A program made the translations under genes and the position numbers. The notes under the pieces are model-generated. The model saw only the letters and a list, made by a program, of their open reading frames with translations. It ran no database searches and was not told where the DNA came from. DNA of 64,000 bases from Bacteroidales bacterium (GTDB lineage Bacteria > Bacteroidota > Bacteroidia > Bacteroidales > G3-4614), in NCBI GenBank assembly GCA_017521245.1, contig JAFXDI010000048.1, forward strand, positions 1 to 64,000. The letters are read 5' to 3'. The first letter of the stretch is position 1; every line of letters starts with the position of its first letter. Shown here one piece after another: positions 1-64,000 of the stretch.

Positions 1-127
1 GACGTTTTGATTGAGGACGTATCATAAAGAAATAGAATATTGCAACCAATGCTACAATAAATATAATATTTCCCCAACCTGCACCTTGTGCTTGCTCTTG
101 TAATAAAATTGACAAAATTGTACTCAT
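1..127 (-). CDS. yajC: Preprotein translocase accessory subunit YajC (partial, C-terminus cut by window edge)
   Basis: The first 42 codons are visible. They open MSTILSILLQEQAQGAGWGN and run into one hydrophobic membrane segment that ends FYFFMIRPQSKR, the signature of YajC. In this family the single transmembrane helix is followed by a cytoplasmic domain, here lost at the window edge. YajC associates with the SecDF holotranslocon at the inner membrane. The gene lies 56 bp downstream of nusB on the same strand, an order commonly seen in Bacteroidales. The assignment rests on this N-terminal motif and on the context. Confidence 0.88.
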   Translation of the reverse strand, partial: MSTILSILLQEQAQGAGWGNIIFIVALVAIFYFFMIRPQSKR

Positions 128-183
128 AATCTATAATTTTAATATGTTCTTATTTTATAATGTTCTAAATTAATAAAAGTTTT

Positions 184-1107
184 TCAATCTTTATTTATCT
201 TACCTTCTTTTTTTAGTTTTTTTATAATTGCATCTAAGACTCCATTTATAAATGTAGCACTTTTATCAGAACTATACGATTTTGCTAATTCAATATATTC
301 GCTTAATGTCACATTTACTGGAATTGATGGAAACATTCTTGCCTCTGTTAATGCCATACACATTATAACAAAATCCATATTTGCTATTCTATCTGCTTCC
401 CAGTTTTTTGCAGCACCTGAAATATGCTTTATATTAGCATCAAAATCAAGAATTGTATGACTTAACAACTTTCCGGGAAAATCAGAATCTGCTTCGGCAT
501 CGAAAGAATCAATAATTTTTGCATCTTCAGTTGAATCTTCTTTAAATGATTTAATTGTCTTTAAAACAAATGTAACAATTATATCTATATCATTATTCCA
601 GTAGAGAGATTCGCCTTCTAATACTTCATCAATTTCTGGTTCGTCTGCCCAACCTTTAAGAATTTTCTTCCAAAAATTTTTGTCTGCTTCGTATGAATCT
701 TCTTGCTCTAAATAATCAGCATAAATATCACTTGACAATATTGAATCAAGCAATGATTTCACCAAACGAGGATTAAGGACAGCATTTACCTCAGGATTCT
801 TCTCCAAATATTCATTCATCTGAATATTTTCTGATAATTGCTTTGCCAATCTGTTTTTTGATAATCTCCAATCTATATCTTTATCGGCAATAGGATTTAT
901 ATATCTTCCTCTTAATCTTTCAATCCTCTCATTTTGTTCATCTGTTAATTTCACAATTAACTGTAACAAAAGAATATACAAGTCGTATGTTTTTTTGATA
1001 CTTTGAACATACTCCATCTCTGACTGAGCAATTGTTTTATCTCTATCAATAAATGCCGAAAATACTATTTGAAGTATTTTATTGCGTATTAATACACGAT
1101 TTGTCAT
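184..1107 (-). CDS. nusB: Transcription antitermination factor NusB (long Bacteroidota form)
   Basis: A 307-residue protein starting at ATG. It is about twice the length of proteobacterial NusB. Roughly 170 N-terminal residues are followed by the all-helical NusB fold (about 175-300), with the typical late motif around DFVIMCMALTEARMF, then a helix with NVTLSEYIELAKSYSS and the terminal FINGVLDAI. In the family NusB pairs with NusE (ribosomal protein S10) on boxA RNA to support rRNA transcription. The long N-terminal extension is normal for Bacteroidota. Two consensus -7 boxes lie upstream, and yajC follows on the same strand. Confidence 0.9.
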   Translation of the reverse strand: MTNRVLIRNKILQIVFSAFIDRDKTIAQSEMEYVQSIKKTYDLYILLLQLIVKLTDEQNERIERLRGRYINPIADKDIDWRLSKNRLAKQLSENIQMNEYLEKNPEVNAVLNPRLVKSLLDSILSSDIYADYLEQEDSYEADKNFWKKILKGWADEPEIDEVLEGESLYWNNDIDIIVTFVLKTIKSFKEDSTEDAKIIDSFDAEADSDFPGKLLSHTILDFDANIKHISGAAKNWEADRIANMDFVIMCMALTEARMFPSIPVNVTLSEYIELAKSYSSDKSATFINGVLDAIIKKLKKEGKINKD

Positions 1108-1152
1108 CTCTTACTCTTATTAATTATAATTAGCCTTTCTCTAAAGGTTGTG

Positions 1153-1160
1153 CAAAGATA
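1153..1160 (-). promoter_or_regulatory. Bacteroidota -7 box proximal to nusB
   Basis: On the minus strand the sequence reads TATCTTTG, an exact match to the TAnnTTTG consensus of the primary sigma factor in Bacteroidota. It lies 46 bp before the nusB ATG. No clear -33 TTTG is visible at the expected spacing. Confidence 0.5.
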
Positions 1161-1218
1161 CTAACAAACGAGCGAGAAATATGAAGTTTACTTCAATATT
1201 TTTCACAGCGAATGAAGT

Positions 1219-1246
1219 GTATCTTCGCGATTTCTCGCAAAGATAC
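1219..1246. promoter_or_regulatory. Palindrome carrying back-to-back -7 boxes upstream of nusB
   Basis: A 12-bp arm (1219-1230) and its near-perfect complement (1235-1246, 11 of 12 matching) surround a 4-base centre. The right arm read on the minus strand gives TATCTTTG (a second nusB promoter candidate). The left arm on the plus strand gives TATCTTCG, directed at the small PUR-family gene. It may be a divergent promoter pair or an operator; the sequence alone does not decide. Confidence 0.4.
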
Positions 1247-1403
1247 TAATTTTTTACGAAATATAGAATTATTGTTTGCACTCTTCTTATATGAAGAAAT
1301 CAAACATAAGATATTTTGAACATTATAAGATTTCAAATCTTAATTTTTGTTAAATTATAAAATAAAAGATAAAAAAGGTAGGATTTTTAAATATTTTAAA
1401 TAT

Positions 1404-1411
1404 TATATTTG
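1404..1411 (+). promoter_or_regulatory. -7 box of the PUR-family gene
   Basis: TATATTTG matches TAnnTTTG and lies 28 bp before the chosen ATG. It supports that ATG over a TTG further upstream, because transcription would start downstream of the TTG. Confidence 0.45.
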
Positions 1412-1439
1412 CATTGTAACATTTTTTAAGCAGAAAAAT

Positions 1440-1709
1440 ATGGATAGCAAGACAGTCAATGAGCAAGTTTTTGAAAAAGAGATGTTGTTTTCTAAAATTA
1501 TTAAAGCTGGAAGTCGTGTTTACTACATTGATGTAAAAAGGAGTAAAAAAGAAGATTACTACATCACAATTACTGAGAGTAAAAGAGTTTCTTCAAAGGA
1601 TGAAGTTGTTCCAAGATACGAAAAACACAAACTATTTTTATATAAAGAAGACTTTGAAAAATTCAAAGATGCTCTAAATGAAGCCATTGACTTTACCAAC
1701 AAAGAGTAA
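1440..1709 (+). CDS. PUR-alpha-like nucleic-acid-binding protein (DUF3276 family)
   Basis: An 89-residue protein. The start chosen is ATG at MDSKTVNEQVFEK. An upstream TTG would add an unlikely lysine- and phenylalanine-rich leader and lies before the promoter -7 box. The body matches the DUF3276/PUR family in Bacteroidota: a strand with AGSRVYYIDVKRSKKEDYY, then a strand with ITITESKRV, then a helix FEKFKDALNEAIDF at the C-terminus. This is the small beta-beta-beta-beta-alpha fold that binds single-stranded DNA or RNA in PUR proteins. Its target in these bacteria is not known. It converges with uvrA, leaving 49 bp between stop codons. Confidence 0.8.
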   Translation: MDSKTVNEQVFEKEMLFSKIIKAGSRVYYIDVKRSKKEDYYITITESKRVSSKDEVVPRYEKHKLFLYKEDFEKFKDALNEAIDFTNKE

Positions 1710-1758
1710 ATACTTTTTAGAGTAATGATATTTGCCAAGTATTTAATATTAGAGTCTG

Positions 1759-4575
1759 TTAAATCTCCTCTTTTAAATACTTGGTAGTATAAGTTGAGTA
1801 AGTTTCACAAATATCTTTAGGTGTTCCTGCACACAATATTTCTCCTCCTCCTACTCCTCCTTCAGGACCCATATCTATAATATAATCGGCCGATTTTATT
1901 ATATCAAGATTGTGTTCAATCACCAAAATCGTATTTCCCTTATCGGCAAGTTTATTTAATACATTCAAAAGAACTCTTATATCTTCAAAATGAAGGCCTG
2001 TTGTTGGTTCATCTAATAGATACAAGGTATTACCAGTGTCTTTCTTTGATAATTCAAATGCTAATTTAACTCTTTGGCTCTCTCCTCCCGATAGTGTAGT
2101 TGAAGGTTGTCCTAACTTGATATATCCTAAGCCAACATCTTGAAGAACTTTTATTTTATTTAAAATAGTTGGTACATTCTCAAAAAACTCTACCGCTCTA
2201 TTTATTGTCATATCTAATATATCGGCAATGGTTTTTCCTTTATATCTAACCTCTAAGGTTTCATTGTTATAGCGTTTTCCATGACATACATCACACAATA
2301 CCATAACATCAGGCAGAAAATTCATCTCAATACTTTTATACCCATTACCTCCACACGCTTCACATCTTCCGCCAGATATATTAAATGAAAAACGACCTGA
2401 TTTATATCCCCTAATTTTTGATTCGGGAAGTTCAGCAAATAAATTTCTTATATCTGAAAATACATTTGTATAGGTAGCTGGAGTTGATCGTGGTGTACGT
2501 CCTAAAGGAGATTGATCAATTGTAACAAGTTTATCAATATACTCAATTCCTTCAATCTTTGTATATGGCAAGGGTTTCTTTAAGGAACGATACATTTGAG
2601 AACTTATAATTGGCTGGAGTGTTGAATTTATTAACGAAGATTTTCCGCTACCCGATACTCCTGTTATACATACAAACTTTCCTAACGGCAATTCTAAATC
2701 TACATTTTTTAGATTATTACCATTTGCTCCTATGAGTTTTATATACTTTCCATTTCCCTCTCTATATTTTTTTTGAGGAGAAATTTTGCGTGTTCCATTT
2801 AAATATCCCGCTGTTATGGTATTTGATTTCAACATCTCCTCTGGTGTTCCTGCAAATACTACTTCTCCTCCTTTGCGTCCAGCTCCTGGTCCTAAATCTA
2901 TTATATAATCCGCAGCAAGCATCATATCTTTATCATGCTCTACTACAATTATAGTATTTCCTATATCTCTCAGTTTTTTTAGAGATTCAATAAGTTTTAT
3001 ATTATCTCTTTGATGAAGTCCTATACTAGGTTCATCTAAAATATAGAGAACATTAACAAGACGTGTTCCTATTTGTGTTGCCAATCTTATACGCTGACTC
3101 TCTCCTCCTGAAAGTGAGACAGAGGTTCTATTTAAACTTAGATACGACAATCCTACATCAATCAAAAACTTCAAACGGTTTTTTATCTCTTTGATAATCT
3201 CGTTAGATATTGATTTTTGTTTTTCAGTAAGTTGAGGTTCTATTTCATCAAACCATTCATACAAAGAGTTTATATCCATATTTGCCAGTTCTGCAATGTT
3301 TTTTCCTGCAAATCTATAATGTAATGCCTCTTTGTTTAGTCTCATTCCCTTGCACTCTTCACATTGAACAACTGAAACATATTGTCCTGCCCATTTTTGG
3401 GCTTGAGATGAAGCCTCTGATGAGTTTTGTATTTCAATATATTTTACTATTCCCTCGTAAGGGGTAAAGAAACTAGATGATGCTCCCAATACATGGTCTT
3501 TTATTACCAAACGTTCGGTTGTGCCATTCAGAATCTCATCCATTGCTTCATCAGGAATATCTTTTATTGGTGTCTTTAATGTAACACCATACTTTTCACA
3601 TATAGCCTCAATTTGCCAAAAAACCAAACTGTTTTTATACTTTCCAAGAGCCTCTATTCCTCCTTGATGTATTGAGAGATTTGTATCGGGAATAATCTTT
3701 TCTCTGTCAATAATGTTAACATATCCTAAGCCTTTACAACAGGGGCAGGCTCCATTAGGAGAGTTAAACGAGAAATTGTGAGGGGCTGGTTCAGAATAAG
3801 ACAATCCTGTTTTTGGATCCATCAACATTCTACTATAATGACATACCTCATCAGTATCAATATCTAATATCATAATCAGACCTTCACCTCGTTTCATTGC
3901 ATTTCGCAAACTCTCCCTCAATCTTCGCTCATCGGTTGCTGCAACTCTCAGCCTATCTACAACAAGTTCTATGCTATGATTCTTATATCTATCAAGTTTT
4001 AACCCCGGTAATATTTCACGTATTTCTCCGTCAATTCTAACATTTAAATATCCCTTTTTTCTTACTTGTTCAAAAAGTTCTTTATAGTGTCCTTTTCTAT
4101 TACGCACCAAAGGTGCCAATATCATTATCTTTTTATTTGCATACTTATCAAGCACCAAGGAGATTATTTGTTCCTCGCCATATTTAACCATTTTCTCTCC
4201 TGATAAATATGAATATGCCTCCCCTGCTCTTGCAAAGAGTAGTCGCATAAAGTCATATACTTCGGTTGTAGTACCAACTGTTGAACGAGGATTCTTATTT
4301 GTTGTTTTTTGCTCTATTGCTATTACTGGAGATAAGCCTGTAATTTTATCTACATCTGGACGTTCTAAAGCTCCTAAGAAGTTTCGAGCATACGATGAAA
4401 ATGTTTCTATATATCTTCTTTGTCCTTCGGCATATATAGTATCAAAAGCCAATGAAGACTTACCACTTCCACTCAAACCAGTTATAACCGTTAAACTGTT
4501 TCGCGGAATTGTCACATCTATATTTTTTAGATTATTTACTCTTGCACCTATTACCTCAACACTGCCTTTTGACAT
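1759..4575 (-). CDS. uvrA: Excinuclease ABC subunit A
   Basis: A 938-residue protein, the usual UvrA length. It has two ABC ATPase modules: Walker A GLSGSGKSS at 33-41 and GVSGSGKSS in the C-terminal half. Each has an ABC signature, LSGGESQRIRLA and LSGGESQRVKLA. Zinc-binding pairs CPCC/CEEC and CEAC/CDVC are intact. UvrA dimers scan DNA for bulky lesions and load UvrB, whose gene lies about 22 kb away in this window. uvrA is 35 bp downstream of the T9SS type B cargo gene on the same strand and is probably co-transcribed with it. No frameshift or missing key residue is seen. Confidence 0.97.
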   Translation of the reverse strand: MSKGSVEVIGARVNNLKNIDVTIPRNSLTVITGLSGSGKSSLAFDTIYAEGQRRYIETFSSYARNFLGALERPDVDKITGLSPVIAIEQKTTNKNPRSTVGTTTEVYDFMRLLFARAGEAYSYLSGEKMVKYGEEQIISLVLDKYANKKIMILAPLVRNRKGHYKELFEQVRKKGYLNVRIDGEIREILPGLKLDRYKNHSIELVVDRLRVAATDERRLRESLRNAMKRGEGLIMILDIDTDEVCHYSRMLMDPKTGLSYSEPAPHNFSFNSPNGACPCCKGLGYVNIIDREKIIPDTNLSIHQGGIEALGKYKNSLVFWQIEAICEKYGVTLKTPIKDIPDEAMDEILNGTTERLVIKDHVLGASSSFFTPYEGIVKYIEIQNSSEASSQAQKWAGQYVSVVQCEECKGMRLNKEALHYRFAGKNIAELANMDINSLYEWFDEIEPQLTEKQKSISNEIIKEIKNRLKFLIDVGLSYLSLNRTSVSLSGGESQRIRLATQIGTRLVNVLYILDEPSIGLHQRDNIKLIESLKKLRDIGNTIIVVEHDKDMMLAADYIIDLGPGAGRKGGEVVFAGTPEEMLKSNTITAGYLNGTRKISPQKKYREGNGKYIKLIGANGNNLKNVDLELPLGKFVCITGVSGSGKSSLINSTLQPIISSQMYRSLKKPLPYTKIEGIEYIDKLVTIDQSPLGRTPRSTPATYTNVFSDIRNLFAELPESKIRGYKSGRFSFNISGGRCEACGGNGYKSIEMNFLPDVMVLCDVCHGKRYNNETLEVRYKGKTIADILDMTINRAVEFFENVPTILNKIKVLQDVGLGYIKLGQPSTTLSGGESQRVKLAFELSKKDTGNTLYLLDEPTTGLHFEDIRVLLNVLNKLADKGNTILVIEHNLDIIKSADYIIDMGPEGGVGGGEILCAGTPKDICETYSTYTTKYLKEEI

Positions 4576-4610
4576 AGATATTTATCAATTTAACTATATA
4601 CAAATTAACC

Positions 4611-5927
4611 TTACTCTTCGTACGTATCTTTACCTCTCAATATATTTATGTGACCTTTTAATTTATAGTCTTTATTATCAGATCCTTTTGCCTGAATTAC
4701 ATAGTAATATACTCCAGATGGTACATATTTACCTTTATACTTTCCGTCCCACCCTATTGAGGGATCGTTGAAATCAAACATCTTGACTCCCCATCTATCA
4801 AATATTGCACATTTAAATTCCACAATAGATTTATATGCAACTTTCCACTCATCATTTACACCCGGAGAAACACCCGGAGAGAATGCATTGGGGGCATCTA
4901 TGAAAGAATCGTTAACAACTATTGTATATGTCATATCTTTACTACACACTCCATTCTCAGCATGAAGTCTGACGTATGTAGTTCCTGCATCTTTAAAGGT
5001 GTAGTTAAGTGTTTGATCAAGATAGGTTGCATATATTACAGGCGATTCATCTTCTGGACCAATAGCACTCTTAAAGAATTGCCAGCAAAAATAGTTTTCC
5101 TCGTTTACAAATGCTTCAAACTCCATTTCGACAGGAGCAGAACCGCCGTAGGCTTCTCCCTCAACATCTTCATAAATCTCATTTGTTGCTTCTCTTTCAA
5201 TTTGCGTAACAACAGCCTCCATAAATATTGCTTTTGGTGCATATTCTTCATCGGTAGGAGTCTCCTTTATAGGATCTCCCCAGGCATTTGGCATATCATC
5301 AACCAAGGTAATAAATGTTGTTTCGTATGGCGACTCTATAACTAATTTATCATCCAACGATGGTTCTCCTATCACTTCCACCTCTACCGATGTTTCAAGA
5401 CTCTCCTCCTCTTCATTCCATAGCCAAGTATTATATTTTACTTTTCGAGGGATTGTTCTTGGAACACCATCTTTTGTATAATACAAGATTGTTAAACCTT
5501 CTCCTACCAACCTTGCATTATCACAAATATTAGAATATGAATAATCACATTCAAGAGAAGATACTGATTTGTATGCAGATACCCAAAAACGATAAACATC
5601 AACTCCTTGTTCTATTATATATCCACAATCTTTATCTCCTCCAGTAAAAGTTAGAGATTTACCCTGTTGTACCGCAGTTGTTATCTGATTTTTATATGTA
5701 TCTCCCAAAGTTCCAAACGAATACAACTTCATAGGTTCATCCTTTTCTGATGTAAATACAAAACTCAGAGGCGAATTTTCGGGTAATACATAGCATCCCA
5801 TATTTAAACCTGTTGAAGATTTGGTGTCATATTTATAAGAATTACCATTATTCACAACCAAAATAGACTGCGAAAATGTGGCAATAGTAAATAATAAACA
5901 AGTAATTATTAATAAAATTCTTTTCAT
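4611..5927 (-). CDS. Secreted protein with T9SS type B (gliding-motility-associated) C-terminal sorting domain
   Basis: A 438-residue protein from ATG at MKRILLIITCLLFTIATFSQS, a clear signal peptide; a longer reading frame upstream would bury it. The last ~90 residues form the type B sorting domain: DAPNAFSPGVSPGVNDEWK, then FDRWGVKMFDF, then GWDGKYKGKYVPSGVYYYVI. This tail is known to send proteins through the type IX secretion system to the cell surface. An acidic region of unknown function and a PKD-like segment before the tail fill the middle. Substrate or role is unknown. It precedes uvrA, perhaps sharing a promoter with it, although no functional link is apparent. Confidence 0.85.
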   Translation of the reverse strand: MKRILLIITCLLFTIATFSQSILVVNNGNSYKYDTKSSTGLNMGCYVLPENSPLSFVFTSEKDEPMKLYSFGTLGDTYKNQITTAVQQGKSLTFTGGDKDCGYIIEQGVDVYRFWVSAYKSVSSLECDYSYSNICDNARLVGEGLTILYYTKDGVPRTIPRKVKYNTWLWNEEEESLETSVEVEVIGEPSLDDKLVIESPYETTFITLVDDMPNAWGDPIKETPTDEEYAPKAIFMEAVVTQIEREATNEIYEDVEGEAYGGSAPVEMEFEAFVNEENYFCWQFFKSAIGPEDESPVIYATYLDQTLNYTFKDAGTTYVRLHAENGVCSKDMTYTIVVNDSFIDAPNAFSPGVSPGVNDEWKVAYKSIVEFKCAIFDRWGVKMFDFNDPSIGWDGKYKGKYVPSGVYYYVIQAKGSDNKDYKLKGHINILRGKDTYEE

Positions 5928-5952
5928 AGAATTGACTATATAATTTTTATTG

Positions 5953-5960
5953 CGAAGATA
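5953..5960 (-). promoter_or_regulatory. -7 box for the T9SS type B gene and uvrA
   Basis: On the minus strand TATCTTCG (TAnnTTTG with one change) lies 25 bp before the ATG. No convincing -33 element is seen. Confidence 0.4.
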
Positions 5961-6154
5961 CAATTTAAAATAATATTTTTATTGTAAACTATCTAAAAAT
6001 CTAAACACAAAATATGTTTTTATACTTTTTATAAATTATTTAATTTCTATCTGATTCTATTAAATTCAGTATATAAATTTGACTATTTTAATTTTCAGAT
6101 AGTTATTTAAGAGCATCTTTATATTAAACGGAAACAATATTAAAATATTACAAG

Positions 6155-6185
6155 TTGCAATAATAAGGTTTTTTTCATAACTTCG
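6155..6185 (+). promoter_or_regulatory. Promoter of the LysM and PorT-family genes
   Basis: TTG at 6155-6157, a 20-bp spacer, then TAACTTCG at 6178-6185 (TAnnTTTG with one change). The ATG is 40 bp downstream. The rest of the AT-rich divergent region 5928-6225 shows no further structure I can support. Confidence 0.5.
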
Positions 6186-6225
6186 CACTTTGTAATGATA
6201 TATTTATAATTATATTATCTGCTTT

Positions 6226-8103
6226 ATGAAACATTTTGGCAAAATATTAACAATAGTCATATTTATACTATCCATAGGTTTAAATGTAGAGGCCACAGAT
6301 GGATACAAAAAAACTATAATAAACGGAACCGAATGCTATATATATTATGTTCAACCCGGTGAGGGATTTTATAGTATTGGCAGAAAATTTGGCGTAACTC
6401 GCGATGAGGTGGTTAAATTTAACCCAACTACAAAAAATGGATTAAATAAAGGTGCTAAACTATACATTCCTACAATAGCACAAGCAAATAGCAATAGTAC
6501 TCAAAGTAATGTATTACCTACAACACACATTGTAAAAGCAGGAGAAAGTCTATATGCTATTTCAAAGAAATACAATATTTCAATTAATGAGGTAAAAACT
6601 CTAAACAACTTAAATTCAAACTCAATTAAGGTTGGGCAGGTATTAATTGTAAGTAACAGTAAACCTCAAAAACAGGAAGAGCAACAACAATTGATAATTA
6701 AAGATAAAGAAGAAGTTAATGAAACTATAGAATTAAAAACTGATACTCTTCAAAAAAACGAAGTTATTGATAATAAAGTTGTAATAAATGGCGTAACATA
6801 CAACACTGAAAAATATGTTGTGAAAAGAAGAGAAACGCTATATAGCATATCTCAAAAATTCAACACAACTGTTGATGCAATAATTGCGTGCAATCCTAAT
6901 TTAGGCGGAATCATAAAGAAAGATGATATTTTATATATTCCTTTAACACAAGAGGTTAAAAAGGTTGTAAGTGAATATGAGGCAGAAAATAAACACATTA
7001 TACTAAACTACGATAATAATGATGAGAAATCTAACGAAATAAATATTGCTGTTATATTTCCATTTAAATTATCAATTTCAGGTGCTCAATCGCCATATTC
7101 AGACTACTATAAAGGATTACTATTAGCATTGGATAGTTTAAAAAATAATGGATTAAAATCAAATGTTTATACATACGACACCAATGGTGATATTAACACT
7201 CTAAAAGAGCTTCTTAACAAACCAGAGATGAAAGATGTCAACATTATCTTTGGCTCTGATAAGAATGAGGAGATTGCTCTATTGAGTACCTTTGCTAAAG
7301 AGAATAAAATTTATCTTGTGAATTCTTTCTCTGTTAAAAACAAAGAGTATGAAAATAATCCTTATATAATACAAGGACATATTCCAAGCAATATATTCTT
7401 CGCAACAGCAAGTAAGCATTTAATTGAAACTACGACTGATAAAGAGATTATCTTTTTAATAGATAATCAAGAACAAAATGACAAAGCAGACTTTGTTGAT
7501 ATTATTTGTAATGATTTACGATTAAACGGAAAAGAGTTTAAGAAATTCTCATTCAACGAAGTTACTGATTATGAAGTTCTTCTAAGTTCTATTAATGACA
7601 ATAGTAATATTGTACTTGTTGCTTCATCTTCAAGCAAAAGCGGAGTGGCAAAAACTTGTGCTATTGCTACACGTTTAAAAGAGGGCAATCCAACAATATC
7701 TGTATCTATCTTTGGATACCCTGAATGGCAAACATACACAAAAGATTATTTAGAGACATTCCATGCCTTAAATACAACTATCTTCTCACGTTTTTACAGT
7801 GAACCAACCAAAAATAATTGGAAAGAGTTTAATAAAAATTTCAGATATTGGTTTGGTCCAGAGAAGAGTCTAATGTTTCCCTCTCCAAATTTATTGGGAT
7901 TTGACGCAGGTATCTATTTAATAAATGGATTGCTTAGACACAATAATAATTTTGAACAATACTTGGAGACAATAGAATCTCAAAGCATTCAAACAGACTT
8001 CTCGTTCTCAAGATTATCAAACGAGAGTGGATTGGTAAATACCAACCTATACTTTATTACATTTACTCCTGATTTCAAAATAGTAAAAGAGAGAGTTAAA
8101 TAA
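6226..8103 (+). CDS. LysM-repeat protein with periplasmic-binding-like C-terminal domain
   Basis: A 625-residue protein with an N-terminal signal peptide (about 1-23). Three LysM domains follow at about 40-82, 101-142 and 197-239; each has the G-x-FYSI or SLYAIS core and a YIP-like end. These should bind peptidoglycan in the periplasm. From about 270 the sequence ([14 protein letters not shown] onward) resembles type 1 periplasmic-binding proteins of the receptor/ABC transporter kind, with alternating strands and helices. Ligand unknown. The stop overlaps the start of the PorT-family gene by one base (TAATG), so the two are translationally coupled. The LysM plus binding-domain architecture is common in Bacteroidota but, to my knowledge, not characterised. 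Confidence 0.8.
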
Positions 8104-8792
8104 TGAAACACACGTTAATTGTCCTAATTGTTATTTTATTTTCGATAGCCAACTCATTTGCCCAGAAAAAAATTGATAAGGAGTTATGGTTTGGAGCAAA
8201 AGGGGGTGTAACATTCTCTCAACTCTCAATCAGTCCAAGTATTAAACAGTCTATGGAGATGGGAGCTTTAGGTGGTGTTTCAATGAGATATATTGAGGAG
8301 CGTTTCTTTGGTATTGTTTTGGAACTGAACTACGCTGAAAAAGGATGGAAAGAGAAATTTAAGGATAGTGACTCTCATTATAAATATAGTAGGACTTTAA
8401 ATTATATTGAACTTCCTTTTTTAGCACATATATATTTTGGTAAAAAAAGTTTTAGATTTTTTGTTAATATAGGACCTCAAATAGGTATCTGTGTTGGAGA
8501 AAAAACAAAATCAAACTTTGATCTAAACTCAATGCCTAAATTTGCTATCAACAGAGAGACTACCCACTACAATATGGCTGTTGACAAGCCTTTTGATTAT
8601 GGATTAACAGGAGGTTTAGGTTGTGAGGTAAGAATCAAAAATAATCACGCAATTATATTAGAAGGCAGGTATTACTTTGGTCTTGCTGATATATTCAACA
8701 ATAAAAGTGCTGATTATTTTTCAGTCTCTTCAAACCAATCTATACTTGCATCTTTATCTTACATATATAATATAAAAGGTAGAAAAAAATAG
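8103..8792 (+). CDS. PorT-family outer-membrane beta-barrel protein
   Basis: A 229-residue protein with a signal peptide ending near SIANSFAQ. The body has alternating amphipathic strands typical of the eight-stranded OMP_b-brl_2 family: GAKGGVTFSQL near the start, LNYIELPFLAHIYFG in the middle, and FVNIGPQIGI and EGRYYFGLADIF later. PorT/SprT of this family is a component of type IX secretion, but many Bacteroidota paralogues are not, so a direct T9SS role is inference. It is coupled by a one-base overlap to the LysM protein, which suggests a periplasm-outer membrane pair. Confidence 0.75.
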   Translation: MKHTLIVLIVILFSIANSFAQKKIDKELWFGAKGGVTFSQLSISPSIKQSMEMGALGGVSMRYIEERFFGIVLELNYAEKGWKEKFKDSDSHYKYSRTLNYIELPFLAHIYFGKKSFRFFVNIGPQIGICVGEKTKSNFDLNSMPKFAINRETTHYNMAVDKPFDYGLTGGLGCEVRIKNNHAIILEGRYYFGLADIFNNKSADYFSVSSNQSILASLSYIYNIKGRKK

Positions 8793-8803
8793 ACTTAACC
8801 TAT

Positions 8804-9427
8804 TTAATAGGTCATAAAAACAAGATACTCCCCTTTTGCATTTATTGAAAATATATCCGTTTGGCAACAATTTAATGTTCCTTGCCAAAGTGAAGTAAAG
8901 TCGTAAATAGGATATTTTAACCCTACTGATGAGAAAGCAGATGCATTTACATTAAATATAGAAACTTGAATTCCTTCTCTTGATGACATCTCGATATTAC
9001 CATTACAAGGGATAAAGACTCCGTAATCAGTATAGCATCTAATATTCAAACCTTTTCGCTTATATTCAGATAGTAACGAAATATTTCCTATTGTGTGATC
9101 TTCTCGTTTTCCTGTTGCTCCTACAATAGCAATAGTATTACACCCTTTTGAGATTAAGAAATTGACTGCTTTAGTCTGGTCATTCGTATCTTGATCTGGG
9201 ACATAATGGATAATATCAGAATAAAGCTCTCTATTCTCAGCACTCAATGAATCTCCATCCCCTATTATAATGTTAGGAGTATAACCTTTTGCTATATAAG
9301 TATCTGCTCCACCATCACAACACACCACATACTTGGCATTATGCAATATCTGCAATGGTATTTCATGAGAAGGAAATTCTCCGTTTGCTAAAATTACCGC
9401 ATCTATATTATCTATAAAATCACTCAT
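8804..9427 (-). CDS. thiN: Thiamine pyrophosphokinase
   Basis: A 207-residue protein. Motifs of the ThiN/TPK family are visible: LANGEFP near the N-terminus, CCDGGADTYIAKG, the metal and nucleotide motif IIGDGDSLS, DQDTNDQTKA and GATGKREDHTIGNI. It converts thiamine and ATP to thiamine pyrophosphate in the cytoplasm. Its start overlaps the end of the pnuT-like gene by 8 bases, so uptake and trapping of thiamine are linked. The stop lies 11 bp from the convergent PorT-family gene; a short inverted repeat (8798-8812) sits there. Confidence 0.92.
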   Translation of the reverse strand: MSDFIDNIDAVILANGEFPSHEIPLQILHNAKYVVCCDGGADTYIAKGYTPNIIIGDGDSLSAENRELYSDIIHYVPDQDTNDQTKAVNFLISKGCNTIAIVGATGKREDHTIGNISLLSEYKRKGLNIRCYTDYGVFIPCNGNIEMSSREGIQVSIFNVNASAFSSVGLKYPIYDFTSLWQGTLNCCQTDIFSINAKGEYLVFMTY

Positions 9428-10013
9428 TTAAAAGCATCATTTTCTTCCATTTTATATATCCAAATATTGCAATAACTGCATACAGAGCATATAAAGCAGA
9501 AGTATAATATAAATCTTTATATATATACAAACCTACACTTACAACATCAACTACTATCCACACCAACCATTGCTCAACATATTTACGAGCCAACATCCAC
9601 ATTGCTATAATACTAACTGATGTTGTAAATGAATCAAGCCATGGTACATTACTATTTGTATATGTTATAAGCACCCAAGTTATTAAAAATTGAAGTATAA
9701 GATATACTGCAATTAATTTAAACCATAACTTCTTAGGAAGTGATGAAATCTTCAACTCCTCTACTCTCTCCTTTCTTGAAGAGGTTTTAAATAGTTTAAT
9801 GTTATACTTCCATGCAAACCATCCATAAATTGCTATAAGCAGATAGTAGATATTAATTGCAAAATCGGCATAGAGCCCTGCGTTATAGAATATATATGTA
9901 TATATGGCAGGCATTATAATGCTTACTACCCACAAATATATATTTGCCTTATATTCAAGCCATAGATATATAAGACCAATAATAGTACCTAATATTTCGA
10001 TATATAATTCCAC
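9420..10013 (-). CDS. pnuT: PnuC-family transporter, likely thiamine-specific (PnuT)
   Basis: A 197-residue membrane protein with about seven hydrophobic segments and PnuC-family motifs: EILGTIIGLIYLWLEYKAN at the N-terminus, IYGWFAWKYN, and late WLVWIVVDVVSVGLYIYKDL. PnuC members carry nicotinamide riboside. The branch next to thiN in Bacteroidota is known to carry thiamine, so the context decides the call. The start is GTG; no in-frame ATG upstream is available and the family start is MELxEILG. No THI-box riboswitch is visible before it; it lies 13 bp downstream of the MFS gene. Confidence 0.82.
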   Translation of the reverse strand: MELYIEILGTIIGLIYLWLEYKANIYLWVVSIIMPAIYTYIFYNAGLYADFAINIYYLLIAIYGWFAWKYNIKLFKTSSRKERVEELKISSLPKKLWFKLIAVYLILQFLITWVLITYTNSNVPWLDSFTTSVSIIAMWMLARKYVEQWLVWIVVDVVSVGLYIYKDLYYTSALYALYAVIAIFGYIKWKKMMLLNE

Positions 10014-10026
10014 AAATTATAATTTT

Positions 10027-11406
10027 TTACCCTTTTATATTGGGCTCTTCTAATCCGTACGATTTAGATTTATCTTCTCTCTTTAACCATATTGCAAATA
10101 GCATTGCTACAACACCAAGAGAGGCAAATATTATCATAGGTAGTGTATAATCGTATTTGATTTTATCATCAGTAACAGATGATACAATGCAATACTTTTC
10201 AAGAATCCATCCAATCAATAAAGGAAATCCCATAAGTCCCCAGTTTTGAACCCAGAATATTAGTGAGTAAGCTGTTCCCAACTCTTTCTCATTAATTATT
10301 TTTGGAACTGATGGCCACATTGCAGATGGAACAAGTGAGAATGCCGCACCCAATATAAACATTAAGATTAAAGCAAATACCCAATTATTAAATATTGGCA
10401 TAGCAAATAGTAAATGTACCGCAACAAGAAGCAACGATCCAAAAATCATTATAGTGGCACCATATCCTTTACGGTCGTACATCATTCCAAATAGAGGTGT
10501 AAGAACCATTGTTCCGAAAGGTAATACAGATGGTATAATTCCTGCCAATGATGGCTCTACATTATATTTATGCACCATCAAATCAGAGGCATATTTTAAG
10601 AATGGGAATACAGCAGAATAGAAGAATACACATATTATCGCTATCAACCAAAAACCTTTATTTGTGATTACATTCTTAACATCTGAGAGTTTAAATTTCT
10701 CCTCATCTGTATCATCATTTAATTCTCCATTTGTTTGTTTATCAAGTTGCTTATCAAAGAATGTGTATCCTATAAATCCTACGAAACCAATACATAAGAA
10801 CAACAAACACATAAGGATTGGCATTGCTTGATTGTAATCGACCAACTTACCTTCTTGCATTACACCAAAATACTCTGCTATTGGCATTGCAAACATTAGT
10901 GCCACAATTGTTCCTATTCTGGCTATTGCTACTTGCAATCCTAAGGCAAGGGCTATCTCTTTTCCTTTAAACCACTTTACAATTATTTTTGTAACTGTAA
11001 TATTCATTATTTCACAACCAACACCAAATATTGCAAAACCTAACGAGGCCATAAGTACTTGACTATTTATACCTAAGATTTCATTATCTGAAGGTAATGC
11101 GTCAATTGCAAAATATTTAATTGTTGCTCCAATTATCATCAACAAAGCTGATGTTAACCCTGTAAAACGGATGCCTAATTTATCAAGAATTAAACCTCCG
11201 AAAATTATCATCAATAAGAATACATTCAAGTATCCGTATGCTCCTGAAAATATTCCATAATCGGTACTACTCCAGTTCAGTTCATTCTCTAACACATCTT
11301 TTAATGGAGCCATTATATCGGTTAAAACATAACCGCACATCATTGTAAACGAAACTATCAACATTACACCCCATCTTACAGATGATTTATCACTTAATTT
11401 TTGCAT
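10027..11406 (-). CDS. Major facilitator superfamily transporter, substrate unknown
   Basis: A 459-residue inner-membrane protein with 12 predicted membrane segments and a polar central loop (KQLDKQTNGELNDDTDEEKF) separating two halves. Segment one starts after MQKLSDKSSVRWGVMLIV. Features such as LILDKLGIRFTG after helix 2 and LFGMMYDRKGYG in the second half are the MFS loop motifs. It resembles MFSD1-like carriers found in Bacteroidales, but I cannot name a substrate. It sits between rlmD (25-bp gap) and pnuT (13-bp gap) in one run, so a link to vitamin uptake is possible but not shown. Confidence 0.8.
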   Translation of the reverse strand: MQKLSDKSSVRWGVMLIVSFTMMCGYVLTDIMAPLKDVLENELNWSSTDYGIFSGAYGYLNVFLLMIIFGGLILDKLGIRFTGLTSALLMIIGATIKYFAIDALPSDNEILGINSQVLMASLGFAIFGVGCEIMNITVTKIIVKWFKGKEIALALGLQVAIARIGTIVALMFAMPIAEYFGVMQEGKLVDYNQAMPILMCLLFLCIGFVGFIGYTFFDKQLDKQTNGELNDDTDEEKFKLSDVKNVITNKGFWLIAIICVFFYSAVFPFLKYASDLMVHKYNVEPSLAGIIPSVLPFGTMVLTPLFGMMYDRKGYGATIMIFGSLLLVAVHLLFAMPIFNNWVFALILMFILGAAFSLVPSAMWPSVPKIINEKELGTAYSLIFWVQNWGLMGFPLLIGWILEKYCIVSSVTDDKIKYDYTLPMIIFASLGVVAMLFAIWLKREDKSKSYGLEEPNIKG

Positions 11407-11431
11407 ATTATATATTCTTTATATTACTTAA

Positions 11432-12841
11432 TTATCTTTTTTCAAATAACATTACATTTTCAACATGGTGGGTATGAGGGAACATATCAACGGGTTGAAC
11501 TTTTGTAATTTTATATGCACTCTCTAACATTGCTGCATCACGAGCCTGAGTTGCCGGATTACAACTTACATAAACAATCTTATCAGGAGCTGCGGCAAGT
11601 ATAACATTTATAACATCTTCGTGCATACCAGCACGTGGAGGATCTGTAATAATCACATCAGGACGTCCGTTCTTCTCAACAAATTCATTTGTAAGAATAT
11701 CTTTCATATCTCCTGCTATGAAATATGTGTTATCAATATTGTTTAGTTGAGAATTTACTTTTGCATCTTCAATTGCATCAGGTACATACTCTATACCAAT
11801 AACTCTTTTTGCTTTCTTGGCAACAAAATTTGCTATTGTTCCTGTTCCGGTATAAAGGTCATAAACAAATTCATCTCCATTTAATGATGCAAAATCGCGA
11901 ACTACACTATATAAACGATATGCCTGCTCTGAATTTGTTTGATAGAACGATTTTGGACCCACCTTAAATTTCAAATCCTCCATCTGTTCTATTATATGAT
12001 CTTTACCACTCCATACTTCGATAGGCAAATCACTAATTATATCGTTACATTTTTGATTTACTACATACATTAACGAAGTAATTTCAGGAAACGAAGATGA
12101 TATATGATTCATCATTGCTGAAATTTTATCATTATCGTTGGTAGCAAAGATAACAATAAGCATTATCTCTCCTGTTGAAGATGTACGAATGATAAGACCT
12201 CGCATATCTCCTTCTTGCGCTCTCAAATCAAAAAATGAATATCCGTTTTGTATAGCAAATTCCCTTATTGACAATCGTATCTTATTAGAAATATCATCTT
12301 GAAGATGACACTCCTTTACATCAAGGACCTTATCAAACATTCCCGGAATATGAAATCCTAAGGCATCACGCGAAGAGAACTCAATTTGAGAATCCAACTC
12401 CTCTTTTGTTAACCACGAACGATTTGAGAATGTAAACTCTAACTTATTACGATAATAATATTGTTTTTCAGAGCCCAATATAGGAGAAATATCAGGTAGT
12501 TGAACCTTCCCTATTCGTGTTAAATTATCAATTACTTGTTGTTGTTTGTACTCAATCTGTTTTGAATAATCAAGGTGTTGCCACTTACATCCTCCACAAA
12601 CTCCAAAATGTTTACATTTAGGAGTAACCCTAAATGGTGAGTACTCTTTTATAGCAACAACCTTACCCTCGGCATAACTATTCTTTTTGCGAGTAAGTTG
12701 AATATCCGCAATATCACCTGGTGCAGCATAAGGGATAAACACCACTAAATCATTTACTCTTGTTACAGCTTTACCTTCTGCCGCAACTCCTTTTATTTCG
12801 ACACCCTCAATCAAGGGTAATTCTCGTTTCTTACGTGCCAA
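11432..12841 (-). CDS. rlmD: 23S rRNA (uracil-C5)-methyltransferase, RlmD family
   Basis: A 469-residue protein. An N-terminal TRAM domain (about 1-70) is followed by the iron-sulfur motif CKHFGVCGGCKW with a further cysteine in DVKECHLQ. The SAM-dependent methyltransferase domain has YDLYTGTGTIANF, DPPRAGM and the catalytic VSCNPATQARD. The family methylates U1939 (or U747) of 23S rRNA. The start is TTG: a stop codon lies just upstream in frame and the MARKKRELPLIEG start fits the family. It begins the minus-strand run with the MFS, PnuT-like and ThiN genes, divergent from ppdK. RlmC or TrmA relatives cannot be excluded. Confidence 0.85.
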   Translation of the reverse strand: MARKKRELPLIEGVEIKGVAAEGKAVTRVNDLVVFIPYAAPGDIADIQLTRKKNSYAEGKVVAIKEYSPFRVTPKCKHFGVCGGCKWQHLDYSKQIEYKQQQVIDNLTRIGKVQLPDISPILGSEKQYYYRNKLEFTFSNRSWLTKEELDSQIEFSSRDALGFHIPGMFDKVLDVKECHLQDDISNKIRLSIREFAIQNGYSFFDLRAQEGDMRGLIIRTSSTGEIMLIVIFATNDNDKISAMMNHISSSFPEITSLMYVVNQKCNDIISDLPIEVWSGKDHIIEQMEDLKFKVGPKSFYQTNSEQAYRLYSVVRDFASLNGDEFVYDLYTGTGTIANFVAKKAKRVIGIEYVPDAIEDAKVNSQLNNIDNTYFIAGDMKDILTNEFVEKNGRPDVIITDPPRAGMHEDVINVILAAAPDKIVYVSCNPATQARDAAMLESAYKITKVQPVDMFPHTHHVENVMLFEKR

Positions 12842-12895
12842 TTTTTATAATTTTAATATGGGATTACACTCTATTTTATATTAAAAAAAACCTTT

Positions 12896-12903
12896 CAAAG
12901 TTA
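12896..12903 (-). promoter_or_regulatory. -7 box of the rlmD-MFS-pnuT-thiN run
   Basis: TAACTTTG on the minus strand fits TAnnTTTG and lies 54 bp before the rlmD start. Confidence 0.4.
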
Positions 12904-12973
12904 CACATAATTAGCCGAATTACCGCTATAAAATATTTTTTTTATTTTTTTTATCATTTACCCGTTATTGCAC

Positions 12974-13004
12974 TTGCAAAATCAGACATATATTATTACT
13001 TTTG
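12974..13004 (+). promoter_or_regulatory. Promoter of ppdK
   Basis: TTG at 12974-12976, a 20-bp spacer, then TACTTTTG at 12997-13004, an exact TAnnTTTG. This predicts an mRNA leader of about 60 nt before the ATG. Confidence 0.6.
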
Positions 13005-13072
13005 TAGTTAGTTCGTAAAATACGAAAAACAAATTTTTAATTACTATATATTAACTAAACACATCTTAAAGA

Positions 13073-15784
13073 ATGAAGAGAGTTTATACTTTCGGTAACG
13101 GACAAGCAGAAGGTCGTGCCGATATGAAAAATCTTCTCGGAGGTAAAGGTGCGAACCTTGCTGAGATGAACTTAATTGGAGTTCCAGTTCCTCCGGGCTT
13201 TACCATCACAACAGAAGTTTGTACAACTTACACAAAAGAGGGTAAAGATGCAGTAGTTGCAATGATTAAAGAGGACGTTGAGAAAGCAATTGCTCACGTT
13301 GAGAATTTAATGGGTACAAAATTTGGTGATGCTAAAAATCCCCTATTAGTATCTGTACGTTCAGGAGCTCGCGTTTCAATGCCCGGTATGATGGATACAG
13401 TTCTTAACCTTGGTATCACTGAAGAGGTAGCAGAGGGTATTGCTGAGAAATCAGGCAATCCTCGTTTTGCTTGGGACTCTTACCGCCGTTTCGTACAAAT
13501 GTACGGAGACGTTGTTCTTGGTATGAAACCAAAAAGCAAAACTGACATCGATCCATTCGAGGAGGTTATGGACAAAGTAAAAGAGGCTAAAGGTGTAAAA
13601 TTAGATACTGAACTTGATGTTGAAGATCTTAAAGAGTTGGTAAAACTTTTCAAGAGCGCAGTTAAAGAGAGAACCGGCAAAGATTTCCCCGACAATCCTT
13701 GGGAGCAACTTTGGGGTGCTATCTGTGCTGTATTTGACAGTTGGATGAACGAGCGTGCTATCTACTACCGCCGAATGAACCAAATCCCAGAGGAATGGGG
13801 TACTGCTGTAAACGTACAAGCTATGGTATTCGGTAACATGGGTAACACTTCTGCAACTGGTGTTGCTTTTACTCGTGACGCTGCAACTGGTGAGGATATT
13901 TTCAACGGTGAGTATCTTATCAACGCTCAAGGAGAGGACGTTGTTGCTGGTATCCGTACTCCTCAACAAATCACAATCGAAGGTTCACGCCGTTGGGCAA
14001 AACTTCAAGGAATTAGCGAAGAGGAACGTGCTTCAAAATATCCTTCTCTTGAAGAGGCTATGCCTGAGTGTGCAAAAGACCTTATCGAGACTCAACAAAA
14101 ATTGGAAGACTACTTTACAGATATGCAAGACCTTGAGTTTACTATCCAAGATGGTAAATTGTGGTTATTGCAAACCCGTAACGGAAAACGCACAGGTGCT
14201 GCCATGGTAAAAATTGCTATGGATATGCTTCGCGACGGACAAATCGATGAAAAGACTGTATTGAAACGTATGGAGCCTCAAAAACTTGATGAGTTACTAC
14301 ACCCAATCTTTGACAAAGTAGCTCTTAAAGAGGCACGTGTTATGGCAAAAGGTCTTCCCGCTTCTCCCGGTGCTGCATCAGGTCAAATCGTATTCTTTGC
14401 TGATGACGCTGAAGCATGGGCTGAGAAACGTAAAAAAGTTATCCTTGTTCGTATTGAGACTTCTCCAGAAGACCTTCGCGGTATGAACGTTGCACAAGGT
14501 ATCCTTACTGCACGTGGAGGTATGACTTCACACGCTGCCGTTGTTGCTCGTGGTATGGGTAAATGTTGTGTATCAGGTGCAGGAGAAATCATCGTTGACT
14601 ACAAGGCTCGTACAATTGAGATGAGTGGTAAAGTATATAAAGAGGGTGATTGGATTTCATTGAACGGATCAACAGGTGAAGTTTATGATGGTCAAGTTAG
14701 AACAGTTGAGGCTGACTTAAGCGGAGACTTTGGTGCTATCATGGATATCGCTGAGAAATTCACTCAAATGGATGTTCGCACAAATGCTGATACTCCTCGC
14801 GATGCTGAGACAGCTCGCCGTTTTGGAGCAAAAGGTATTGGTCTTTGCCGTACAGAGCACATGTTCTTTGAGGGCGACCGTATCAAAGCAATGCGTGAGA
14901 TGATTCTTTCAAAAGATGAAGAGGGACGTCGTGAGGCACTTAAGAAACTTCTTCCAATGCAACGTCAAGACTTCTACGGAATCTTCAAAGCAATGGATGG
15001 ATTTGGTGTTACTATCCGTCTTCTTGATCCTCCTCTACACGAATTCGTACCTCATCAATTAGCAACTCAAAAAGAACTTGCTGAAGAGATGGGATTAACA
15101 ATTGAAGAGGTTAAGAACGCTGTTGATTCACTTGCAGAGTTTAACCCAATGTTAGGACACCGTGGTTGTCGTCTTGGATGTACTTATCCTGAGATTACAG
15201 AGATGCAAGCACGTGCTATCATTGAGGCTGCAATGGATGCTCAAGCAGAGGGCGTAAAAGTAACTCCTGAGATTATGGTTCCTCTTGTAGGTTCTTTGAA
15301 CGAGTTAAAAATGCAAGCAGAAGTTATCACAGCAACTGCAGAGAAAGTATTTGCAGAGCGTGGTGCAAAAGTTGACTATAAGATTGGTACAATGATTGAG
15401 GTTCCTCGTGCTGCTCTTACTGCTGATAAGATTGCTGAGGTTGCTGACTTCTTCTCATTCGGTACTAACGACCTTACTCAAATGACATTCGGATTCTCTC
15501 GCGATGACGCTGGAAAATTCTTGAAAGTTTACCAAGAGAAAGGTATCTTGAAAAACGATCCATTCCAAATCTTAGATCAAGAAGGTGTTGGACAACTTGT
15601 TAAGATGGGTACTGAAAAAGGTCGTTCAACTAAGAGCCACTTAAAAGTTGGTATCTGTGGAGAGCACGGAGGTGAGCCTTCATCAGTTAAATTCTGTGCT
15701 TCACTTGGTATGAACTACGTAAGTTGTAGCCCATTCCGCGTGCCTATCGCACGTGTTGCTGCTGCTCAGGCTGCTGTTGAATAA
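13073..15784 (+). CDS. ppdK: Pyruvate, phosphate dikinase
   Basis: A 903-residue protein. The N-terminal ATP-binding domain begins at FGNGQAEGRADMKNLLGGKGANLAEM. The mobile phosphohistidine domain carries GGMTSHAAVVARGMGKCC with the catalytic histidine at about 487. The C-terminal PEP/pyruvate barrel has LCRTEHMFF, GHRGCRLG and FGTNDLTQMTFGFSRDD. It interconverts pyruvate + ATP + Pi and PEP + AMP + PPi, linking with the malic enzyme elsewhere in this window. Codon choice is visibly more restricted (many CGT/CGC, GGT, AAC, ATC codons) than in the neighbours, as in highly expressed genes. It is a single-gene unit with its own promoter and strong terminator. Confidence 0.97.
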   Translation: MKRVYTFGNGQAEGRADMKNLLGGKGANLAEMNLIGVPVPPGFTITTEVCTTYTKEGKDAVVAMIKEDVEKAIAHVENLMGTKFGDAKNPLLVSVRSGARVSMPGMMDTVLNLGITEEVAEGIAEKSGNPRFAWDSYRRFVQMYGDVVLGMKPKSKTDIDPFEEVMDKVKEAKGVKLDTELDVEDLKELVKLFKSAVKERTGKDFPDNPWEQLWGAICAVFDSWMNERAIYYRRMNQIPEEWGTAVNVQAMVFGNMGNTSATGVAFTRDAATGEDIFNGEYLINAQGEDVVAGIRTPQQITIEGSRRWAKLQGISEEERASKYPSLEEAMPECAKDLIETQQKLEDYFTDMQDLEFTIQDGKLWLLQTRNGKRTGAAMVKIAMDMLRDGQIDEKTVLKRMEPQKLDELLHPIFDKVALKEARVMAKGLPASPGAASGQIVFFADDAEAWAEKRKKVILVRIETSPEDLRGMNVAQGILTARGGMTSHAAVVARGMGKCCVSGAGEIIVDYKARTIEMSGKVYKEGDWISLNGSTGEVYDGQVRTVEADLSGDFGAIMDIAEKFTQMDVRTNADTPRDAETARRFGAKGIGLCRTEHMFFEGDRIKAMREMILSKDEEGRREALKKLLPMQRQDFYGIFKAMDGFGVTIRLLDPPLHEFVPHQLATQKELAEEMGLTIEEVKNAVDSLAEFNPMLGHRGCRLGCTYPEITEMQARAIIEAAMDAQAEGVKVTPEIMVPLVGSLNELKMQAEVITATAEKVFAERGAKVDYKIGTMIEVPRAALTADKIAEVADFFSFGTNDLTQMTFGFSRDDAGKFLKVYQEKGILKNDPFQILDQEGVGQLVKMGTEKGRSTKSHLKVGICGEHGGEPSSVKFCASLGMNYVSCSPFRVPIARVAAAQAAVE

Positions 15785-15811
15785 GTAACAACTTAAACAA
15801 CGATAAATGTT

Positions 15812-15845
15812 AAGAGGTCGGTTGAAAATCCGACCTCTTTTTTTT
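15812..15845 (+). terminator. Rho-independent terminator of ppdK
   Basis: A perfect 10-bp stem (15812-15821 with 15830-15839), 8-base loop, and a run of Ts to 15845. Confidence 0.9.
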
Positions 15846-15933
15846 AGATAAATAATAATATTAACAATTCTGTACTTTTATAGCATTTCCTATATTTTAT
15901 CTATGTTATTTATTAATTGTAGATTTAAGATTT

Positions 15934-16722
15934 TCAAGGTACACACACAACTCTAAATCCAATTTTAGAACTTTTTGATGATGATACATCATAAAAGCGA
16001 TGTGTAACTCTACAACTTGAAGCATAATCGCTCCAACATCCTCCTCTTAATACTTTGTTATTTCCTACACTGTGATGTTTTACTGAATCATTCTTATAGG
16101 TATATGACATATATGTATCTAAGCACCATTCATATACATTTCCACTCATATCATATATGCCTAACTCATTTGGACGTTTTAATCCCACTGGGTGAATCTC
16201 TTTATTACTATTTGTAGAATACCATGAAACTTTATCAATTTCATCACTTCCACTATATTTTAGATTACTATTTTTTATTCCCCCTCGTGCTGCATATTCC
16301 CATTGTTCTTCAGATGGCAACCGGTAATTCTTTCCTGTCAATTCACTTAATTTTTCGCAAAAGAGAAGCGCATCATTCCAACTTATTCCATTTATAGGCA
16401 AGTTTTCTTCTACACCCGTATTGTCATTCATAATTATTTGCCATTGTTTTTGGGTAACTTCAAATGCACCTATATAATATGAATCTAAGAAAGACTCTAT
16501 TGCCGGATATTCATCGCTATACCCCTCCTCTTTTTTTACTGTTCCTAAAATAAATGAACCTCCTTTTACGTAAATCATCTTCATTCCTAAGCCTGAAACT
16601 TGCTCTATATAACTTCCTGTTTGGTTAGAATCAAAGATATTCTCTTTTCTGTTTCTCTTTGCCTGAGCACTAAACATAATAATGGTTGAAATCATTACAG
16701 CAAAAAACAATACATTTCTCAT
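15934..16722 (-). CDS. Secreted SUMF1/formylglycine-generating-enzyme-fold protein, probably not an FGE
   Basis: A 262-residue protein with a signal peptide (MRNVLFFAVMISTIIMFSAQA). The FGE-sulfatase fold follows: GGSFILGT, EVTQKQW, PINGISWNDALLFC, YRLPSEEQWEYAARGG, MSGNVYEWC, VLRGGCWSDYASSCR and the terminal IGFRVV. Genuine aerobic FGE needs two cysteines five residues apart near the C-terminal arginine motif. Here the second position (SSCR) is a cysteine but the first is an aspartate, so formylglycine formation is unlikely. Such SUMF1-like proteins often have ligand-binding or unknown roles in Bacteroidota. It is preceded by a structured leader-like element (16780-16925). Confidence 0.8.
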   Translation of the reverse strand: MRNVLFFAVMISTIIMFSAQAKRNRKENIFDSNQTGSYIEQVSGLGMKMIYVKGGSFILGTVKKEEGYSDEYPAIESFLDSYYIGAFEVTQKQWQIIMNDNTGVEENLPINGISWNDALLFCEKLSELTGKNYRLPSEEQWEYAARGGIKNSNLKYSGSDEIDKVSWYSTNSNKEIHPVGLKRPNELGIYDMSGNVYEWCLDTYMSYTYKNDSVKHHSVGNNKVLRGGCWSDYASSCRVTHRFYDVSSSKSSKIGFRVVCVP

Positions 16723-16779
16723 AGTTTTAAATTTTTATATTCCCCTACTTTTATTATCAGTATTCTCTTATTACATACC

Positions 16780-16925
16780 AAAAGGTGCATTCCTGAATTT
16801 CTACCTTATAGATAGAGCAACAGAAATACACCTCCGAGATGGGGTGCATCAACTTTTGCTTCTCTCTACATTTATTCTGAAATTTGGTCGTTTTCGATTA
16901 CGAGAAATCAGCGATGCCTAATATG
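16780..16925 (-). ncRNA. Candidate small RNA or attenuator leader, copy A
   Basis: Read on the minus strand. A -7 box TAAGTTTG lies at 16932-16939, giving a start near 16925. A block GTAATCGAAAACGACCAAAT follows (16882-16901). A terminator-like hairpin then pairs 16821-16832 (GGTGTATTTCTG) with 16784-16795 (CAGGAATGCACC) over 12 bp with two G-U pairs, followed by TTTT. An upstream TGCACC (16843-16848) could pair with the 5' arm instead, giving a competing hairpin. Three blocks recur in the same order in copy B. The SUMF1-like gene starts 58 bp further on with no other promoter visible, so this may be its regulated leader. No match to a named RNA family is claimed. Confidence 0.4.
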
Positions 16926-17025
16926 TAAATTCAAACTTATTTTCTATTTAATTGCTTTTATATTTATTATCTATTCGTTTTTATTAATCAGTTTGTTAAT
17001 ATTATATTTTTTAATAATTACAAAT

Positions 17026-17185
17026 AAAAAAGGTGCATTCCTACGCTCATCCTATGTAACCGAGGTACGACCAAGCACCCAAATGCATTAAAACAAGCAA
17101 CAGAAATACACCCCATATAGGAGCATACTTATAACACTTGTTCATTAGCATTTTCTTAAATTGGTCGTTTTAGGTTACAAATGAA
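17026..17185 (-). ncRNA. Candidate small RNA, copy B
   Basis: Second copy of the same minus-strand arrangement. The -7 box is TACTTTTG at 17192-17199, and the start is near 17185. The conserved block CTAAAACGACCAA (17161-17173) comes next, then a hairpin pairing 17102-17112 with 17032-17042 and ending in six Ts (17026-17031). In this copy 17161-17178 is also complementary in two blocks of 7 and 6 bp to 17056-17074, which lies inside the loop of the terminator hairpin. This predicts a pseudoknot or alternative fold. It lies downstream of the terminator of the pgm unit, so it should not be read-through RNA. Confidence 0.4.
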
Positions 17186-17248
17186 CAATAACAAAAGTAT
17201 TTTTACAAAAATAATAATAATTTCTGAATTTATTATTATATCACAAAA

Positions 17249-17281
17249 AATAAGAGTTACACTATACGTGCAACTCTTATT
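17249..17281 (-). terminator. Terminator of the pgm / small membrane protein unit
   Basis: A perfect 10-bp stem (17249-17258 with 17272-17281), 13-base loop, and a run of Ts on the minus strand immediately after. Confidence 0.8.
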
Positions 17282-17301
17282 CATTCAAACATATGGTTTA
17301 T

Positions 17302-17499
17302 TTACTTAATATTTTTAAACCACTCTGGTAGTTTGTCTTTTGCAAAGAAATAGTAAATTGCTAAACCTAACCAGCTTGTGATTAGTAATATCACTATTGC
17401 TAATACTTTTGCTAAACCAGACATTGGCATTTTCCAAATATCAAGTACGGCTTTTACACATAAGATTAATCCTAATAACCAAATAATAAAACTTATCAT
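17302..17499 (-). CDS. Small membrane protein, PLDc_N-like
   Basis: A 65-residue protein with two hydrophobic segments, about 1-18 and 29-52, and a short basic tail (FAKDKLPEWFKNIK). The pattern of two helices with SWLGLAIYYFF near the end of the second resembles the PLDc N-terminal membrane domain (PF13396) that also occurs as a stand-alone small protein. Function unknown. It follows pgm by 31 bp on the same strand and shares its terminator. Confidence 0.65.
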   Translation of the reverse strand: MISFIIWLLGLILCVKAVLDIWKMPMSGLAKVLAIVILLITSWLGLAIYYFFAKDKLPEWFKNIK

Positions 17500-17530
17500 C
17501 TTCTCTTATTTTTAATTAGTAAATTATTTA

Positions 17531-19279
17531 TTAAACACCAAGTGATGCTGCAACTGCTTTTATCTTCTCTTCTGCTTGTGCATTTACTGCCTCGTACTCT
17601 GCAGGTGAAGATAATGTTCCACGTACCTCGACATAGAACTTGATTTTTGGCTCTGTTCCTGAAGGACGTATCGAAACTTTTGTTCCGTCTTCGGTGAAGT
17701 ATTGGATCACATTTGCTGTTGTTGGCATATCTAATGTATATGTCTCTCCTGCCAATACATCTGTTCCTTTTAGTGTTGCATAATCTTTTATCAAGATTAC
17801 TTTTGAACCTGCTATCTCAGTTATTGGGTTTGCACGGAAGTTTTTCATCATTGCCTCTATCTCCTCTGCTCCACTCTTTCCTTTACGTACTACTGAGATT
17901 CCTTTCTCTTTTGAGAATCCGTATTTTACATAAATGTCTTGCAACATTTCATATACGCTCTTACCATTCTCTTTTGCCCATGCTGCTGCCTCTGCCATCA
18001 TTGGTATTGCTGACACAGCATCTTTATCTCGGACAAAGTCTTCTACCAAGAATCCGTAACTCTCTTCTCCTCCTCCAATGTATCTCTCTTTTCCTTCTAA
18101 CTCACGAATTACTGATGCAATCCATTTAAATCCTGTGTAGCAGTCGTAACATTTGATTGAGTTTTTATCTGCTATTGTTTTAATCAACTCACTTGTTACA
18201 ATTGTTTTTACAATAAACTCGTTTCCTTTTAATGTTCCCATTTCACGTGAACGAGTCATTATATAGTTCAATAATAGAATTGCTATTTGGTTTCCGTTAA
18301 TCAAAACGAACTCTCCTTTATCATTTTTAACGGCTACACCAAGACGGTCAGCATCCGGGTCTGATGCCATAATGATATCAGCATCTACCTCTTTTCCTTT
18401 CTCTATTGCCATATTTAAGGCAGCAGGTTCTTCTGGATTGGGAGATGCTACTGTTGGGAAGTTTCCGTCAGGAATATCTTGCTCGGGTACATTTATGATA
18501 TTAGTAAATCCGAATGCACGTAGTGCTGCGGGTACTAATTTTACTCCTGTTCCATGTATTGGAGTGTAAACAATCTTCATATCACTGTTGCGCGCTACCA
18601 AATCGGGAGATAGTGATAGTTCTTTTATTTTGCTTACATATATATCGTCAATCTCTTGACCTATTACTTCTATTAGGTCAGGATTGCCTTGGAATTTGAT
18701 ATCTTCTATTCCAGCAACTTTGTTTACCTCTGCAATTGTATTTTTATCGTGTGGAGATATCATTTGTGCTCCATCGTTCCAATATGCTTTGTATCCGTTA
18801 TACTCTTTTGGGTTGTGTGATGCTGTAAGAATAATTCCGCTTTGACATCCTAAATGACGTATTGCAAATGACATCTCTGGTGTTGGGCGCAACGACTCAA
18901 ACAAATATACTTTTATTCCGTTTGCTGAGAATATATCTGCTGATATTTCTGCAAATTTACGACTGTTGTTACGGCTATCGTGTCCGATTACAACTTTAAT
19001 TTGTGGTAGATCTGCAAACTCTTTTTTAAGATAGTTAGAAAGTCCTTGAGTTGCGGCTCCTACTGTATAGATATTCATACGGTTGGTTCCCACTCCCATT
19101 ATTCCACGCAAACCTCCTGTTCCAAACTCTAAATCGCGATAGAATGCATCTATCAACTCTGTTTTGTCTTCTTGCTCCAATAGTCTTTTTACTTCGGCTT
19201 TAGTTTCAGCATCATAGCCTTCACCTAACCATACTTGGGCTCTTTCGGTTACTTGTTGTAATAATTCGTCGTTTTGCAT
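17531..19279 (-). CDS. Phosphoglucomutase / phosphomannomutase family phosphosugar mutase
   Basis: A 582-residue cytoplasmic enzyme of the alpha-D-phosphohexomutase family. The phosphoserine loop TASHNPKEYNGYK is at about 152-164, the metal loop ASDPDADRLGV is in domain 2, the sugar-binding GGGEESYGF in domain 3, and the phosphate-binding SIRPSGTEPKIKFYV near the end. The length and the GGEESYG motif fit the PgcA-like branch, which interconverts glucose-1- and glucose-6-phosphate; mannose or pentose substrates are possible. The promoter lies in the 90-bp gap upstream. It is followed by the small membrane protein and a strong terminator. Confidence 0.9.
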   Translation of the reverse strand: MQNDELLQQVTERAQVWLGEGYDAETKAEVKRLLEQEDKTELIDAFYRDLEFGTGGLRGIMGVGTNRMNIYTVGAATQGLSNYLKKEFADLPQIKVVIGHDSRNNSRKFAEISADIFSANGIKVYLFESLRPTPEMSFAIRHLGCQSGIILTASHNPKEYNGYKAYWNDGAQMISPHDKNTIAEVNKVAGIEDIKFQGNPDLIEVIGQEIDDIYVSKIKELSLSPDLVARNSDMKIVYTPIHGTGVKLVPAALRAFGFTNIINVPEQDIPDGNFPTVASPNPEEPAALNMAIEKGKEVDADIIMASDPDADRLGVAVKNDKGEFVLINGNQIAILLLNYIMTRSREMGTLKGNEFIVKTIVTSELIKTIADKNSIKCYDCYTGFKWIASVIRELEGKERYIGGGEESYGFLVEDFVRDKDAVSAIPMMAEAAAWAKENGKSVYEMLQDIYVKYGFSKEKGISVVRKGKSGAEEIEAMMKNFRANPITEIAGSKVILIKDYATLKGTDVLAGETYTLDMPTTANVIQYFTEDGTKVSIRPSGTEPKIKFYVEVRGTLSSPAEYEAVNAQAEEKIKAVAASLGV

Positions 19280-19309
19280 ATATTTTTGTTTTAAAAGTTG
19301 TCTAATTCA

Positions 19310-19317
19310 CAAATTTA
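19310..19317 (-). promoter_or_regulatory. -7 box of the phosphosugar mutase gene
   Basis: TAAATTTG on the minus strand fits TAnnTTTG and lies 30 bp before the ATG. Confidence 0.4.
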
Positions 19318-19369
19318 AACAATTAATTTATATATTGTTCTATTTTGAGATATTTTTTTTATTTACATA

Positions 19370-21043
19370 CTAAAATCTTAAATTTCCACTATATAATTTC
19401 TCATTCCCACAATTATCTATTGCTTTAAATTTTATTATATGAGGTACTCCTGATTTTATTTTTGTTGTATCAATTTTATAACGTGCTATCTTATCTTTCA
19501 TATCGTATGTAAACACTACAAATTCGCCATCAACCTCTCCTCTGAAATATTTCAAACCACTCTCGTCTTCTTTCACTGTAAATCGTATTTCCCCATCAAC
19601 TACTCCATGATATTTTATATATGGTTTTGTTTGGTCGGCTTTTACGACAAACTGTCCAAATGTTTTAACTTGTGCGGTTAACCAACCATTATTATACTCC
19701 GATATATATTCTTGTGAGACTTTCCCCTTGTTCTTTCCTTCACTATTTACAGATACTATGTAGTATTTACTTTTATCTTGAATGGTATCAGCATCTATCT
19801 TTATTGAGAGTTTACAATTTTTATCTACTCCTGCATAGTATGGTTCTATTGTATGTATTGCCGAATAATTTCCCGATTTTATGGTATCTGATTTTGAATA
19901 TTGAGGAATATAATTGTCATATAGAGCATACGCTGGTATTGTCATTCTGAAATTTTCTTCTTCTATAATATATTCTTCATTATATTTAACCGATTTTTGT
20001 TTTATAGGTTCACATTCTGTCTTTTCTCCAACTATTTCAAAAGCATATTCATCTTTGTTACCATAATAGTCAAAGACCTCATATCTAAATTTATATACTC
20101 TCTCTTCATCTATTGTGACCACTCCGTTATTTGATATTTTATTCTTTTCATAAAAGGGAAGGGTATTTCCTGGTGCAAGAAAACTTTGCATATAGAGGGA
20201 ACGATTCTTTAAAAACTCCTCTCTATTAATATAGGTGTTTATTTGTCGCCCTTTATCAAATGAAAGTGTATCTATATGCGAAGAGTATATTAGTTCTTCA
20301 TCTTTATAAAGGTTTACATAGTGTACGCCATAAATGTTTCTCATTCCATCCATATAGTCGTATGCTTCTACCGCTAATATCAAATCTCCCCACGCTTTTA
20401 TTTGTGACACAACACTATTTTCTCCTACTTTAATAATTTGTATGTTGGTATTATTAACAATACCTCTATACGGCATTATAGATATTGCTTTAATTTTTGG
20501 AGAACGCGTATCTTTTATTTTATCTTTCAGATAGTTTAATGGTTCTAATGGATTTTGTGTTTGCGTATCACGTATCTCAAAATGTAGATGTGGTCCTCCA
20601 CTACTTCCCCTGTTCCCTGTATACGCTACTATCTCTCCTTTTTCTACTTGTATTTCTGTGGGAGAGAAAGATAAATCTACGGCATAATACTTTAACTGCA
20701 TTTGTTTCTGGTATAATATCTCTTCAATTTTAGGTATGAATGTATTTAGGTGAGCATACACCGATGTTATACCTGATGGGTGTGTTATGTAGAGGGCATT
20801 TCCGTAACCTCCCGCACTCACTGTTATTCGAGATACATATCCTGAATCTACTGCATATACAGGAGTTCCTATTGATGCTCTAAAATCGAGCCCTGTATGG
20901 AAGTGATTTGTACGTAACTCTCCAAAGTTTCCTGTAAGTTGTAAACTTCGTTTTAATGGGGGAACTATTTCTGCTTGACATACAAAATTGACTGCACATA
21001 ACAAAAATATTATGTACAGTAATCCTATTTTTTTCTTTATCAT
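19370..21043 (-). CDS. M23-family metallopeptidase (LytM-like) with long C-terminal region
   Basis: A 557-residue exported protein. The ATG at MIKKKIGLLYIIFLLCAVNF is chosen because it gives a signal peptide directly; an upstream TTG would overlap the symporter gene. The peptidase domain lies in about 25-170: NHFHTGLDFRA carries the zinc ligands His and Asp, and HLHFEIRD carries the last His pair. Such enzymes cut peptidoglycan peptide bridges. About 350 residues follow with beta-rich sequence that I do not recognise. It is the last gene of the valS-symporter unit, 19 bp from the symporter stop. Confidence 0.87.
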   Translation of the reverse strand: MIKKKIGLLYIIFLLCAVNFVCQAEIVPPLKRSLQLTGNFGELRTNHFHTGLDFRASIGTPVYAVDSGYVSRITVSAGGYGNALYITHPSGITSVYAHLNTFIPKIEEILYQKQMQLKYYAVDLSFSPTEIQVEKGEIVAYTGNRGSSGGPHLHFEIRDTQTQNPLEPLNYLKDKIKDTRSPKIKAISIMPYRGIVNNTNIQIIKVGENSVVSQIKAWGDLILAVEAYDYMDGMRNIYGVHYVNLYKDEELIYSSHIDTLSFDKGRQINTYINREEFLKNRSLYMQSFLAPGNTLPFYEKNKISNNGVVTIDEERVYKFRYEVFDYYGNKDEYAFEIVGEKTECEPIKQKSVKYNEEYIIEEENFRMTIPAYALYDNYIPQYSKSDTIKSGNYSAIHTIEPYYAGVDKNCKLSIKIDADTIQDKSKYYIVSVNSEGKNKGKVSQEYISEYNNGWLTAQVKTFGQFVVKADQTKPYIKYHGVVDGEIRFTVKEDESGLKYFRGEVDGEFVVFTYDMKDKIARYKIDTTKIKSGVPHIIKFKAIDNCGNEKLYSGNLRF

Positions 21044-21062
21044 ATTTTTGATTTTATTTTTT

Positions 21063-22454
21063 TTACCAACAATCAATGTCGGGCGTGTTGAGTTCTTTTA
21101 TCTGACTCTTTTTAAAGATAGGTGTTTGTATTCCCTTTTTCTTCTGCGATTTATAATCATCTAATAACAGATAGGTATATTTTCCTAATTTTGTTATTGA
21201 TATTAGATTTATCAAAACTATAAATATCATAAACAAATCTGCCATTGCCCATACTACATCTAATGGTATTATTGCTCCTGCCATGACAATGAGTATCATT
21301 AATACTCTGAAAATGTTTACCAAAAGATTACTATCCTTTATAAAGCGAATATTTGCTTCTCCATAATATGAGTTACTAATACATGTACTGAAGCCAAAGA
21401 AGAATATTATTATTGCAATAAAGTGATATGCCCAACCTCCGGTTTTTGCACTTAATGCATACTGAGTAAGTGCTATACCCTCTAAGTTGTCAGGTGCATC
21501 TGCTCCTCCTATGAATATTAAGAATGCAGTACAACTACATATAATAAGGGTGTCAACAAAGACTCCCATTGCTTGAACAAATCCTTGATTTACCGGATGC
21601 TTTACATCGGCTGTTGCAGCAGCATTTGGAGCAGATCCCATTCCTGCTTCGTTACTAAACAATCCTCGTTTTACACCCATCATAATTGCCATACCAACAC
21701 CGCCACCAACTACTTGGTCTACTCCAAAGGCGCTATCTATTATTAGTTTAAAGATTGCGGGTATTTGTTCTATATTTGCTAATACTATTGATACAACTAC
21801 TAATATGTATGCGAATGCCATTAGTGGCACTAAGGTTGAAGTTACTTTTGCAACTCTTCCTACTCCTCCAAATATGGTTAAAGACATTAAGAGTCCTATT
21901 ATTATCGCACTCCATATTGGAGTGATTCCGAATGCCTGACCTGCCGATATTGCTATAGTATTTGATTGAACCGAACAAATAATAAAACTAAATGTAAGGA
22001 CTGATAGTATTGCTACTATAACAGCCCAAGTTTTACTTTTCAATCCTTTGTATATGTAATATGCTGGACCTCCTATAAAGAAGTTTCCGTTGCGTGATTT
22101 ATAGAGTTGGGCAAGGGTTGATTCAACAAATGATGTTGCTGAATTTAGGATTGCCATTACCCACATCCAAAATATAGCACCAGGTCCTCCAATAGTAATT
22201 GCTAAAGCAACTCCTGCAAGATTTCCTACTCCTACTCTACTTGCTAACGATATTAGAAATGCTTCAACCGAAGAGATTGATCGTCCATCTTTTGATTGCT
22301 TTTGAGTTGATCCCTTTAATGTACGAATCATTTCTGGGAACATTGTTATCTGTACGGCTTTGGTTTTGATGGTAAACCATAAAGCAATTACCACCATAAC
22401 CTCTACCATTATATTATTCCACAAAAAATCTACTATCGTTAAAAATAGATCCAT
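21063..22454 (-). CDS. Sodium:alanine (AGCS-family) amino acid symporter
   Basis: A 463-residue inner-membrane protein with about 11 hydrophobic segments. AGCS family motifs are visible: SSVEAFLISLASRVGVGNLAGVA, cut here as GVGNLAGVALAITIGGPGA, followed by WVMAILNSATSFVESTLAQL, FIGGPAYYI and GLFSNEAGMGSAPNAAA. Members import alanine or glycine with sodium. It starts 6 bp after the valS stop and is almost certainly co-transcribed. The C-terminal 30 residues are polar and cytoplasmic. Confidence 0.92.
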   Translation of the reverse strand: MDLFLTIVDFLWNNIMVEVMVVIALWFTIKTKAVQITMFPEMIRTLKGSTQKQSKDGRSISSVEAFLISLASRVGVGNLAGVALAITIGGPGAIFWMWVMAILNSATSFVESTLAQLYKSRNGNFFIGGPAYYIYKGLKSKTWAVIVAILSVLTFSFIICSVQSNTIAISAGQAFGITPIWSAIIIGLLMSLTIFGGVGRVAKVTSTLVPLMAFAYILVVVSIVLANIEQIPAIFKLIIDSAFGVDQVVGGGVGMAIMMGVKRGLFSNEAGMGSAPNAAATADVKHPVNQGFVQAMGVFVDTLIICSCTAFLIFIGGADAPDNLEGIALTQYALSAKTGGWAYHFIAIIIFFFGFSTCISNSYYGEANIRFIKDSNLLVNIFRVLMILIVMAGAIIPLDVVWAMADLFMIFIVLINLISITKLGKYTYLLLDDYKSQKKKGIQTPIFKKSQIKELNTPDIDCW

Positions 22455-22460
22455 AAGGTT

Positions 22461-25205
22461 TTATCCTTTTAGTGCTTTTATTCGTTCCTCAATAGATTTG
22501 ATTTTACTCTCTGCATCGCTCTGTTTCTTTCGCTCTAACTCAACTACTTTTTGAGGTGCATTTGCTACAAATCTTTCGTTTGAGAGTTTACCCATAACGG
22601 TTTTCAAGAATCCTTGTTGGTATTTTAAATCTTCCTCAAGCTTCTTTAACTCTACCTCAACATCTATATTACCTTCCATTGGCACAGCATACTCTGTTGT
22701 TCCAACCATGAAGGTTATTGATGTTGCTGACTTCTCTTGAACAACTTCAATTGAAGAAAGGTTTGCTAATTTAACTATTATTGCATCAGCATAATTTTTA
22801 TGCTCTCCTAATATCTGCAATGATAGTTGATTCTTGTTAGGTATATTTTTTTGTAATCTTATTGTTCTTACTCCTGCTATTATATTCTTGGCAACTTCGA
22901 TATTAGTAACAACTTCTTTGTTGTATTCATCAACTTTGGGTAATTGAGCAACCATTATTGATTCTCCATCTTTTCTTTCTGAAATATGTTGCCACAACTC
23001 CTCTGTGATAAATGGCATAAATGGATGCAACAAACGCAATAGCATATCAAAGAACTCCAATGTTTTTGAATATGTTACTCCGTCTATTGGCATTCCGTAT
23101 GTCGGTTTTATCATCTCTAGATACCATGCCGAGAATTCGTCCCAGAAGAGTTTATATACTGCCATCAAAGCCTCCGATAAACGGTATTTTGTAAATAGGT
23201 CTGCTACCTCAGCATTTACTTTTTTCAACTCTGAGTCGAACCACTCTACTGCTATTTTTGCACTCTCAGGTTGTTCTATTGTTGTATCTACTTGCCATCC
23301 ATTTACAAGACGGAACGCATTCCAGATTTTATTATTGAAGTTACGTCCTTGCTCACACAAAGCATCATCAAAGAGGATATCGTTTCCTGCTGGTGCAGAT
23401 AACATCATTCCCATACGAACACCATCTGCTCCGTACTTTTCAATCAAATCAAGTGGATCTGGAGAATTGCCAAGTGATTTTGACATTTTACGTCCAATCT
23501 TATCACGAACAATTCCAGTGAAATATACATTCTTAAATGGCATATCTCCTTTATACTCATATCCTGCCATAATCATACGGGCTACCCAGAAGAATATAAT
23601 GTCTGGACCGGTCACAAGATCACTTGTGGGATAGTAGTAGTTTATCTCCTCGTTGTTTGGATTGTTAATTCCATCAAATAGAGATATTGGCCATAGCCAT
23701 GATGAGAACCATGTATCAAGAGCATCATCATCGTGACGTAATTGCTCTTTAGTTATACTCTCATATCCCTCAATTGCTTTTGCCAACTCTAATGCTTTAT
23801 CAATATTTTCAGCAACTACATATCTCTCTTCTTCTCCCTCTGCTGTTGGCAAGAAGTATGCCGGTATGCGATGTCCCCACCATAATTGGCGACTAATACA
23901 CCAATCTTGGATATTCTCTAACCAATTTTGATATGTTGTTTTATATTTTGCAGGGTAGAATTTTAGTTCATCATTCATTACTGGCGGTAATGCAATGTCG
24001 GCAAAGTGTTTCATCCTCAAGAACCATTGCATACATAGGCGTGGCTCTACTGCTGTATCGGCATTACGCTCAGAGTATCCTACTTTGTTATCGTAATCCT
24101 CAACCTTTTCAAGAAGCCCTGCACTCTCTAAATCTTTTGCTATTAGTTTACGAACCTCCATACGATCCATTCCTACATACATTCCTGCCTCTTCACTTAT
24201 TGTTGCATCAGCATTGAATATATCAATAGTTTCAAGATTGTGAGTTTTACCCAACATGTAGTCATTTGTATCGTGGGCAGGTGTTACTTTCAAGCATCCT
24301 GTTCCAAACTCAATCTCTACATAGCGGTCTTCTATAACAGGTATTACTCTGTTCACCAATGGTACTATTACTTTTTTGCCTTTTAGCCAAGAGTTTTTTG
24401 GATCTTTTGGGTTAATACACATTGCTGTATCTCCCATAATGGTTTCGGGACGTGTTGTAGCAACAACTGCATAACGGCGACCCTGCTCATCGCGATGCAA
24501 GATTTGATATTTTACTGTTGCATCAAAAGCATCCGATGGTTTTAAGGTTACTGCACCATTCTCCTCTCCATCTGTTGCCCCTGCCGGTTCATCAACATAG
24601 TAACGAAGATAGTAGAGCTTACTCTTTTCATCCTTATAGATTACCTCCTCGTTGCTGAGTGCTGTTTGAGCCTTAGGATCCCAGTTTACCATTCTCAATC
24701 CGCGATAGATAAGACCTTTGTTGTACAAATCAACAAAAACCTTTATTACACTTTCACTACGCTTTTCATCCATAGTAAAGGCTGTTCTATCCCAATCGCA
24801 ACTTGCTCCAAGTTTACGCAATTGTTTAAGAATTATACCTCCATGTTCTTCGGTCCATTCCCATGCGTGTTTTAGAAATTCTTCACGAGTTAGATCACTC
24901 TTCTTAATTCCTTGCTCTGCTAATTTCTTTACAACTTTAGCCTCAGTTGCTATTGATGCGTGGTCGGTACCAGGAACCCAACATGCGTTCTTTCCCTCCA
25001 TTCTCGCACGACGGACCAATATGTCTTGAATTGTATTGTTTAGCATGTGTCCCATGTGTAATACTCCTGTTACGTTTGGTGGGGGTATTACTACTGTGTA
25101 TGGTTCTCTACCATCGGGTGTTGATTTGAACAAATTATTGTTTAACCAATACTCATACCACTTCTTCTCAACCTCTGAGGGATCGTATTTTGATGCTATT
25201 TCCAT
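22461..25205 (-). CDS. valS: Valyl-tRNA synthetase
   Basis: A 914-residue class I synthetase. The start is ATG at [20 protein letters not shown], the usual family N-terminus; a TTG 54 bp upstream is rejected. The HIGH-type motif HMGH is at 50-53 after PPPNVTG, and KMSKS is at 573-577 ([14 protein letters not shown]). An editing domain lies between them ([26 protein letters not shown]). A C-terminal coiled coil (last ~65 residues) is typical for ValS. It heads the unit with the AGCS symporter and the M23 peptidase. Confidence 0.97.
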
Positions 25206-25227
25206 TTGTCTTATATAAATGCAATAA

Positions 25228-25257
25228 GGAGTTGAGTAAAAAATTTTATTCAACTCC
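25228..25257 (-). terminator. Stem-loop between rpoZ and valS
   Basis: An 8-bp GC-containing arm (25228-25235) pairs with 25250-25257; more A-T pairs extend it inward. There is no T-run on the minus strand, so it may be an attenuator or mRNA-stability hairpin and not a strong terminator. Confidence 0.4.
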
Positions 25258-25287
25258 AATATTTAATATTTTACGTTATACTCTGTA

Positions 25288-25629
25288 TTAATCTTTTTTT
25301 AGAGATATCTCCTCATCTGCATTACGGAAATATACCTCACCCTTTTTATACTCCTCTATTGCTATTAGAGTTGGTTTTGGCATACGCTCATAGTATTTTG
25401 ATATCTCAATTTGCTCACGATTTTCAAATACCTCTTCAAGTGAGTTATCTGTTGAAGATGCGTAATCTTGTAGTTTTTTCTCTAAATCTGTTTTTATCTC
25501 TGCTGCAATTTGATTTGCTCTTTTTGAGATAATTGCTACTGTCTCATAAATGTTTTCTGTGTCTTTACACAACTCCATTGTGTCGCGTGTTACTGTTGTT
25601 GATGGAGCATTTACTTTCTTGAAATCCAT
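25288..25629 (-). CDS. rpoZ: DNA-directed RNA polymerase subunit omega (Bacteroidota form)
   Basis: A 113-residue protein of the Rpb6/omega family as found in Bacteroidota. It has NIYETVAIISKRANQIAAEI, the conserved helix that clamps the beta-prime C-terminus, followed by a charged segment and KPTLIAIEEYKKGEVYF. Omega helps assembly and stability of RNA polymerase. It lies 12 bp after bamD on the same strand, an order commonly seen in Bacteroidales. Confidence 0.87.
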   Translation of the reverse strand: MDFKKVNAPSTTVTRDTMELCKDTENIYETVAIISKRANQIAAEIKTDLEKKLQDYASSTDNSLEEVFENREQIEISKYYERMPKPTLIAIEEYKKGEVYFRNADEEISLKKD

Positions 25630-25641
25630 ATCTAATTTATG

Positions 25642-26451
25642 TTAATCGTTTACGTATTTTTGTGCTACTTTTAAAATTTTATCTGCCTCTTTTTTATATT
25701 TCCCTTCAGGAAACTCGTTTACATAGTTATAATATTCATCTATTACACCTCTGAAACGATCTTTCTTTTTCTCTATCACACTCTTAACTGCTTCTTGATA
25801 TCTTGAGCGTAATATCATCATCTCAAAATCCTCTTTGTACTTTGTATAGGGATAATCCATTATGGCATTATTTGCAGTTATTATTGCTGCTTGATAATTA
25901 TTGCCTCGATAATCTCCTAAGTTATAATAGAGTTTTACTGTCAATAACTCTTTTTCTGCTAACTTCTCTTGAAGTTCAAATATCAGATTTTGAATCTCCT
26001 CAGCCTTATCACTTTGAGGATAATAATCTAAGAAGTTCTTTAATTCATCTATTGCTTTATAAGTGTCGGTTTGATCCAACTTTGGCTCGGGAGATGCTTT
26101 AGAATATCCTATTCCTGTGTAATATCTTGCCAACTCAGCATACTCTCCACGCGGATAGTTTCTATAATATGCCTCAAAGTATGCTCCAGATGATTGATAA
26201 TCTTTTTGCATATAGGCACTTTGCGCAAGTAAATACAAAGACTCTTCTGCCTTATCAGTACCTTTATAAAGAGTTATCACATCTTTTAGCAAATTATATG
26301 TTCTTGCATATTTACCCTGTTCAAAATAGGTTTTAGCATACTCATATCGCAACTCGTAATCGGTACTTTTTAATAATTTATTATACTCGTTACACGACGT
26401 TACAACTATACAAATTGCTAATAGTGATAATATTTTTGCTATCTTAGACAT
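25642..26451 (-). CDS. bamD: Outer-membrane assembly lipoprotein BamD
   Basis: A 269-residue lipoprotein. The start is ATG at MSKIAKILSLLAICIVVTSC; the lipobox cysteine is residue 20. The body is tetratricopeptide-like helical repeats: YAKTYFEQGKYARTYNLL, SLYLLAQSAYMQKDYQSSGA and NYPRGEYAELARYY. BamD works with BamA to insert barrel proteins such as the SusC and PorT-type proteins of this window. An excellent promoter lies 10 bp before the ATG. It is divergent from uvrB and followed by rpoZ. Confidence 0.92.
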   Translation of the reverse strand: MSKIAKILSLLAICIVVTSCNEYNKLLKSTDYELRYEYAKTYFEQGKYARTYNLLKDVITLYKGTDKAEESLYLLAQSAYMQKDYQSSGAYFEAYYRNYPRGEYAELARYYTGIGYSKASPEPKLDQTDTYKAIDELKNFLDYYPQSDKAEEIQNLIFELQEKLAEKELLTVKLYYNLGDYRGNNYQAAIITANNAIMDYPYTKYKEDFEMMILRSRYQEAVKSVIEKKKDRFRGVIDEYYNYVNEFPEGKYKKEADKILKVAQKYVND

Positions 26452-26460
26452 AATTCGGTG

Positions 26461-26491
26461 CAAATTTACAAAAAAATAACCTAATTACAAA
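26461..26491 (-). promoter_or_regulatory. Promoter of bamD-rpoZ
   Basis: On the minus strand TTTG (26488-26491), a 19-bp spacer, then TAAATTTG (26461-26468): full -33/-7 consensus. The ATG is only 9 bp after the -7 box, so the leader would be very short or nearly absent. Confidence 0.6.
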
Positions 26492-26570
26492 TGAGAAATG
26501 TGTTTTTGTGCATTTTTATATTCTAATTAACTTATTACCTATAAACAACGTTATTTTAGTTAGGTTTTGC

Positions 26571-26578
26571 TATCTTTG
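26571..26578 (+). promoter_or_regulatory. -7 box of uvrB
   Basis: TATCTTTG, exact consensus, 18 bp before the uvrB ATG. Predicted leader about 12 nt. No LexA-like box was recognised. Confidence 0.5.
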
Positions 26579-26596
26579 TAAATTGATTATTTTTAT

Positions 26597-28633
26597 ATGG
26601 ACTTTATTCTAAAATCGGATTTTAAACCTACGGGAGATCAGCCTGAAGCAATTAAGACTCTTGTTGAGGGTATAGAACAAGGATTACCTGCCCAAACTCT
26701 GCTTGGAGTTACAGGATCGGGTAAAACTTTTACTATGGCCAACGTTATCAAAGAGGTAAAGAAACCGACTCTTATTTTAAGCCATAATAAAACTCTTGCC
26801 GCTCAACTTTATAACGAGTTTAAAGGTTTCTTTCCTGAGAATGCAGTTGAGTATTTTGTTTCGTATTACGACTACTACCAACCTGAGGCCTATATCCCAA
26901 GTTCTGATTTATATATTGAGAAAGACCTTGCTATAAACGAAGAGATTGACAGGTTAAGATTATCAACTACTTCTGCTCTCTTATCTGGAAGAAGGGATGT
27001 TGTTGTGGTCTCATCTGTATCGTGTCTTTATGGCATTGGAAATCCACAGGATTTTAACAGTAATCTTATTCACATTAGTTGTGGTGACAAAATGGAGCGT
27101 AACAACTTTTTACGTTTGCTGGTTGATGCTCTATATTCAAGAAATGAGACAGAGGTTGTCAGAGGTACTTTCAGAGTTAAAGGCGACACTGTTGATATTT
27201 ATCTTGCCTACGACAATATTATTTTACGTGTTATGTTCTGGGGCGAGGAGATTGATTCAATTGAAACAATTGACCCTTCAAACGGAAGAGTAACAGGAAA
27301 CTTTTCATCGTTTAACATATACCCTGCAAATCTGTTCATTACATCAAAGGAGCGTATTAACAAGGCTCTTGCTCAGATTGATATAGATTTGAGCAGGCAA
27401 GTTGTATTCTTTAATAGTGTTGCCAAAGAGGTAGAGGCTAAGAGAATATATGAGCGCGTATCGTACGATATGGAGATGATTAAGGAGATTGGATATTGCT
27501 CTGGTATTGAAAACTATTCACGATATTTTGACGGCAGGGAGGAAGGTTCTCGACCATTCTGTCTGCTTGACTATTTTCCTAAAGATTTTTTGCTTATTAT
27601 AGACGAAAGCCATGTTACAGTTCCTCAAATAAGAGGTATGTATGGTGGCGATCACTCTCGCAAACTAAATTTGGTTGAATACGGATTTAGGCTTCCTGCC
27701 GCAATAGACAACAGACCTCTCAAGTTTGAAGAGTTTGAGGCTCTTACTCCTCAGACTATTTATGTTAGTGCAACTCCTGCTGATTATGAATTGGAGAAAT
27801 CAGAGGGTGTTGTTGTTGAACAGATTATCAGACCAACAGGATTGTTAGACCCTATTATTGAAGTAAGACCAAGCCTTAATCAGATTGATGATATGTTAGA
27901 GGAGATTCAACTCCGCATTGAACGCAACGAGAGGGTTATGGTTACAACTCTGACAAAGAGAATGGCAGAAGAACTAAACTCTTATCTCCTACGCTCAGGC
28001 ATTAGAAGTAACTACATTCACTCTGATGTTGAGACTTTTGACCGCGTTGAAATTTTAGCAGGTCTAAGAAATGGTGCATACGATGTTTTGATTGGCGTAA
28101 ATCTCTTAAGAGAAGGTTTAGATTTACCAGAAGTCTCTCTTATGATTATTTTAGATGCTGATAAAGATGGTTTCCTAAGAAACGAAAGAGCATTAACTCA
28201 AACTGCGGGAAGGGTTGCTCGTAACATTAACGGTATGGTTATTATGTATGCTGACAAGATTACCAAAAGCATGAAAAAAACCATAGATGAGACTAATCGA
28301 AGACGGGAGAAACAGATGAAATACAATAAAGAGCATGGTATCACGCCTCAAGCAATAAAGAAATCTCAAACATCTGTATTAGCGGGTAGCAGTTCTTCTA
28401 AAATCAAAGATAATATTGCAATATATAATAAAGAGTTTGATAACGAAATAAATATTGCAGCAGATCCAATTGTTGCATATATGGATAAAGAGTCATTGAA
28501 GGCATCTATTGAGAAATGTAGAGAATCTATGGGAAAAGCAGCAAAAGAATTGGATTTTATTGAGGCTGCTCGTTTGAGAGATGAGTTGTTAAAATTGGAG
28601 GAGTTATATAAAGAGAAATTTGGAGAGAGTTAA
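26597..28633 (+). CDS. uvrB: Excinuclease ABC subunit B
   Basis: A 678-residue DNA helicase-like repair protein. Walker A GVTGSGKT is at 37-44. The DNA-gripping beta-hairpin region is DYYQPEAYIPSSDLYIEKDL, followed by helicase motifs such as LIIDESHVT and GVNLLREGLDLPEVSL. A C-terminal UVR domain (about 640-675, IEAARLRDELLKLEELYKE) contacts UvrC. UvrA hands damaged DNA to UvrB. It is followed after one base by a radical SAM gene, so the two share a transcript. Confidence 0.97.
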   Translation: MDFILKSDFKPTGDQPEAIKTLVEGIEQGLPAQTLLGVTGSGKTFTMANVIKEVKKPTLILSHNKTLAAQLYNEFKGFFPENAVEYFVSYYDYYQPEAYIPSSDLYIEKDLAINEEIDRLRLSTTSALLSGRRDVVVVSSVSCLYGIGNPQDFNSNLIHISCGDKMERNNFLRLLVDALYSRNETEVVRGTFRVKGDTVDIYLAYDNIILRVMFWGEEIDSIETIDPSNGRVTGNFSSFNIYPANLFITSKERINKALAQIDIDLSRQVVFFNSVAKEVEAKRIYERVSYDMEMIKEIGYCSGIENYSRYFDGREEGSRPFCLLDYFPKDFLLIIDESHVTVPQIRGMYGGDHSRKLNLVEYGFRLPAAIDNRPLKFEEFEALTPQTIYVSATPADYELEKSEGVVVEQIIRPTGLLDPIIEVRPSLNQIDDMLEEIQLRIERNERVMVTTLTKRMAEELNSYLLRSGIRSNYIHSDVETFDRVEILAGLRNGAYDVLIGVNLLREGLDLPEVSLMIILDADKDGFLRNERALTQTAGRVARNINGMVIMYADKITKSMKKTIDETNRRREKQMKYNKEHGITPQAIKKSQTSVLAGSSSSKIKDNIAIYNKEFDNEINIAADPIVAYMDKESLKASIEKCRESMGKAAKELDFIEAARLRDELLKLEELYKEKFGES

Positions 28634-28634
28634 G

Positions 28635-30476
28635 ATGGCACACAATAATAAACCGGATTTAAAATTATGGTTACCAACCACAAAAAAAGAGATGGATATT
28701 CGTGGCTGGGACTATGTTGATGTTATTATTTTTAGTGGTGATGCATACGTTGATCACCCTTCGTTTGGTGCCGCTGTTATAGGTAGAACTCTCGAAGCAG
28801 AAGGTTTACGTGTTGCCATTGTTCCTCAACCTAACTGGCGTGATGATTTACGTGATTTTAAGAAGTTAGGAAAACCACGTTTATTCTTTGGCGTTTCGGC
28901 TGGTGCAATGGACTCAATGGTCAATCACTACACTGCAAACAAAAGACTTAGAAGCGATGACGCCTACACTCCTGATGGCAAGGCTGGTATGCGACCCGAC
29001 TACCCTACTATTGTTTATAGTAATATTTTAAAAGAGTTATATCCCGATACTCCAATAGTTATTGGTGGCATTGAAGCTTCTATGAGAAGATTGGCTCATT
29101 ACGACTACTGGCAAGACTCATTTAGAAAGAGTATTTTGATTGATAGCAAGGCCGATATTCTTGTTTACGGTATGGGCGAAAAACCTATTAAAGCAATTGC
29201 AAAGGAGTTGGCTGATGGTAAAAATATATATGAACTTAAAGATATTCCTCAAACCGCAGTATTAGCGAATGTTGATTCGGCTAAAAACGATGATAAGAAT
29301 ATTACACTACATTCGTATGAGGTTTGTTTAAAAGATAAGCGTAAGGATGCTGAGAATTTTAAAATAATTGATGAAGAGAGTAATCGTGTAACAGATATTA
29401 CTCTTTGGCAAACATATAATAATTGTGCAGTAAAGGTTAATCCTCCTTTTGAACCTATGACAGAAGAGGAGATTGATGCTTCATTTGATTTACCATACAC
29501 AAGATTACCACACCCCAAATACTCAGGAAAGAGTTTATCTGCATACGAAATGATAAAATTCTCTGTTAATCTGCACAGAGGTTGTTTTGGCGGTTGTGCA
29601 TTTTGTGCCATTGCGGCTCATCAAGGAAAACATATTACTTCGCGTTCGGAACGTTCAGTTTTAGAAGAGGTTAAACAACTTACATTAATGCCCGACTTTA
29701 AGGGTTATTTATCGGATTTAGGCGGACCTTCTGCCAATATGTATAAAATGGGTGGCAAAAATAAAGAGATGTGCAAAAGATGTAAACGTCCATCATGCTT
29801 ACACCCCAAGATGTGTAAAAACTTAAAGTGCGATCACTCTCATCTTATTAACTTATATAAGAAGGTTGATGCTATAAAAGGTATAAAAAAGAGTTTTATT
29901 GGTAGCGGTATAAGGTATGATATGCTTATGCACCGATATGATGATGAGAATATGAATATTGCTGCCAAACAATATACCGAAGAGGTTATCAGCAAACACG
30001 TTTCAGGTCGTTTAAAGGTTGCTCCTGAGCATACATCTGATAGTGTTCTTAATATAATGAGAAAGCCTTCATTTGCTCTGTTTGGTGAGTTTAGAAAGAT
30101 ATTTGACAAAACCAATATTAAATATGGTCTAAACCAACAAATTATACCCTACTTTATATCAAGCCATCCGGGTTGTTCTCTCGTTGATATGGCTGAACTT
30201 GCCGTTATTACAAAAGGATTGGATTTTAAACTTGAGCAGGTACAAGACTTCACTCCTACTCCTATGACACTATCAACAGAAATATTTTATACTGGAATAA
30301 ATCCATATACTGGAGAGGAGGTATATACTGCTAAACGCAAAGAGGATAAACTGGCTCAACGTGAATTTTTCTTTTGGTATAAACCTGAGAACAGGAATAA
30401 TATAAGAAATACTCTTAAACGTATTGGAAGAGAGGATTTAGCAAATAAACTTCTTGGCAACAAAAAGAGAAAGTAG
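28635..30476 (+). CDS. YgiQ-family radical SAM protein
   Basis: A 613-residue protein. The ATG one base after the uvrB stop is chosen (MAHNNKPDLKLWLPTTKKEM); an upstream TTG inside uvrB is unlikely. An N-terminal UPF0313 domain (WDYVDVIIFSGDAYVDHPSF, GGIEASMRRLAHYDYW) precedes the radical SAM domain, where HRGCFGGCAFCAI gives the CxxxCxxC cluster motif. A cysteine-rich insert CKRCKRPSCLHPKMCKNLKC follows and may hold a second metal site. The reaction of YgiQ proteins is unknown. The tight coupling to uvrB is noted but not explained. Confidence 0.9.
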   Translation: MAHNNKPDLKLWLPTTKKEMDIRGWDYVDVIIFSGDAYVDHPSFGAAVIGRTLEAEGLRVAIVPQPNWRDDLRDFKKLGKPRLFFGVSAGAMDSMVNHYTANKRLRSDDAYTPDGKAGMRPDYPTIVYSNILKELYPDTPIVIGGIEASMRRLAHYDYWQDSFRKSILIDSKADILVYGMGEKPIKAIAKELADGKNIYELKDIPQTAVLANVDSAKNDDKNITLHSYEVCLKDKRKDAENFKIIDEESNRVTDITLWQTYNNCAVKVNPPFEPMTEEEIDASFDLPYTRLPHPKYSGKSLSAYEMIKFSVNLHRGCFGGCAFCAIAAHQGKHITSRSERSVLEEVKQLTLMPDFKGYLSDLGGPSANMYKMGGKNKEMCKRCKRPSCLHPKMCKNLKCDHSHLINLYKKVDAIKGIKKSFIGSGIRYDMLMHRYDDENMNIAAKQYTEEVISKHVSGRLKVAPEHTSDSVLNIMRKPSFALFGEFRKIFDKTNIKYGLNQQIIPYFISSHPGCSLVDMAELAVITKGLDFKLEQVQDFTPTPMTLSTEIFYTGINPYTGEEVYTAKRKEDKLAQREFFFWYKPENRNNIRNTLKRIGREDLANKLLGNKKRK

Positions 30477-30493
30477 ATATTAGTTGTCGACTA

Positions 30494-30580
30494 TGACGAA
30501 CTACGGATAGTTATTCGTTAACAAGTACTCGTCATTGAATATGTTCACACTCAACAATGATTAAACAAGTTTATCATTGT
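30494..30580. terminator. Convergent intergenic stem-loops between the YgiQ-type gene and miaA
   Basis: Two structures: a 7-bp stem (30494-30500 with 30530-30536) enclosing a small hairpin, and an 8-bp stem (30554-30561 with 30573-30580) extended inward by AAAC/GTTT. Neither has a clean T-run; bidirectional termination is inferred from their place between convergent genes. Confidence 0.4.
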
Positions 30581-30590
30581 ATTCGTTTAT

Positions 30591-31502
30591 TCACAGTTTT
30601 GTCAGGTCTAATATTCGGGCAACTTTTTCATCAAGAGGCAGATTATAATCTATCCAGTTAATTTTAAAACCTCTGCGTTCCATTCCTCTAAACCATGTCA
30701 TTTGACGTTTTGCAAATTGGTGAATGGCTATTTCCAACCCCGATACCATCTGCTCGTATGTTGTTTTACCTATAACGTATTCGGTTAGATATTTATACTC
30801 TAAACCATAATAGATTAAATCCTCTGGGGCTATTCCTTCGTTAAGCAAAGACTCCACCTCTGCAACCATTCCATCCTCTAAACGTTGATGCAAGCGTTTA
30901 GATATATTTGCTCTGCGTGTTTCTCTATCAATATCAATAGCAACCAGTAATGTATCAAGGGGTGTATCTTCTAACTCAGGCTGAGGTAATGTTTTATAAT
31001 ATTCGGCTATCTCTATTGCTCTTATTGCACGTTTGCAACTATCAACATCTGTTGTGTTGTGCAGTGTTTTGTATTGCGATAATATTGAAGTAAGTTCCTC
31101 TAAAGTTTTATCAGCGAGTGAGTCCCGAAGTTCTTTATTTTCAGGCACCTCAGGCATTGCATACCCTTTTAGTACAGTTTCGACATACAAACCTGTTCCT
31201 CCACATATTATTGGGAGTTTGCCTCTTGACTGAATATCTTTTAGAGCATTTGTAAAATCTCGCTTATATTGGTATAGATTATATTTATATCCGGGCTCAC
31301 AAATATCAATAAGGTGATAGGGTATCTGCTTTCCGTTACAGGTATATTCATTTATATCTTTTCCTGTACCCAAATCCATACGGCGGTAAATCTGACGTGA
31401 ATCGGCAGAGATTATCTCTCCTCCTGTTTCGTACGCTAATTTTACAGCCAACGATGTTTTTCCTGATGCTGTTACTCCTATTATAGTTATAGTTTCTGCC
31501 AT
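30591..31502 (-). CDS. miaA: tRNA dimethylallyltransferase
   Basis: A 303-residue protein of the MiaA family. The P-loop GVTASGKTSLAVKLA begins at residue 9 (the more usual form is GPTASGKT). It continues with GGEIISADSRQIYRRMDLGTGK and PIICGGTGLYV, and ends with FAKRQMTWFRGM. The enzyme adds an isopentenyl group to A37 of tRNAs reading UNN codons. Bacteroidales often carry two miaA copies, so this may be one of two. It follows the DPP IV-like gene by 42 bp on the same strand. Confidence 0.9.
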   Translation of the reverse strand: MAETITIIGVTASGKTSLAVKLAYETGGEIISADSRQIYRRMDLGTGKDINEYTCNGKQIPYHLIDICEPGYKYNLYQYKRDFTNALKDIQSRGKLPIICGGTGLYVETVLKGYAMPEVPENKELRDSLADKTLEELTSILSQYKTLHNTTDVDSCKRAIRAIEIAEYYKTLPQPELEDTPLDTLLVAIDIDRETRRANISKRLHQRLEDGMVAEVESLLNEGIAPEDLIYYGLEYKYLTEYVIGKTTYEQMVSGLEIAIHQFAKRQMTWFRGMERRGFKINWIDYNLPLDEKVARILDLTKL

Positions 31503-31544
31503 TAATTTACCAATATAAGAATAAACTTAAAGAGTATATATATT

Positions 31545-33692
31545 CTATTTAGTATTTCTCTTTATAAAGTCACATATTCTTGTGTATAGATGTAATCTGT
31601 TTTCATATCCCAAGATAGAGTGATTACAATCGGGATAGAGTTGCATATCAAACTGTTTTCCGGCGTTTATAAGTGCAGTTGTATATTGCATTGTATTAAT
31701 CAAACGAACATTGTCATCGGCTGTTCCAGATATTAACAATAGATTTGAGTTCATATCTGAAGCCTTTTTTAGGGGAGAGGTTATCTCATATCCACTCTTA
31801 TTTGCTTGGGGAGTATTCATATAACGCTCTGTATATATTGCATCGTACAAGTGCCAATCTGTTACCGGTGCTACTGCCACTGCATTAGCAAAAACACCTT
31901 TACTTGTTGATGCTGACATAAGTGATGTATATCCGCCAAAACTCCAACCATATATTGAAATATTGTTTTTATCAACGTATGGTAGGGTTGATAGATATTT
32001 TGCAGCAGATATTTGGTCTTGACTCTCATATAGACCCATTTGTCGGTATATACAATGAGAGAATTGTTCTCCTCTTCCTCCTGTTCCTCGAGGATCAACA
32101 CATACTACTAAATATCCCTCTCCTACTATATGATGAAGCCAATCAAATGCCTCCCAACGATTAAGAACTCGCTGTGACCCGGGTCCGCTATATTGCATCA
32201 TAATAACTGGGTATTTTTTATCAGCAGAGAAATCAAGAGGTTTCAGCATATATCCGTTTAGTTCTACTCCCTCAGGTGTTGTAAAAGTAAAAAACTCTTT
32301 ATCAGTAAATTTAACACCTTGCAACTCTTTGTTATCAGCAATAGTTTTTATTGTTTTGCCAGTTGTTGCTTTTAATGTTATTTGATATGGGGTTGAGATG
32401 TTTGAATACGACACTATATAATGTGTTGCTGTTGGATTCAACTGAGCAGTTACATAGCCACCTCCTTTACTCAACATTGTTGTTTTACCGCTTGTATCAA
32501 CTTTGTATAGGGCACTATATATTGCTCCTTCGGGATTTCCTGTATAGTAGAAGTTCTTTTTGCCGTCTGAGCCCAAAAATGAGATAACATCCCATTTCCC
32601 TTTTGTTAATTGACGTATAAGTTTTCCGTTTGTTGAGTATTGATATAGATGACGGTTTCCGTCCCTCATTGAGGGCATTACAAAGTATGAGTCAAAGAAC
32701 ATTATATTATTGTAACTCTTCTCATCTACCCATGTTTTACTACTCTCTTTTACTAACAGTTTTGAAACTCCTGATTTAGGATTAACGCTATATATATTTA
32801 ACAGATTCTGCTCACGATTTAAAGTCATTACAGCAAGTGATGTTGAATCACGTGTAAATAGTATGCGTGGAATATATCCTCCCTCTTCTACTGGAACATC
32901 CATTTTCTTAACCACTCTTGACTCTACTGTATATGTATATACTTCGGTTAGAGAGCAATCTGCTCCTGATACTGGATATTTATATGAATACTCTTGAGGA
33001 TAAGCGTTATCTTGAGGTTGATATATTTGCATTGATGTACGATTTACATTACCCTCGTTTGTTCTTAAGAAGGCTAATGTTTCGCTGTCTGATGACCACG
33101 ATAAAGAGTTTACAAAACGGAACTCCTCTTCGTATGCCCACGATGTAACTCCATACATAAGAGTATCTTGTTTTGCTCCGCGTGTTACCTCTGATTGAGA
33201 GTCGTAATCTAATTTTTTAAGATATACGTTGCCATCCATTACAAACGCTACCATACGTCCGTTTGGAGAGAATGTTGCTATTTGTTGTTTACGACTATCT
33301 TTTGTTAAAGGTTTTACTAAATTACGTTTAACTTCAACTGTATAATATTTAGCCTTATACGATATACGATATATCTTCTCTTTTTCGGTATGAAGTAGAA
33401 TATATCTGAAATCTTGACTCATATCAAACCCTTCAAAGGTGCGGAATTTACAATCTCTGGCAGTTGATGTATTAAAAAGAGTATCAACTACCTTTCCTGT
33501 ACTATACTCACACTTGAATATCATTGATTTTTCAGGATTTGCAATAGCATAATATTTACCATCTGCAGATGATACAACATTGGGCATTGTGGTTGCCTTA
33601 TATTTATTTGATGCTACCTCCTCTAATGTTATTGCCGAAATTGAAAATAGAGTTAGAGTTAATGCAAAGAGTGTTATAAATATCTTTTTCAT
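31545..33692 (-). CDS. S9-family prolyl peptidase, DPP IV-like
   Basis: A 715-residue exported peptidase with signal peptide MKKIFITLFALTLTLFSISA. An N-terminal beta-propeller (about 40-470) carries EEEFRFVNSLSWSSDSETLAF, a region that in DPP IV holds the glutamate pair for the substrate N-terminus. The alpha/beta-hydrolase domain has GWSFGGY with the nucleophile serine at about 584, then GTADDNVRL for Asp and DCNHSIL for His. DPP IV enzymes remove X-Pro or X-Ala dipeptides in the periplasm. It is next to the metalloprotease-SusCD operon on the same strand, separated by a terminator and its own promoter. Confidence 0.92.
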   Translation of the reverse strand: MKKIFITLFALTLTLFSISAITLEEVASNKYKATTMPNVVSSADGKYYAIANPEKSMIFKCEYSTGKVVDTLFNTSTARDCKFRTFEGFDMSQDFRYILLHTEKEKIYRISYKAKYYTVEVKRNLVKPLTKDSRKQQIATFSPNGRMVAFVMDGNVYLKKLDYDSQSEVTRGAKQDTLMYGVTSWAYEEEFRFVNSLSWSSDSETLAFLRTNEGNVNRTSMQIYQPQDNAYPQEYSYKYPVSGADCSLTEVYTYTVESRVVKKMDVPVEEGGYIPRILFTRDSTSLAVMTLNREQNLLNIYSVNPKSGVSKLLVKESSKTWVDEKSYNNIMFFDSYFVMPSMRDGNRHLYQYSTNGKLIRQLTKGKWDVISFLGSDGKKNFYYTGNPEGAIYSALYKVDTSGKTTMLSKGGGYVTAQLNPTATHYIVSYSNISTPYQITLKATTGKTIKTIADNKELQGVKFTDKEFFTFTTPEGVELNGYMLKPLDFSADKKYPVIMMQYSGPGSQRVLNRWEAFDWLHHIVGEGYLVVCVDPRGTGGRGEQFSHCIYRQMGLYESQDQISAAKYLSTLPYVDKNNISIYGWSFGGYTSLMSASTSKGVFANAVAVAPVTDWHLYDAIYTERYMNTPQANKSGYEITSPLKKASDMNSNLLLISGTADDNVRLINTMQYTTALINAGKQFDMQLYPDCNHSILGYENRLHLYTRICDFIKRNTK

Positions 33693-33719
33693 AGTAGGTT
33701 TATTCTTTATATATCTTTA

Positions 33720-33727
33720 CAAAGGTA
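33720..33727 (-). promoter_or_regulatory. -7 box of the DPP IV-like gene
   Basis: TACCTTTG on the minus strand, exact TAnnTTTG, 27 bp before the ATG. Confidence 0.45.
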
Positions 33728-33792
33728 GATAAAAATTAGGAATATTGCACCATTCTTTAATATTATAAGAGTCAAATATATTTAAATAGTGT

Positions 33793-33831
33793 AATAAAAA
33801 AATTGAGGTTGCTCGAGAGCAACCTCAATTT
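33793..33831 (-). terminator. Terminator of the metalloprotease-SusCD-T9SS operon
   Basis: A nearly perfect inverted repeat at 33800-33831 with 14-15-bp arms (core GGTTGCTC / GAGCAACC), followed on the minus strand by TTTTTTT. It separates the operon from the DPP IV-like gene. Confidence 0.85.
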
Positions 33832-33855
33832 CGTTTAATATTTAAAGATGTTAGA

Positions 33856-36800
33856 TTATTTTACAAACTTAACAACTTCGCTTCCTGCTTTTAGAATATA
33901 TACACCTTTGTTCAATCCCTCTGTTGCAATCTCTGTTGCTGCTTTAACTGCTTTAACACAACGTCCTTGTACATCGTAGATTTGAGCATCAACAGCCTCT
34001 GTAAAGATATACATTCCGTTAGCGTATGTAATGTTTGAAGTTCCGTCAACAACTGACTCTTCAATACCTACTAACTCCTCAAATGAGTAGTATGCAACGT
34101 TTGTTGTCTCTGTAAAGTTTACTAATGCTGCATAGTCATCGCAATATGCTGTTGCCATTGCTGGACGTGCAACACCAAGACTCATATTACCCTCTGATGA
34201 AACATTGTAGTTAAGATTTTCAGTAACTTCATCTTCATTCATATCAATTACAGCACCTGTTACATAAACGTTTCCTTTATAAAGAATCATACCTGTTGCA
34301 ACCTCATAATATGTATTAGTAGCTCCCTCGTCTTTTGCATCTGTAGCAGTCCAAGTTGCAGATAAATCAGATGCATTTAGACATACTGCAAAGATATCTG
34401 AAGCGCCTGCTGCTGTAGTTGTATTAGCAAAAGCAAATGTTTCATTGAATGTTCCTGCAATATAGATATTTCCTGCATATACATCCATTCCTGAAATTAC
34501 ATTAAATACATTATATGTCCCTGTTGTAATATTTGAGAATTTTTTAGTTTCAAGAGTTGCTCCAACTTTTGCAACTACTGCTCCATGCTCTGTATTTCCT
34601 TCTGAATCAATAGCAAAAGAGAATGTTTCTGATCCTACGGGTGTTGTTAATGCCAAATTTCCATATCCGAATGCAGATACATAAACTTCACCATCTTTAA
34701 CTGCAAAGTTAAATGACTCTACTGATGATGCAGAATCCGCACCATCAACAGCCATTGATAACTCTGCCTCTTTTGCAATAGCAATCATATCTGTATCAAA
34801 TGAAACAACTGCATTACTTGGAATATCCATATATGCACTCCAGAAATAGAACATATATTTAGCTTCTAAAGTAACAGTATCAATAGTAACATCTCCATTA
34901 TATGTAAATTGAACATATACTTTTTCTCCCTCTGATACAATCTTATTTATTGAAACATATGGCACACCACCCCAATATTCGGCTGAAGTATCATAACCTG
35001 CAACAGCATCGAATGTATTTACAGATAACAAGTTTCCGTTAGCATCATATTTTGCCAAGAATGATGATGGTCGCTCCATTGACCAATCTCCAGTTGCTCC
35101 TGTTATTGTTTCATAGTCTCCTGTTTGTCCTTCAATATCTGTGATATATGCCTCATCTGTGAATGAACCTGCAACATATAAATTTCCTTCTGCATCAGTT
35201 GTCATAGCAGTTAATGCAATTGAGCCATATAGAGCGAAAGCAAATTTTTCATTTCCTGCTACATCATATTTAGCAACGTATGCTCCAATACCTAATGAAC
35301 CAATTGTTGTACCAGCAAAGTCAAAATCTTGTGTTTGTGTTCCTGATACATATAAGTTACCATCAGCATCCATTGCTGCAGGAGATGCTGGGTTAGCATC
35401 TGTTGCCCCTACTGCTGAAATTGATGAATTCCAAACATTTGTTTTTAAGATTTCGCCATTGATTACCTCAACAGTCTCCTCATTTACTAACTCTTGAACA
35501 GGAATTGTTCCATAATATAGAGCAGAACTAGTTGAATTATTTAGTATATATGCAGCATTGGTCCCATTATATGCAACTGCTGTTGCTTGCTCTGTATCCA
35601 ATGATGATACCTCTCCTGCAAATGAAACTAATTGATTACTTGTTGAAACAACAGCATTACCTGATACTTTTTTAACTGCTGTTACCATACGAACTTCGTT
35701 AGGGTATATCATTGCTCCGACAATTGATTCGTATTGTTGATTAACTTCATCATTTTTATCTGGTGTTGTTACAACCCAATTAGTAGATAAAGTTGACGTT
35801 GCTAAAGATGCAACATAAATATCTGAAGTAGATTTTTCTGCATCACCATCTAATGTTGACAAAGTATTATCTAATGGACAATATCCGCGGAATGTTCCTG
35901 TAATATAGAGATTATCTCCTATAACCTCCATATTTTCAACTTTGTTGTATGAAGTTACTGATAATGATGTTGATACATTATTATAAACCTTAACAGCCTC
36001 TATTGCTCCAACTTTTGCAATAATCATTCCATATTCATTAGTTCCCATTCCATCCATTGCAAAAGTTACATCTTGTGAAGAGTTTGCTGTTTGAATTGTT
36101 AAATCGCCAAAACCAACAACAGATACATAAGCATTTCCGTCTTCAACTGTAAAGTTTATATCATTTATTCCTCTAGAAACTGATGCATTGTCTTCTTTAA
36201 CTGATGCATTTACAATCAAAGCTGAAGGTGCAAGTGTTGTATTATTCAAGGCAATGACTGCTCCACTTGTTGTATCTAAGTAGTCACCAAATCCCATACT
36301 ATTAAATAGATATTTTGCATCAAGAGAAAAACCTCCCAAAGTTACATCTCCGTTGTATGTAAATGATACATAAAGAGCATCTCCTTCAACTTGAATATTA
36401 TTGATTGATATTTCAGCTGGATAACCGAAATACATATATGAATCGTTTACTGTTGCATCAACAGTAGCCTCACATGCTTGTGCCGCAATCAAAGTTCCTG
36501 TTGCACTATATTTTGCAATAAACGCTGCTGTTTGAGAATCTGAGTTTGATGACACCAAAGATATTTGATTTTCAGTTACATCACAAACTAGAATTTCATC
36601 AGCAAATTTACCTGCAACATACAAGTTTCCTTCAGCATCAGTATCCATCGCAGTAATTGTTGCTGGTCCTTGAATTGCAGTTGCCCATTGCTCTGCTCCT
36701 GTTGCATTGTATTTAACAATGTATTGTGCTAATCCTATTGGTTCTAATGATGTTGAGCCAAATGTCGCAGTTGTTGTTAATGCACCTGATACAAATAGGT

Positions 36801-36957
36801 TTCCGTTGTCATCAATTGCCATTACACCGTTTGTTGCATCTTCGGCTGCAGCAACTGTAGTGAGTGTTTTATTCCACTCTTTTGTACCCAATACTTGGGC
36901 ATTAATTGCTGTTACTGACAATAGTGCAACAGCAACAATAAGTAATAGTTTCTTCAT
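33856..36957 (-). CDS. Large secreted protein with internal duplication and T9SS type A sorting domain
   Basis: A 1033-residue protein with signal peptide MKKLLLIVAVALLSVTAINA. Two halves (about 20-490 and 510-960) repeat the same series of motifs: MAIDDNGNLFVSG with AMDADGNLYVSG, TDAEGNLYVAGKF with TDAEGNLYVAGSF, and VSFTYNGDVT with VQFTYNGDVT. The NGNLYVxG units resemble bacterial SBBP/beta-propeller repeats. The tail (last ~75 residues, with VDAQIYDVQGRCVKAVKAA and LNKGVYILKAGSEVVKFVK) is a type A sorting domain, predicting export by type IX secretion and surface anchoring or release. Function unknown. It is the last gene of the SusCD operon, 45 bp after susD. Confidence 0.8.
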   Translation of the reverse strand: MKKLLLIVAVALLSVTAINAQVLGTKEWNKTLTTVAAAEDATNGVMAIDDNGNLFVSGALTTTATFGSTSLEPIGLAQYIVKYNATGAEQWATAIQGPATITAMDTDAEGNLYVAGKFADEILVCDVTENQISLVSSNSDSQTAAFIAKYSATGTLIAAQACEATVDATVNDSYMYFGYPAEISINNIQVEGDALYVSFTYNGDVTLGGFSLDAKYLFNSMGFGDYLDTTSGAVIALNNTTLAPSALIVNASVKEDNASVSRGINDINFTVEDGNAYVSVVGFGDLTIQTANSSQDVTFAMDGMGTNEYGMIIAKVGAIEAVKVYNNVSTSLSVTSYNKVENMEVIGDNLYITGTFRGYCPLDNTLSTLDGDAEKSTSDIYVASLATSTLSTNWVVTTPDKNDEVNQQYESIVGAMIYPNEVRMVTAVKKVSGNAVVSTSNQLVSFAGEVSSLDTEQATAVAYNGTNAAYILNNSTSSALYYGTIPVQELVNEETVEVINGEILKTNVWNSSISAVGATDANPASPAAMDADGNLYVSGTQTQDFDFAGTTIGSLGIGAYVAKYDVAGNEKFAFALYGSIALTAMTTDAEGNLYVAGSFTDEAYITDIEGQTGDYETITGATGDWSMERPSSFLAKYDANGNLLSVNTFDAVAGYDTSAEYWGGVPYVSINKIVSEGEKVYVQFTYNGDVTIDTVTLEAKYMFYFWSAYMDIPSNAVVSFDTDMIAIAKEAELSMAVDGADSASSVESFNFAVKDGEVYVSAFGYGNLALTTPVGSETFSFAIDSEGNTEHGAVVAKVGATLETKKFSNITTGTYNVFNVISGMDVYAGNIYIAGTFNETFAFANTTTAAGASDIFAVCLNASDLSATWTATDAKDEGATNTYYEVATGMILYKGNVYVTGAVIDMNEDEVTENLNYNVSSEGNMSLGVARPAMATAYCDDYAALVNFTETTNVAYYSFEELVGIEESVVDGTSNITYANGMYIFTEAVDAQIYDVQGRCVKAVKAATEIATEGLNKGVYILKAGSEVVKFVK

Positions 36958-37002
36958 AAGCCTTAAAAAATTAAGTTAATAAAATTATTAATATTATATT
37001 GT

Positions 37003-38367
37003 TTAATTATTCCAAATTTCCAACTCAGGATTAGCCTCTACGGCTTCTTGTGGGAAACGTAATGTATAACGCTCATCCGATTGTTCTAATGTATATGTCT
37101 CTTGTGTTTTATCTGCAAGTGTATATACCTTTATTATTTCAGGTTGAGTTGTTCTACGCAAATCAAACCAACGATGTCCTTGATATGCCATCTCTCTTTG
37201 ACGCTCTGCGGCTATCTCAACTCTTAAAGCGTCTTGATCTAATCCGTCAAGTGCTGCTGAATATGTTGTATAGTTATTTGGTTTATAGCGTTTTTGCATA
37301 AGGGCTTTGATATATTTTAAAGCATCGGCAGTTTCACCTAACTCATTTGCCGCCTCTGCTGCTATCAAATAGAACTCTCCTACACGGAATGTGCAACGCT
37401 CTTTATCGTAATTACCTTTCTCTTTACGCAACACCCATTGTTTTATTGTTTTTGCTTTGAAATAGGTACTCTTGCGTTGGTCTCCTGTTCGATACATTGA
37501 TAACAATTCGGGGTTTACATATCCTAATGCCGAAATATTTGTTGTAATTACTTGCTCCAATGCCATAATTGATTCAACAGATTCATAACTTATTGGTTTT
37601 ACTGTTGTTGATGACGACAAGTCTTGAAGATCGGGATATAAATCAAGTACATTTTCTGCTTCATCAAATGCCAATTGCCAGTTACCCATATAGAGTGCTA
37701 CCCTTGCTCTTAATGCACTTACTGTATTTTTACTGAAACGGTAACTATATCCTTTTTCCCATTTCTCAACATTCATATAATCTTCGGCAGTTTCAATGTC
37801 TTCCAAAATTTGTTTATAAACTTTGGCAACACTGCTACAACGTAAAATTGCATTTACATCTGCTTTTAATTGTAAGGGTATTCCGCGTGTTGTTTCGGGT
37901 TCACAATTTGTGTATGCTGGCGCATATAGGTTTACCAATAGGAAGTGCATATATGCTCGTAACATATAACTCTCTCCTACCAATTGTTTAATCTCTGCAT
38001 CGGTTGCATCTGTTATTTCTGATTGGTGTTCTATCACATAGTTTGCTATGTAACATGTGTGATAATATCTACGCCATCCGAAATATAGAGAGGTTGGGTT
38101 ACGATTGTAATCGGTCCAGTTCCATATATCGAAATATGAATCATAATCGTATCCTGTCAATGTAGAAGCATCTGCTGCCATTTCATCACTACGAAGAGTT
38201 GTTAATCCTCTGTCCTCTGGTATATGGTCATAGACGTATGTCAATAACGCTCTATACTCTTCGCCTGTTTGTGCTATTACTTTTCCTGTTGGACGTATAT
38301 CAAGGAAATCATTACAACTTGTTAAAATTAACGCTACTAATGCTATTGCTATATATTGTAGTTTCAT
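37003..38367 (-). CDS. RagB/SusD-family outer-membrane substrate-binding lipoprotein
   Basis: A 454-residue lipoprotein. The signal peptide ends LILTSCNDFLDI with the lipobox cysteine at 18, the standard SusD start. Tetratricopeptide-type helices and the SusD core follow: ESYMLRAYMHFLLVNLYA, TVSALRARVALYMGNWQLA, and the C-terminal RQREMAYQGHRWFDLRRT. SusD proteins sit as a lid on their SusC channel at the outer surface and select the ligand. It pairs with the SusC-type gene 22 bp upstream. The protein is short for a glycan-type SusD and near RagB in length, which hints at peptide ligands. Confidence 0.95.
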   Translation of the reverse strand: MKLQYIAIALVALILTSCNDFLDIRPTGKVIAQTGEEYRALLTYVYDHIPEDRGLTTLRSDEMAADASTLTGYDYDSYFDIWNWTDYNRNPTSLYFGWRRYYHTCYIANYVIEHQSEITDATDAEIKQLVGESYMLRAYMHFLLVNLYAPAYTNCEPETTRGIPLQLKADVNAILRCSSVAKVYKQILEDIETAEDYMNVEKWEKGYSYRFSKNTVSALRARVALYMGNWQLAFDEAENVLDLYPDLQDLSSSTTVKPISYESVESIMALEQVITTNISALGYVNPELLSMYRTGDQRKSTYFKAKTIKQWVLRKEKGNYDKERCTFRVGEFYLIAAEAANELGETADALKYIKALMQKRYKPNNYTTYSAALDGLDQDALRVEIAAERQREMAYQGHRWFDLRRTTQPEIIKVYTLADKTQETYTLEQSDERYTLRFPQEAVEANPELEIWNN

Positions 38368-38389
38368 ATTTTATTCCCTTTCGTATGGT

Positions 38390-41300
38390 TTAGAAATTTA
38401 CATTTAAACTGAATATAACACTCTTTGGTAGTGGTGTTGCGTATGGGTTACCCATTGTTTCGGGATCTAAATAGTTGGTGTAATCTCCTGCTATTACAAA
38501 TAGGTTACGTCCCTCTAATGATACTGATGCTGAACGTACTCCCAATTTTGTTAACCAGTCACCTTCAAATCTGTATCCTAAACGGATACTTTGACAACGC
38601 ATATAGTTGCACTTCTTAACCCAAGTGTCTAACATAGAGAATGAACCGTAGTTTTCATAGAAGTTAATCTCTGAGTTATGTACTCCATCGGCAACCATAA
38701 GTGTTGGTAAATATGTATCGGTATTTGTTGGTGTCCAACGATTCAATATGTCTTCATTTGTATTTAAACCTCTATCAAAATATAGTGGGCTATATGATGG
38801 TTGAACTCTCACTTTTCCTCCAAAGTTGAAAGTAAAGTTTACATTCAAGGTCCAGTTTTTATACTCAAAGTTGTTTATAAATCCTCCTGAGATAAGGGGA
38901 TCAGCAGATCCCATATATGTGTAAAGTTCTCTTTGCTCTGCTGCAGTTAATTGACTCGCTCCGTTTTTATCTAATTTAAAGAACTCTTGGGCAGATACTG
39001 CGCGTCCGTCTTTTGTTTTGTATAGTGGATATCCTTGTTCATCCAACCCCGCTGTTTCGTATGCAAAGATTGCTCCTACCGGGTATCCTTCGCGTGATGG
39101 ATATGTTGAGTTCTCGGCAACTGTCTCCTGTAATACAGTGTTTACGTTGTAACCAATGTTGATATTGGTTGTCCAACTGAAGTTTGGTGTATATACGTTA
39201 CGTGTTGCTAATCCGACCTCAAATCCTTGATTCTTCATACTTGCCCAGTTAATGGTTGTTGAAGAGAATCCTGTTTCCAATGGTAACATTCTCATGCCGA
39301 TAAGGTCGGTACTTTTACGGTAGTAATAATCTACTGTAAGAGCTATTGCTCGGTCTAATACTGCTATATCAAATCCAGCATTAATGTTTTGTGTCTTTTC
39401 CCAACGCAAATCGGGGTTAGGTGCTGTTTCACTCTCAATAACATCCTCTATGTAGTCGGGTAAAATTTGTATCTTATCAAATTTTCCTACTAAATAAGGA
39501 GATGTGTTTTTATCAATATTTCCTTGTAGTCCGTAAGACAATCGGAGACTTAAGTCGTTAATCTGTTTTACTCCTTTTAACCAATACTCCTCTTTCATAC
39601 GCCACAATCCACTGACTGAGTATAGTGGCAAGAATCGATACTCTTTTGCTACTCCAAATACGTCTGAACCATCAAAACGGATACTTCCGCCAAGTGTAAA
39701 TCGGTCTTTAAATGTATATGATGTTGTTGCAAAGAATGATGCGTATGCATTCTCTGTAAATGTTTCTGATGATAATGGATTTGATTCTGCCAAATCTTGT
39801 GTTGGGAAGATAACCGGCTGAATTGTTAGGGTTCTTGGATCGTATCCGTATGCAAGTGTATAGAAAGTCTCTGCATCTACTTTACGCAACTCTGCTCCTA
39901 ACATTACCTCAAAATCGTGATACTTACGATATGTTTGTTTATATTCTGCCAAAGTTTTCCATGTCCACTGCGTTGTGTGTCCTTGGTTTACTTTGTGCAT
40001 TCCTCCTTCAGGTAAGAATGTTACTCCATTGTATCGTTTGTCGTACTTCTCATATCGCATTGCATAACTATTTTCAGCAGCATAGCGCTCAAGTTTGTAA
40101 CCATCGTATTGGAGTCCGAATTGTGTTGATATTTTAAAATATTCATGAAGACGAAGTTGTCCGTCAAATATAGCCATCAAAGAACGGTCGATACGTTGGT
40201 TTGAGGTATTTGCTCGCTCCTCCATTATATTAAAGTCCAAATCTGTTTCTGCTCTACCTTCTACGTTTTTATCGTAAACATAGTTTCCATCATTATCGTA
40301 TATTAATTGGTATGGATTTGCTATACGAGAATAGTATATAGGATTGGTAAAACTGTTGTAATCTGTTAAATATGTGTCTGTTTTACGTTGGTTGGCATAT
40401 ACTGATGCTCCCAATTTTAAGTATTTGTTTATTCGATAATCGGTTTTCAATGTCATATTGAAACGATTGTTTTCAACTCCTCGTACATTACCTTGCTCAT
40501 CGTACCAACCAACCGATGTGTAGTAGTTTACTTTTTCTGTTCCACCTGAAAGACTTAAATAATACTCTTGGTTTAATACTGTACGGAAAAGTGCATCGTT
40601 CCAATCGGTATTAATTCCGCGTAAATCATTTATTTGTTTTTTAGCCTCAGGTGATAATACATCCCATCCTCCTTGTTGATATGCAGCAGTTTCTCCTAAG
40701 GCATTAAGGATTTCTGCTACACCTCCTTTATTTTCTCGATATGAGTAGTCTGTTCTCAACAAATCTAACTCTAATCCAACTTTTTGATCTGAATTTAAAA
40801 GATTCAAACGATCAAGACTTAATCGTGGATTTACTGTTAATTTGGCAGATAGGTTAATTTGAGGTTTTCCTACTTTTCCTTTTTTGGTAGTAATCACAAT
40901 TACTCCATTTGCTGCTCTTGCTCCGTATATGGCTGTTGCAGCAGCATCTTTCAATACTGTGATATTTTCAATATCTGCGGGGTTAATACCTGCAATTGAT
41001 GTTTGATAGATATTATCAATATCTTTTAACTCTTCCATTGCTGGCACATCTGTTCCCTCCAATGGTATTCCGTCTAACACCCACAATGGATCTTGTGTTC
41101 CATTCATTGACGCAGTACCACGTATTCTAATTTTTACTGGTGCTCCTGGTGCTCCTGATGAAGACATTGTTGAAAGTCCTGCTACTTGTCCTGCAAGTGC
41201 TTGGTCAATGTTTTTTATTGTTCCAACTTTCTCCTCTGAGATTCCTACTGTAGTTACTGATGCAGTTAACTTTCGGCGTTCAATATTTTGATAACCTGTT

Positions 41301-41638
41301 ACTACAACCTCATCCATTACTTTTGAATCGGCTCTTAAAATAACATTATAGTTACTCTTATCACCAACCTTTACATATTGGGTTGCATAACCAACAAAAG
41401 TTACATAGAATCCTTTTACTTTATCAGACACAGATATTGAGAAGTTTCCATCTATATCAGATACCGTTCCTGCCGCTGGATGATTTTTATCAGAAAACTC
41501 CATCCTTATAGCCGCACCTATTAAAGGTTCGTTATTAAAATCGCCATCAAGAACCCGTCCTGTAATAGTTCTTGTTTGTGCCACCATCGCTAATGTTGAT
41601 AATATAAACAACATTAATGTGCATAAAATCCTATTCAT
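38390..41638 (-). CDS. RagA/SusC-family TonB-dependent outer-membrane transporter
   Basis: A 1082-residue TonB-linked receptor. A signal peptide (MNRILCTLMLFILSTLAMVAQ) is followed by a carboxypeptidase-regulatory-like domain (about 23-105), a TonB-box region with DEVVVTGYQNIERRK, the plug (IRIRGTASMNGTQDPLWVLDG, LKDAAATAIYGARAANGVIVI) and the 22-strand barrel ending in an aromatic residue (FSLNVNF). It imports a ligand held by the SusD lid, powered by TonB. It lies between the metalloprotease and susD with gaps of 24 and 22 bp. The ligand is not shown by sequence; the protease neighbour suggests peptides. Confidence 0.96.
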   Translation of the reverse strand: MNRILCTLMLFILSTLAMVAQTRTITGRVLDGDFNNEPLIGAAIRMEFSDKNHPAAGTVSDIDGNFSISVSDKVKGFYVTFVGYATQYVKVGDKSNYNVILRADSKVMDEVVVTGYQNIERRKLTASVTTVGISEEKVGTIKNIDQALAGQVAGLSTMSSSGAPGAPVKIRIRGTASMNGTQDPLWVLDGIPLEGTDVPAMEELKDIDNIYQTSIAGINPADIENITVLKDAAATAIYGARAANGVIVITTKKGKVGKPQINLSAKLTVNPRLSLDRLNLLNSDQKVGLELDLLRTDYSYRENKGGVAEILNALGETAAYQQGGWDVLSPEAKKQINDLRGINTDWNDALFRTVLNQEYYLSLSGGTEKVNYYTSVGWYDEQGNVRGVENNRFNMTLKTDYRINKYLKLGASVYANQRKTDTYLTDYNSFTNPIYYSRIANPYQLIYDNDGNYVYDKNVEGRAETDLDFNIMEERANTSNQRIDRSLMAIFDGQLRLHEYFKISTQFGLQYDGYKLERYAAENSYAMRYEKYDKRYNGVTFLPEGGMHKVNQGHTTQWTWKTLAEYKQTYRKYHDFEVMLGAELRKVDAETFYTLAYGYDPRTLTIQPVIFPTQDLAESNPLSSETFTENAYASFFATTSYTFKDRFTLGGSIRFDGSDVFGVAKEYRFLPLYSVSGLWRMKEEYWLKGVKQINDLSLRLSYGLQGNIDKNTSPYLVGKFDKIQILPDYIEDVIESETAPNPDLRWEKTQNINAGFDIAVLDRAIALTVDYYYRKSTDLIGMRMLPLETGFSSTTINWASMKNQGFEVGLATRNVYTPNFSWTTNINIGYNVNTVLQETVAENSTYPSREGYPVGAIFAYETAGLDEQGYPLYKTKDGRAVSAQEFFKLDKNGASQLTAAEQRELYTYMGSADPLISGGFINNFEYKNWTLNVNFTFNFGGKVRVQPSYSPLYFDRGLNTNEDILNRWTPTNTDTYLPTLMVADGVHNSEINFYENYGSFSMLDTWVKKCNYMRCQSIRLGYRFEGDWLTKLGVRSASVSLEGRNLFVIAGDYTNYLDPETMGNPYATPLPKSVIFSLNVNF

Positions 41639-41662
41639 ATATAATATATAGTTATAAATCTG

Positions 41663-44266
41663 CTATTTTTCTAATCCAAGTGCTGCTTGGATACGCATTA
41701 TCATATCTTGATAATGCAATTTTACTGCTTTGTCTGCTGTATTTGATTTACTTTTTATTAGTTTCAATATATCCATTAATTCTCCTCGCTTGATACTTAA
41801 TGCATCACTTTCGCGATCTAATTGTGCTGTACTTGTAAGTATTAATCGGGGTGATGATGATAATCCTATCTCCTCCATTGATGCTTGGCTACATATCATT
41901 GAGTGACAATTATTATCTATTATAGGATGACTTGAATATAATTCTTTACTTGATTTATTTATTTTTATTCCTTGACTTTCTGACGCCGCAGTAATAAGTG
42001 CATCCACAAAACTTTTTTGTATTGCACGCTCCATAATATCAGGATTTTGTCCTTTTATTGTTTTTGCAAATATGTGTTTGTGTAACATATCAAACATTTC
42101 ATACGCAGAGAACGCTTTTTTGCCATTTTTGTATTCATTCTCCAACATACGATATATACGCTCATTATTTAGCAAATCCCAGAACATATAATTGTATTGA
42201 TTACGATATGATACGTGTGGGTGTTGTTCCATTGTTCCCAATGGGGTATCGCGTAATATATATGTATAGTTTAATACATCGGCATCGTATAACCATGCCG
42301 GATATGTAAAGACTTCGTCAATTAAGAATTGTAAAGCATCTTTTTGAAGTTCTTTTTCAACGTAGGTATAGGTTGGTTGCCCGTCTCCTACTATTGTATT
42401 CTCTAAATACATTCCTCCAATATTAGCCAACACGTGGTATTGATACAGACTCCATTGGAATATTATTCCTGAATAGAATCGTGCAGCATCATCGTAAGTT
42501 TGAGCAGACGATCCGTTTTTAGTCCACTCTACTATATTAGGCATTATCTGTTTTAGATTCTTGATTGCTAATCGTGCAGCTTCCATGGCATTATCTCCTA
42601 AATCTTCGCTCATTGCTCGAGGATCAATTGCTGTACGTGCAGCTTGAGCCTCACTGTAACGATATAATGGAGAATTATGTTCTTTAAGAAACTCTTCTAA
42701 TTTTACTTTTGCCTCTTCTTCTGTGGGATACCAACGATAACCCCACTCTATTGCCATTAAATCGTAGGCTCCAATATGTGGAGATAATATCTTTATGTCA
42801 TCCTCTGGTTGTGCTATGTAGTTAAAACGAGCATAATCCATTATTGATGATGATGTTCCTCCTATTCTATCGGTGAAAGTTCTTGATCGTAACGAATCAA
42901 CAGAATAGGCTGCTGATGCTCTCATATTGTGGCGTAATCCCAAAGAGTGTCCTACTTCGTGACATGCTACAAAACGTGCTGCATCACCCATAATTTCATC
43001 GGGTAATACAAATGCTTGTGCAGCAGGATTTACAGCAGATGTTTGAACCATTATCCACTCCTTTAATAGTGATTGTACATTATGCCACCATATTATATCT
43101 GCCTCCAATATCTCTCCTGAACGAGGATCGATTGTTGAGGGACCCATTGCATTTGCCTTAGTTGATGCAGCATGAGTGAACACCGAATATTTCATATCAT
43201 CACCCTCAGCAGCAATGCTATCAGTATAATCTTTTACTCTTATTGCATTTTTAAATCCTGCTTTCTCAAATGCTTCATTCCACTCCAATATACCTTCTTT
43301 TATATAAGGTTGTAGTTTTGTGGGCATAGATGGGTCAATATAGAATACTATTGGTTTAACAGGCTCTACCAACTCACCTCTTGCATAAGCCTCTTTATCT
43401 GATGGCTCTAATCTCCAGCGAGTTATATATCTTTTACGCTCTACTGATTGTTGCTCATCGCTATATTTTAATGCTCCTGTTGAGAAATATCCTACCCTAT
43501 TTATCTCTTCTCGTGCCATCATTGGGACTTCAGGTAATAGGGTTAATGTTGAACTTACTACTGTTGTTATATTAACTTTTGTATTCCCTTCAGATACTTT
43601 TGTTGTTAATTCTGAAGTTGTTGTAAGACTATTTTCAAACGATTTTACACTTATTATTCGAGATAATTTTGCTGCAACTGGTGTTCCTAAATTGATTTTT
43701 CCGTAAACGTCATTGATGCAGTTGTCTGTTCCGTTGAACAAGTCATTTATTTTTATTACTACCGATTGACTATCAGGAGAGACTGTCTCTACTTTTATTC
43801 GTGCCAATATAGGATCAATGTAGTTATCTTTTACCGATTGACTGATTGCATCATTTTCTGAAAATTCGGGTGATTTTCGAGTTTGTCGGATTGTAACATT
43901 TTTAAGATTATCCTCGCTATCAAAACTTATTATCTGATTTTGATATACAATTCCTTTATTTATTCCTGCAACATTTAACTCTTGCTGTACTTGTTGCATT
44001 CTATTAACCACCAAGAATTGACGACTAAATAGTTTTTTTGGTATTTCTATATAGAAAGTATCGCCTTTTGCAATAACATTTACAACTCCCGACATATCTA
44101 AAGAGTCTCTTCCTGTCATTTTTTTATACTCAGACTCTTTGACAACCTCCTCTGTTTTTGCTTTTTTGCGGTTTATTTTCTTTGCCGTTCCTACGGCAAA
44201 TGCAGCCTCATTTGTGAATAAATATGCAAAAGCAAATATTACAACAAAAACTAATAACTTTCTCAT
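41663..44266 (-). CDS. Zinc-dependent metalloprotease (DUF5117/DUF5118 type)
   Basis: An 867-residue exported protein with a hydrophobic signal segment (MRKLLVFVVIFAFAYLFT). The catalytic motif HEVGHSLGLRH (HExxHxxxxxH) starts at His436, as in metzincins. DUF5118 and DUF5117 blocks precede it (GDTFYIEIPKKLFSRQFLVVNR around 70-90) and a DUF4953-like region follows (SIMDYARFNYIAQ, DLMAIEWGYRWYPTEEEA). Bacteroidota proteins of this type are secreted proteases with unknown cleavage preference. It is the first gene of the operon with SusC, SusD and the T9SS type A protein. Confidence 0.88.
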   Translation of the reverse strand: MRKLLVFVVIFAFAYLFTNEAAFAVGTAKKINRKKAKTEEVVKESEYKKMTGRDSLDMSGVVNVIAKGDTFYIEIPKKLFSRQFLVVNRMQQVQQELNVAGINKGIVYQNQIISFDSEDNLKNVTIRQTRKSPEFSENDAISQSVKDNYIDPILARIKVETVSPDSQSVVIKINDLFNGTDNCINDVYGKINLGTPVAAKLSRIISVKSFENSLTTTSELTTKVSEGNTKVNITTVVSSTLTLLPEVPMMAREEINRVGYFSTGALKYSDEQQSVERKRYITRWRLEPSDKEAYARGELVEPVKPIVFYIDPSMPTKLQPYIKEGILEWNEAFEKAGFKNAIRVKDYTDSIAAEGDDMKYSVFTHAASTKANAMGPSTIDPRSGEILEADIIWWHNVQSLLKEWIMVQTSAVNPAAQAFVLPDEIMGDAARFVACHEVGHSLGLRHNMRASAAYSVDSLRSRTFTDRIGGTSSSIMDYARFNYIAQPEDDIKILSPHIGAYDLMAIEWGYRWYPTEEEAKVKLEEFLKEHNSPLYRYSEAQAARTAIDPRAMSEDLGDNAMEAARLAIKNLKQIMPNIVEWTKNGSSAQTYDDAARFYSGIIFQWSLYQYHVLANIGGMYLENTIVGDGQPTYTYVEKELQKDALQFLIDEVFTYPAWLYDADVLNYTYILRDTPLGTMEQHPHVSYRNQYNYMFWDLLNNERIYRMLENEYKNGKKAFSAYEMFDMLHKHIFAKTIKGQNPDIMERAIQKSFVDALITAASESQGIKINKSSKELYSSHPIIDNNCHSMICSQASMEEIGLSSSPRLILTSTAQLDRESDALSIKRGELMDILKLIKSKSNTADKAVKLHYQDMIMRIQAALGLEK

Positions 44267-44372
44267 TTTCTTTAATTTAAATTACAAACTCCACTATTTA
44301 TCATCTCCTTTTTATACAAAAAGCATACTTAAATTTCTGGAAATTACGATAAAATCCATATATGTTTAAGGT

Positions 44373-44380
44373 ACAAAAAT
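44373..44380 (-). promoter_or_regulatory. -7 box of the metalloprotease-SusCD operon
   Basis: TATTTTTG on the minus strand fits TAnnTTTG, 106 bp before the metalloprotease ATG. That predicts a leader of about 100 nt. No anti-sigma or hybrid two-component regulator gene lies nearby, so the inducer is unknown. Confidence 0.4.
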
Positions 44381-44444
44381 ACATTAATAAAATTAAATGT
44401 AAAAATTTTTTGCGATACAATTATCATATAATAAGTATAATTAA

Positions 44445-44452
44445 TATCTTTG
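44445..44452 (+). promoter_or_regulatory. -7 box of nadE
   Basis: TATCTTTG, exact consensus, 113 bp before the ATG; a second candidate TATTTTTG lies at 44508-44515. Outside these boxes the divergent region 44267-44565 is AT-rich, with nothing else I can support. Confidence 0.45.
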
Positions 44453-44565
44453 TGTAAGCATTTAAAGCATTATCGTGTACATAATTAATATTTATACATC
44501 ATTAATATATTTTTGTACAATTATGCCTTTTTATGCACTATTGTTGTATATATTAATATTGTTAT

Positions 44566-46431
44566 ATGGAGTGTGTATTTAACAAAGTTGCTGCCGCAAC
44601 CCCTCTTTTAAAGGTTGCAGACACAAATTATAATGCTGAAAAAATTATTGAGATTATAAATGATGCTACAAAAAAGGGTGCTGAAATTATTGTTTTCCCC
44701 GAACTTTGTATAACATCTGCCTCTTGCGGAGATATGTTTTGGAATGTTTCTTTACTTATATCTGCAAAAAATGCCCTCACAAGAATTATTGAAGAGACAA
44801 AAAATTTAAACTCAACTAATATTGTTGGCTTGCCTATTGCTGCTAATGGAAAAATTTATAATTGTGCAGTGGCTTTTAAGAAGGGACAAATTATCAATGT
44901 TACTTCTAAAAAGTTCTTATCTCATAACGAAAGCAGATGGTTCTCATACACTGATAATCCAACAGAGATTTTTAGAGAGCTTAGCAACATAAATATCCCA
45001 AATTCCAATAACAATAATATATCTATTGCTATTGGTAAGGATTTAGCTGAATATTCTGCTAACTACACAAATGAGATAGTTGTTGTTACGTTTGTTTTTC
45101 CTGAGATCATAGGATATTATAACAGTATTCAAAATACGCTAAAATCAATATCAAAGAAAAAAAACAATGTTATAATATTTGCATCGGCAGGAATGGGTGA
45201 ATCTTCGACCGACTATGCATACGCTGGAGCAACTCTTATTGTTGAAAATGGTAAGATATTGGCAGAGGGAGAAAGATTTAGTTATAAGAACTCATTCATT
45301 ATTTGTGATATTGATTTAAATCAATTAAAACGAGAGAGGAACAATAACGAAAATTCTACTAAATCATCAAATATTGAAACTAAAAATAATATTGAGTTCT
45401 CATCCGTGGATAATTATAAGAATATATCAGGTGGTAAAATAAGACAAAACCCTTTTATTCCGGATGATAAAGATGCTCTATCAAAAAGGTGCGAAGAGAT
45501 ATTCAACATTCAAACTCATGCTTTAATTAAAAGATTTGAACACACTTATTGCAATAAAGCCGTTATAGGAATTTCTGGTGGATTAGATTCTACCCTTGCT
45601 CTCCTTGTAGTTGTTAATGCTTTTGACAAAATGGGCATTGACAGAGCAAATATTACCGCTATAACAATGCCCGGATTTGGTACGACAAACCGAACATATA
45701 ATAATGCGGTGAATATGATTAAAGAGTTGGGGGCAACATTTAAAGAGATCTCTATTAAGGATGCTTGTCTGCAACACTTTAAGGATATTGAACACGATAT
45801 TAATATTCACAATGTTACTTACGAAAACTCTCAGGCTCGTGAACGTACTCAAATTTTAATGGACTATGCCAATAAAACTGGAGCTTTACATATGGGTACT
45901 GGTGATATGTCGGAACTTGCATTAGGATGGGCCACATATAATGGAGACCATATATCAATGTATAACGTAAACTGCTCAATTCCTAAAACTCTTGCTAAAT
46001 ATATGGTTGCTTGGGTTGCTCAAAATAACAAGGGTGCCATAAGAGATATTTTAATGGATGTGGTTAATACTCCTATATCTCCGGAACTTACTCCTGCCGA
46101 TGAAAATGGAAATATTAAACAGAAAACGGAAGATATTGTTGGACCTTATGAACTGCATGATTTCTTTATATATTATTTACTTCGTTATAAGTTTTCTGTT
46201 AAACAAATATTCTCTCTTGCAAAAACTGCATTTGAAGGTAAATATGAAAGCGACTATATAAAGCATTGGTTAAGGATATTTATCAGAAGATTCTTTACTC
46301 AACAATTTAAACGATCTTGTTTGAATGATGGTCCAGCAGTAGGTATTATTTCTCTTTCTCCACGTGGAGGATTAAATATGCCAAGCGATATGTCTCCTAA
46401 TATATGGTTAGAAGAATGTGACAAATTGTAA
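44566..46431 (+). CDS. nadE: NAD synthetase (glutamine-type architecture, glutaminase domain probably inactive)
   Basis: A 621-residue protein with an N-terminal nitrilase-like glutaminase domain (about 1-265) and a C-terminal NAD synthetase domain (about 300-600). The synthetase domain has the ATP loop SGGLDST at 337-343, ENSQARERTQILMDYAN and GTGDMSELALGWATY, and appears intact. In the glutaminase domain the Glu (VFPELCIT) and Lys (SKKFL) are kept. The usual cysteine motif ICEDLW reads IGKDLA, with glycine at residue 157 (GGT at 45034-45036). The nucleophile is therefore missing, and the enzyme may use free ammonia. It is divergent from the metalloprotease operon. Confidence 0.9.
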   Translation: MECVFNKVAAATPLLKVADTNYNAEKIIEIINDATKKGAEIIVFPELCITSASCGDMFWNVSLLISAKNALTRIIEETKNLNSTNIVGLPIAANGKIYNCAVAFKKGQIINVTSKKFLSHNESRWFSYTDNPTEIFRELSNINIPNSNNNNISIAIGKDLAEYSANYTNEIVVVTFVFPEIIGYYNSIQNTLKSISKKKNNVIIFASAGMGESSTDYAYAGATLIVENGKILAEGERFSYKNSFIICDIDLNQLKRERNNNENSTKSSNIETKNNIEFSSVDNYKNISGGKIRQNPFIPDDKDALSKRCEEIFNIQTHALIKRFEHTYCNKAVIGISGGLDSTLALLVVVNAFDKMGIDRANITAITMPGFGTTNRTYNNAVNMIKELGATFKEISIKDACLQHFKDIEHDINIHNVTYENSQARERTQILMDYANKTGALHMGTGDMSELALGWATYNGDHISMYNVNCSIPKTLAKYMVAWVAQNNKGAIRDILMDVVNTPISPELTPADENGNIKQKTEDIVGPYELHDFFIYYLLRYKFSVKQIFSLAKTAFEGKYESDYIKHWLRIFIRRFFTQQFKRSCLNDGPAVGIISLSPRGGLNMPSDMSPNIWLEECDKL

Positions 46432-46489
46432 ATCGTCAGATACATATTCTAATTCTAAGAAATTATATACATTATTTATATATACAATT

Positions 46490-46519
46490 ATTACCTCGCT
46501 ATTATTTTAGTGGGGTAAT
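46490..46519 (+). terminator. Stem-loop terminator after nadE
   Basis: A 12-bp stem with two wobble pairs (46490-46501 with 46508-46519), 6-base loop, followed by TGTTT. The rest of the 290-bp gap before maeB holds the maeB promoter and AT-rich sequence. Confidence 0.6.
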
Positions 46520-46605
46520 TGTTTAAATATCATACTTTAAAGAACAAAATTTGATTATTTTGTTAAAATTAACTTCAAAATTTATCCTTAAAATAAATAT
46601 TTTAT

Positions 46606-46613
46606 TACTTTTG
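46606..46613 (+). promoter_or_regulatory. -7 box of maeB
   Basis: TACTTTTG, exact TAnnTTTG, giving a leader of about 100 nt before the ATG. The 14-base sequence AACTTCAAAATTTA occurs twice here (46571-46584 and 46615-46628), flanking the box. Confidence 0.5.
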
Positions 46614-46721
46614 CAACTTCAAAATTTAAAATTTAAATATCGCTATTTTAATTAATATATATAAGTAACGATATTATTACAAGTAACAAAATATAACTAA
46701 TAAAGTAAAATTAATTAGATT

Positions 46722-49004
46722 ATGTCAAAAATTACAAAAGAGGCTGCTCTTGAATATCACCGCAGTGGCAAGCCCGGAAAGATTGAAGTTATTCCAACAA
46801 AACCTTATAGTACTCAAACCGATTTGTCTCTTGCATACTCTCCGGGCGTTGCAGAGCCTTGCTTAGAAATTGAAAAGAATCCACAAGACGCATACGAATA
46901 TACCGCTAAAGGAAATCTTGTTGCTGTAATCTCTAATGGCACCGCTGTTTTAGGATTGGGAGATATAGGTGCTCTTGCAGGAAAACCTGTTATGGAGGGT
47001 AAAGGTTTATTATTCAAAATCTTTGCTGATGTTGATGTGTTCGATATTGAGGTAGACGAAAAAGATCCTGAAAAATTCATTCAAGCAGTTAAAGCAATTG
47101 CCCCAACTTTTGGAGGTATAAACTTAGAGGATATTAAGGCTCCTGAATGTTTTATTATTGAAGACAGACTTAAAGCAGAGTTAAACATTCCTGTTATGCA
47201 CGATGACCAACATGGTACTGCAATTATCTCAGGTGCCGGTTTGATTAATGCTTTGGAACTTCAAGGTAAAAAAATTGAGGATGTTCGCTTAGTTGTAAAT
47301 GGTGCCGGTGCTTCGGCAACCTCTTGTACAAGATTGTATATGAGTTTGGGTATCAGACGCGAGAACATTGTAATGGTTGATAGTAAAGGTGTTATCAACA
47401 ATAAGCGTCAAAACCTTACTCCTCAAAAGCAAGAGTTTATGACAACTCGCGACATAAACACTTTGGAGGAGGCAATGGTTGGTGCCGATGTATTCTTAGG
47501 TCTTTCAAGAGCAGATGTTCTTACTCAAGATATGATTCGTTCAATGAACAATAAACCTATTGTTTTTGCTTTGGCAAATCCAAATCCTGAGATTGCTTAT
47601 GACAAAGCGAAAGAATCTCGCCCTGACTTGATTTTTGCAACAGGACGCTCGGACTATCCTAACCAAATTAATAACGTATTGGGATTCCCTTATATATTCA
47701 GAGGTGCATTGGATGTTCACGCTTCGGCTATCAACGAAGAGATGAAACTTGCTGCAGTTTATGCTATTGCAGCTCTTGCTAAAGAAAGAGTTCCTGATGT
47801 AGTTAATGCTGCTTACAACATTAATAAAATAAGTTTTGGTCCTGAATATATTATTCCTAAAGCTCTTGACCCACGTCTTCTTACTTGTGTTGCTCCCGCT
47901 GTTGCGAAAGCTGCCATGGATAGCGGTGTTGCGGCTAAACCAATTACCGATTGGGAGGCTTACAAAGATAGTTTGAGAGCAAGAATGGGATACGATAATA
48001 AACTTATACGCCGATTAACAGAGACCGCAAAAGCAAATCCTAAACGCGTTGTATTTGCAGAAGCTAACCACGTTAATATGCTTACTGCTGCTGTTACTGC
48101 ATACAAAGAGGGAATATGTACTCCTATTCTATTGGGTAACGAAGAGATGATTGCAAAAACTGCTGCACAAAACAATCTTGATCTTAGTGATATTGAGATT
48201 GTTAACCTTCGCCACGACAGAGAGGCCGACAGACGTTGCAAGTACGCTGGCATTCTTTCTCAAAAACGTCAACGAGAGGGTGTTACTTTTGCTGAAGCAT
48301 ACGAGAAAATGTTTGACCGCTCATACTTTGGTATGATGATGGTTGAGTGTGGTGATGCAGACGCGTTCATTACTGGTACTTATACGAACTATACAGAAGC
48401 TATAAACATTGCAAAAGATGTTATTGGAATACGCCCTGAGTACAAACATTTTGGAGCAATGCATCTTGTTTCAACAAAAAGAGGTACATTCTACCTTGCA
48501 GACACATTAGTTAATAGAAATCCAGACGACGAGGCTCTTGTTGATATTGCAAGACTTTCGGCACACACACTTAACTTCTTTGCAAAAGACCCAGTTATGG
48601 CAATGATCTCTTACTCTAACTTTGGTGCAGATAAGGATGGCAGCCCTGCTCAAATACATAAAGCAGTTAAGAGATTGCACAACGAATATCCCGAACTTGT
48701 TGTTGACGGAGAGATGCAACTTAACTTTGCGATGGATAAAAAACTTAGAGATGAAACTTTCCCATTCACCAAATTAAATGGAAAAGATGTAAATACTCTA
48801 ATATTCCCTAATTTAAGTGCTGCTAACACAGCATGTAAAATTCTATTGGAGTTTGGTGTTAATGACTCGGTTGGTCCTATTCAAATGGGATTGAACAAAC
48901 CTATACACTTTACTGATATAGAGAGTTCTCCTCGCGATATAGTAAACCTTACAACCGTTGCAGTTATTGATGCAATTGTTGAAGAAAAACTTCACCAAAA
49001 ATAG
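46722..49004 (+). CDS. maeB: NADP-dependent malic enzyme with C-terminal phosphotransacetylase-like domain
   Basis: A 760-residue fusion typical of MaeB. The N-terminal malic domain (about 1-165) has [18 protein letters not shown] and [11 protein letters not shown]. The NAD(P)-binding domain (about 165-400) has [12 protein letters not shown] and [11 protein letters not shown]. The C-terminal ~325 residues are phosphate acetyltransferase-like ([10 protein letters not shown] onward, [20 protein letters not shown]), a regulatory acetyl-CoA-sensing part in known MaeB. It decarboxylates malate to pyruvate with NADP, supplying NADPH and feeding PPDK. Codon use is biased like that of ppdK. Confidence 0.95.
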
Positions 49005-49026
49005 GTTTTGATAAGAGATAATTATA

Positions 49027-49056
49027 GTAAAGGGGTGCATTAATGCATCCCTTTAC
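49027..49056. terminator. Bidirectional terminator between maeB and trmN6
   Basis: A 30-bp near-perfect palindrome (one G-T pair) with arms GTAAAGGG / CCCTTTAC, followed by TTTT on the plus strand. The stop codon of the convergent methyltransferase gene is three bases away. Confidence 0.8.
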
Positions 49057-49058
49057 TT

Positions 49059-49760
49059 TTATAGATAAAAATCTTTTGTTAGTTCTTTATAGTCAGCAGA
49101 ATAAGAACCATCTCTATTTGATATAATCAGCGTATCTATTGAAAACTGTGTTTGTACTCGCTCCCACTCCGTTAATACTCGCTTTGGTTCTGTTCCTTCG
49201 ATAGTTACCACCCATGTTAATCGGCGAAGATAAAATCCGTTTAGGAGTGCTGTTTGCGCAACAAATGAATAATTATCAGCAGGGGATATCATTGCAAATA
49301 TTGTATTTGGGTTACTTATTTTTGCTACTCCTTGAAATAGTGTTTCAAAATTTAATGATGATGTATTTCGTGCCGATGCTCGTTTAAAATCAGGAGAGAG
49401 GGTATCTTCAGTAAAAAATGGGGGATTTGAAACTATTGTGTCATATATTCTGCCACAATTACCTGAATAACTGACAAAATTTCCTAATATAGGATTGAGA
49501 GTACTATTCCACCCGGATAATTCAAAATTTTTTTTTGAATCTTTTATTGCTCCTTCATCTATGTCAATTGCATCAATATACAAACCTCCTCCGCTACGTT
49601 GAGCCATTATTAAAGACAATATTCCCGATCCGCAACCAATGTCTAATATGGCAGACTCTTTAGGTGGCAAGGTTAACCATGCACCAAGTAATACCCCATC
49701 GGTACCCACTTTCATGGCAGAATTTTGATCGTGTATTGTAAAATATTTAAACTTAAACAT
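49059..49760 (-). CDS. trmN6: tRNA1(Val) (adenine37-N6)-methyltransferase, TrmN6 family
   Basis: A 233-residue SAM-dependent methyltransferase. The N-terminus FTIHDQNSAMKVGTDGVLLG, motif I ILDIGCGSGILSLIMAQ and the catalytic SNPPFF (an NPPF adenine-N6 motif) define the YfiC/TrmN6 family. These enzymes methylate A37 of tRNA1(Val) in Escherichia coli. The paralogous choice (an rRNA or other tRNA target) cannot be ruled out by sequence. It converges with maeB and is divergent from lon. Confidence 0.85.
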   Translation of the reverse strand: MFKFKYFTIHDQNSAMKVGTDGVLLGAWLTLPPKESAILDIGCGSGILSLIMAQRSGGGLYIDAIDIDEGAIKDSKKNFELSGWNSTLNPILGNFVSYSGNCGRIYDTIVSNPPFFTEDTLSPDFKRASARNTSSLNFETLFQGVAKISNPNTIFAMISPADNYSFVAQTALLNGFYLRRLTWVVTIEGTEPKRVLTEWERVQTQFSIDTLIISNRDGSYSADYKELTKDFYL

Positions 49761-49779
49761 AGATTTGACAATATTTATA

Positions 49780-49787
49780 CAAATGTA
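49780..49787 (-). promoter_or_regulatory. -7 box of trmN6
   Basis: TACATTTG on the minus strand, exact TAnnTTTG, 19 bp before the ATG. Confidence 0.4.
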
Positions 49788-49863
49788 ATCTATTTTTTAT
49801 TTTTGATGATAGAAGCGAGATTAAAATAAACTATTAACTAAAAAAGAGTGACAGAAAAAAACT

Positions 49864-49880
49864 TTGGCACAACTATTGCA
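49864..49880 (+). promoter_or_regulatory. Sigma-54 (RpoN) promoter upstream of lon
   Basis: TTGGCAC-AACTA-TTGCA: the GG at 49866-49867 and GC at 49878-49879 are exactly 10 bp apart, as sigma-54 requires. It predicts transcription from about 49891 and a leader of about 75 nt before the lon ATG. No TAnnTTTG box was seen nearer to lon, so this may be its main promoter. Enhancer sites for an activator are not identified. Confidence 0.6.
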
Positions 49881-49966
49881 TTATATAATAAAGTCGCTGA
49901 CTCTCTATTTTTTTAGAGATTAAAATGACAAATATGACAATTTGACACTATTAGAAACAGTAGATT

Positions 49967-52438
49967 ATGAGTAATTTTTCAAATAATAACGATGAAATGT
50001 CGTTTGTTCCAATTGTAGTGGACGTTGATGGCAACCCTGATATAAATTGTTCTAACGTTCCAACCGAGGACTTACCTATTCTTCCTTTAAGAGATATGGT
50101 TTTATTCCCTGGTGTAACAATGCCTATACTTGTTGGCAGAAAATCATCTCTTACACTTATTGATGAGGCTTTTAAAAACAAAAGATACATAGGTGTAACT
50201 TGTCAAAAGAATCCTAATATTGAAGAACCCGGAATTAATGACATATACACTATTGGTGTTATAGCGGAGATTATTAAGGTTTTTCAACTTCCTGACGGAA
50301 ATACCTCTGTTATTTTACAAGGTAAGCAAAGATTCTCTCTATTAAATCTAACTCATACCAAACCATATCTAAAAGGAGAAATTGCCCTTTTGGACGATAT
50401 ATCGGTAAGCAAACGCGACAAAGAGTTTAAAGTGCTTGTTGATGCTATAAAAGATACTACAGGCGAGTATTTAAAATATTTAGGAGAACCTTCTCGTGAA
50501 CTTTTGAGTTCATTACGTAATATTGACGGAAGCAATGGCTTACTTATTAACTTCTTGTGTACTAATATTCCATTTAGTGCTGCGCGTAAAGAGTCATTAT
50601 TAGCAGAGAGTTCAATCAAAGAGAGAGGTTTACTTCTATACTCTGAACTCGGCAAAGAGCTTCAGTTGATGGAGATTAAGAAGGATATTCACAATAAAAC
50701 TCATCAATACATTTCGCAACAACAACGCGAACACTTCCTGCAACAACAGATAAAGACTATTCAAGAGGAGTTGGGAGATACTTCGGATAACGATATAGAT
50801 GAGTTATTGGAAAGAGCAGACAATAAAAAATGGAGTAAAGAGGTGCGTCAGGTTTTTGATAAAGAGTTGAAAAAACTTCAACGCTTTCATCCTCAATCAC
50901 CCGACTACTCTGTGCAATACAATTATATTGAGAACTTCCTTGATTTACCTTGGGGTGAATATACCAACGACAACTTTAACCTTGAAAATGCAAAGAAACA
51001 ATTGGATAAAGACCACTTTGGTTTAGAGAAGGTTAAAGACCGTATTATTGAGCATCTTGCAGTGCTTAAATTGCGTGGAGATATGAAATCGCCTATTATC
51101 TGTCTATATGGTCCTCCCGGAGTTGGTAAGACTTCGTTGGGTAAATCTATTGCTGCCGCTCTTAATCGCAAATATGTTAGAGTATCGTTTGGTGGTTTGC
51201 ACGATGAGGCCGAGATTAGAGGACACCGCCGTACATATATCGGTGCTATGCCCGGTAGAATTATTCAAGGTCTGCAAAAGGCTAAGAGTTCAAACCCCGT
51301 ATTTGTGTTGGATGAGATAGATAAGATTGGTAATGACTACAAAGGAGATCCGGCAGCTGCACTTTTAGAGGCATTAGATCCAGAACAAAACAATGCTTTC
51401 CACGACAACTACCTTGATGTAGATTATGACCTTTCAAAAGTATTGTTTATCGCAACTGCTAATAATCTTGGAACTATTGACCGTCCACTACTCGACCGTA
51501 TGGAGTTGATTGACGTATCGGGCTACATTATGGAAGAGAAGGTTGAGATTGGTCGCCGTCATCTTGTTCCAAAACAATTGACAGAGCATGGACTTAAAAG
51601 AGGCGATGTGTCTATTCCCAAAAAGACAATGGAGGCTATCATAGAGGGATATACTCGCGAGTCGGGAGTTAGAGAGTTAGATAAGAAGATTGCAAAAATT
51701 ATGCGTCGCATTGCTCGCAAGAAAGGTGCTGAGGAGGAGTATAACAAAAACATATCTGTTGCTGATCTTAAAGATTTACTTGGAGAGAAAGAGTACTCAA
51801 AAGAGATATACGAAGGCAACGAGTATGCTGGTGTTGTAACTGGTTTGGCATGGACTGCTGTTGGTGGAGAGATTCTATTTATCGAATCGAGCCTATGCAA
51901 AGGTAAAGGCGAAAAACTTACTCTTACAGGAAATCTTGGTGACGTAATGAAAGAGTCTGCTGTTATTGCCCTACAATATGTTAGATCTCATGCCGAAGAG
52001 TTGGGTATTGATGAGGATGTTTTTGAGAAGTGGAACTTACATATTCACGTTCCCGAAGGTGCAATACCAAAAGATGGACCATCGGCAGGTATTACAATGA
52101 TAACCTCTATTGCTTCATCGTTTACACAACGCAAAGTAAAAGCAAACCTTGCAATGACAGGCGAGATTACTCTTCGCGGAAGAGTATTACCTGTGGGTGG
52201 TATCAAGGAAAAGATACTTGCTGCCAAACGTGCAGGTATTAAAGAGATTATTCTTTGTGAGCAAAACAGAAAAGATATTAACGAAATTCAACCTGAATAT
52301 CTTAAAGGTTTGACATTCCACTATGTAAACAACATATCGGAAGTGTTAGATATTGCTCTTACAGAGAAGAAAGTTAATCACCCTCTTGTACTTAACTATC
52401 AACCACAGACTACACAAACTCATACTCCCCTACAATAA
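49967..52438 (+). CDS. lon: ATP-dependent protease Lon
   Basis: An 823-residue LonA-type protease. The N-terminal substrate domain starts at LPILPLRDMVLFPGVTMPI (about 43-245). The AAA+ domain has Walker A GPPGVGKT at 382-389 and VFVLDEIDKIG. The C-terminal protease domain has PKDGPSAGIT with the catalytic serine at 706 and GRVLPVGGIKEKILAAKRAG with the lysine about 43 residues on. Lon degrades misfolded and regulatory proteins in the cytoplasm. An apparent sigma-54 promoter precedes it; a palindromic terminator follows. Confidence 0.97.
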   Translation: MSNFSNNNDEMSFVPIVVDVDGNPDINCSNVPTEDLPILPLRDMVLFPGVTMPILVGRKSSLTLIDEAFKNKRYIGVTCQKNPNIEEPGINDIYTIGVIAEIIKVFQLPDGNTSVILQGKQRFSLLNLTHTKPYLKGEIALLDDISVSKRDKEFKVLVDAIKDTTGEYLKYLGEPSRELLSSLRNIDGSNGLLINFLCTNIPFSAARKESLLAESSIKERGLLLYSELGKELQLMEIKKDIHNKTHQYISQQQREHFLQQQIKTIQEELGDTSDNDIDELLERADNKKWSKEVRQVFDKELKKLQRFHPQSPDYSVQYNYIENFLDLPWGEYTNDNFNLENAKKQLDKDHFGLEKVKDRIIEHLAVLKLRGDMKSPIICLYGPPGVGKTSLGKSIAAALNRKYVRVSFGGLHDEAEIRGHRRTYIGAMPGRIIQGLQKAKSSNPVFVLDEIDKIGNDYKGDPAAALLEALDPEQNNAFHDNYLDVDYDLSKVLFIATANNLGTIDRPLLDRMELIDVSGYIMEEKVEIGRRHLVPKQLTEHGLKRGDVSIPKKTMEAIIEGYTRESGVRELDKKIAKIMRRIARKKGAEEEYNKNISVADLKDLLGEKEYSKEIYEGNEYAGVVTGLAWTAVGGEILFIESSLCKGKGEKLTLTGNLGDVMKESAVIALQYVRSHAEELGIDEDVFEKWNLHIHVPEGAIPKDGPSAGITMITSIASSFTQRKVKANLAMTGEITLRGRVLPVGGIKEKILAAKRAGIKEIILCEQNRKDINEIQPEYLKGLTFHYVNNISEVLDIALTEKKVNHPLVLNYQPQTTQTHTPLQ

Positions 52439-52459
52439 CATAGGGTGGCATACATAAAA

Positions 52460-52496
52460 AATAACTGCAAGTTGCTATATGTAACTTGCAGTTATT
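52460..52496. terminator. Bidirectional terminator between lon and the DUF308 gene
   Basis: A perfect 14-bp stem (52460-52473 with 52483-52496) and a 9-base loop. A run of six Ts follows on the minus strand; the plus side has a weaker TTGTTTAT. Confidence 0.85.
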
Positions 52497-52516
52497 TGTT
52501 TATATATCGATATCTT

Positions 52517-53056
52517 TTATATAGTCTTGATACTCTTTTTGAGTTTTAGATAGTTTAATAACTCAGATACTCCGTATAGTAATAATATTACTCCTATTAA
52601 AATCAATAACATATTTGTAATGTTATTAAAATATACTACTGTTATAACTCCTGTTGCAAGAACTGCTAATGGGGTTATTAGCATCCAATAACTTTTTGTT
52701 TGTATGCTATATTTAAGCACTCCTACTATTTGTATAACTCCTGCCAATAACAGAACTATTCCTACAAACAGTGTGAACAAAGATACAAATCGTGCCGGAT
52801 AGAGAACCATTATCAATCCCAACACTGCCGAGCCTAAACTTACAAAAATTGTTGTTTTTGATTTTTTCTTTGCCTCTTCAGTTTTTGCAAATATATAGGC
52901 TAATATTGCAATTATTGTAGGCAACATAATAATTACTCCTATCGCAGTTATTATTAGAGAATTTACTTTATCGGGCCATATTACCATTATGACACCAATT
53001 AGAATTGCAACAATACAACGTATTATTGTTGATGTGGGGGTATAAATTCGTTTCAT
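52517..53056 (-). CDS. DUF308 (HdeD-like) membrane protein
   Basis: A 179-residue inner-membrane protein with six hydrophobic segments in paired hairpins. Repeated G-x-I/V-LL-x-G units such as GIVLLLAGVIQIVG and GVILLLYGVSELLNYLKL are the DUF308 pattern. HdeD is linked to acid resistance in Escherichia coli; the role here is unknown. It is a single-gene unit, convergent with lon. Confidence 0.85.
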   Translation of the reverse strand: MKRIYTPTSTIIRCIVAILIGVIMVIWPDKVNSLIITAIGVIIMLPTIIAILAYIFAKTEEAKKKSKTTIFVSLGSAVLGLIMVLYPARFVSLFTLFVGIVLLLAGVIQIVGVLKYSIQTKSYWMLITPLAVLATGVITVVYFNNITNMLLILIGVILLLYGVSELLNYLKLKKSIKTI

Positions 53057-53080
53057 CTTTTTGTTATTTTATTTATAATG

Positions 53081-53088
53081 CAAACATA
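53081..53088 (-). promoter_or_regulatory. -7 box of the DUF308 gene
   Basis: TATGTTTG on the minus strand, exact TAnnTTTG, 24 bp before the ATG; a TTTG lies 22 bp further upstream. Confidence 0.45.
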
Positions 53089-53148
53089 ATAATTTTTAAT
53101 AAGTTTATATCAAATTTCTCTTATTAAACATTAAATATTTTTTATTTG

Positions 53149-53180
53149 TTTGTATTAAAGGTTTTGTTTACTTACTTTTG
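53149..53180 (+). promoter_or_regulatory. Promoter of the lipid kinase gene
   Basis: TTTG at 53149-53152, a 20-bp spacer, then TACTTTTG at 53173-53180. It lies downstream of a possible TTG start and so fixes the ATG at 53200. Confidence 0.6.
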
Positions 53181-53199
53181 CCTAACCATATTTTGTATT

Positions 53200-54162
53200 A
53201 TGTCAGCGAAAAAGATATTTGCTATAATAAACCCTATATCGGGTACTTCAAAAAAAGTTAATCTCAGTGAAAAGATTATGAAGATACTATCTGATGATGA
53301 GGTTACTATTGATATTGCATATACTGAATACGCCGGACATGCTACTTTATTAGCAAAAGATGCTGTTGATAAAGGGTACAATATTGTTTTAGCCGTTGGT
53401 GGCGATGGCACATGTAATGAGATTGCCAAGGCTCTTGTACATTCGAGGAGTGCATTAGCAATTATTCCCACAGGTTCTGGTAATGGCATGGCTAGACATT
53501 TGGGTATTCCTATGGGGATTACTGCCGCTTTAAGAGCATTAAAAAACTCACACATGGTAAAGGCGGATTTTTGCACAGCAAACGATATTCCTTTTTTTGT
53601 TACTTGCGGTTTTGGTTTTGATGCTCAAATAAGTGATAAGTTTTCAAAATCGAAGACCAGAGGTGGATTGACATATTTCATAAATAGTTTGGAGGAGTAT
53701 TTTAAATATACAAATGAGGAGTATATTATTGAAACGCCAACCTCATACGGTAAAGAACAGGCTTTTATTATTGCATGTGGTAATGTTTCGCAATATGGCA
53801 ACAATGCTTTTATTGCTCCATACGCTTCGTTAAGAGATGGATTGATAGATGTTACTATCATAAATCATATAAACTTGTTTGAGGTACTCCCTACCGCTGT
53901 TCAACTATTTACCAAAACACTTAATATAAACCCTGCTGTAAAATCATTTTCCACACCAGAACTCACCATTACACGACCTAAGGCAGGTATTATGCATATT
54001 GATGGAGAGCCTATTGATATGCCCGAGAGAGTTGAGATTAAATGCCATAAACGAGGTTTAAGAGTAATGGTTCCTGATATTCAGGCCGCAAATGAGTTTG
54101 AAGCCACTCTACTAAATATGCTATCTACTGTATTTGGCATCAAGATTCCCAAAAAGATATAA
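53200..54162 (+). CDS. Diacylglycerol kinase-family lipid kinase
   Basis: A 320-residue cytoplasmic kinase. The start is MSAKKIFAIINPISGTSKK; an upstream TTG is rejected because it overlaps the promoter. Family motifs: INPISGTSKK for the nucleotide loop, AVGGDGTCNEIAKAL, and PTGSGNGMARHLGIP. It continues with GFGFDAQISDKFSK and HIDGEPIDMP. DgkB/YegS-type enzymes phosphorylate diacylglycerol or related lipids; the true substrate is unknown. Its stop codon lies inside the stem of the terminator that follows. Confidence 0.9.
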   Translation: MSAKKIFAIINPISGTSKKVNLSEKIMKILSDDEVTIDIAYTEYAGHATLLAKDAVDKGYNIVLAVGGDGTCNEIAKALVHSRSALAIIPTGSGNGMARHLGIPMGITAALRALKNSHMVKADFCTANDIPFFVTCGFGFDAQISDKFSKSKTRGGLTYFINSLEEYFKYTNEEYIIETPTSYGKEQAFIIACGNVSQYGNNAFIAPYASLRDGLIDVTIINHINLFEVLPTAVQLFTKTLNINPAVKSFSTPELTITRPKAGIMHIDGEPIDMPERVEIKCHKRGLRVMVPDIQAANEFEATLLNMLSTVFGIKIPKKI

Positions 54163-54193
54163 CCCAATTGATGCCTCAATTGGGTTATATCTT
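54154..54193. terminator. Terminator shared by the lipid kinase gene and the fucose operon
   Basis: A perfect 18-bp stem (54154-54171 with 54176-54193) with a 4-base loop; TTTTT follows on the minus strand. The stop codon of the kinase gene (54160-54162) is part of the stem. Confidence 0.88.
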
Positions 54194-54224
54194 ATATACG
54201 ATTAAGTAATTAATATATTACTCC

Positions 54225-55541
54225 TTAGTCTTTCTTTGATAGTCTTATATACAATCCGTATGCTAATACTACGGCAAAGCATATTACTGCGATATAGAAT
54301 GATGAACGAACTGCAGCTTCCTCAAAACTATATGCTGAAGAGAGCAATCCGTTTAGCCATCCGTTATCAATAAACATTCCCATAATGGGTGTTATTACTG
54401 CACCACCTAATATAGCCATAATTAGTCCTGCTGCTCCAAGTTTTACCTCATCACCCATACCATATAGTGCTATTCCGTATATAGTTGGGAACATTAATGA
54501 CATACATCCTGATATTGCTATCAATGTCCATATTGAGATATTAGCGGGGAGATATATTGTTCCTAAACATGCCACAATACCTGCAACTGCAAATATTGAT
54601 AACATTACAGAAGGGTTAAATTTACGCATTAGAGCTGTACATACCCAACGGCAAACAATAAACAATATGATTGCGTATAGGTAGTATTGTGCTGCTGTGG
54701 CTTCGTTCATACCCTCACCGAATACTGTCATTGCATATTTAACTGTCCATGTCCACACTGTTATTTGTAGTCCTACATAGAAGAATTGAGTTACAACTCC
54801 CCAATAGTAACGAGGCTTAGTTAATAGCTTCTTAAACGATGTAGATATATTCAAATCTCCCTCATCAACTTTATTCTCTGAACGGCGGAAATTATAGAAG
54901 AATATCCAAATAATCAATGCTATAATTACAAGACTTACGTATGGCACACACACCCACAATAACTCATTGTTTTGTATTGCATCTAATTGTGTTGAATCCA
55001 TTTGGAGTCTATCTTCGTATGTTGCAGGATTAAGATTAGCAAGAATAAGATATTTTGCCAAGAATATTCCTGTTAATGAACCAAGTGGATTGAATGCTTG
55101 TGCAAAGTTTAAGCGTTGTATTGAGGTCTCTTTTGCTCCAAGTGATATTACGAAAGGATTACAAGTTGTCTCTAATACAGATAGTCCACAAGCCAATACA
55201 AAGATTGAGACAAGGAACATATCATAACTTTGTATTATGGCTGAAGGGATATAACCTAACGCTCCTACCATATAGAGTCCTAACCCTACTAATACTCCTA
55301 CTCGGTATGAGAATTTTTTGATAATTATTGCTGCCGGTATTGCTAAAACTGCGTATGCTCCATAGAACGCTATCTGAACAAACGATGAATCAACAGCTGA
55401 CATCATAAATATTTTACCGAAAGCAGGTACAAGGTTGTCGGTCATATTATTGAGTAATCCCCATAATACAAAGCACGACACCAACATAATAAATGGTACT
55501 AATACCGATTTCTCTACTACTTTTATTTTTTCTGTTGTCAT
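54225..55541 (-). CDS. fucP: L-fucose:H+ symporter
   Basis: A 438-residue MFS transporter with 12 predicted membrane segments. The family start is FVLWGLLNNMTDNLVPAFGKIF. Other FucP-type segments include VLETTCNPFVISLGAKETSIQRLNF (split here: VLETTCNPFVISLGA, then SIQRLNFAQAFNPLGS). It imports L-fucose with a proton. It is the last gene of the fucose operon, 26 bp after fucK, with a strong terminator after it. Confidence 0.93.
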   Translation of the reverse strand: MTTEKIKVVEKSVLVPFIMLVSCFVLWGLLNNMTDNLVPAFGKIFMMSAVDSSFVQIAFYGAYAVLAIPAAIIIKKFSYRVGVLVGLGLYMVGALGYIPSAIIQSYDMFLVSIFVLACGLSVLETTCNPFVISLGAKETSIQRLNFAQAFNPLGSLTGIFLAKYLILANLNPATYEDRLQMDSTQLDAIQNNELLWVCVPYVSLVIIALIIWIFFYNFRRSENKVDEGDLNISTSFKKLLTKPRYYWGVVTQFFYVGLQITVWTWTVKYAMTVFGEGMNEATAAQYYLYAIILFIVCRWVCTALMRKFNPSVMLSIFAVAGIVACLGTIYLPANISIWTLIAISGCMSLMFPTIYGIALYGMGDEVKLGAAGLIMAILGGAVITPIMGMFIDNGWLNGLLSSAYSFEEAAVRSSFYIAVICFAVVLAYGLYIRLSKKD

Positions 55542-55567
55542 TATATTAGATTTTATTTTATTGTAAA

Positions 55568-56971
55568 TTAGGGCATAAAGGTTTTTAGTTCCATACCTTT
55601 GCCTTTTAATATAAGGGGGTTATCTTTTGACAACTCTCCTGCCGACTCGGCTTGAACTTTAATATTACCAATTGCGGTTGCCTCAACCGGTCCTGCTACT
55701 ACCTTGCACCCTGTTTTTTGGGCTGTTAGTTTATTTAGCAATCCGTTTTGAGAGCCACCTCCAACAATATATATAGTTTTTATTTTGCGTCCCACAGATA
55801 GTTCTAACTCCTCTTTTACCTTTGCGTACTCAGTTGCCAACGATTGACATACCAATCGCATATAGTCACCTTGTGTTTGTGGTACTGCTTGATTTGTCTC
55901 TTTACAATAGTTATCTATCGCCTCTTTCATACTGCGAGGTGCGGTAAAGCGACTATCGGTAACAGGTATTACGCTTGTGCATTGAGAGTTTTCTCCATCA
56001 ACAACCATACGAGAATAATCACAATCAAGACCTTGTGCTGTCCACTCTTTTACGAGTGATTGTAACAACCACAAACCTGTAATATTTTTAAGTATACGTA
56101 TATCGCCAGACACTGCACCTTCGTTTGTAAAGTCAGATGCTAACACCTCAGTAGTTTGCAATGGTGTAGGTGTCACCATTCCCATTAGCGACCATGTTCC
56201 TGAACTGATGAATGCCCATTCATCATCTTCGGCAGTAATGGCAGCAAGTGCCGATGCTGTATCATGTGAGCCTACTGCTACAACTGTTGCATTTCCTCCT
56301 AACTCCTCTTGCATTGCAGGTGTTAAACTACCTATTGGTGTACCTGGATATACAATCTCTTGCATTAATGTTTGGGGTAATGATAGTGTTTCAAAGATTG
56401 TATCATCCCACTTGCGTGTAAGAGAGTTAAGCATTTGTGAGGTTGAGGATATAGTATATTCATTTACCGCTTTACCTGTTAGGAAATAGGCAAACAAGTC
56501 GGGCATAAAGAGTAACTTATCTGCATTTTTTAGTGCTTCATCACCCTCTAATACTGCACTATACAGCTGGAATACAGTATTTATCTCCATAAACTGATTT
56601 CCTGCCAATGAGAAGAATTTCTCTTTTGGTAGTTTTTGGAATGCCTTTTCAAGTATTCCTTGTGTACGTGAGTCACGATAACATACTGGATTTGATATAA
56701 GACGCCCGTTCTTATAAAGAAGTCCGTAATCGACACCCCATGTATCTATACCGATGCTCTTTATCTCAGAGCCATATTTTGCAAATGCTTTTTTCAGACC
56801 TGTTTTTATCTCTTCATAAAGCGAAAGAAAATCCCAATATACCCTTCCGCCTAAGTTTATTTGTCGGTTAGGAAAACGGTGTATCTCATCAAGTGTCAAC
56901 TCTCCATTATTGAGACACCCTACTATTACTCTTCCGCTTCCTGCTCCAAAGTCGGCTGCTACGTAATACAT
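55568..56971 (-). CDS. fucK: FGGY-family sugar kinase, probably L-fuculokinase
   Basis: A 467-residue FGGY kinase. The N-terminal phosphate loop DFGAGSGRVIVG, the catalytic GIDTWGVDYGLL and the C-terminal ADP loop IVGGGSQNGLLNKL are all present. The DFGAGSGR start is of the rhamnulokinase type and not the Escherichia coli FucK type. The operon context makes L-fuculose the likely substrate; action on L-rhamnulose as well is possible. It lies 57 bp after fucA with a small hairpin between them. Confidence 0.85.
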   Translation of the reverse strand: MYYVAADFGAGSGRVIVGCLNNGELTLDEIHRFPNRQINLGGRVYWDFLSLYEEIKTGLKKAFAKYGSEIKSIGIDTWGVDYGLLYKNGRLISNPVCYRDSRTQGILEKAFQKLPKEKFFSLAGNQFMEINTVFQLYSAVLEGDEALKNADKLLFMPDLFAYFLTGKAVNEYTISSTSQMLNSLTRKWDDTIFETLSLPQTLMQEIVYPGTPIGSLTPAMQEELGGNATVVAVGSHDTASALAAITAEDDEWAFISSGTWSLMGMVTPTPLQTTEVLASDFTNEGAVSGDIRILKNITGLWLLQSLVKEWTAQGLDCDYSRMVVDGENSQCTSVIPVTDSRFTAPRSMKEAIDNYCKETNQAVPQTQGDYMRLVCQSLATEYAKVKEELELSVGRKIKTIYIVGGGSQNGLLNKLTAQKTGCKVVAGPVEATAIGNIKVQAESAGELSKDNPLILKGKGMELKTFMP

Positions 56972-56988
56972 AATGTTTTATACAAGAT

Positions 56989-57010
56989 GGAGAGAAGGTT
57001 TCCCCTCTCC
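56989..57010 (-). other. Intercistronic hairpin between fucA and fucK
   Basis: A 6-bp GC-rich stem (56989-56994 with 57005-57010). No T-run; it may affect mRNA processing or stability. Confidence 0.35.
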
Positions 57011-57028
57011 CCTACTATTATTTGATTT

Positions 57029-57673
57029 TTAATCTGTAATTTTCCCTAAAACGTATTTATCAAGATCTTTTATCTCTTGCTCTGTTAATACGGTATAGTT
57101 CATTCCTGATTGAACGATTATACGACAAGCCATTTCAAAGAACATTGCTTTCTCAAATGCTGCATTGAAGTCTTTACCGCATACTACTTGTCCATGGTTT
57201 GTTAACAGACATGAGTCATGATCTTTCAATGCCTCCACTACTGCTTGTGCCAACTCAGGAGAGCCCGGGCGGTAATAAGGTATTACAGGAATCTCTTTTC
57301 CTACATGACATGGAACTTCAGCTGTTACATTGAAGTTTGTTGGTTTGTTTTTCATACATGCCACTGTTGTTGCATACTCTGATTGAAAGTGCAATACCAC
57401 ATTTGCATCAGGGCGATTACGTAATACTCCTAAATGGAAACCATTCTCCATTGATGGTTTTATTCCGTTTAGTGATGTTCCGTCAGCAAGATTCAATACT
57501 GCAATTTTCTCTTTTTGAATTGTAGGTAACCATGAACCTGTTCCAGAAATCATAACTTTGTCGCCTATACGCCACGACATATTACCGCTACTGCATAACA
57601 TTAAGTGTTCATTTCCTGCTCTGTGAGCGGCTTTCATAAACTCCTGATAGAGTGCATCCATTATATTTTCCAT
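57029..57673 (-). CDS. fucA: L-fuculose-1-phosphate aldolase (class II)
   Basis: A 214-residue aldolase of the AraD/FucA family. SSGNMSWRIGDKVMISGTGSW binds phosphate, shown here as SSGNMSWRIG and SGTGSW at about 28-48. The expected zinc and catalytic residues are Glu76 (KPSMENGFH), His95 (VVLHFQSEY) and His160 (LTNHG). The second histidine of the usual HxH pair is glutamine (Gln97). The enzyme yields dihydroxyacetone phosphate and L-lactaldehyde. Its start overlaps the fucO stop by one base (TAATG), so the two steps are translationally coupled. Confidence 0.9.
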   Translation of the reverse strand: MENIMDALYQEFMKAAHRAGNEHLMLCSSGNMSWRIGDKVMISGTGSWLPTIQKEKIAVLNLADGTSLNGIKPSMENGFHLGVLRNRPDANVVLHFQSEYATTVACMKNKPTNFNVTAEVPCHVGKEIPVIPYYRPGSPELAQAVVEALKDHDSCLLTNHGQVVCGKDFNAAFEKAMFFEMACRIIVQSGMNYTVLTEQEIKDLDKYVLGKITD

Positions 57674-58827
57674 TATAGTATTTTCTTATAAAGTTCTTTT
57701 ATTGTTGCTTCATCTATATCGCGAGGGTTGCCTGGTGTACATACATCGGCTATTGCTGATGCCGCCAAAGCGTCAATATCTTTTTCAGTTATACCCAACT
57801 CAGTTAGAGTTTGTGGTATACCCACTTTTATCGACAACGCTTTTACTGCCTCTACTGCTGCATCGGCTGCCTCATCAGTTGTCATACCATCTTTATACAC
57901 TTTCATTGCTTTTGCAATCTCAATATATTTCTCTTTGGCTGCGGGTTTGTTATACTCCATAATTGTGGGTAGTAAAACTGCATTTGCCACTCCATGAGGT
58001 ATGTCAAATATTGCTCCCATTGGGTGAGCCATTCCGTGTACTACTCCAAGACCTACATTTGAGAATGCCATTCCTGCTACATATTGACCAAGTGCCATTG
58101 CCTCACGTGCTTTTGCATTAGTGGGTTCTTCAACTGCAATAGGAAGGTTTTCTGCAATAATTTCAATTGCTTTAATCTCAAACATATCACTCAATTCCCA
58201 TGCTCCTTTAGTTATTAATCCCTCAATAGCATGTGTTAGAGCATCCATTCCTGTTGCAGCAGTCAACCCTTTGGGTAAAGAGTACATTAACTCGGCATCA
58301 ATTACAGCAACCAATGGTATATCGTTAGGATCAACACATACCATTTTCTTTTTATTCTCTTCATCGGTAATAACATAGTTAATTGTTACCTCTGCTGCTG
58401 TTCCTGCTGTTGTTGGTACTGCAATAATGGGAACTGAACGTTTTTTTGTTGGAGCAACACCCTCTAATGATACCACATCAGAGAACTCGGGGTTATTGGT
58501 TATGATACCTATTGCTTTTGCAGTATCAATTGATGAGCCTCCTCCTATTGCAAGAATAAAGTCTGCTCCTGATTCTGCATACGCTTTTAATCCGCTCTTA
58601 ACGTTTGCAACTGTTGGGTTTGGCTTTACCTCATCGAATATCTCAAAAGGTACTCCTGCTTTCTCCAATACTTCAGATACTTTAGCAACTACTCCGAATT
58701 TTACCAAACTGCTATCAGTTACTATTAGGGCTTTGTTTAATCCCTTACGAGCAACCTCTTCTGCTATTGCTTCGCGCGAGCCTGCTCCAAAATAAGATGT
58801 TTCGTTTAAAACAAATCTTCTTGTCAT
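57673..58827 (-). CDS. fucO: Lactaldehyde reductase (iron-containing alcohol dehydrogenase)
   Basis: A 384-residue group III alcohol dehydrogenase. The NAD-binding AIGGGSSIDTAKAIG, then HAIEGLITKG and HGMAHPMGAIFDIPHGVANA carry the iron-binding histidines. FucO reduces L-lactaldehyde to 1,2-propanediol under anaerobic conditions, regenerating NAD. It lies between fucI and fucA, 82 bp after fucI. A strong hairpin precedes it. The anaerobic branch fits a fermentative gut bacterium. Confidence 0.92.
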   Translation of the reverse strand: MTRRFVLNETSYFGAGSREAIAEEVARKGLNKALIVTDSSLVKFGVVAKVSEVLEKAGVPFEIFDEVKPNPTVANVKSGLKAYAESGADFILAIGGGSSIDTAKAIGIITNNPEFSDVVSLEGVAPTKKRSVPIIAVPTTAGTAAEVTINYVITDEENKKKMVCVDPNDIPLVAVIDAELMYSLPKGLTAATGMDALTHAIEGLITKGAWELSDMFEIKAIEIIAENLPIAVEEPTNAKAREAMALGQYVAGMAFSNVGLGVVHGMAHPMGAIFDIPHGVANAVLLPTIMEYNKPAAKEKYIEIAKAMKVYKDGMTTDEAADAAVEAVKALSIKVGIPQTLTELGITEKDIDALAASAIADVCTPGNPRDIDEATIKELYKKIL

Positions 58828-58844
58828 GATATATCTTTTTTAGG

Positions 58845-58871
58845 GAGTGTGTCAAGAAAATTGACACACTC
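58845..58871 (-). other. Strong intercistronic hairpin between fucI and fucO
   Basis: A perfect 11-bp stem (58845-58855 with 58861-58871) around a 5-base A-rich loop. On the minus strand it is followed by CCTAAAAAAG, not a T-run. So it is more likely a processing or 3'-end-stabilising element, allowing fucI mRNA to accumulate, than a full terminator. Confidence 0.5.
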
Positions 58872-58909
58872 TATTTATAGTTTGATTTGTTAGAATTGAC
58901 AAACCGTTA

Positions 58910-60703
58910 TTATTTATACATTGGTCCGTACGCAGCACAAGCACGATAATCCTGTCCCTCTTTATCCATTCCAAATGCGTTCCATGCTGATGGACGGAAG
59001 ATTTTATCTTCAGGTACGTTGTGCATTGACACAGGTATGCGTAGGATTGAGCATAGAGTAATAAGGTCTGCTCCTATGTGACCGTATGAGATTGCTCCGT
59101 GATTTGCTCCCCAGTTATTCATAACATCGTATGCTGTTTTGAATGCACCCTCGCCTGTGCAACGTGGTGCAAACCATGTACAAGGCCAAGTGTAGTCGGT
59201 GCGTTTCCATAGGATATCTGATACCTCTCCAGGAAGTTTTACTGTCCAACCTTCTGCAATTTGCAATGTGGGTCCAAGACCTTTTGCCAAGTTCAAACGT
59301 ATCATTGTTACAGGCATTTGCTCCTCTGTTATGAAACGTGATGAGTAACCTCCTCCACGGAAGTATCCTAAATCGGCAGGGTTCCATGTTGTAGCATTTA
59401 AGATAGCCTCTTGGTCTGCTTCTGTTACATTCCACCACTCTTTCATTACAGGATTACCCTCTTCATCTTTTGCCATTCCACATGCGTCAAGACATGCTGC
59501 TCCAGAGTTGATAAGGTGAATTATTCCGTCTGAATCTTTTGCTTTACCTTCAACATCATATCCTGTTGCTTTTTTGATTGCTTCGGGACTCCAATATGTA
59601 CGAACGTCAGCAAATATTTGGGCACGGTTTGTAAGAAGTTTCATAAACAACATTCCTATTCCGTTTAATACGTCGTTTTCAGTTGCCAAGATGTATGGCT
59701 CACGTGCTCCGTCCCAGTCGAATGAAGTATTCAATAGTGCCTCAGGGAAGTCGCAGTTTGGATAGAAGTCGGTCCATTGACGTTGTCCTTGGAATCCTGC
59801 TGCTATTGCATTGTGTCCAACTTTCTCCTCTTCGCATCCTTCAGGAAGGTTTTGATTTCCGTTCATCAAGTCTTTGATAATAACCATCATCTTAACCACA
59901 AACTCCCAATCTGCATCTTTCTCTTCGCGTGTTTTTTGAAGGTTATCTGGGTTTTTATCAAAGCCCTCTTTACATTTTGCTTTTGTCCAAGCAAGTGCTT
60001 TTTCGTACTCTTCTTTATTGTAGATACCACGTTCCATTCGGCGAATTACCTCAACCTCATCAACGCTCTCAACACGCATTCCAAGATACTCCTCTATAAA
60101 GGCAGGATCAATTATTGAACCACCAATACCCATACAGATTGAACCTATTTGTAGATATGATTTACCACGCATTGATGCTGCTGCAACAGCTGCACGACCA
60201 AAACGTAATAGTTTCTCTTTAACATCTGCTGGTATCTCAGTATCGTCAGCATTTTGAACATCGTGTCCATAGATTCCAAATGCCGGACGTCCTTTTTGTG
60301 TATGTGTTGCCAATACTGATGCAAGATACACTGCTCCTGGACGCTCTGTTCCATTAAATCCCCATACACCTTTTATTGTTAAGGGATCCATATCCATTGT
60401 CTCTGCTCCATAGCACCAGCATGGTGTTACTGTAAGGGTTATCTCTACTCCTGCTTTTTTAAATTTCTCAGCACAAGCAGCTGCCTCTCCAACACGACCT
60501 ATTGTTGTATCTGCTATTACAACTTTTACAGGTTCTCCGTTGCTGTAACGCAAATTCTCTTCGAACAACTTGGCTGCTGATTTTGCCATGTTCATAGTTT
60601 GCTCCTCGAGAGACTCTCTCACTTTCAACTCTCCTCTACGTCCGTCAATAGTGGGGCGGATACCAATTACAGGATAATCTCCTACTAATCTGTTCTTTGC
60701 CAT
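58910..60703 (-). CDS. fucI: L-fucose isomerase
   Basis: A 597-residue enzyme, close to the 591 residues of the Escherichia coli protein. Family sequences visible: [15 protein letters not shown] at the N-terminus, [34 protein letters not shown] and near the C-terminus [19 protein letters not shown] (split here as [14 protein letters not shown]). It converts L-fucose to L-fuculose with Mn2+. It is the first gene of the operon, divergent from the GH10-like gene. Codon use is strongly biased, as for an abundant enzyme. No fucR-type GntR regulator gene is in the window. Confidence 0.96.
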
Positions 60704-60763
60704 AAGTTAATATTTTGTAGTTAATGTTTCTCTTTTTATATAGATAAGCTATACCTACATTAA

Positions 60764-60784
60764 TCTGTGTAAAATTAATACAGA
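60764..60784. promoter_or_regulatory. Possible operator in the fucI / GH10-like divergent region
   Basis: A 21-bp imperfect palindrome, TCTGT and ACAGA arms around an AT core, lies 60 bp upstream of fucI. It could bind a fucose-responsive regulator, but the arms are only 5 bp long, so this is tentative. Confidence 0.25.
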
Positions 60785-60822
60785 GTTTATTAAAATGCAA
60801 TCATTTTTTGCTAAAAAATTTG

Positions 60823-60830
60823 TATCTTCG
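60823..60830 (+). promoter_or_regulatory. -7 box of the GH10-like gene and manA
   Basis: TATCTTCG, one change from TAnnTTTG, 16 bp before the chosen ATG. Confidence 0.4.
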
Positions 60831-60846
60831 CAATATAAATAATTTT

Positions 60847-62511
60847 ATGATGAAAAACTACTTTTTGAGGGTTTTGTGTTTAATACTTTTGACCTCTGCT
60901 TTTTTTATAAAAGGTAATGCTCAAAATCCTAAAAACGAAATACGTGCTATATGGCTAACAACTAACTATGGTTTGGATTGGCCAAAAAATCAAGCAACAT
61001 CGTTAGAGGGTTGCGAAAAGCAAAAAAGGGATTTATGCAAAATTTTAGATATGGTGCAAGAGTTAAATATGAACACCGTATTTTTTCAGGCTCGTTTAAG
61101 GAGCGATGTTTTGTATGAGTCGGATATTGAACCATATAGTGCTATAATGACTGGCACTCGTGGTAAAAAACCGCTATATGATCCTCTTGCATTTGCCATT
61201 GATGAGTGCCACAAAAGAGGGTTGCAATGCCACGCTTGGGTGGTGTGTATGAACATTGGCAGCGACAAGGCTATTAAGATGCAAGGGAATAAGGCGTTAC
61301 CTAAACGTAAACCTGAGATATGTACCAAGTATAACGGAGAGTGGTATCTTAATCCGGGAGAGCCTGAGACCTGTTTTTACTTGATAGACATTGTTAGCGA
61401 GATTGCCCAAAAATATAGTGTTGACGGTATTCATCTTGACTATATAAGATACCCCGACAGGGCTCACGATTTCCCCGATTCAAAAACATATAAAAAGTAT
61501 GCTAATAATGGAGAGAGTTTAAAGGAGTGGAGAATAAACAATATCAACAGTATTGTTTACTCAATATATGATGCAGTAAAAAAGATAAACCCAAAAGTTA
61601 TGGTTAGTAGTGCTGTGTTGGGTAAACGCGATAATCACAAATATTTCTCTTCGATGGGTTGGAGTGGTATGGAGGCAGCATACCAAGATGTTGCTGCTTG
61701 GCTAAGAGCAGGCAAACAAGATTTTGTTGCTCCTATGATGTATTACCCTGATGTGTCGTTTTTCCCCTTTGTAAAAGATTGGGTAAGAAACAGTAATGGC
61801 TACCCTATTGTTGCAGGATTGGGAGTTTATCGTTTGGATAAAAGCAGTGGCAATTGGAGTTTACGTGACTTTATGCCTCAAATATATGTTAGCAGAGATA
61901 TGGGTATTGCTGGAAGTTCGTTTTACAGAACTTTGCAACTTGAAGATAATTTAAAAGGTGTAAGCACTACTCTTAAAGGAGATACCTATAATACTCCTGC
62001 ACTATTTCCTGCATTGAAGAATTATAAAAAGGGGTGTGATGTTCTACCATACGATTTGAACATTACAGTTGCAGAGGATGGTTCTAAAACAATATCATGG
62101 GAGTGCGAGGGTGATGCCAAGTACTACACTGTATATGCATCGGATAGTTACCCTGTTGACACCAATTTGGCAGAGAATATTATTGAGGCTCGATACACAG
62201 AAAAGAGTTATAAAGATTACTCAACTGGATTATACTATGCTGTAACTGCTACTAATGACTACTACCATGAGAGTGAGGCTGCACAACAATATCATCCCCC
62301 ATTGCATTTTTTTGAGGGAGAAAAGATTGTAATTCCAGCAGATAGAGTAAATTTGTGCAAAAGTGTAAGCATATTGTCGCCCAATTCGGGTTACGTATAT
62401 TATGGCAAGGGCAAGGAACATAACAATATTCCTAACCTTGAAAGAGGCATATACACATTAGAGATTGTGTATAGCGACAATGTTATTACTTATCCGCTAA
62501 TTATTAACTAA
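60847..62511 (+). CDS. Secreted GH10-like glycoside hydrolase (GHL10/DUF4015 type)
   Basis: A 554-residue exported protein. ATG at MMKNYFLRVLCLILLTSAFF gives a signal peptide ending near GNAQN; a TTG upstream overlaps the promoter. The barrel domain (about 28-360) has NEIRAIWLTTNYGLDWP, NTVFFQARLRSDVLY and the family motif VDGIHLDYIRYP. The last ~170 residues contain a fibronectin type III-like module (TISWECEGDAKYYTVYASD). The substrate is unknown; many relatives act on glycans or peptidoglycan-linked sugars. It precedes manA by 10 bp and is divergent from the fucose operon. Confidence 0.83.
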   Translation: MMKNYFLRVLCLILLTSAFFIKGNAQNPKNEIRAIWLTTNYGLDWPKNQATSLEGCEKQKRDLCKILDMVQELNMNTVFFQARLRSDVLYESDIEPYSAIMTGTRGKKPLYDPLAFAIDECHKRGLQCHAWVVCMNIGSDKAIKMQGNKALPKRKPEICTKYNGEWYLNPGEPETCFYLIDIVSEIAQKYSVDGIHLDYIRYPDRAHDFPDSKTYKKYANNGESLKEWRINNINSIVYSIYDAVKKINPKVMVSSAVLGKRDNHKYFSSMGWSGMEAAYQDVAAWLRAGKQDFVAPMMYYPDVSFFPFVKDWVRNSNGYPIVAGLGVYRLDKSSGNWSLRDFMPQIYVSRDMGIAGSSFYRTLQLEDNLKGVSTTLKGDTYNTPALFPALKNYKKGCDVLPYDLNITVAEDGSKTISWECEGDAKYYTVYASDSYPVDTNLAENIIEARYTEKSYKDYSTGLYYAVTATNDYYHESEAAQQYHPPLHFFEGEKIVIPADRVNLCKSVSILSPNSGYVYYGKGKEHNNIPNLERGIYTLEIVYSDNVITYPLIIN

Positions 62512-62521
62512 ATATATAACT

Positions 62522-63487
62522 ATGAAACCATTAAAATTTGAAGACATTCTTAAACCCGTTATTTGGGGTGGTAACGAGATTTGTAAATTCAAAGATGTTT
62601 CTCCTAAATTAGAGGGCATTGGCGAGAGTTGGGAGATTTCTCAAGTTGAGGGTAATGTTTCGGTTGTTGCCGATGGCGAGTACAAAGGTGCTACCCTAAC
62701 TGAGGTTATGGAGAAAGAGGGCGTTGCTCTTTTAGGTAAACATGTTGTTGAGCGTTTTGGAAAAGATTTCCCCTTGCTAATTAAATTTATTGATGCAAGA
62801 GATTATCTTTCAATACAAGTTCACCCCGATGATACTCTTGCTAAAGAGCGTCACAACTCATTTGGTAAAACAGAGATGTGGTATGTTATCTCGGCTGCCG
62901 AAGGTGCTGGACTATACTCTGGTTTTTCACAAGAGATTACACCCGAAGAGTATGTTGAGCGTATAGAAAATAATACGATCACAGATGTTCTTCAATTCCA
63001 CGAGGTTAAGAGTGGCGATGTTTTCTTCTTACCTGCAGGACGTGTTCACGCTATTGGCAAAGGAATTTTCATTGCAGAGATTCAACAAAACTCAAATATT
63101 ACTTACCGTATTTACGACTACAACCGTAAAGATAAAAATGGTAATGGCAGAGAACTACACACTGAACTTGCAAAGGATGCTATCGACTACAAACTTTATA
63201 GCGACCTTAAAACAGAATATACTCCCAAATTAAATGAGGGTGTTAAACTTGCAGAGTGCGAATACTTCTCAACAAGTGTATTGGATATTGATGGCGTGGT
63301 TGATTACAAATTGAGCGACCGCGACTCATTCTCAATATTTATCTGTATGGGTGGTAACGCTACATTAACTGACTGCGAGGGTAATGTTACAACTATGAAA
63401 CAAGGAGAGACTATCCTTGTTCCTGCAACTACTTGTTGTGTTAAGATTGAGGGTAAGGCTAAACTTTTGGAGTGCTTTATTCCTTAG
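62522..63487 (+). CDS. manA: Mannose-6-phosphate isomerase, class I
   Basis: A 321-residue cytoplasmic cupin enzyme. Zinc-site motifs: SIQVHPDD, FGKTEMWYV and LPAGRVHAIGKGIFIAEIQQ. It starts MKPLKFEDILKPVIWGGNEI, the usual opening for the Bacteroidota branch. It interconverts mannose-6-phosphate and fructose-6-phosphate, so it can feed mannose into glycolysis or supply GDP-sugar synthesis. It is co-transcribed with the GH10-like gene. Confidence 0.93.
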   Translation: MKPLKFEDILKPVIWGGNEICKFKDVSPKLEGIGESWEISQVEGNVSVVADGEYKGATLTEVMEKEGVALLGKHVVERFGKDFPLLIKFIDARDYLSIQVHPDDTLAKERHNSFGKTEMWYVISAAEGAGLYSGFSQEITPEEYVERIENNTITDVLQFHEVKSGDVFFLPAGRVHAIGKGIFIAEIQQNSNITYRIYDYNRKDKNGNGRELHTELAKDAIDYKLYSDLKTEYTPKLNEGVKLAECEYFSTSVLDIDGVVDYKLSDRDSFSIFICMGGNATLTDCEGNVTTMKQGETILVPATTCCVKIEGKAKLLECFIP

Positions 63488-63598
63488 TATTAGTGTTAGT
63501 TAACAAACTTTCGTTTGTTGAACTTGCTTACTCACAGATTTGTTAATAATTGCTCTAATTAGTCAGATTAGTCTAATTGGTTTATAATATGAATAAAG

Positions 63599-63618
63599 GG
63601 TTGCTCACGTGAGCAACC
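63599..63618. terminator. Palindrome between manA and the FISUMP-type gene
   Basis: A perfect 20-bp inverted repeat, GGTTGCTCAC and its complement, between convergent genes. No long T-run on either side. A small hairpin (AACAAAC/GTTTGTT) lies just after manA. Confidence 0.55.
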
Positions 63619-63647
63619 ATATATTTGTTTCTCTTAATTTATCTTTT

Positions 63648-64000
63648 TTACTCCGCATATACTGGACGGATTGGGCATCCTATCCAACGATAATATGGCC
63701 ACACTCCTAATTCATCTTCGTTACCATTATATATAAATAGTCGTTTTGCTTCGTAAGAGCGAGTTGATAATGTATTTGTCCAGTATGAACTTAATGTTCC
63801 TACCCCTGATATATTCTCTCGTGATTTTATTCCAACGGCTGGCAGGAATATTGATTTCTCGGTTTTAAAACTTATTACTTTATATCCTTGTACTCCATTA
63901 AGCTCTACCCAGTACCATACACACTCACGAAGTAACTCATTAAATTCTTCGACTGTGGGCATACGCCAATTACCTCCAAGCGCTACGTGTGCTGCGTCAT
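63648..64000 (-). CDS. FISUMP-type (Fibrobacter succinogenes major paralogous domain) surface protein, partial
   Basis: Only the C-terminal ~117 residues are visible; the frame stays open to the window edge (DAAHVALGGNWRMPTVEEF), so the true start lies outside. The pattern is NWRMPTVEEFNELL, CVWYWVELNGVQGYKV, FLPAVGIK, YWTNTLSTRSY and the terminal CPIRPVYAE. It matches the FISUMP repeat found in surface lipoproteins of Bacteroidota. Function unknown. It converges with manA. Confidence 0.75.
   Translation of the reverse strand, partial: DAAHVALGGNWRMPTVEEFNELLRECVWYWVELNGVQGYKVISFKTEKSIFLPAVGIKSRENISGVGTLSSYWTNTLSTRSYEAKRLFIYNGNEDELGVWPYYRWIGCPIRPVYAE

Follow-up and report, generated by a model that had tools for sequence, protein, structure and literature searches.

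Among the RNAs described so far, transcription-terminating riboswitches and attenuators are the closest in layout to the elements reported here, with which they share a promoter, an anti-terminator and a terminator using a common strand, a U tract and a gene directly behind. The elements differ from them in having no known ligand, leader peptide or shared gene pathway, and the letters of their helices are nearly all free to vary. The Bacteroidales-1 and 6S RNAs (RF01693, RF00013) are comparable as long irregular rods in Bacteroidales, but the elements carry a terminator switch ahead of genes and match neither model. FopS is a multicopy group of small RNAs with an intrinsic terminator in the Bacteroidaceae, composed of a single-stranded 5' seed and one terminator hairpin and acting in trans (PMC11697453). 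Our elements resemble FopS in being a multicopy RNA family with an intrinsic terminator; unlike FopS, they have a five-helix rod, precede a gene and do not meet the criterion of a seed plus a single hairpin. The DUF805b RNA (RF02914) is a cis-regulatory motif of the Bacteroidota that adjoins two of the elements, but it is a separate motif of 35 nt. Finally, a bulk list of 3161 candidate structured RNAs from human microbiomes (Fremin and Bhatt 2021, PMC8040213) covers the same bacteria and may contain fragments of the element family, although the main text of that paper neither names nor describes it. A literature search yielded no description of the family, the supplementary lists of PMC8040213 lying outside the comparison; with this restriction the RNA family is apparently undescribed.

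Results

Two related elements lie on the minus strand ahead of a SUMF1-like gene

The locus was found in a 64-kb stretch of Bacteroidales DNA, which as a whole is referred to as the window. The initial annotation had proposed that 420 bp without a credible gene contain two tandem structured units, copy B and copy A, which share three short blocks in the same order and are read from the minus strand. When the strand was read and folded over 16740-17300, all three blocks were present in this order in both units, and the absence of a credible gene within the 420 bp was confirmed. We built a covariance model (R1) from 28 elements of other loci, leaving out both window copies. Applied to the 64 kb, R1 gave exactly two matches, copy B (61.1 bits, E=1.7e-12) and copy A (26.3 bits, E=4.5e-4), which places the resemblance far beyond chance, and these matches, like all the shared blocks, were on the minus strand. 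The features of the locus are listed in Table 1.

Table 1. Positions of the leader features and of the downstream gene in the window
Feature	Position	Strand	Partner or remark
Copy B, whole (full family member)	17021-17213	-	
Copy B, -7 promoter box TATTTTTG (TAnnTTTG)	17206..17213	-	Retained in relatives G001 and G004
Copy B, H1 5' arm (terminator state)	17181..17188	-	17138-17145; from the terminator-forced fold
Copy B, P1 5' strand	17173..17179	-	17055-17061
Copy B, P1b 5' strand ACGACCAA	17161..17168	-	17067-17074
Copy B, P2 5' strand	17148..17154	-	About 17081-17086
Copy B, segment A (H1 3' side, overlapping the P3 5' strand)	17138..17145	-	
Copy B, arm 1 (P5 5' strand, anti-terminator)	17120..17130	-	
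Copy B, arm 2 (second block of the initial annotation)	17101..17114	-	Arm 1 (rod) or arm 3 (terminator)
Copy B, P3'	17090..17100	-	Segment A (rod) or tail (terminator)
Copy B, P4 hairpin GGTGC-TTGGTC-GTACC	17064..17079	-	Includes the P1b 3' strand, 17067-17074
Copy B, P1 3' strand	17055..17061	-	
Copy B, arm 3 (third block of the initial annotation; terminator 3' strand)	17032..17044	-	
Copy B, U tract	17021..17031	-	
Box TAAGTTTG ahead of copy A	16932..16939	-	Strict box absent in G001 and G004
Copy A, whole (half-element)	16778-16917	-	
Copy A, unpaired P1-like 5' strand GTAATCGA	16894..16901	-	Complements copy B 3' strand TCGGTTAC, 8 bp
Copy A, unpaired P1b 5' strand ACGACCAA	16884..16891	-	No partner within copy A; complements copy B 17067-17074
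Copy A, segment A (H1 3' side)	16860..16866	-	16902-16907
Copy A, arm 1	16843..16852	-	
Copy A, arm 2	16821..16832	-	
Copy A, arm 3 (terminator)	16784..16795	-	
Copy A, short U tract	16778..16783	-	TTTTGG in the window, TTTTTT in relatives
Gene for a secreted SUMF1-like (FGE-sulfatase domain) protein, 262 aa	15934..16722	-	PF03781, E=5.7e-47

The predicted fold of copy B was considerably more stable than that of dinucleotide shuffles (z=-5.8). In its minimum-energy form CGACCAA and TTGGTCG are paired within a long rod, and this rod is ahead of the fold with the terminator forced by about 9.5 kcal/mol (-55.9 vs -46.4 kcal/mol). The hairpin between the second and third blocks, originally regarded as the structure in which each unit ends, thus exists in copy B as an alternative and not as the minimum-energy fold. 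When it was forced, H1 and P4 formed unprompted, neither of them having been imposed. Since segment A is common to H1 and to the 5' strand of P3, these two pairings compete. The further arm that had been noticed inside the loop of copy B is TTGGTCG itself and finds its partner, CGACCAA, in the rod. Of the two possibilities raised for this arm, a pseudoknot or a switch, the switch is the better fit. As P1 encloses the helix CGACCAA:TTGGTCG in a nested arrangement, an obligatory pseudoknot was rejected, and according to the folding models the helix would be a pseudoknot only if P4 formed simultaneously. An invariant binding core made of CGACCAA and TTGGTCG was likewise discarded, as the model found members with other letters in that helix.

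The family is widespread in the Bacteroidota and absent from Rfam

No Rfam 15 family was matched at gathering thresholds anywhere in the 64-kb window, with 6S and Bacteroidales-1 unmatched at the element, and across the element itself gathering scores gave no match, either at this locus or at 46 others. A permissive Rfam scan of the region returned only microRNA-like and snoRNA matches at chance level, and further permissive scans likewise did not rise above chance. RF02914 was found neither inside any scanned element nor in the window; the two matches that adjoin elements are located between copy A and the gene in the relative G004 (L007 1458-1492) and about 240 nt behind an element of Alistipes (L142 6950-6984).

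DNA searches of related genomes showed that four further members of the genus have the locus; in more distant Bacteroidales the matches were short and corresponded to one part of copy B, GGTGCTTGGTCGTACC. The pair AACGACCAA ... CTTGGTCGTACC, spaced 66-96 nt apart, occurred 26 times, distributed over 21 of 393 Bacteroidales genomes; no match to the reversed pattern was seen in these genomes. In the public genome collection the pattern was present in at least 118 stretches; among the matches listed, 114 of 118 were from Bacteroidota, representing Bacteroidales, Marinilabiliales, Flavobacteriales, Chitinophagales and Cytophagales. A broader covariance model (R2, match threshold E<=1e-5) matched 93 of the 395 genomes in a class-level sample, with up to eight copies per genome, and 32 of 296 genomes in a second, phylum-level sample that overlaps the first. 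Four contigs catalogued as viral in IMG/VR (L186-L189) bear the element ahead of lipoprotein-like genes. A divergent single element, L104 106-233, whose P1b is apparently GTTTGGCG:CGCCAAAC, indicates that the diversity reaches beyond the models used.

The host genome itself contains at least seven elements. Besides the SUMF1-like locus, there are elements ahead of BspA-type genes, of a gene for a BIG_2 lipoprotein and of two genes encoding small proteins (66-71 aa). Three paralogous BspA-type leucine-rich-repeat genes of the host (contigs C12, C14 and C27; L195, L191 and L315) each have a leader of their own with a P1b of the class CTGCCA or CTACCAC; these copies are near contig ends, and the one on C27 scored 64 bits with R2. 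The leaders of the two small-protein genes (C17 and C8; L193 and L194), whose HTH-like products have no Pfam match, carry an identical P1b, ACCGCCAA:TTGGCGGT, and different P1 helices. In another genome of 1.9 Mb (G085) there are eight copies, and in the seven that were examined (L292, L306, L307, L319, L328, L329 and L337) the P1b sequence is different each time, as if cross-pairing were avoided.

Two sets of helices are maintained by compensatory changes

Constrained folds of 58 dereplicated elements agreed on a single plan comprising P1, P1b and then a rod of P2, P3 and P5, with a small P4 hairpin (GGURC...GUACC) surrounding the 3' strand of P1b. P1, which encloses the AACGACCAA/CTTGGTCGTACC pair, could be formed with 6-13 bp in all 133 elements considered, its letters differing almost everywhere among them. 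For P1b at least 60 distinct sequences were counted family-wide, with complementarity kept: the classes of the host genome and of Flavobacteria include CCGCCAA:TTGGCGG, CTGCCA:TGGCAG and CTGGTA:TACCAG as well as TCGGGAAA:TTTCCCGA, ACGTGAGAA:TTCTCACGT and others that still pair. With its own partner P1b formed 7-10 bp in 63 of 65 distinct sequences, against mostly 3-6 with swapped partners. When P1 and P1b were aligned as 62 joined fragments, 98.5% of the cells were paired vs 57% after shuffling and 27-38% after sliding, all 15 of the 15 pairs were altered on both sides somewhere in the alignment, and the covariation score was 1.033 compared with 0.214 for shuffled and at most 0.146 for slid partners. 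The choice of the best P1b stem as anchor for these fragments partly predetermines the 100% obtained for P1b, whereas the P1 figure is not affected.

Partner swapping in 164 dereplicated elements supported the remaining helices of the rod (P2, z=40; P3, z=19; P5, z=8) and also those of the terminator state (arm 2:arm 3, z=33; H1, z=17; P3':tail, z=12). The z values were not corrected for relatedness, and because plain MAFFT misplaced P2 and P3, the alignments used were subset and model-based ones. In the terminator state, arm 2 (of the GCGTGGG or GGGTGTG type), which complements arm 1 upstream, also complements arm 3 downstream; P3', the strand behind arm 2, complements both the 5' half of the rod and the tail behind P1'; and the 5' end of the RNA complements segment A, between P2 and P3, to give H1. 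The letters of segment A were 66% paired in the predicted rod. P4 was formable in 172 of 173 elements with compensatory changes of the kinds GGU:ACC, GGC:GCC, GGG:CCC, CGU:ACG and GCC:GGC. Arm 3 is followed by a U tract, counted as at least five T among the 10 nt behind it, in 154 of 174 elements vs 18.5% of background windows, and the terminator loop is long, about 55-85 nt. The helices thereby sort into two nested sets, P1, P1b, P2, P3 and P5 on the one side and H1, P4 and the terminator on the other, with arm 2 common to P5 and the terminator. Judged from the alignments, both of these mutually exclusive sets are conserved and backed by covariation.

The initial annotation had held that the absence of homologues with compensatory changes would refute a new family. 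Many such homologues with abundant compensatory changes were found, and together with the lack of an Rfam match they bear out the proposed new family of structured RNAs. Its view that the structure is kept and not just recently copied also stands, as the letters differ and the pairing stays; for the same reason, recent duplication was rejected as the sole cause of the resemblance between the copies.

Elements are placed behind a promoter and closely ahead of unrelated genes

The nearest downstream gene was on the same strand as the element in 109 of 127 and in 108 of 114 cases, whereas the upstream gene had this orientation in just 75 of 120. The distance from the core to the downstream gene was mostly 60-120 nt. 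A TAnnTTTG box, the promoter type of the Bacteroidota, was present in the expected zone of 144 of 245 elements, compared with 10.4 in shuffles. For copy B the proposal of such a box was right in kind and not in place: the one suggested at 17192-17199 was not retained in two relatives, and the box given in Table 1 was.

The downstream proteins were highly diverse (45 and 133 Pfam families in two sets of 92), and no common family, metabolic theme or pathway was apparent among the 184 scanned. The commonest were TonB-dependent receptors (8), response regulators (5), BspA-type repeat proteins (4), DNA methylases (4) and RibD-like enzymes (4), and lipoproteins and secreted proteins were numerous. 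PADLOC models of type III methyltransferases were matched by 5 of 92 downstream proteins. Elements ahead of DNA methyltransferase or restriction-modification genes (type III Mod, EcoRI-type) were seen at L256, L306, L152, L265, L278 and L279. In two Flavobacteria-type genomes (G716 and G708; L247-L253) every element checked precedes a SusC-like TonB receptor gene. The P1b of these elements is of the class CTGGTA:TACCAG or closely similar to it, and each element is adjoined by a small, oppositely oriented gene that is often HTH-like in appearance.

Copy A is a half-element that can pair with copy B

Both window copies belong to the family, but copy A is a half-element and not a second full copy. 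It retains H1, arms 1-3 and the 5' strands of P1 and P1b, and it lacks P4 and the 3' strands of P1b and P1. Its fold was again more stable than dinucleotide shuffles (z=-3.0), and a comparison of fold energies indicated that copy A favours its terminator. The order full element, half-element, gene was the same in all five genus members that carry the locus. In two congeners (G003 and G007; L240 and L241) a row of small secreted-protein genes behind the phosphoglucomutase gene replaces the element and the SUMF1-like gene; in this single comparison of congeners the neighbourhood was rearranged.

A full element followed by a half was also present in Bacteroides sp. 214, B. salyersiae, B. nordii, Candidatus Bacteroides merdavium and one further Bacteroidales genome, and a search of the sampled genomes for the tandem pattern gave one locus only. 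In each tandem the half-element keeps ACGACCAA without having a partner of its own for it, and between its P1-like strand and the 3' strand of the upstream full copy 6-8 bp can form. When half-elements were matched with loci from other lineages, the pairing was weaker in most but not all cases. This predicted pairing of the half with the 3' half of the full copy suggests, by inference, a two-stage switch. The idea remains suggestive, as it rests on roughly four independent lineages and a leftover from duplication is not excluded.

The box noted ahead of copy A does exist, but its strict form was not retained outside its closest relatives, while the box of copy B was retained (G001 and G004). 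As the copy A box is not conserved and that of copy B is, a single leader comprising B and A is likelier than two separate small RNAs. The probable arrangement in the window is one tandem leader, made up of both copies, for the SUMF1-like gene, which is likely the gene that these elements regulate.

Discussion

We estimate the probability at roughly 0.75 that the two copies, B as a full member and A as a half member, belong to a family of Bacteroidota 5' leader RNAs acting in cis as transcription attenuators. The family, its helices with their covariation, the exclusive pairings and the spacing of promoter and gene are established, as far as comparison of sequences can do so. Termination in the cell, the default state, the trigger and the tandem relay are inferred, and no transcript, termination or reporter data support them. 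RNA polymerase would start at the TAnnTTTG promoter. In the ON state the leader would zip into the rod of P1, P1b, P2, P3 and P5, with arm 2 held by arm 1, and the polymerase would continue into the gene. In the OFF state the 5' end would close as H1 and P4 upon itself, and arm 2 and P3' would pair with arm 3 and the tail, producing an intrinsic terminator before the U tract. Copy A, for which the rod is impossible, would terminate by default; its exposed 5' strands could pair with the 3' half of copy B, and the state of B may in this way reset the terminator of A. Some features do not sit easily with attenuation, namely the lack of a common pathway among the genes, unlike in most riboswitch regulons, the long terminator loop and the short U tract of copy A (TTTTGG).

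The initial annotation had left the choice between tandem small RNAs and a regulated leader of the SUMF1-like gene. Stand-alone small RNAs, with their own promoter and terminator, would act in trans, and the downstream gene would be incidental or reached by read-through. The promoter box and the terminator do delimit a unit of about 150-180 nt, the single-stranded segments of copy A could pair elsewhere, and multicopy small RNA families occur in Bacteroides (FopS, PMC11697453). However, the placement ahead of a gene is tight and strongly same-strand, the duplication of arm 3 by arm 1 is what an attenuator would be expected to show, and there is no accessible conserved seed, with nearly all of the sequence in freely varying helices. 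In the window, two independent small RNAs are made less likely by copy A, which lacks half of the fold and has an unconserved box. We consider such small RNAs improbable, and the regulated leader is favoured on account of the tight same-strand spacing, the exclusive terminator and anti-terminator helices and the promoter ahead of the full copy. A small-molecule riboswitch in the strict sense would be a special case of the attenuator: a metabolite or ion would bind to the P1/P1b/P4 junction, and this binding would select the rod or the terminator. The complex junction speaks for it, with a near-invariant GAAA before P1b, AAUUU after it and GGY and RCC around it, as does an expression platform built like that of transcription-terminating riboswitches. 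The absence of any metabolic theme among the 184 downstream proteins does not, and the very few conserved unpaired letters argue mildly, on present alignments, against a classical metabolite pocket. We regard this special case as rather doubtful without discarding it; given so few conserved unpaired letters, the trigger could as plausibly be a trans-acting RNA, a shared protein or an altered polymerase speed as a small molecule.

Two further explanations were considered and carry much less weight. If the fold were a recombination site or transposon end travelling with one cargo gene, the very diverse accessory cargo, methyltransferases included, the patchy distribution and the four matches in contigs catalogued as viral would be understandable. 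Such a cassette is very improbable, since gene and leader remain linked within genera (five related genomes show this for the SUMF1-like gene), the characteristics of promoter and terminator are conserved, both the G-U pairs and the compensatory changes indicate RNA, and no associated recombinase was found downstream. The 6S-like look of the rod, which has internal loops over about 170 nt, could point to a variant of 6S RNA (Bacteroidales-1), but the host has its own Bacteroidales-1 RNA elsewhere (C49, 146 bits), found once, RF00013 and RF01693 are unmatched at the element, RF00013 was not found in the genome, and the elements reach eight copies per genome and are placed ahead of genes. This variant can in our opinion be set aside almost completely.

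For attenuator leaders, a wider proposal can be made only tentatively, and we would sooner expect it to fail in some part than to hold as a whole: that they are self-contained RNA switches used across the phylum for the ON/OFF attenuation of unrelated accessory genes such as phage-defence methyltransferases, surface receptors and adhesins, that P1 and P1b differ from copy to copy for insulation, and that in tandems the half re-uses the 3' half of the full copy in a strand-exchange relay. The leader is found in 93 of 395 genomes sampled at the class level, yet Rfam does not contain it, nor, within the reach of the search made, does the literature. Its carriers include Phocaeicola vulgatus and Bacteroides species, which can be cultured and manipulated, and the at least 60 sequence-independent versions of one two-state switch could be used for studies of co-transcriptional folding and as gene switches in Bacteroides. 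If the leaders attenuate transcription, accessory and surface genes of major gut bacteria would be subject to a so far unrecognised level of control.
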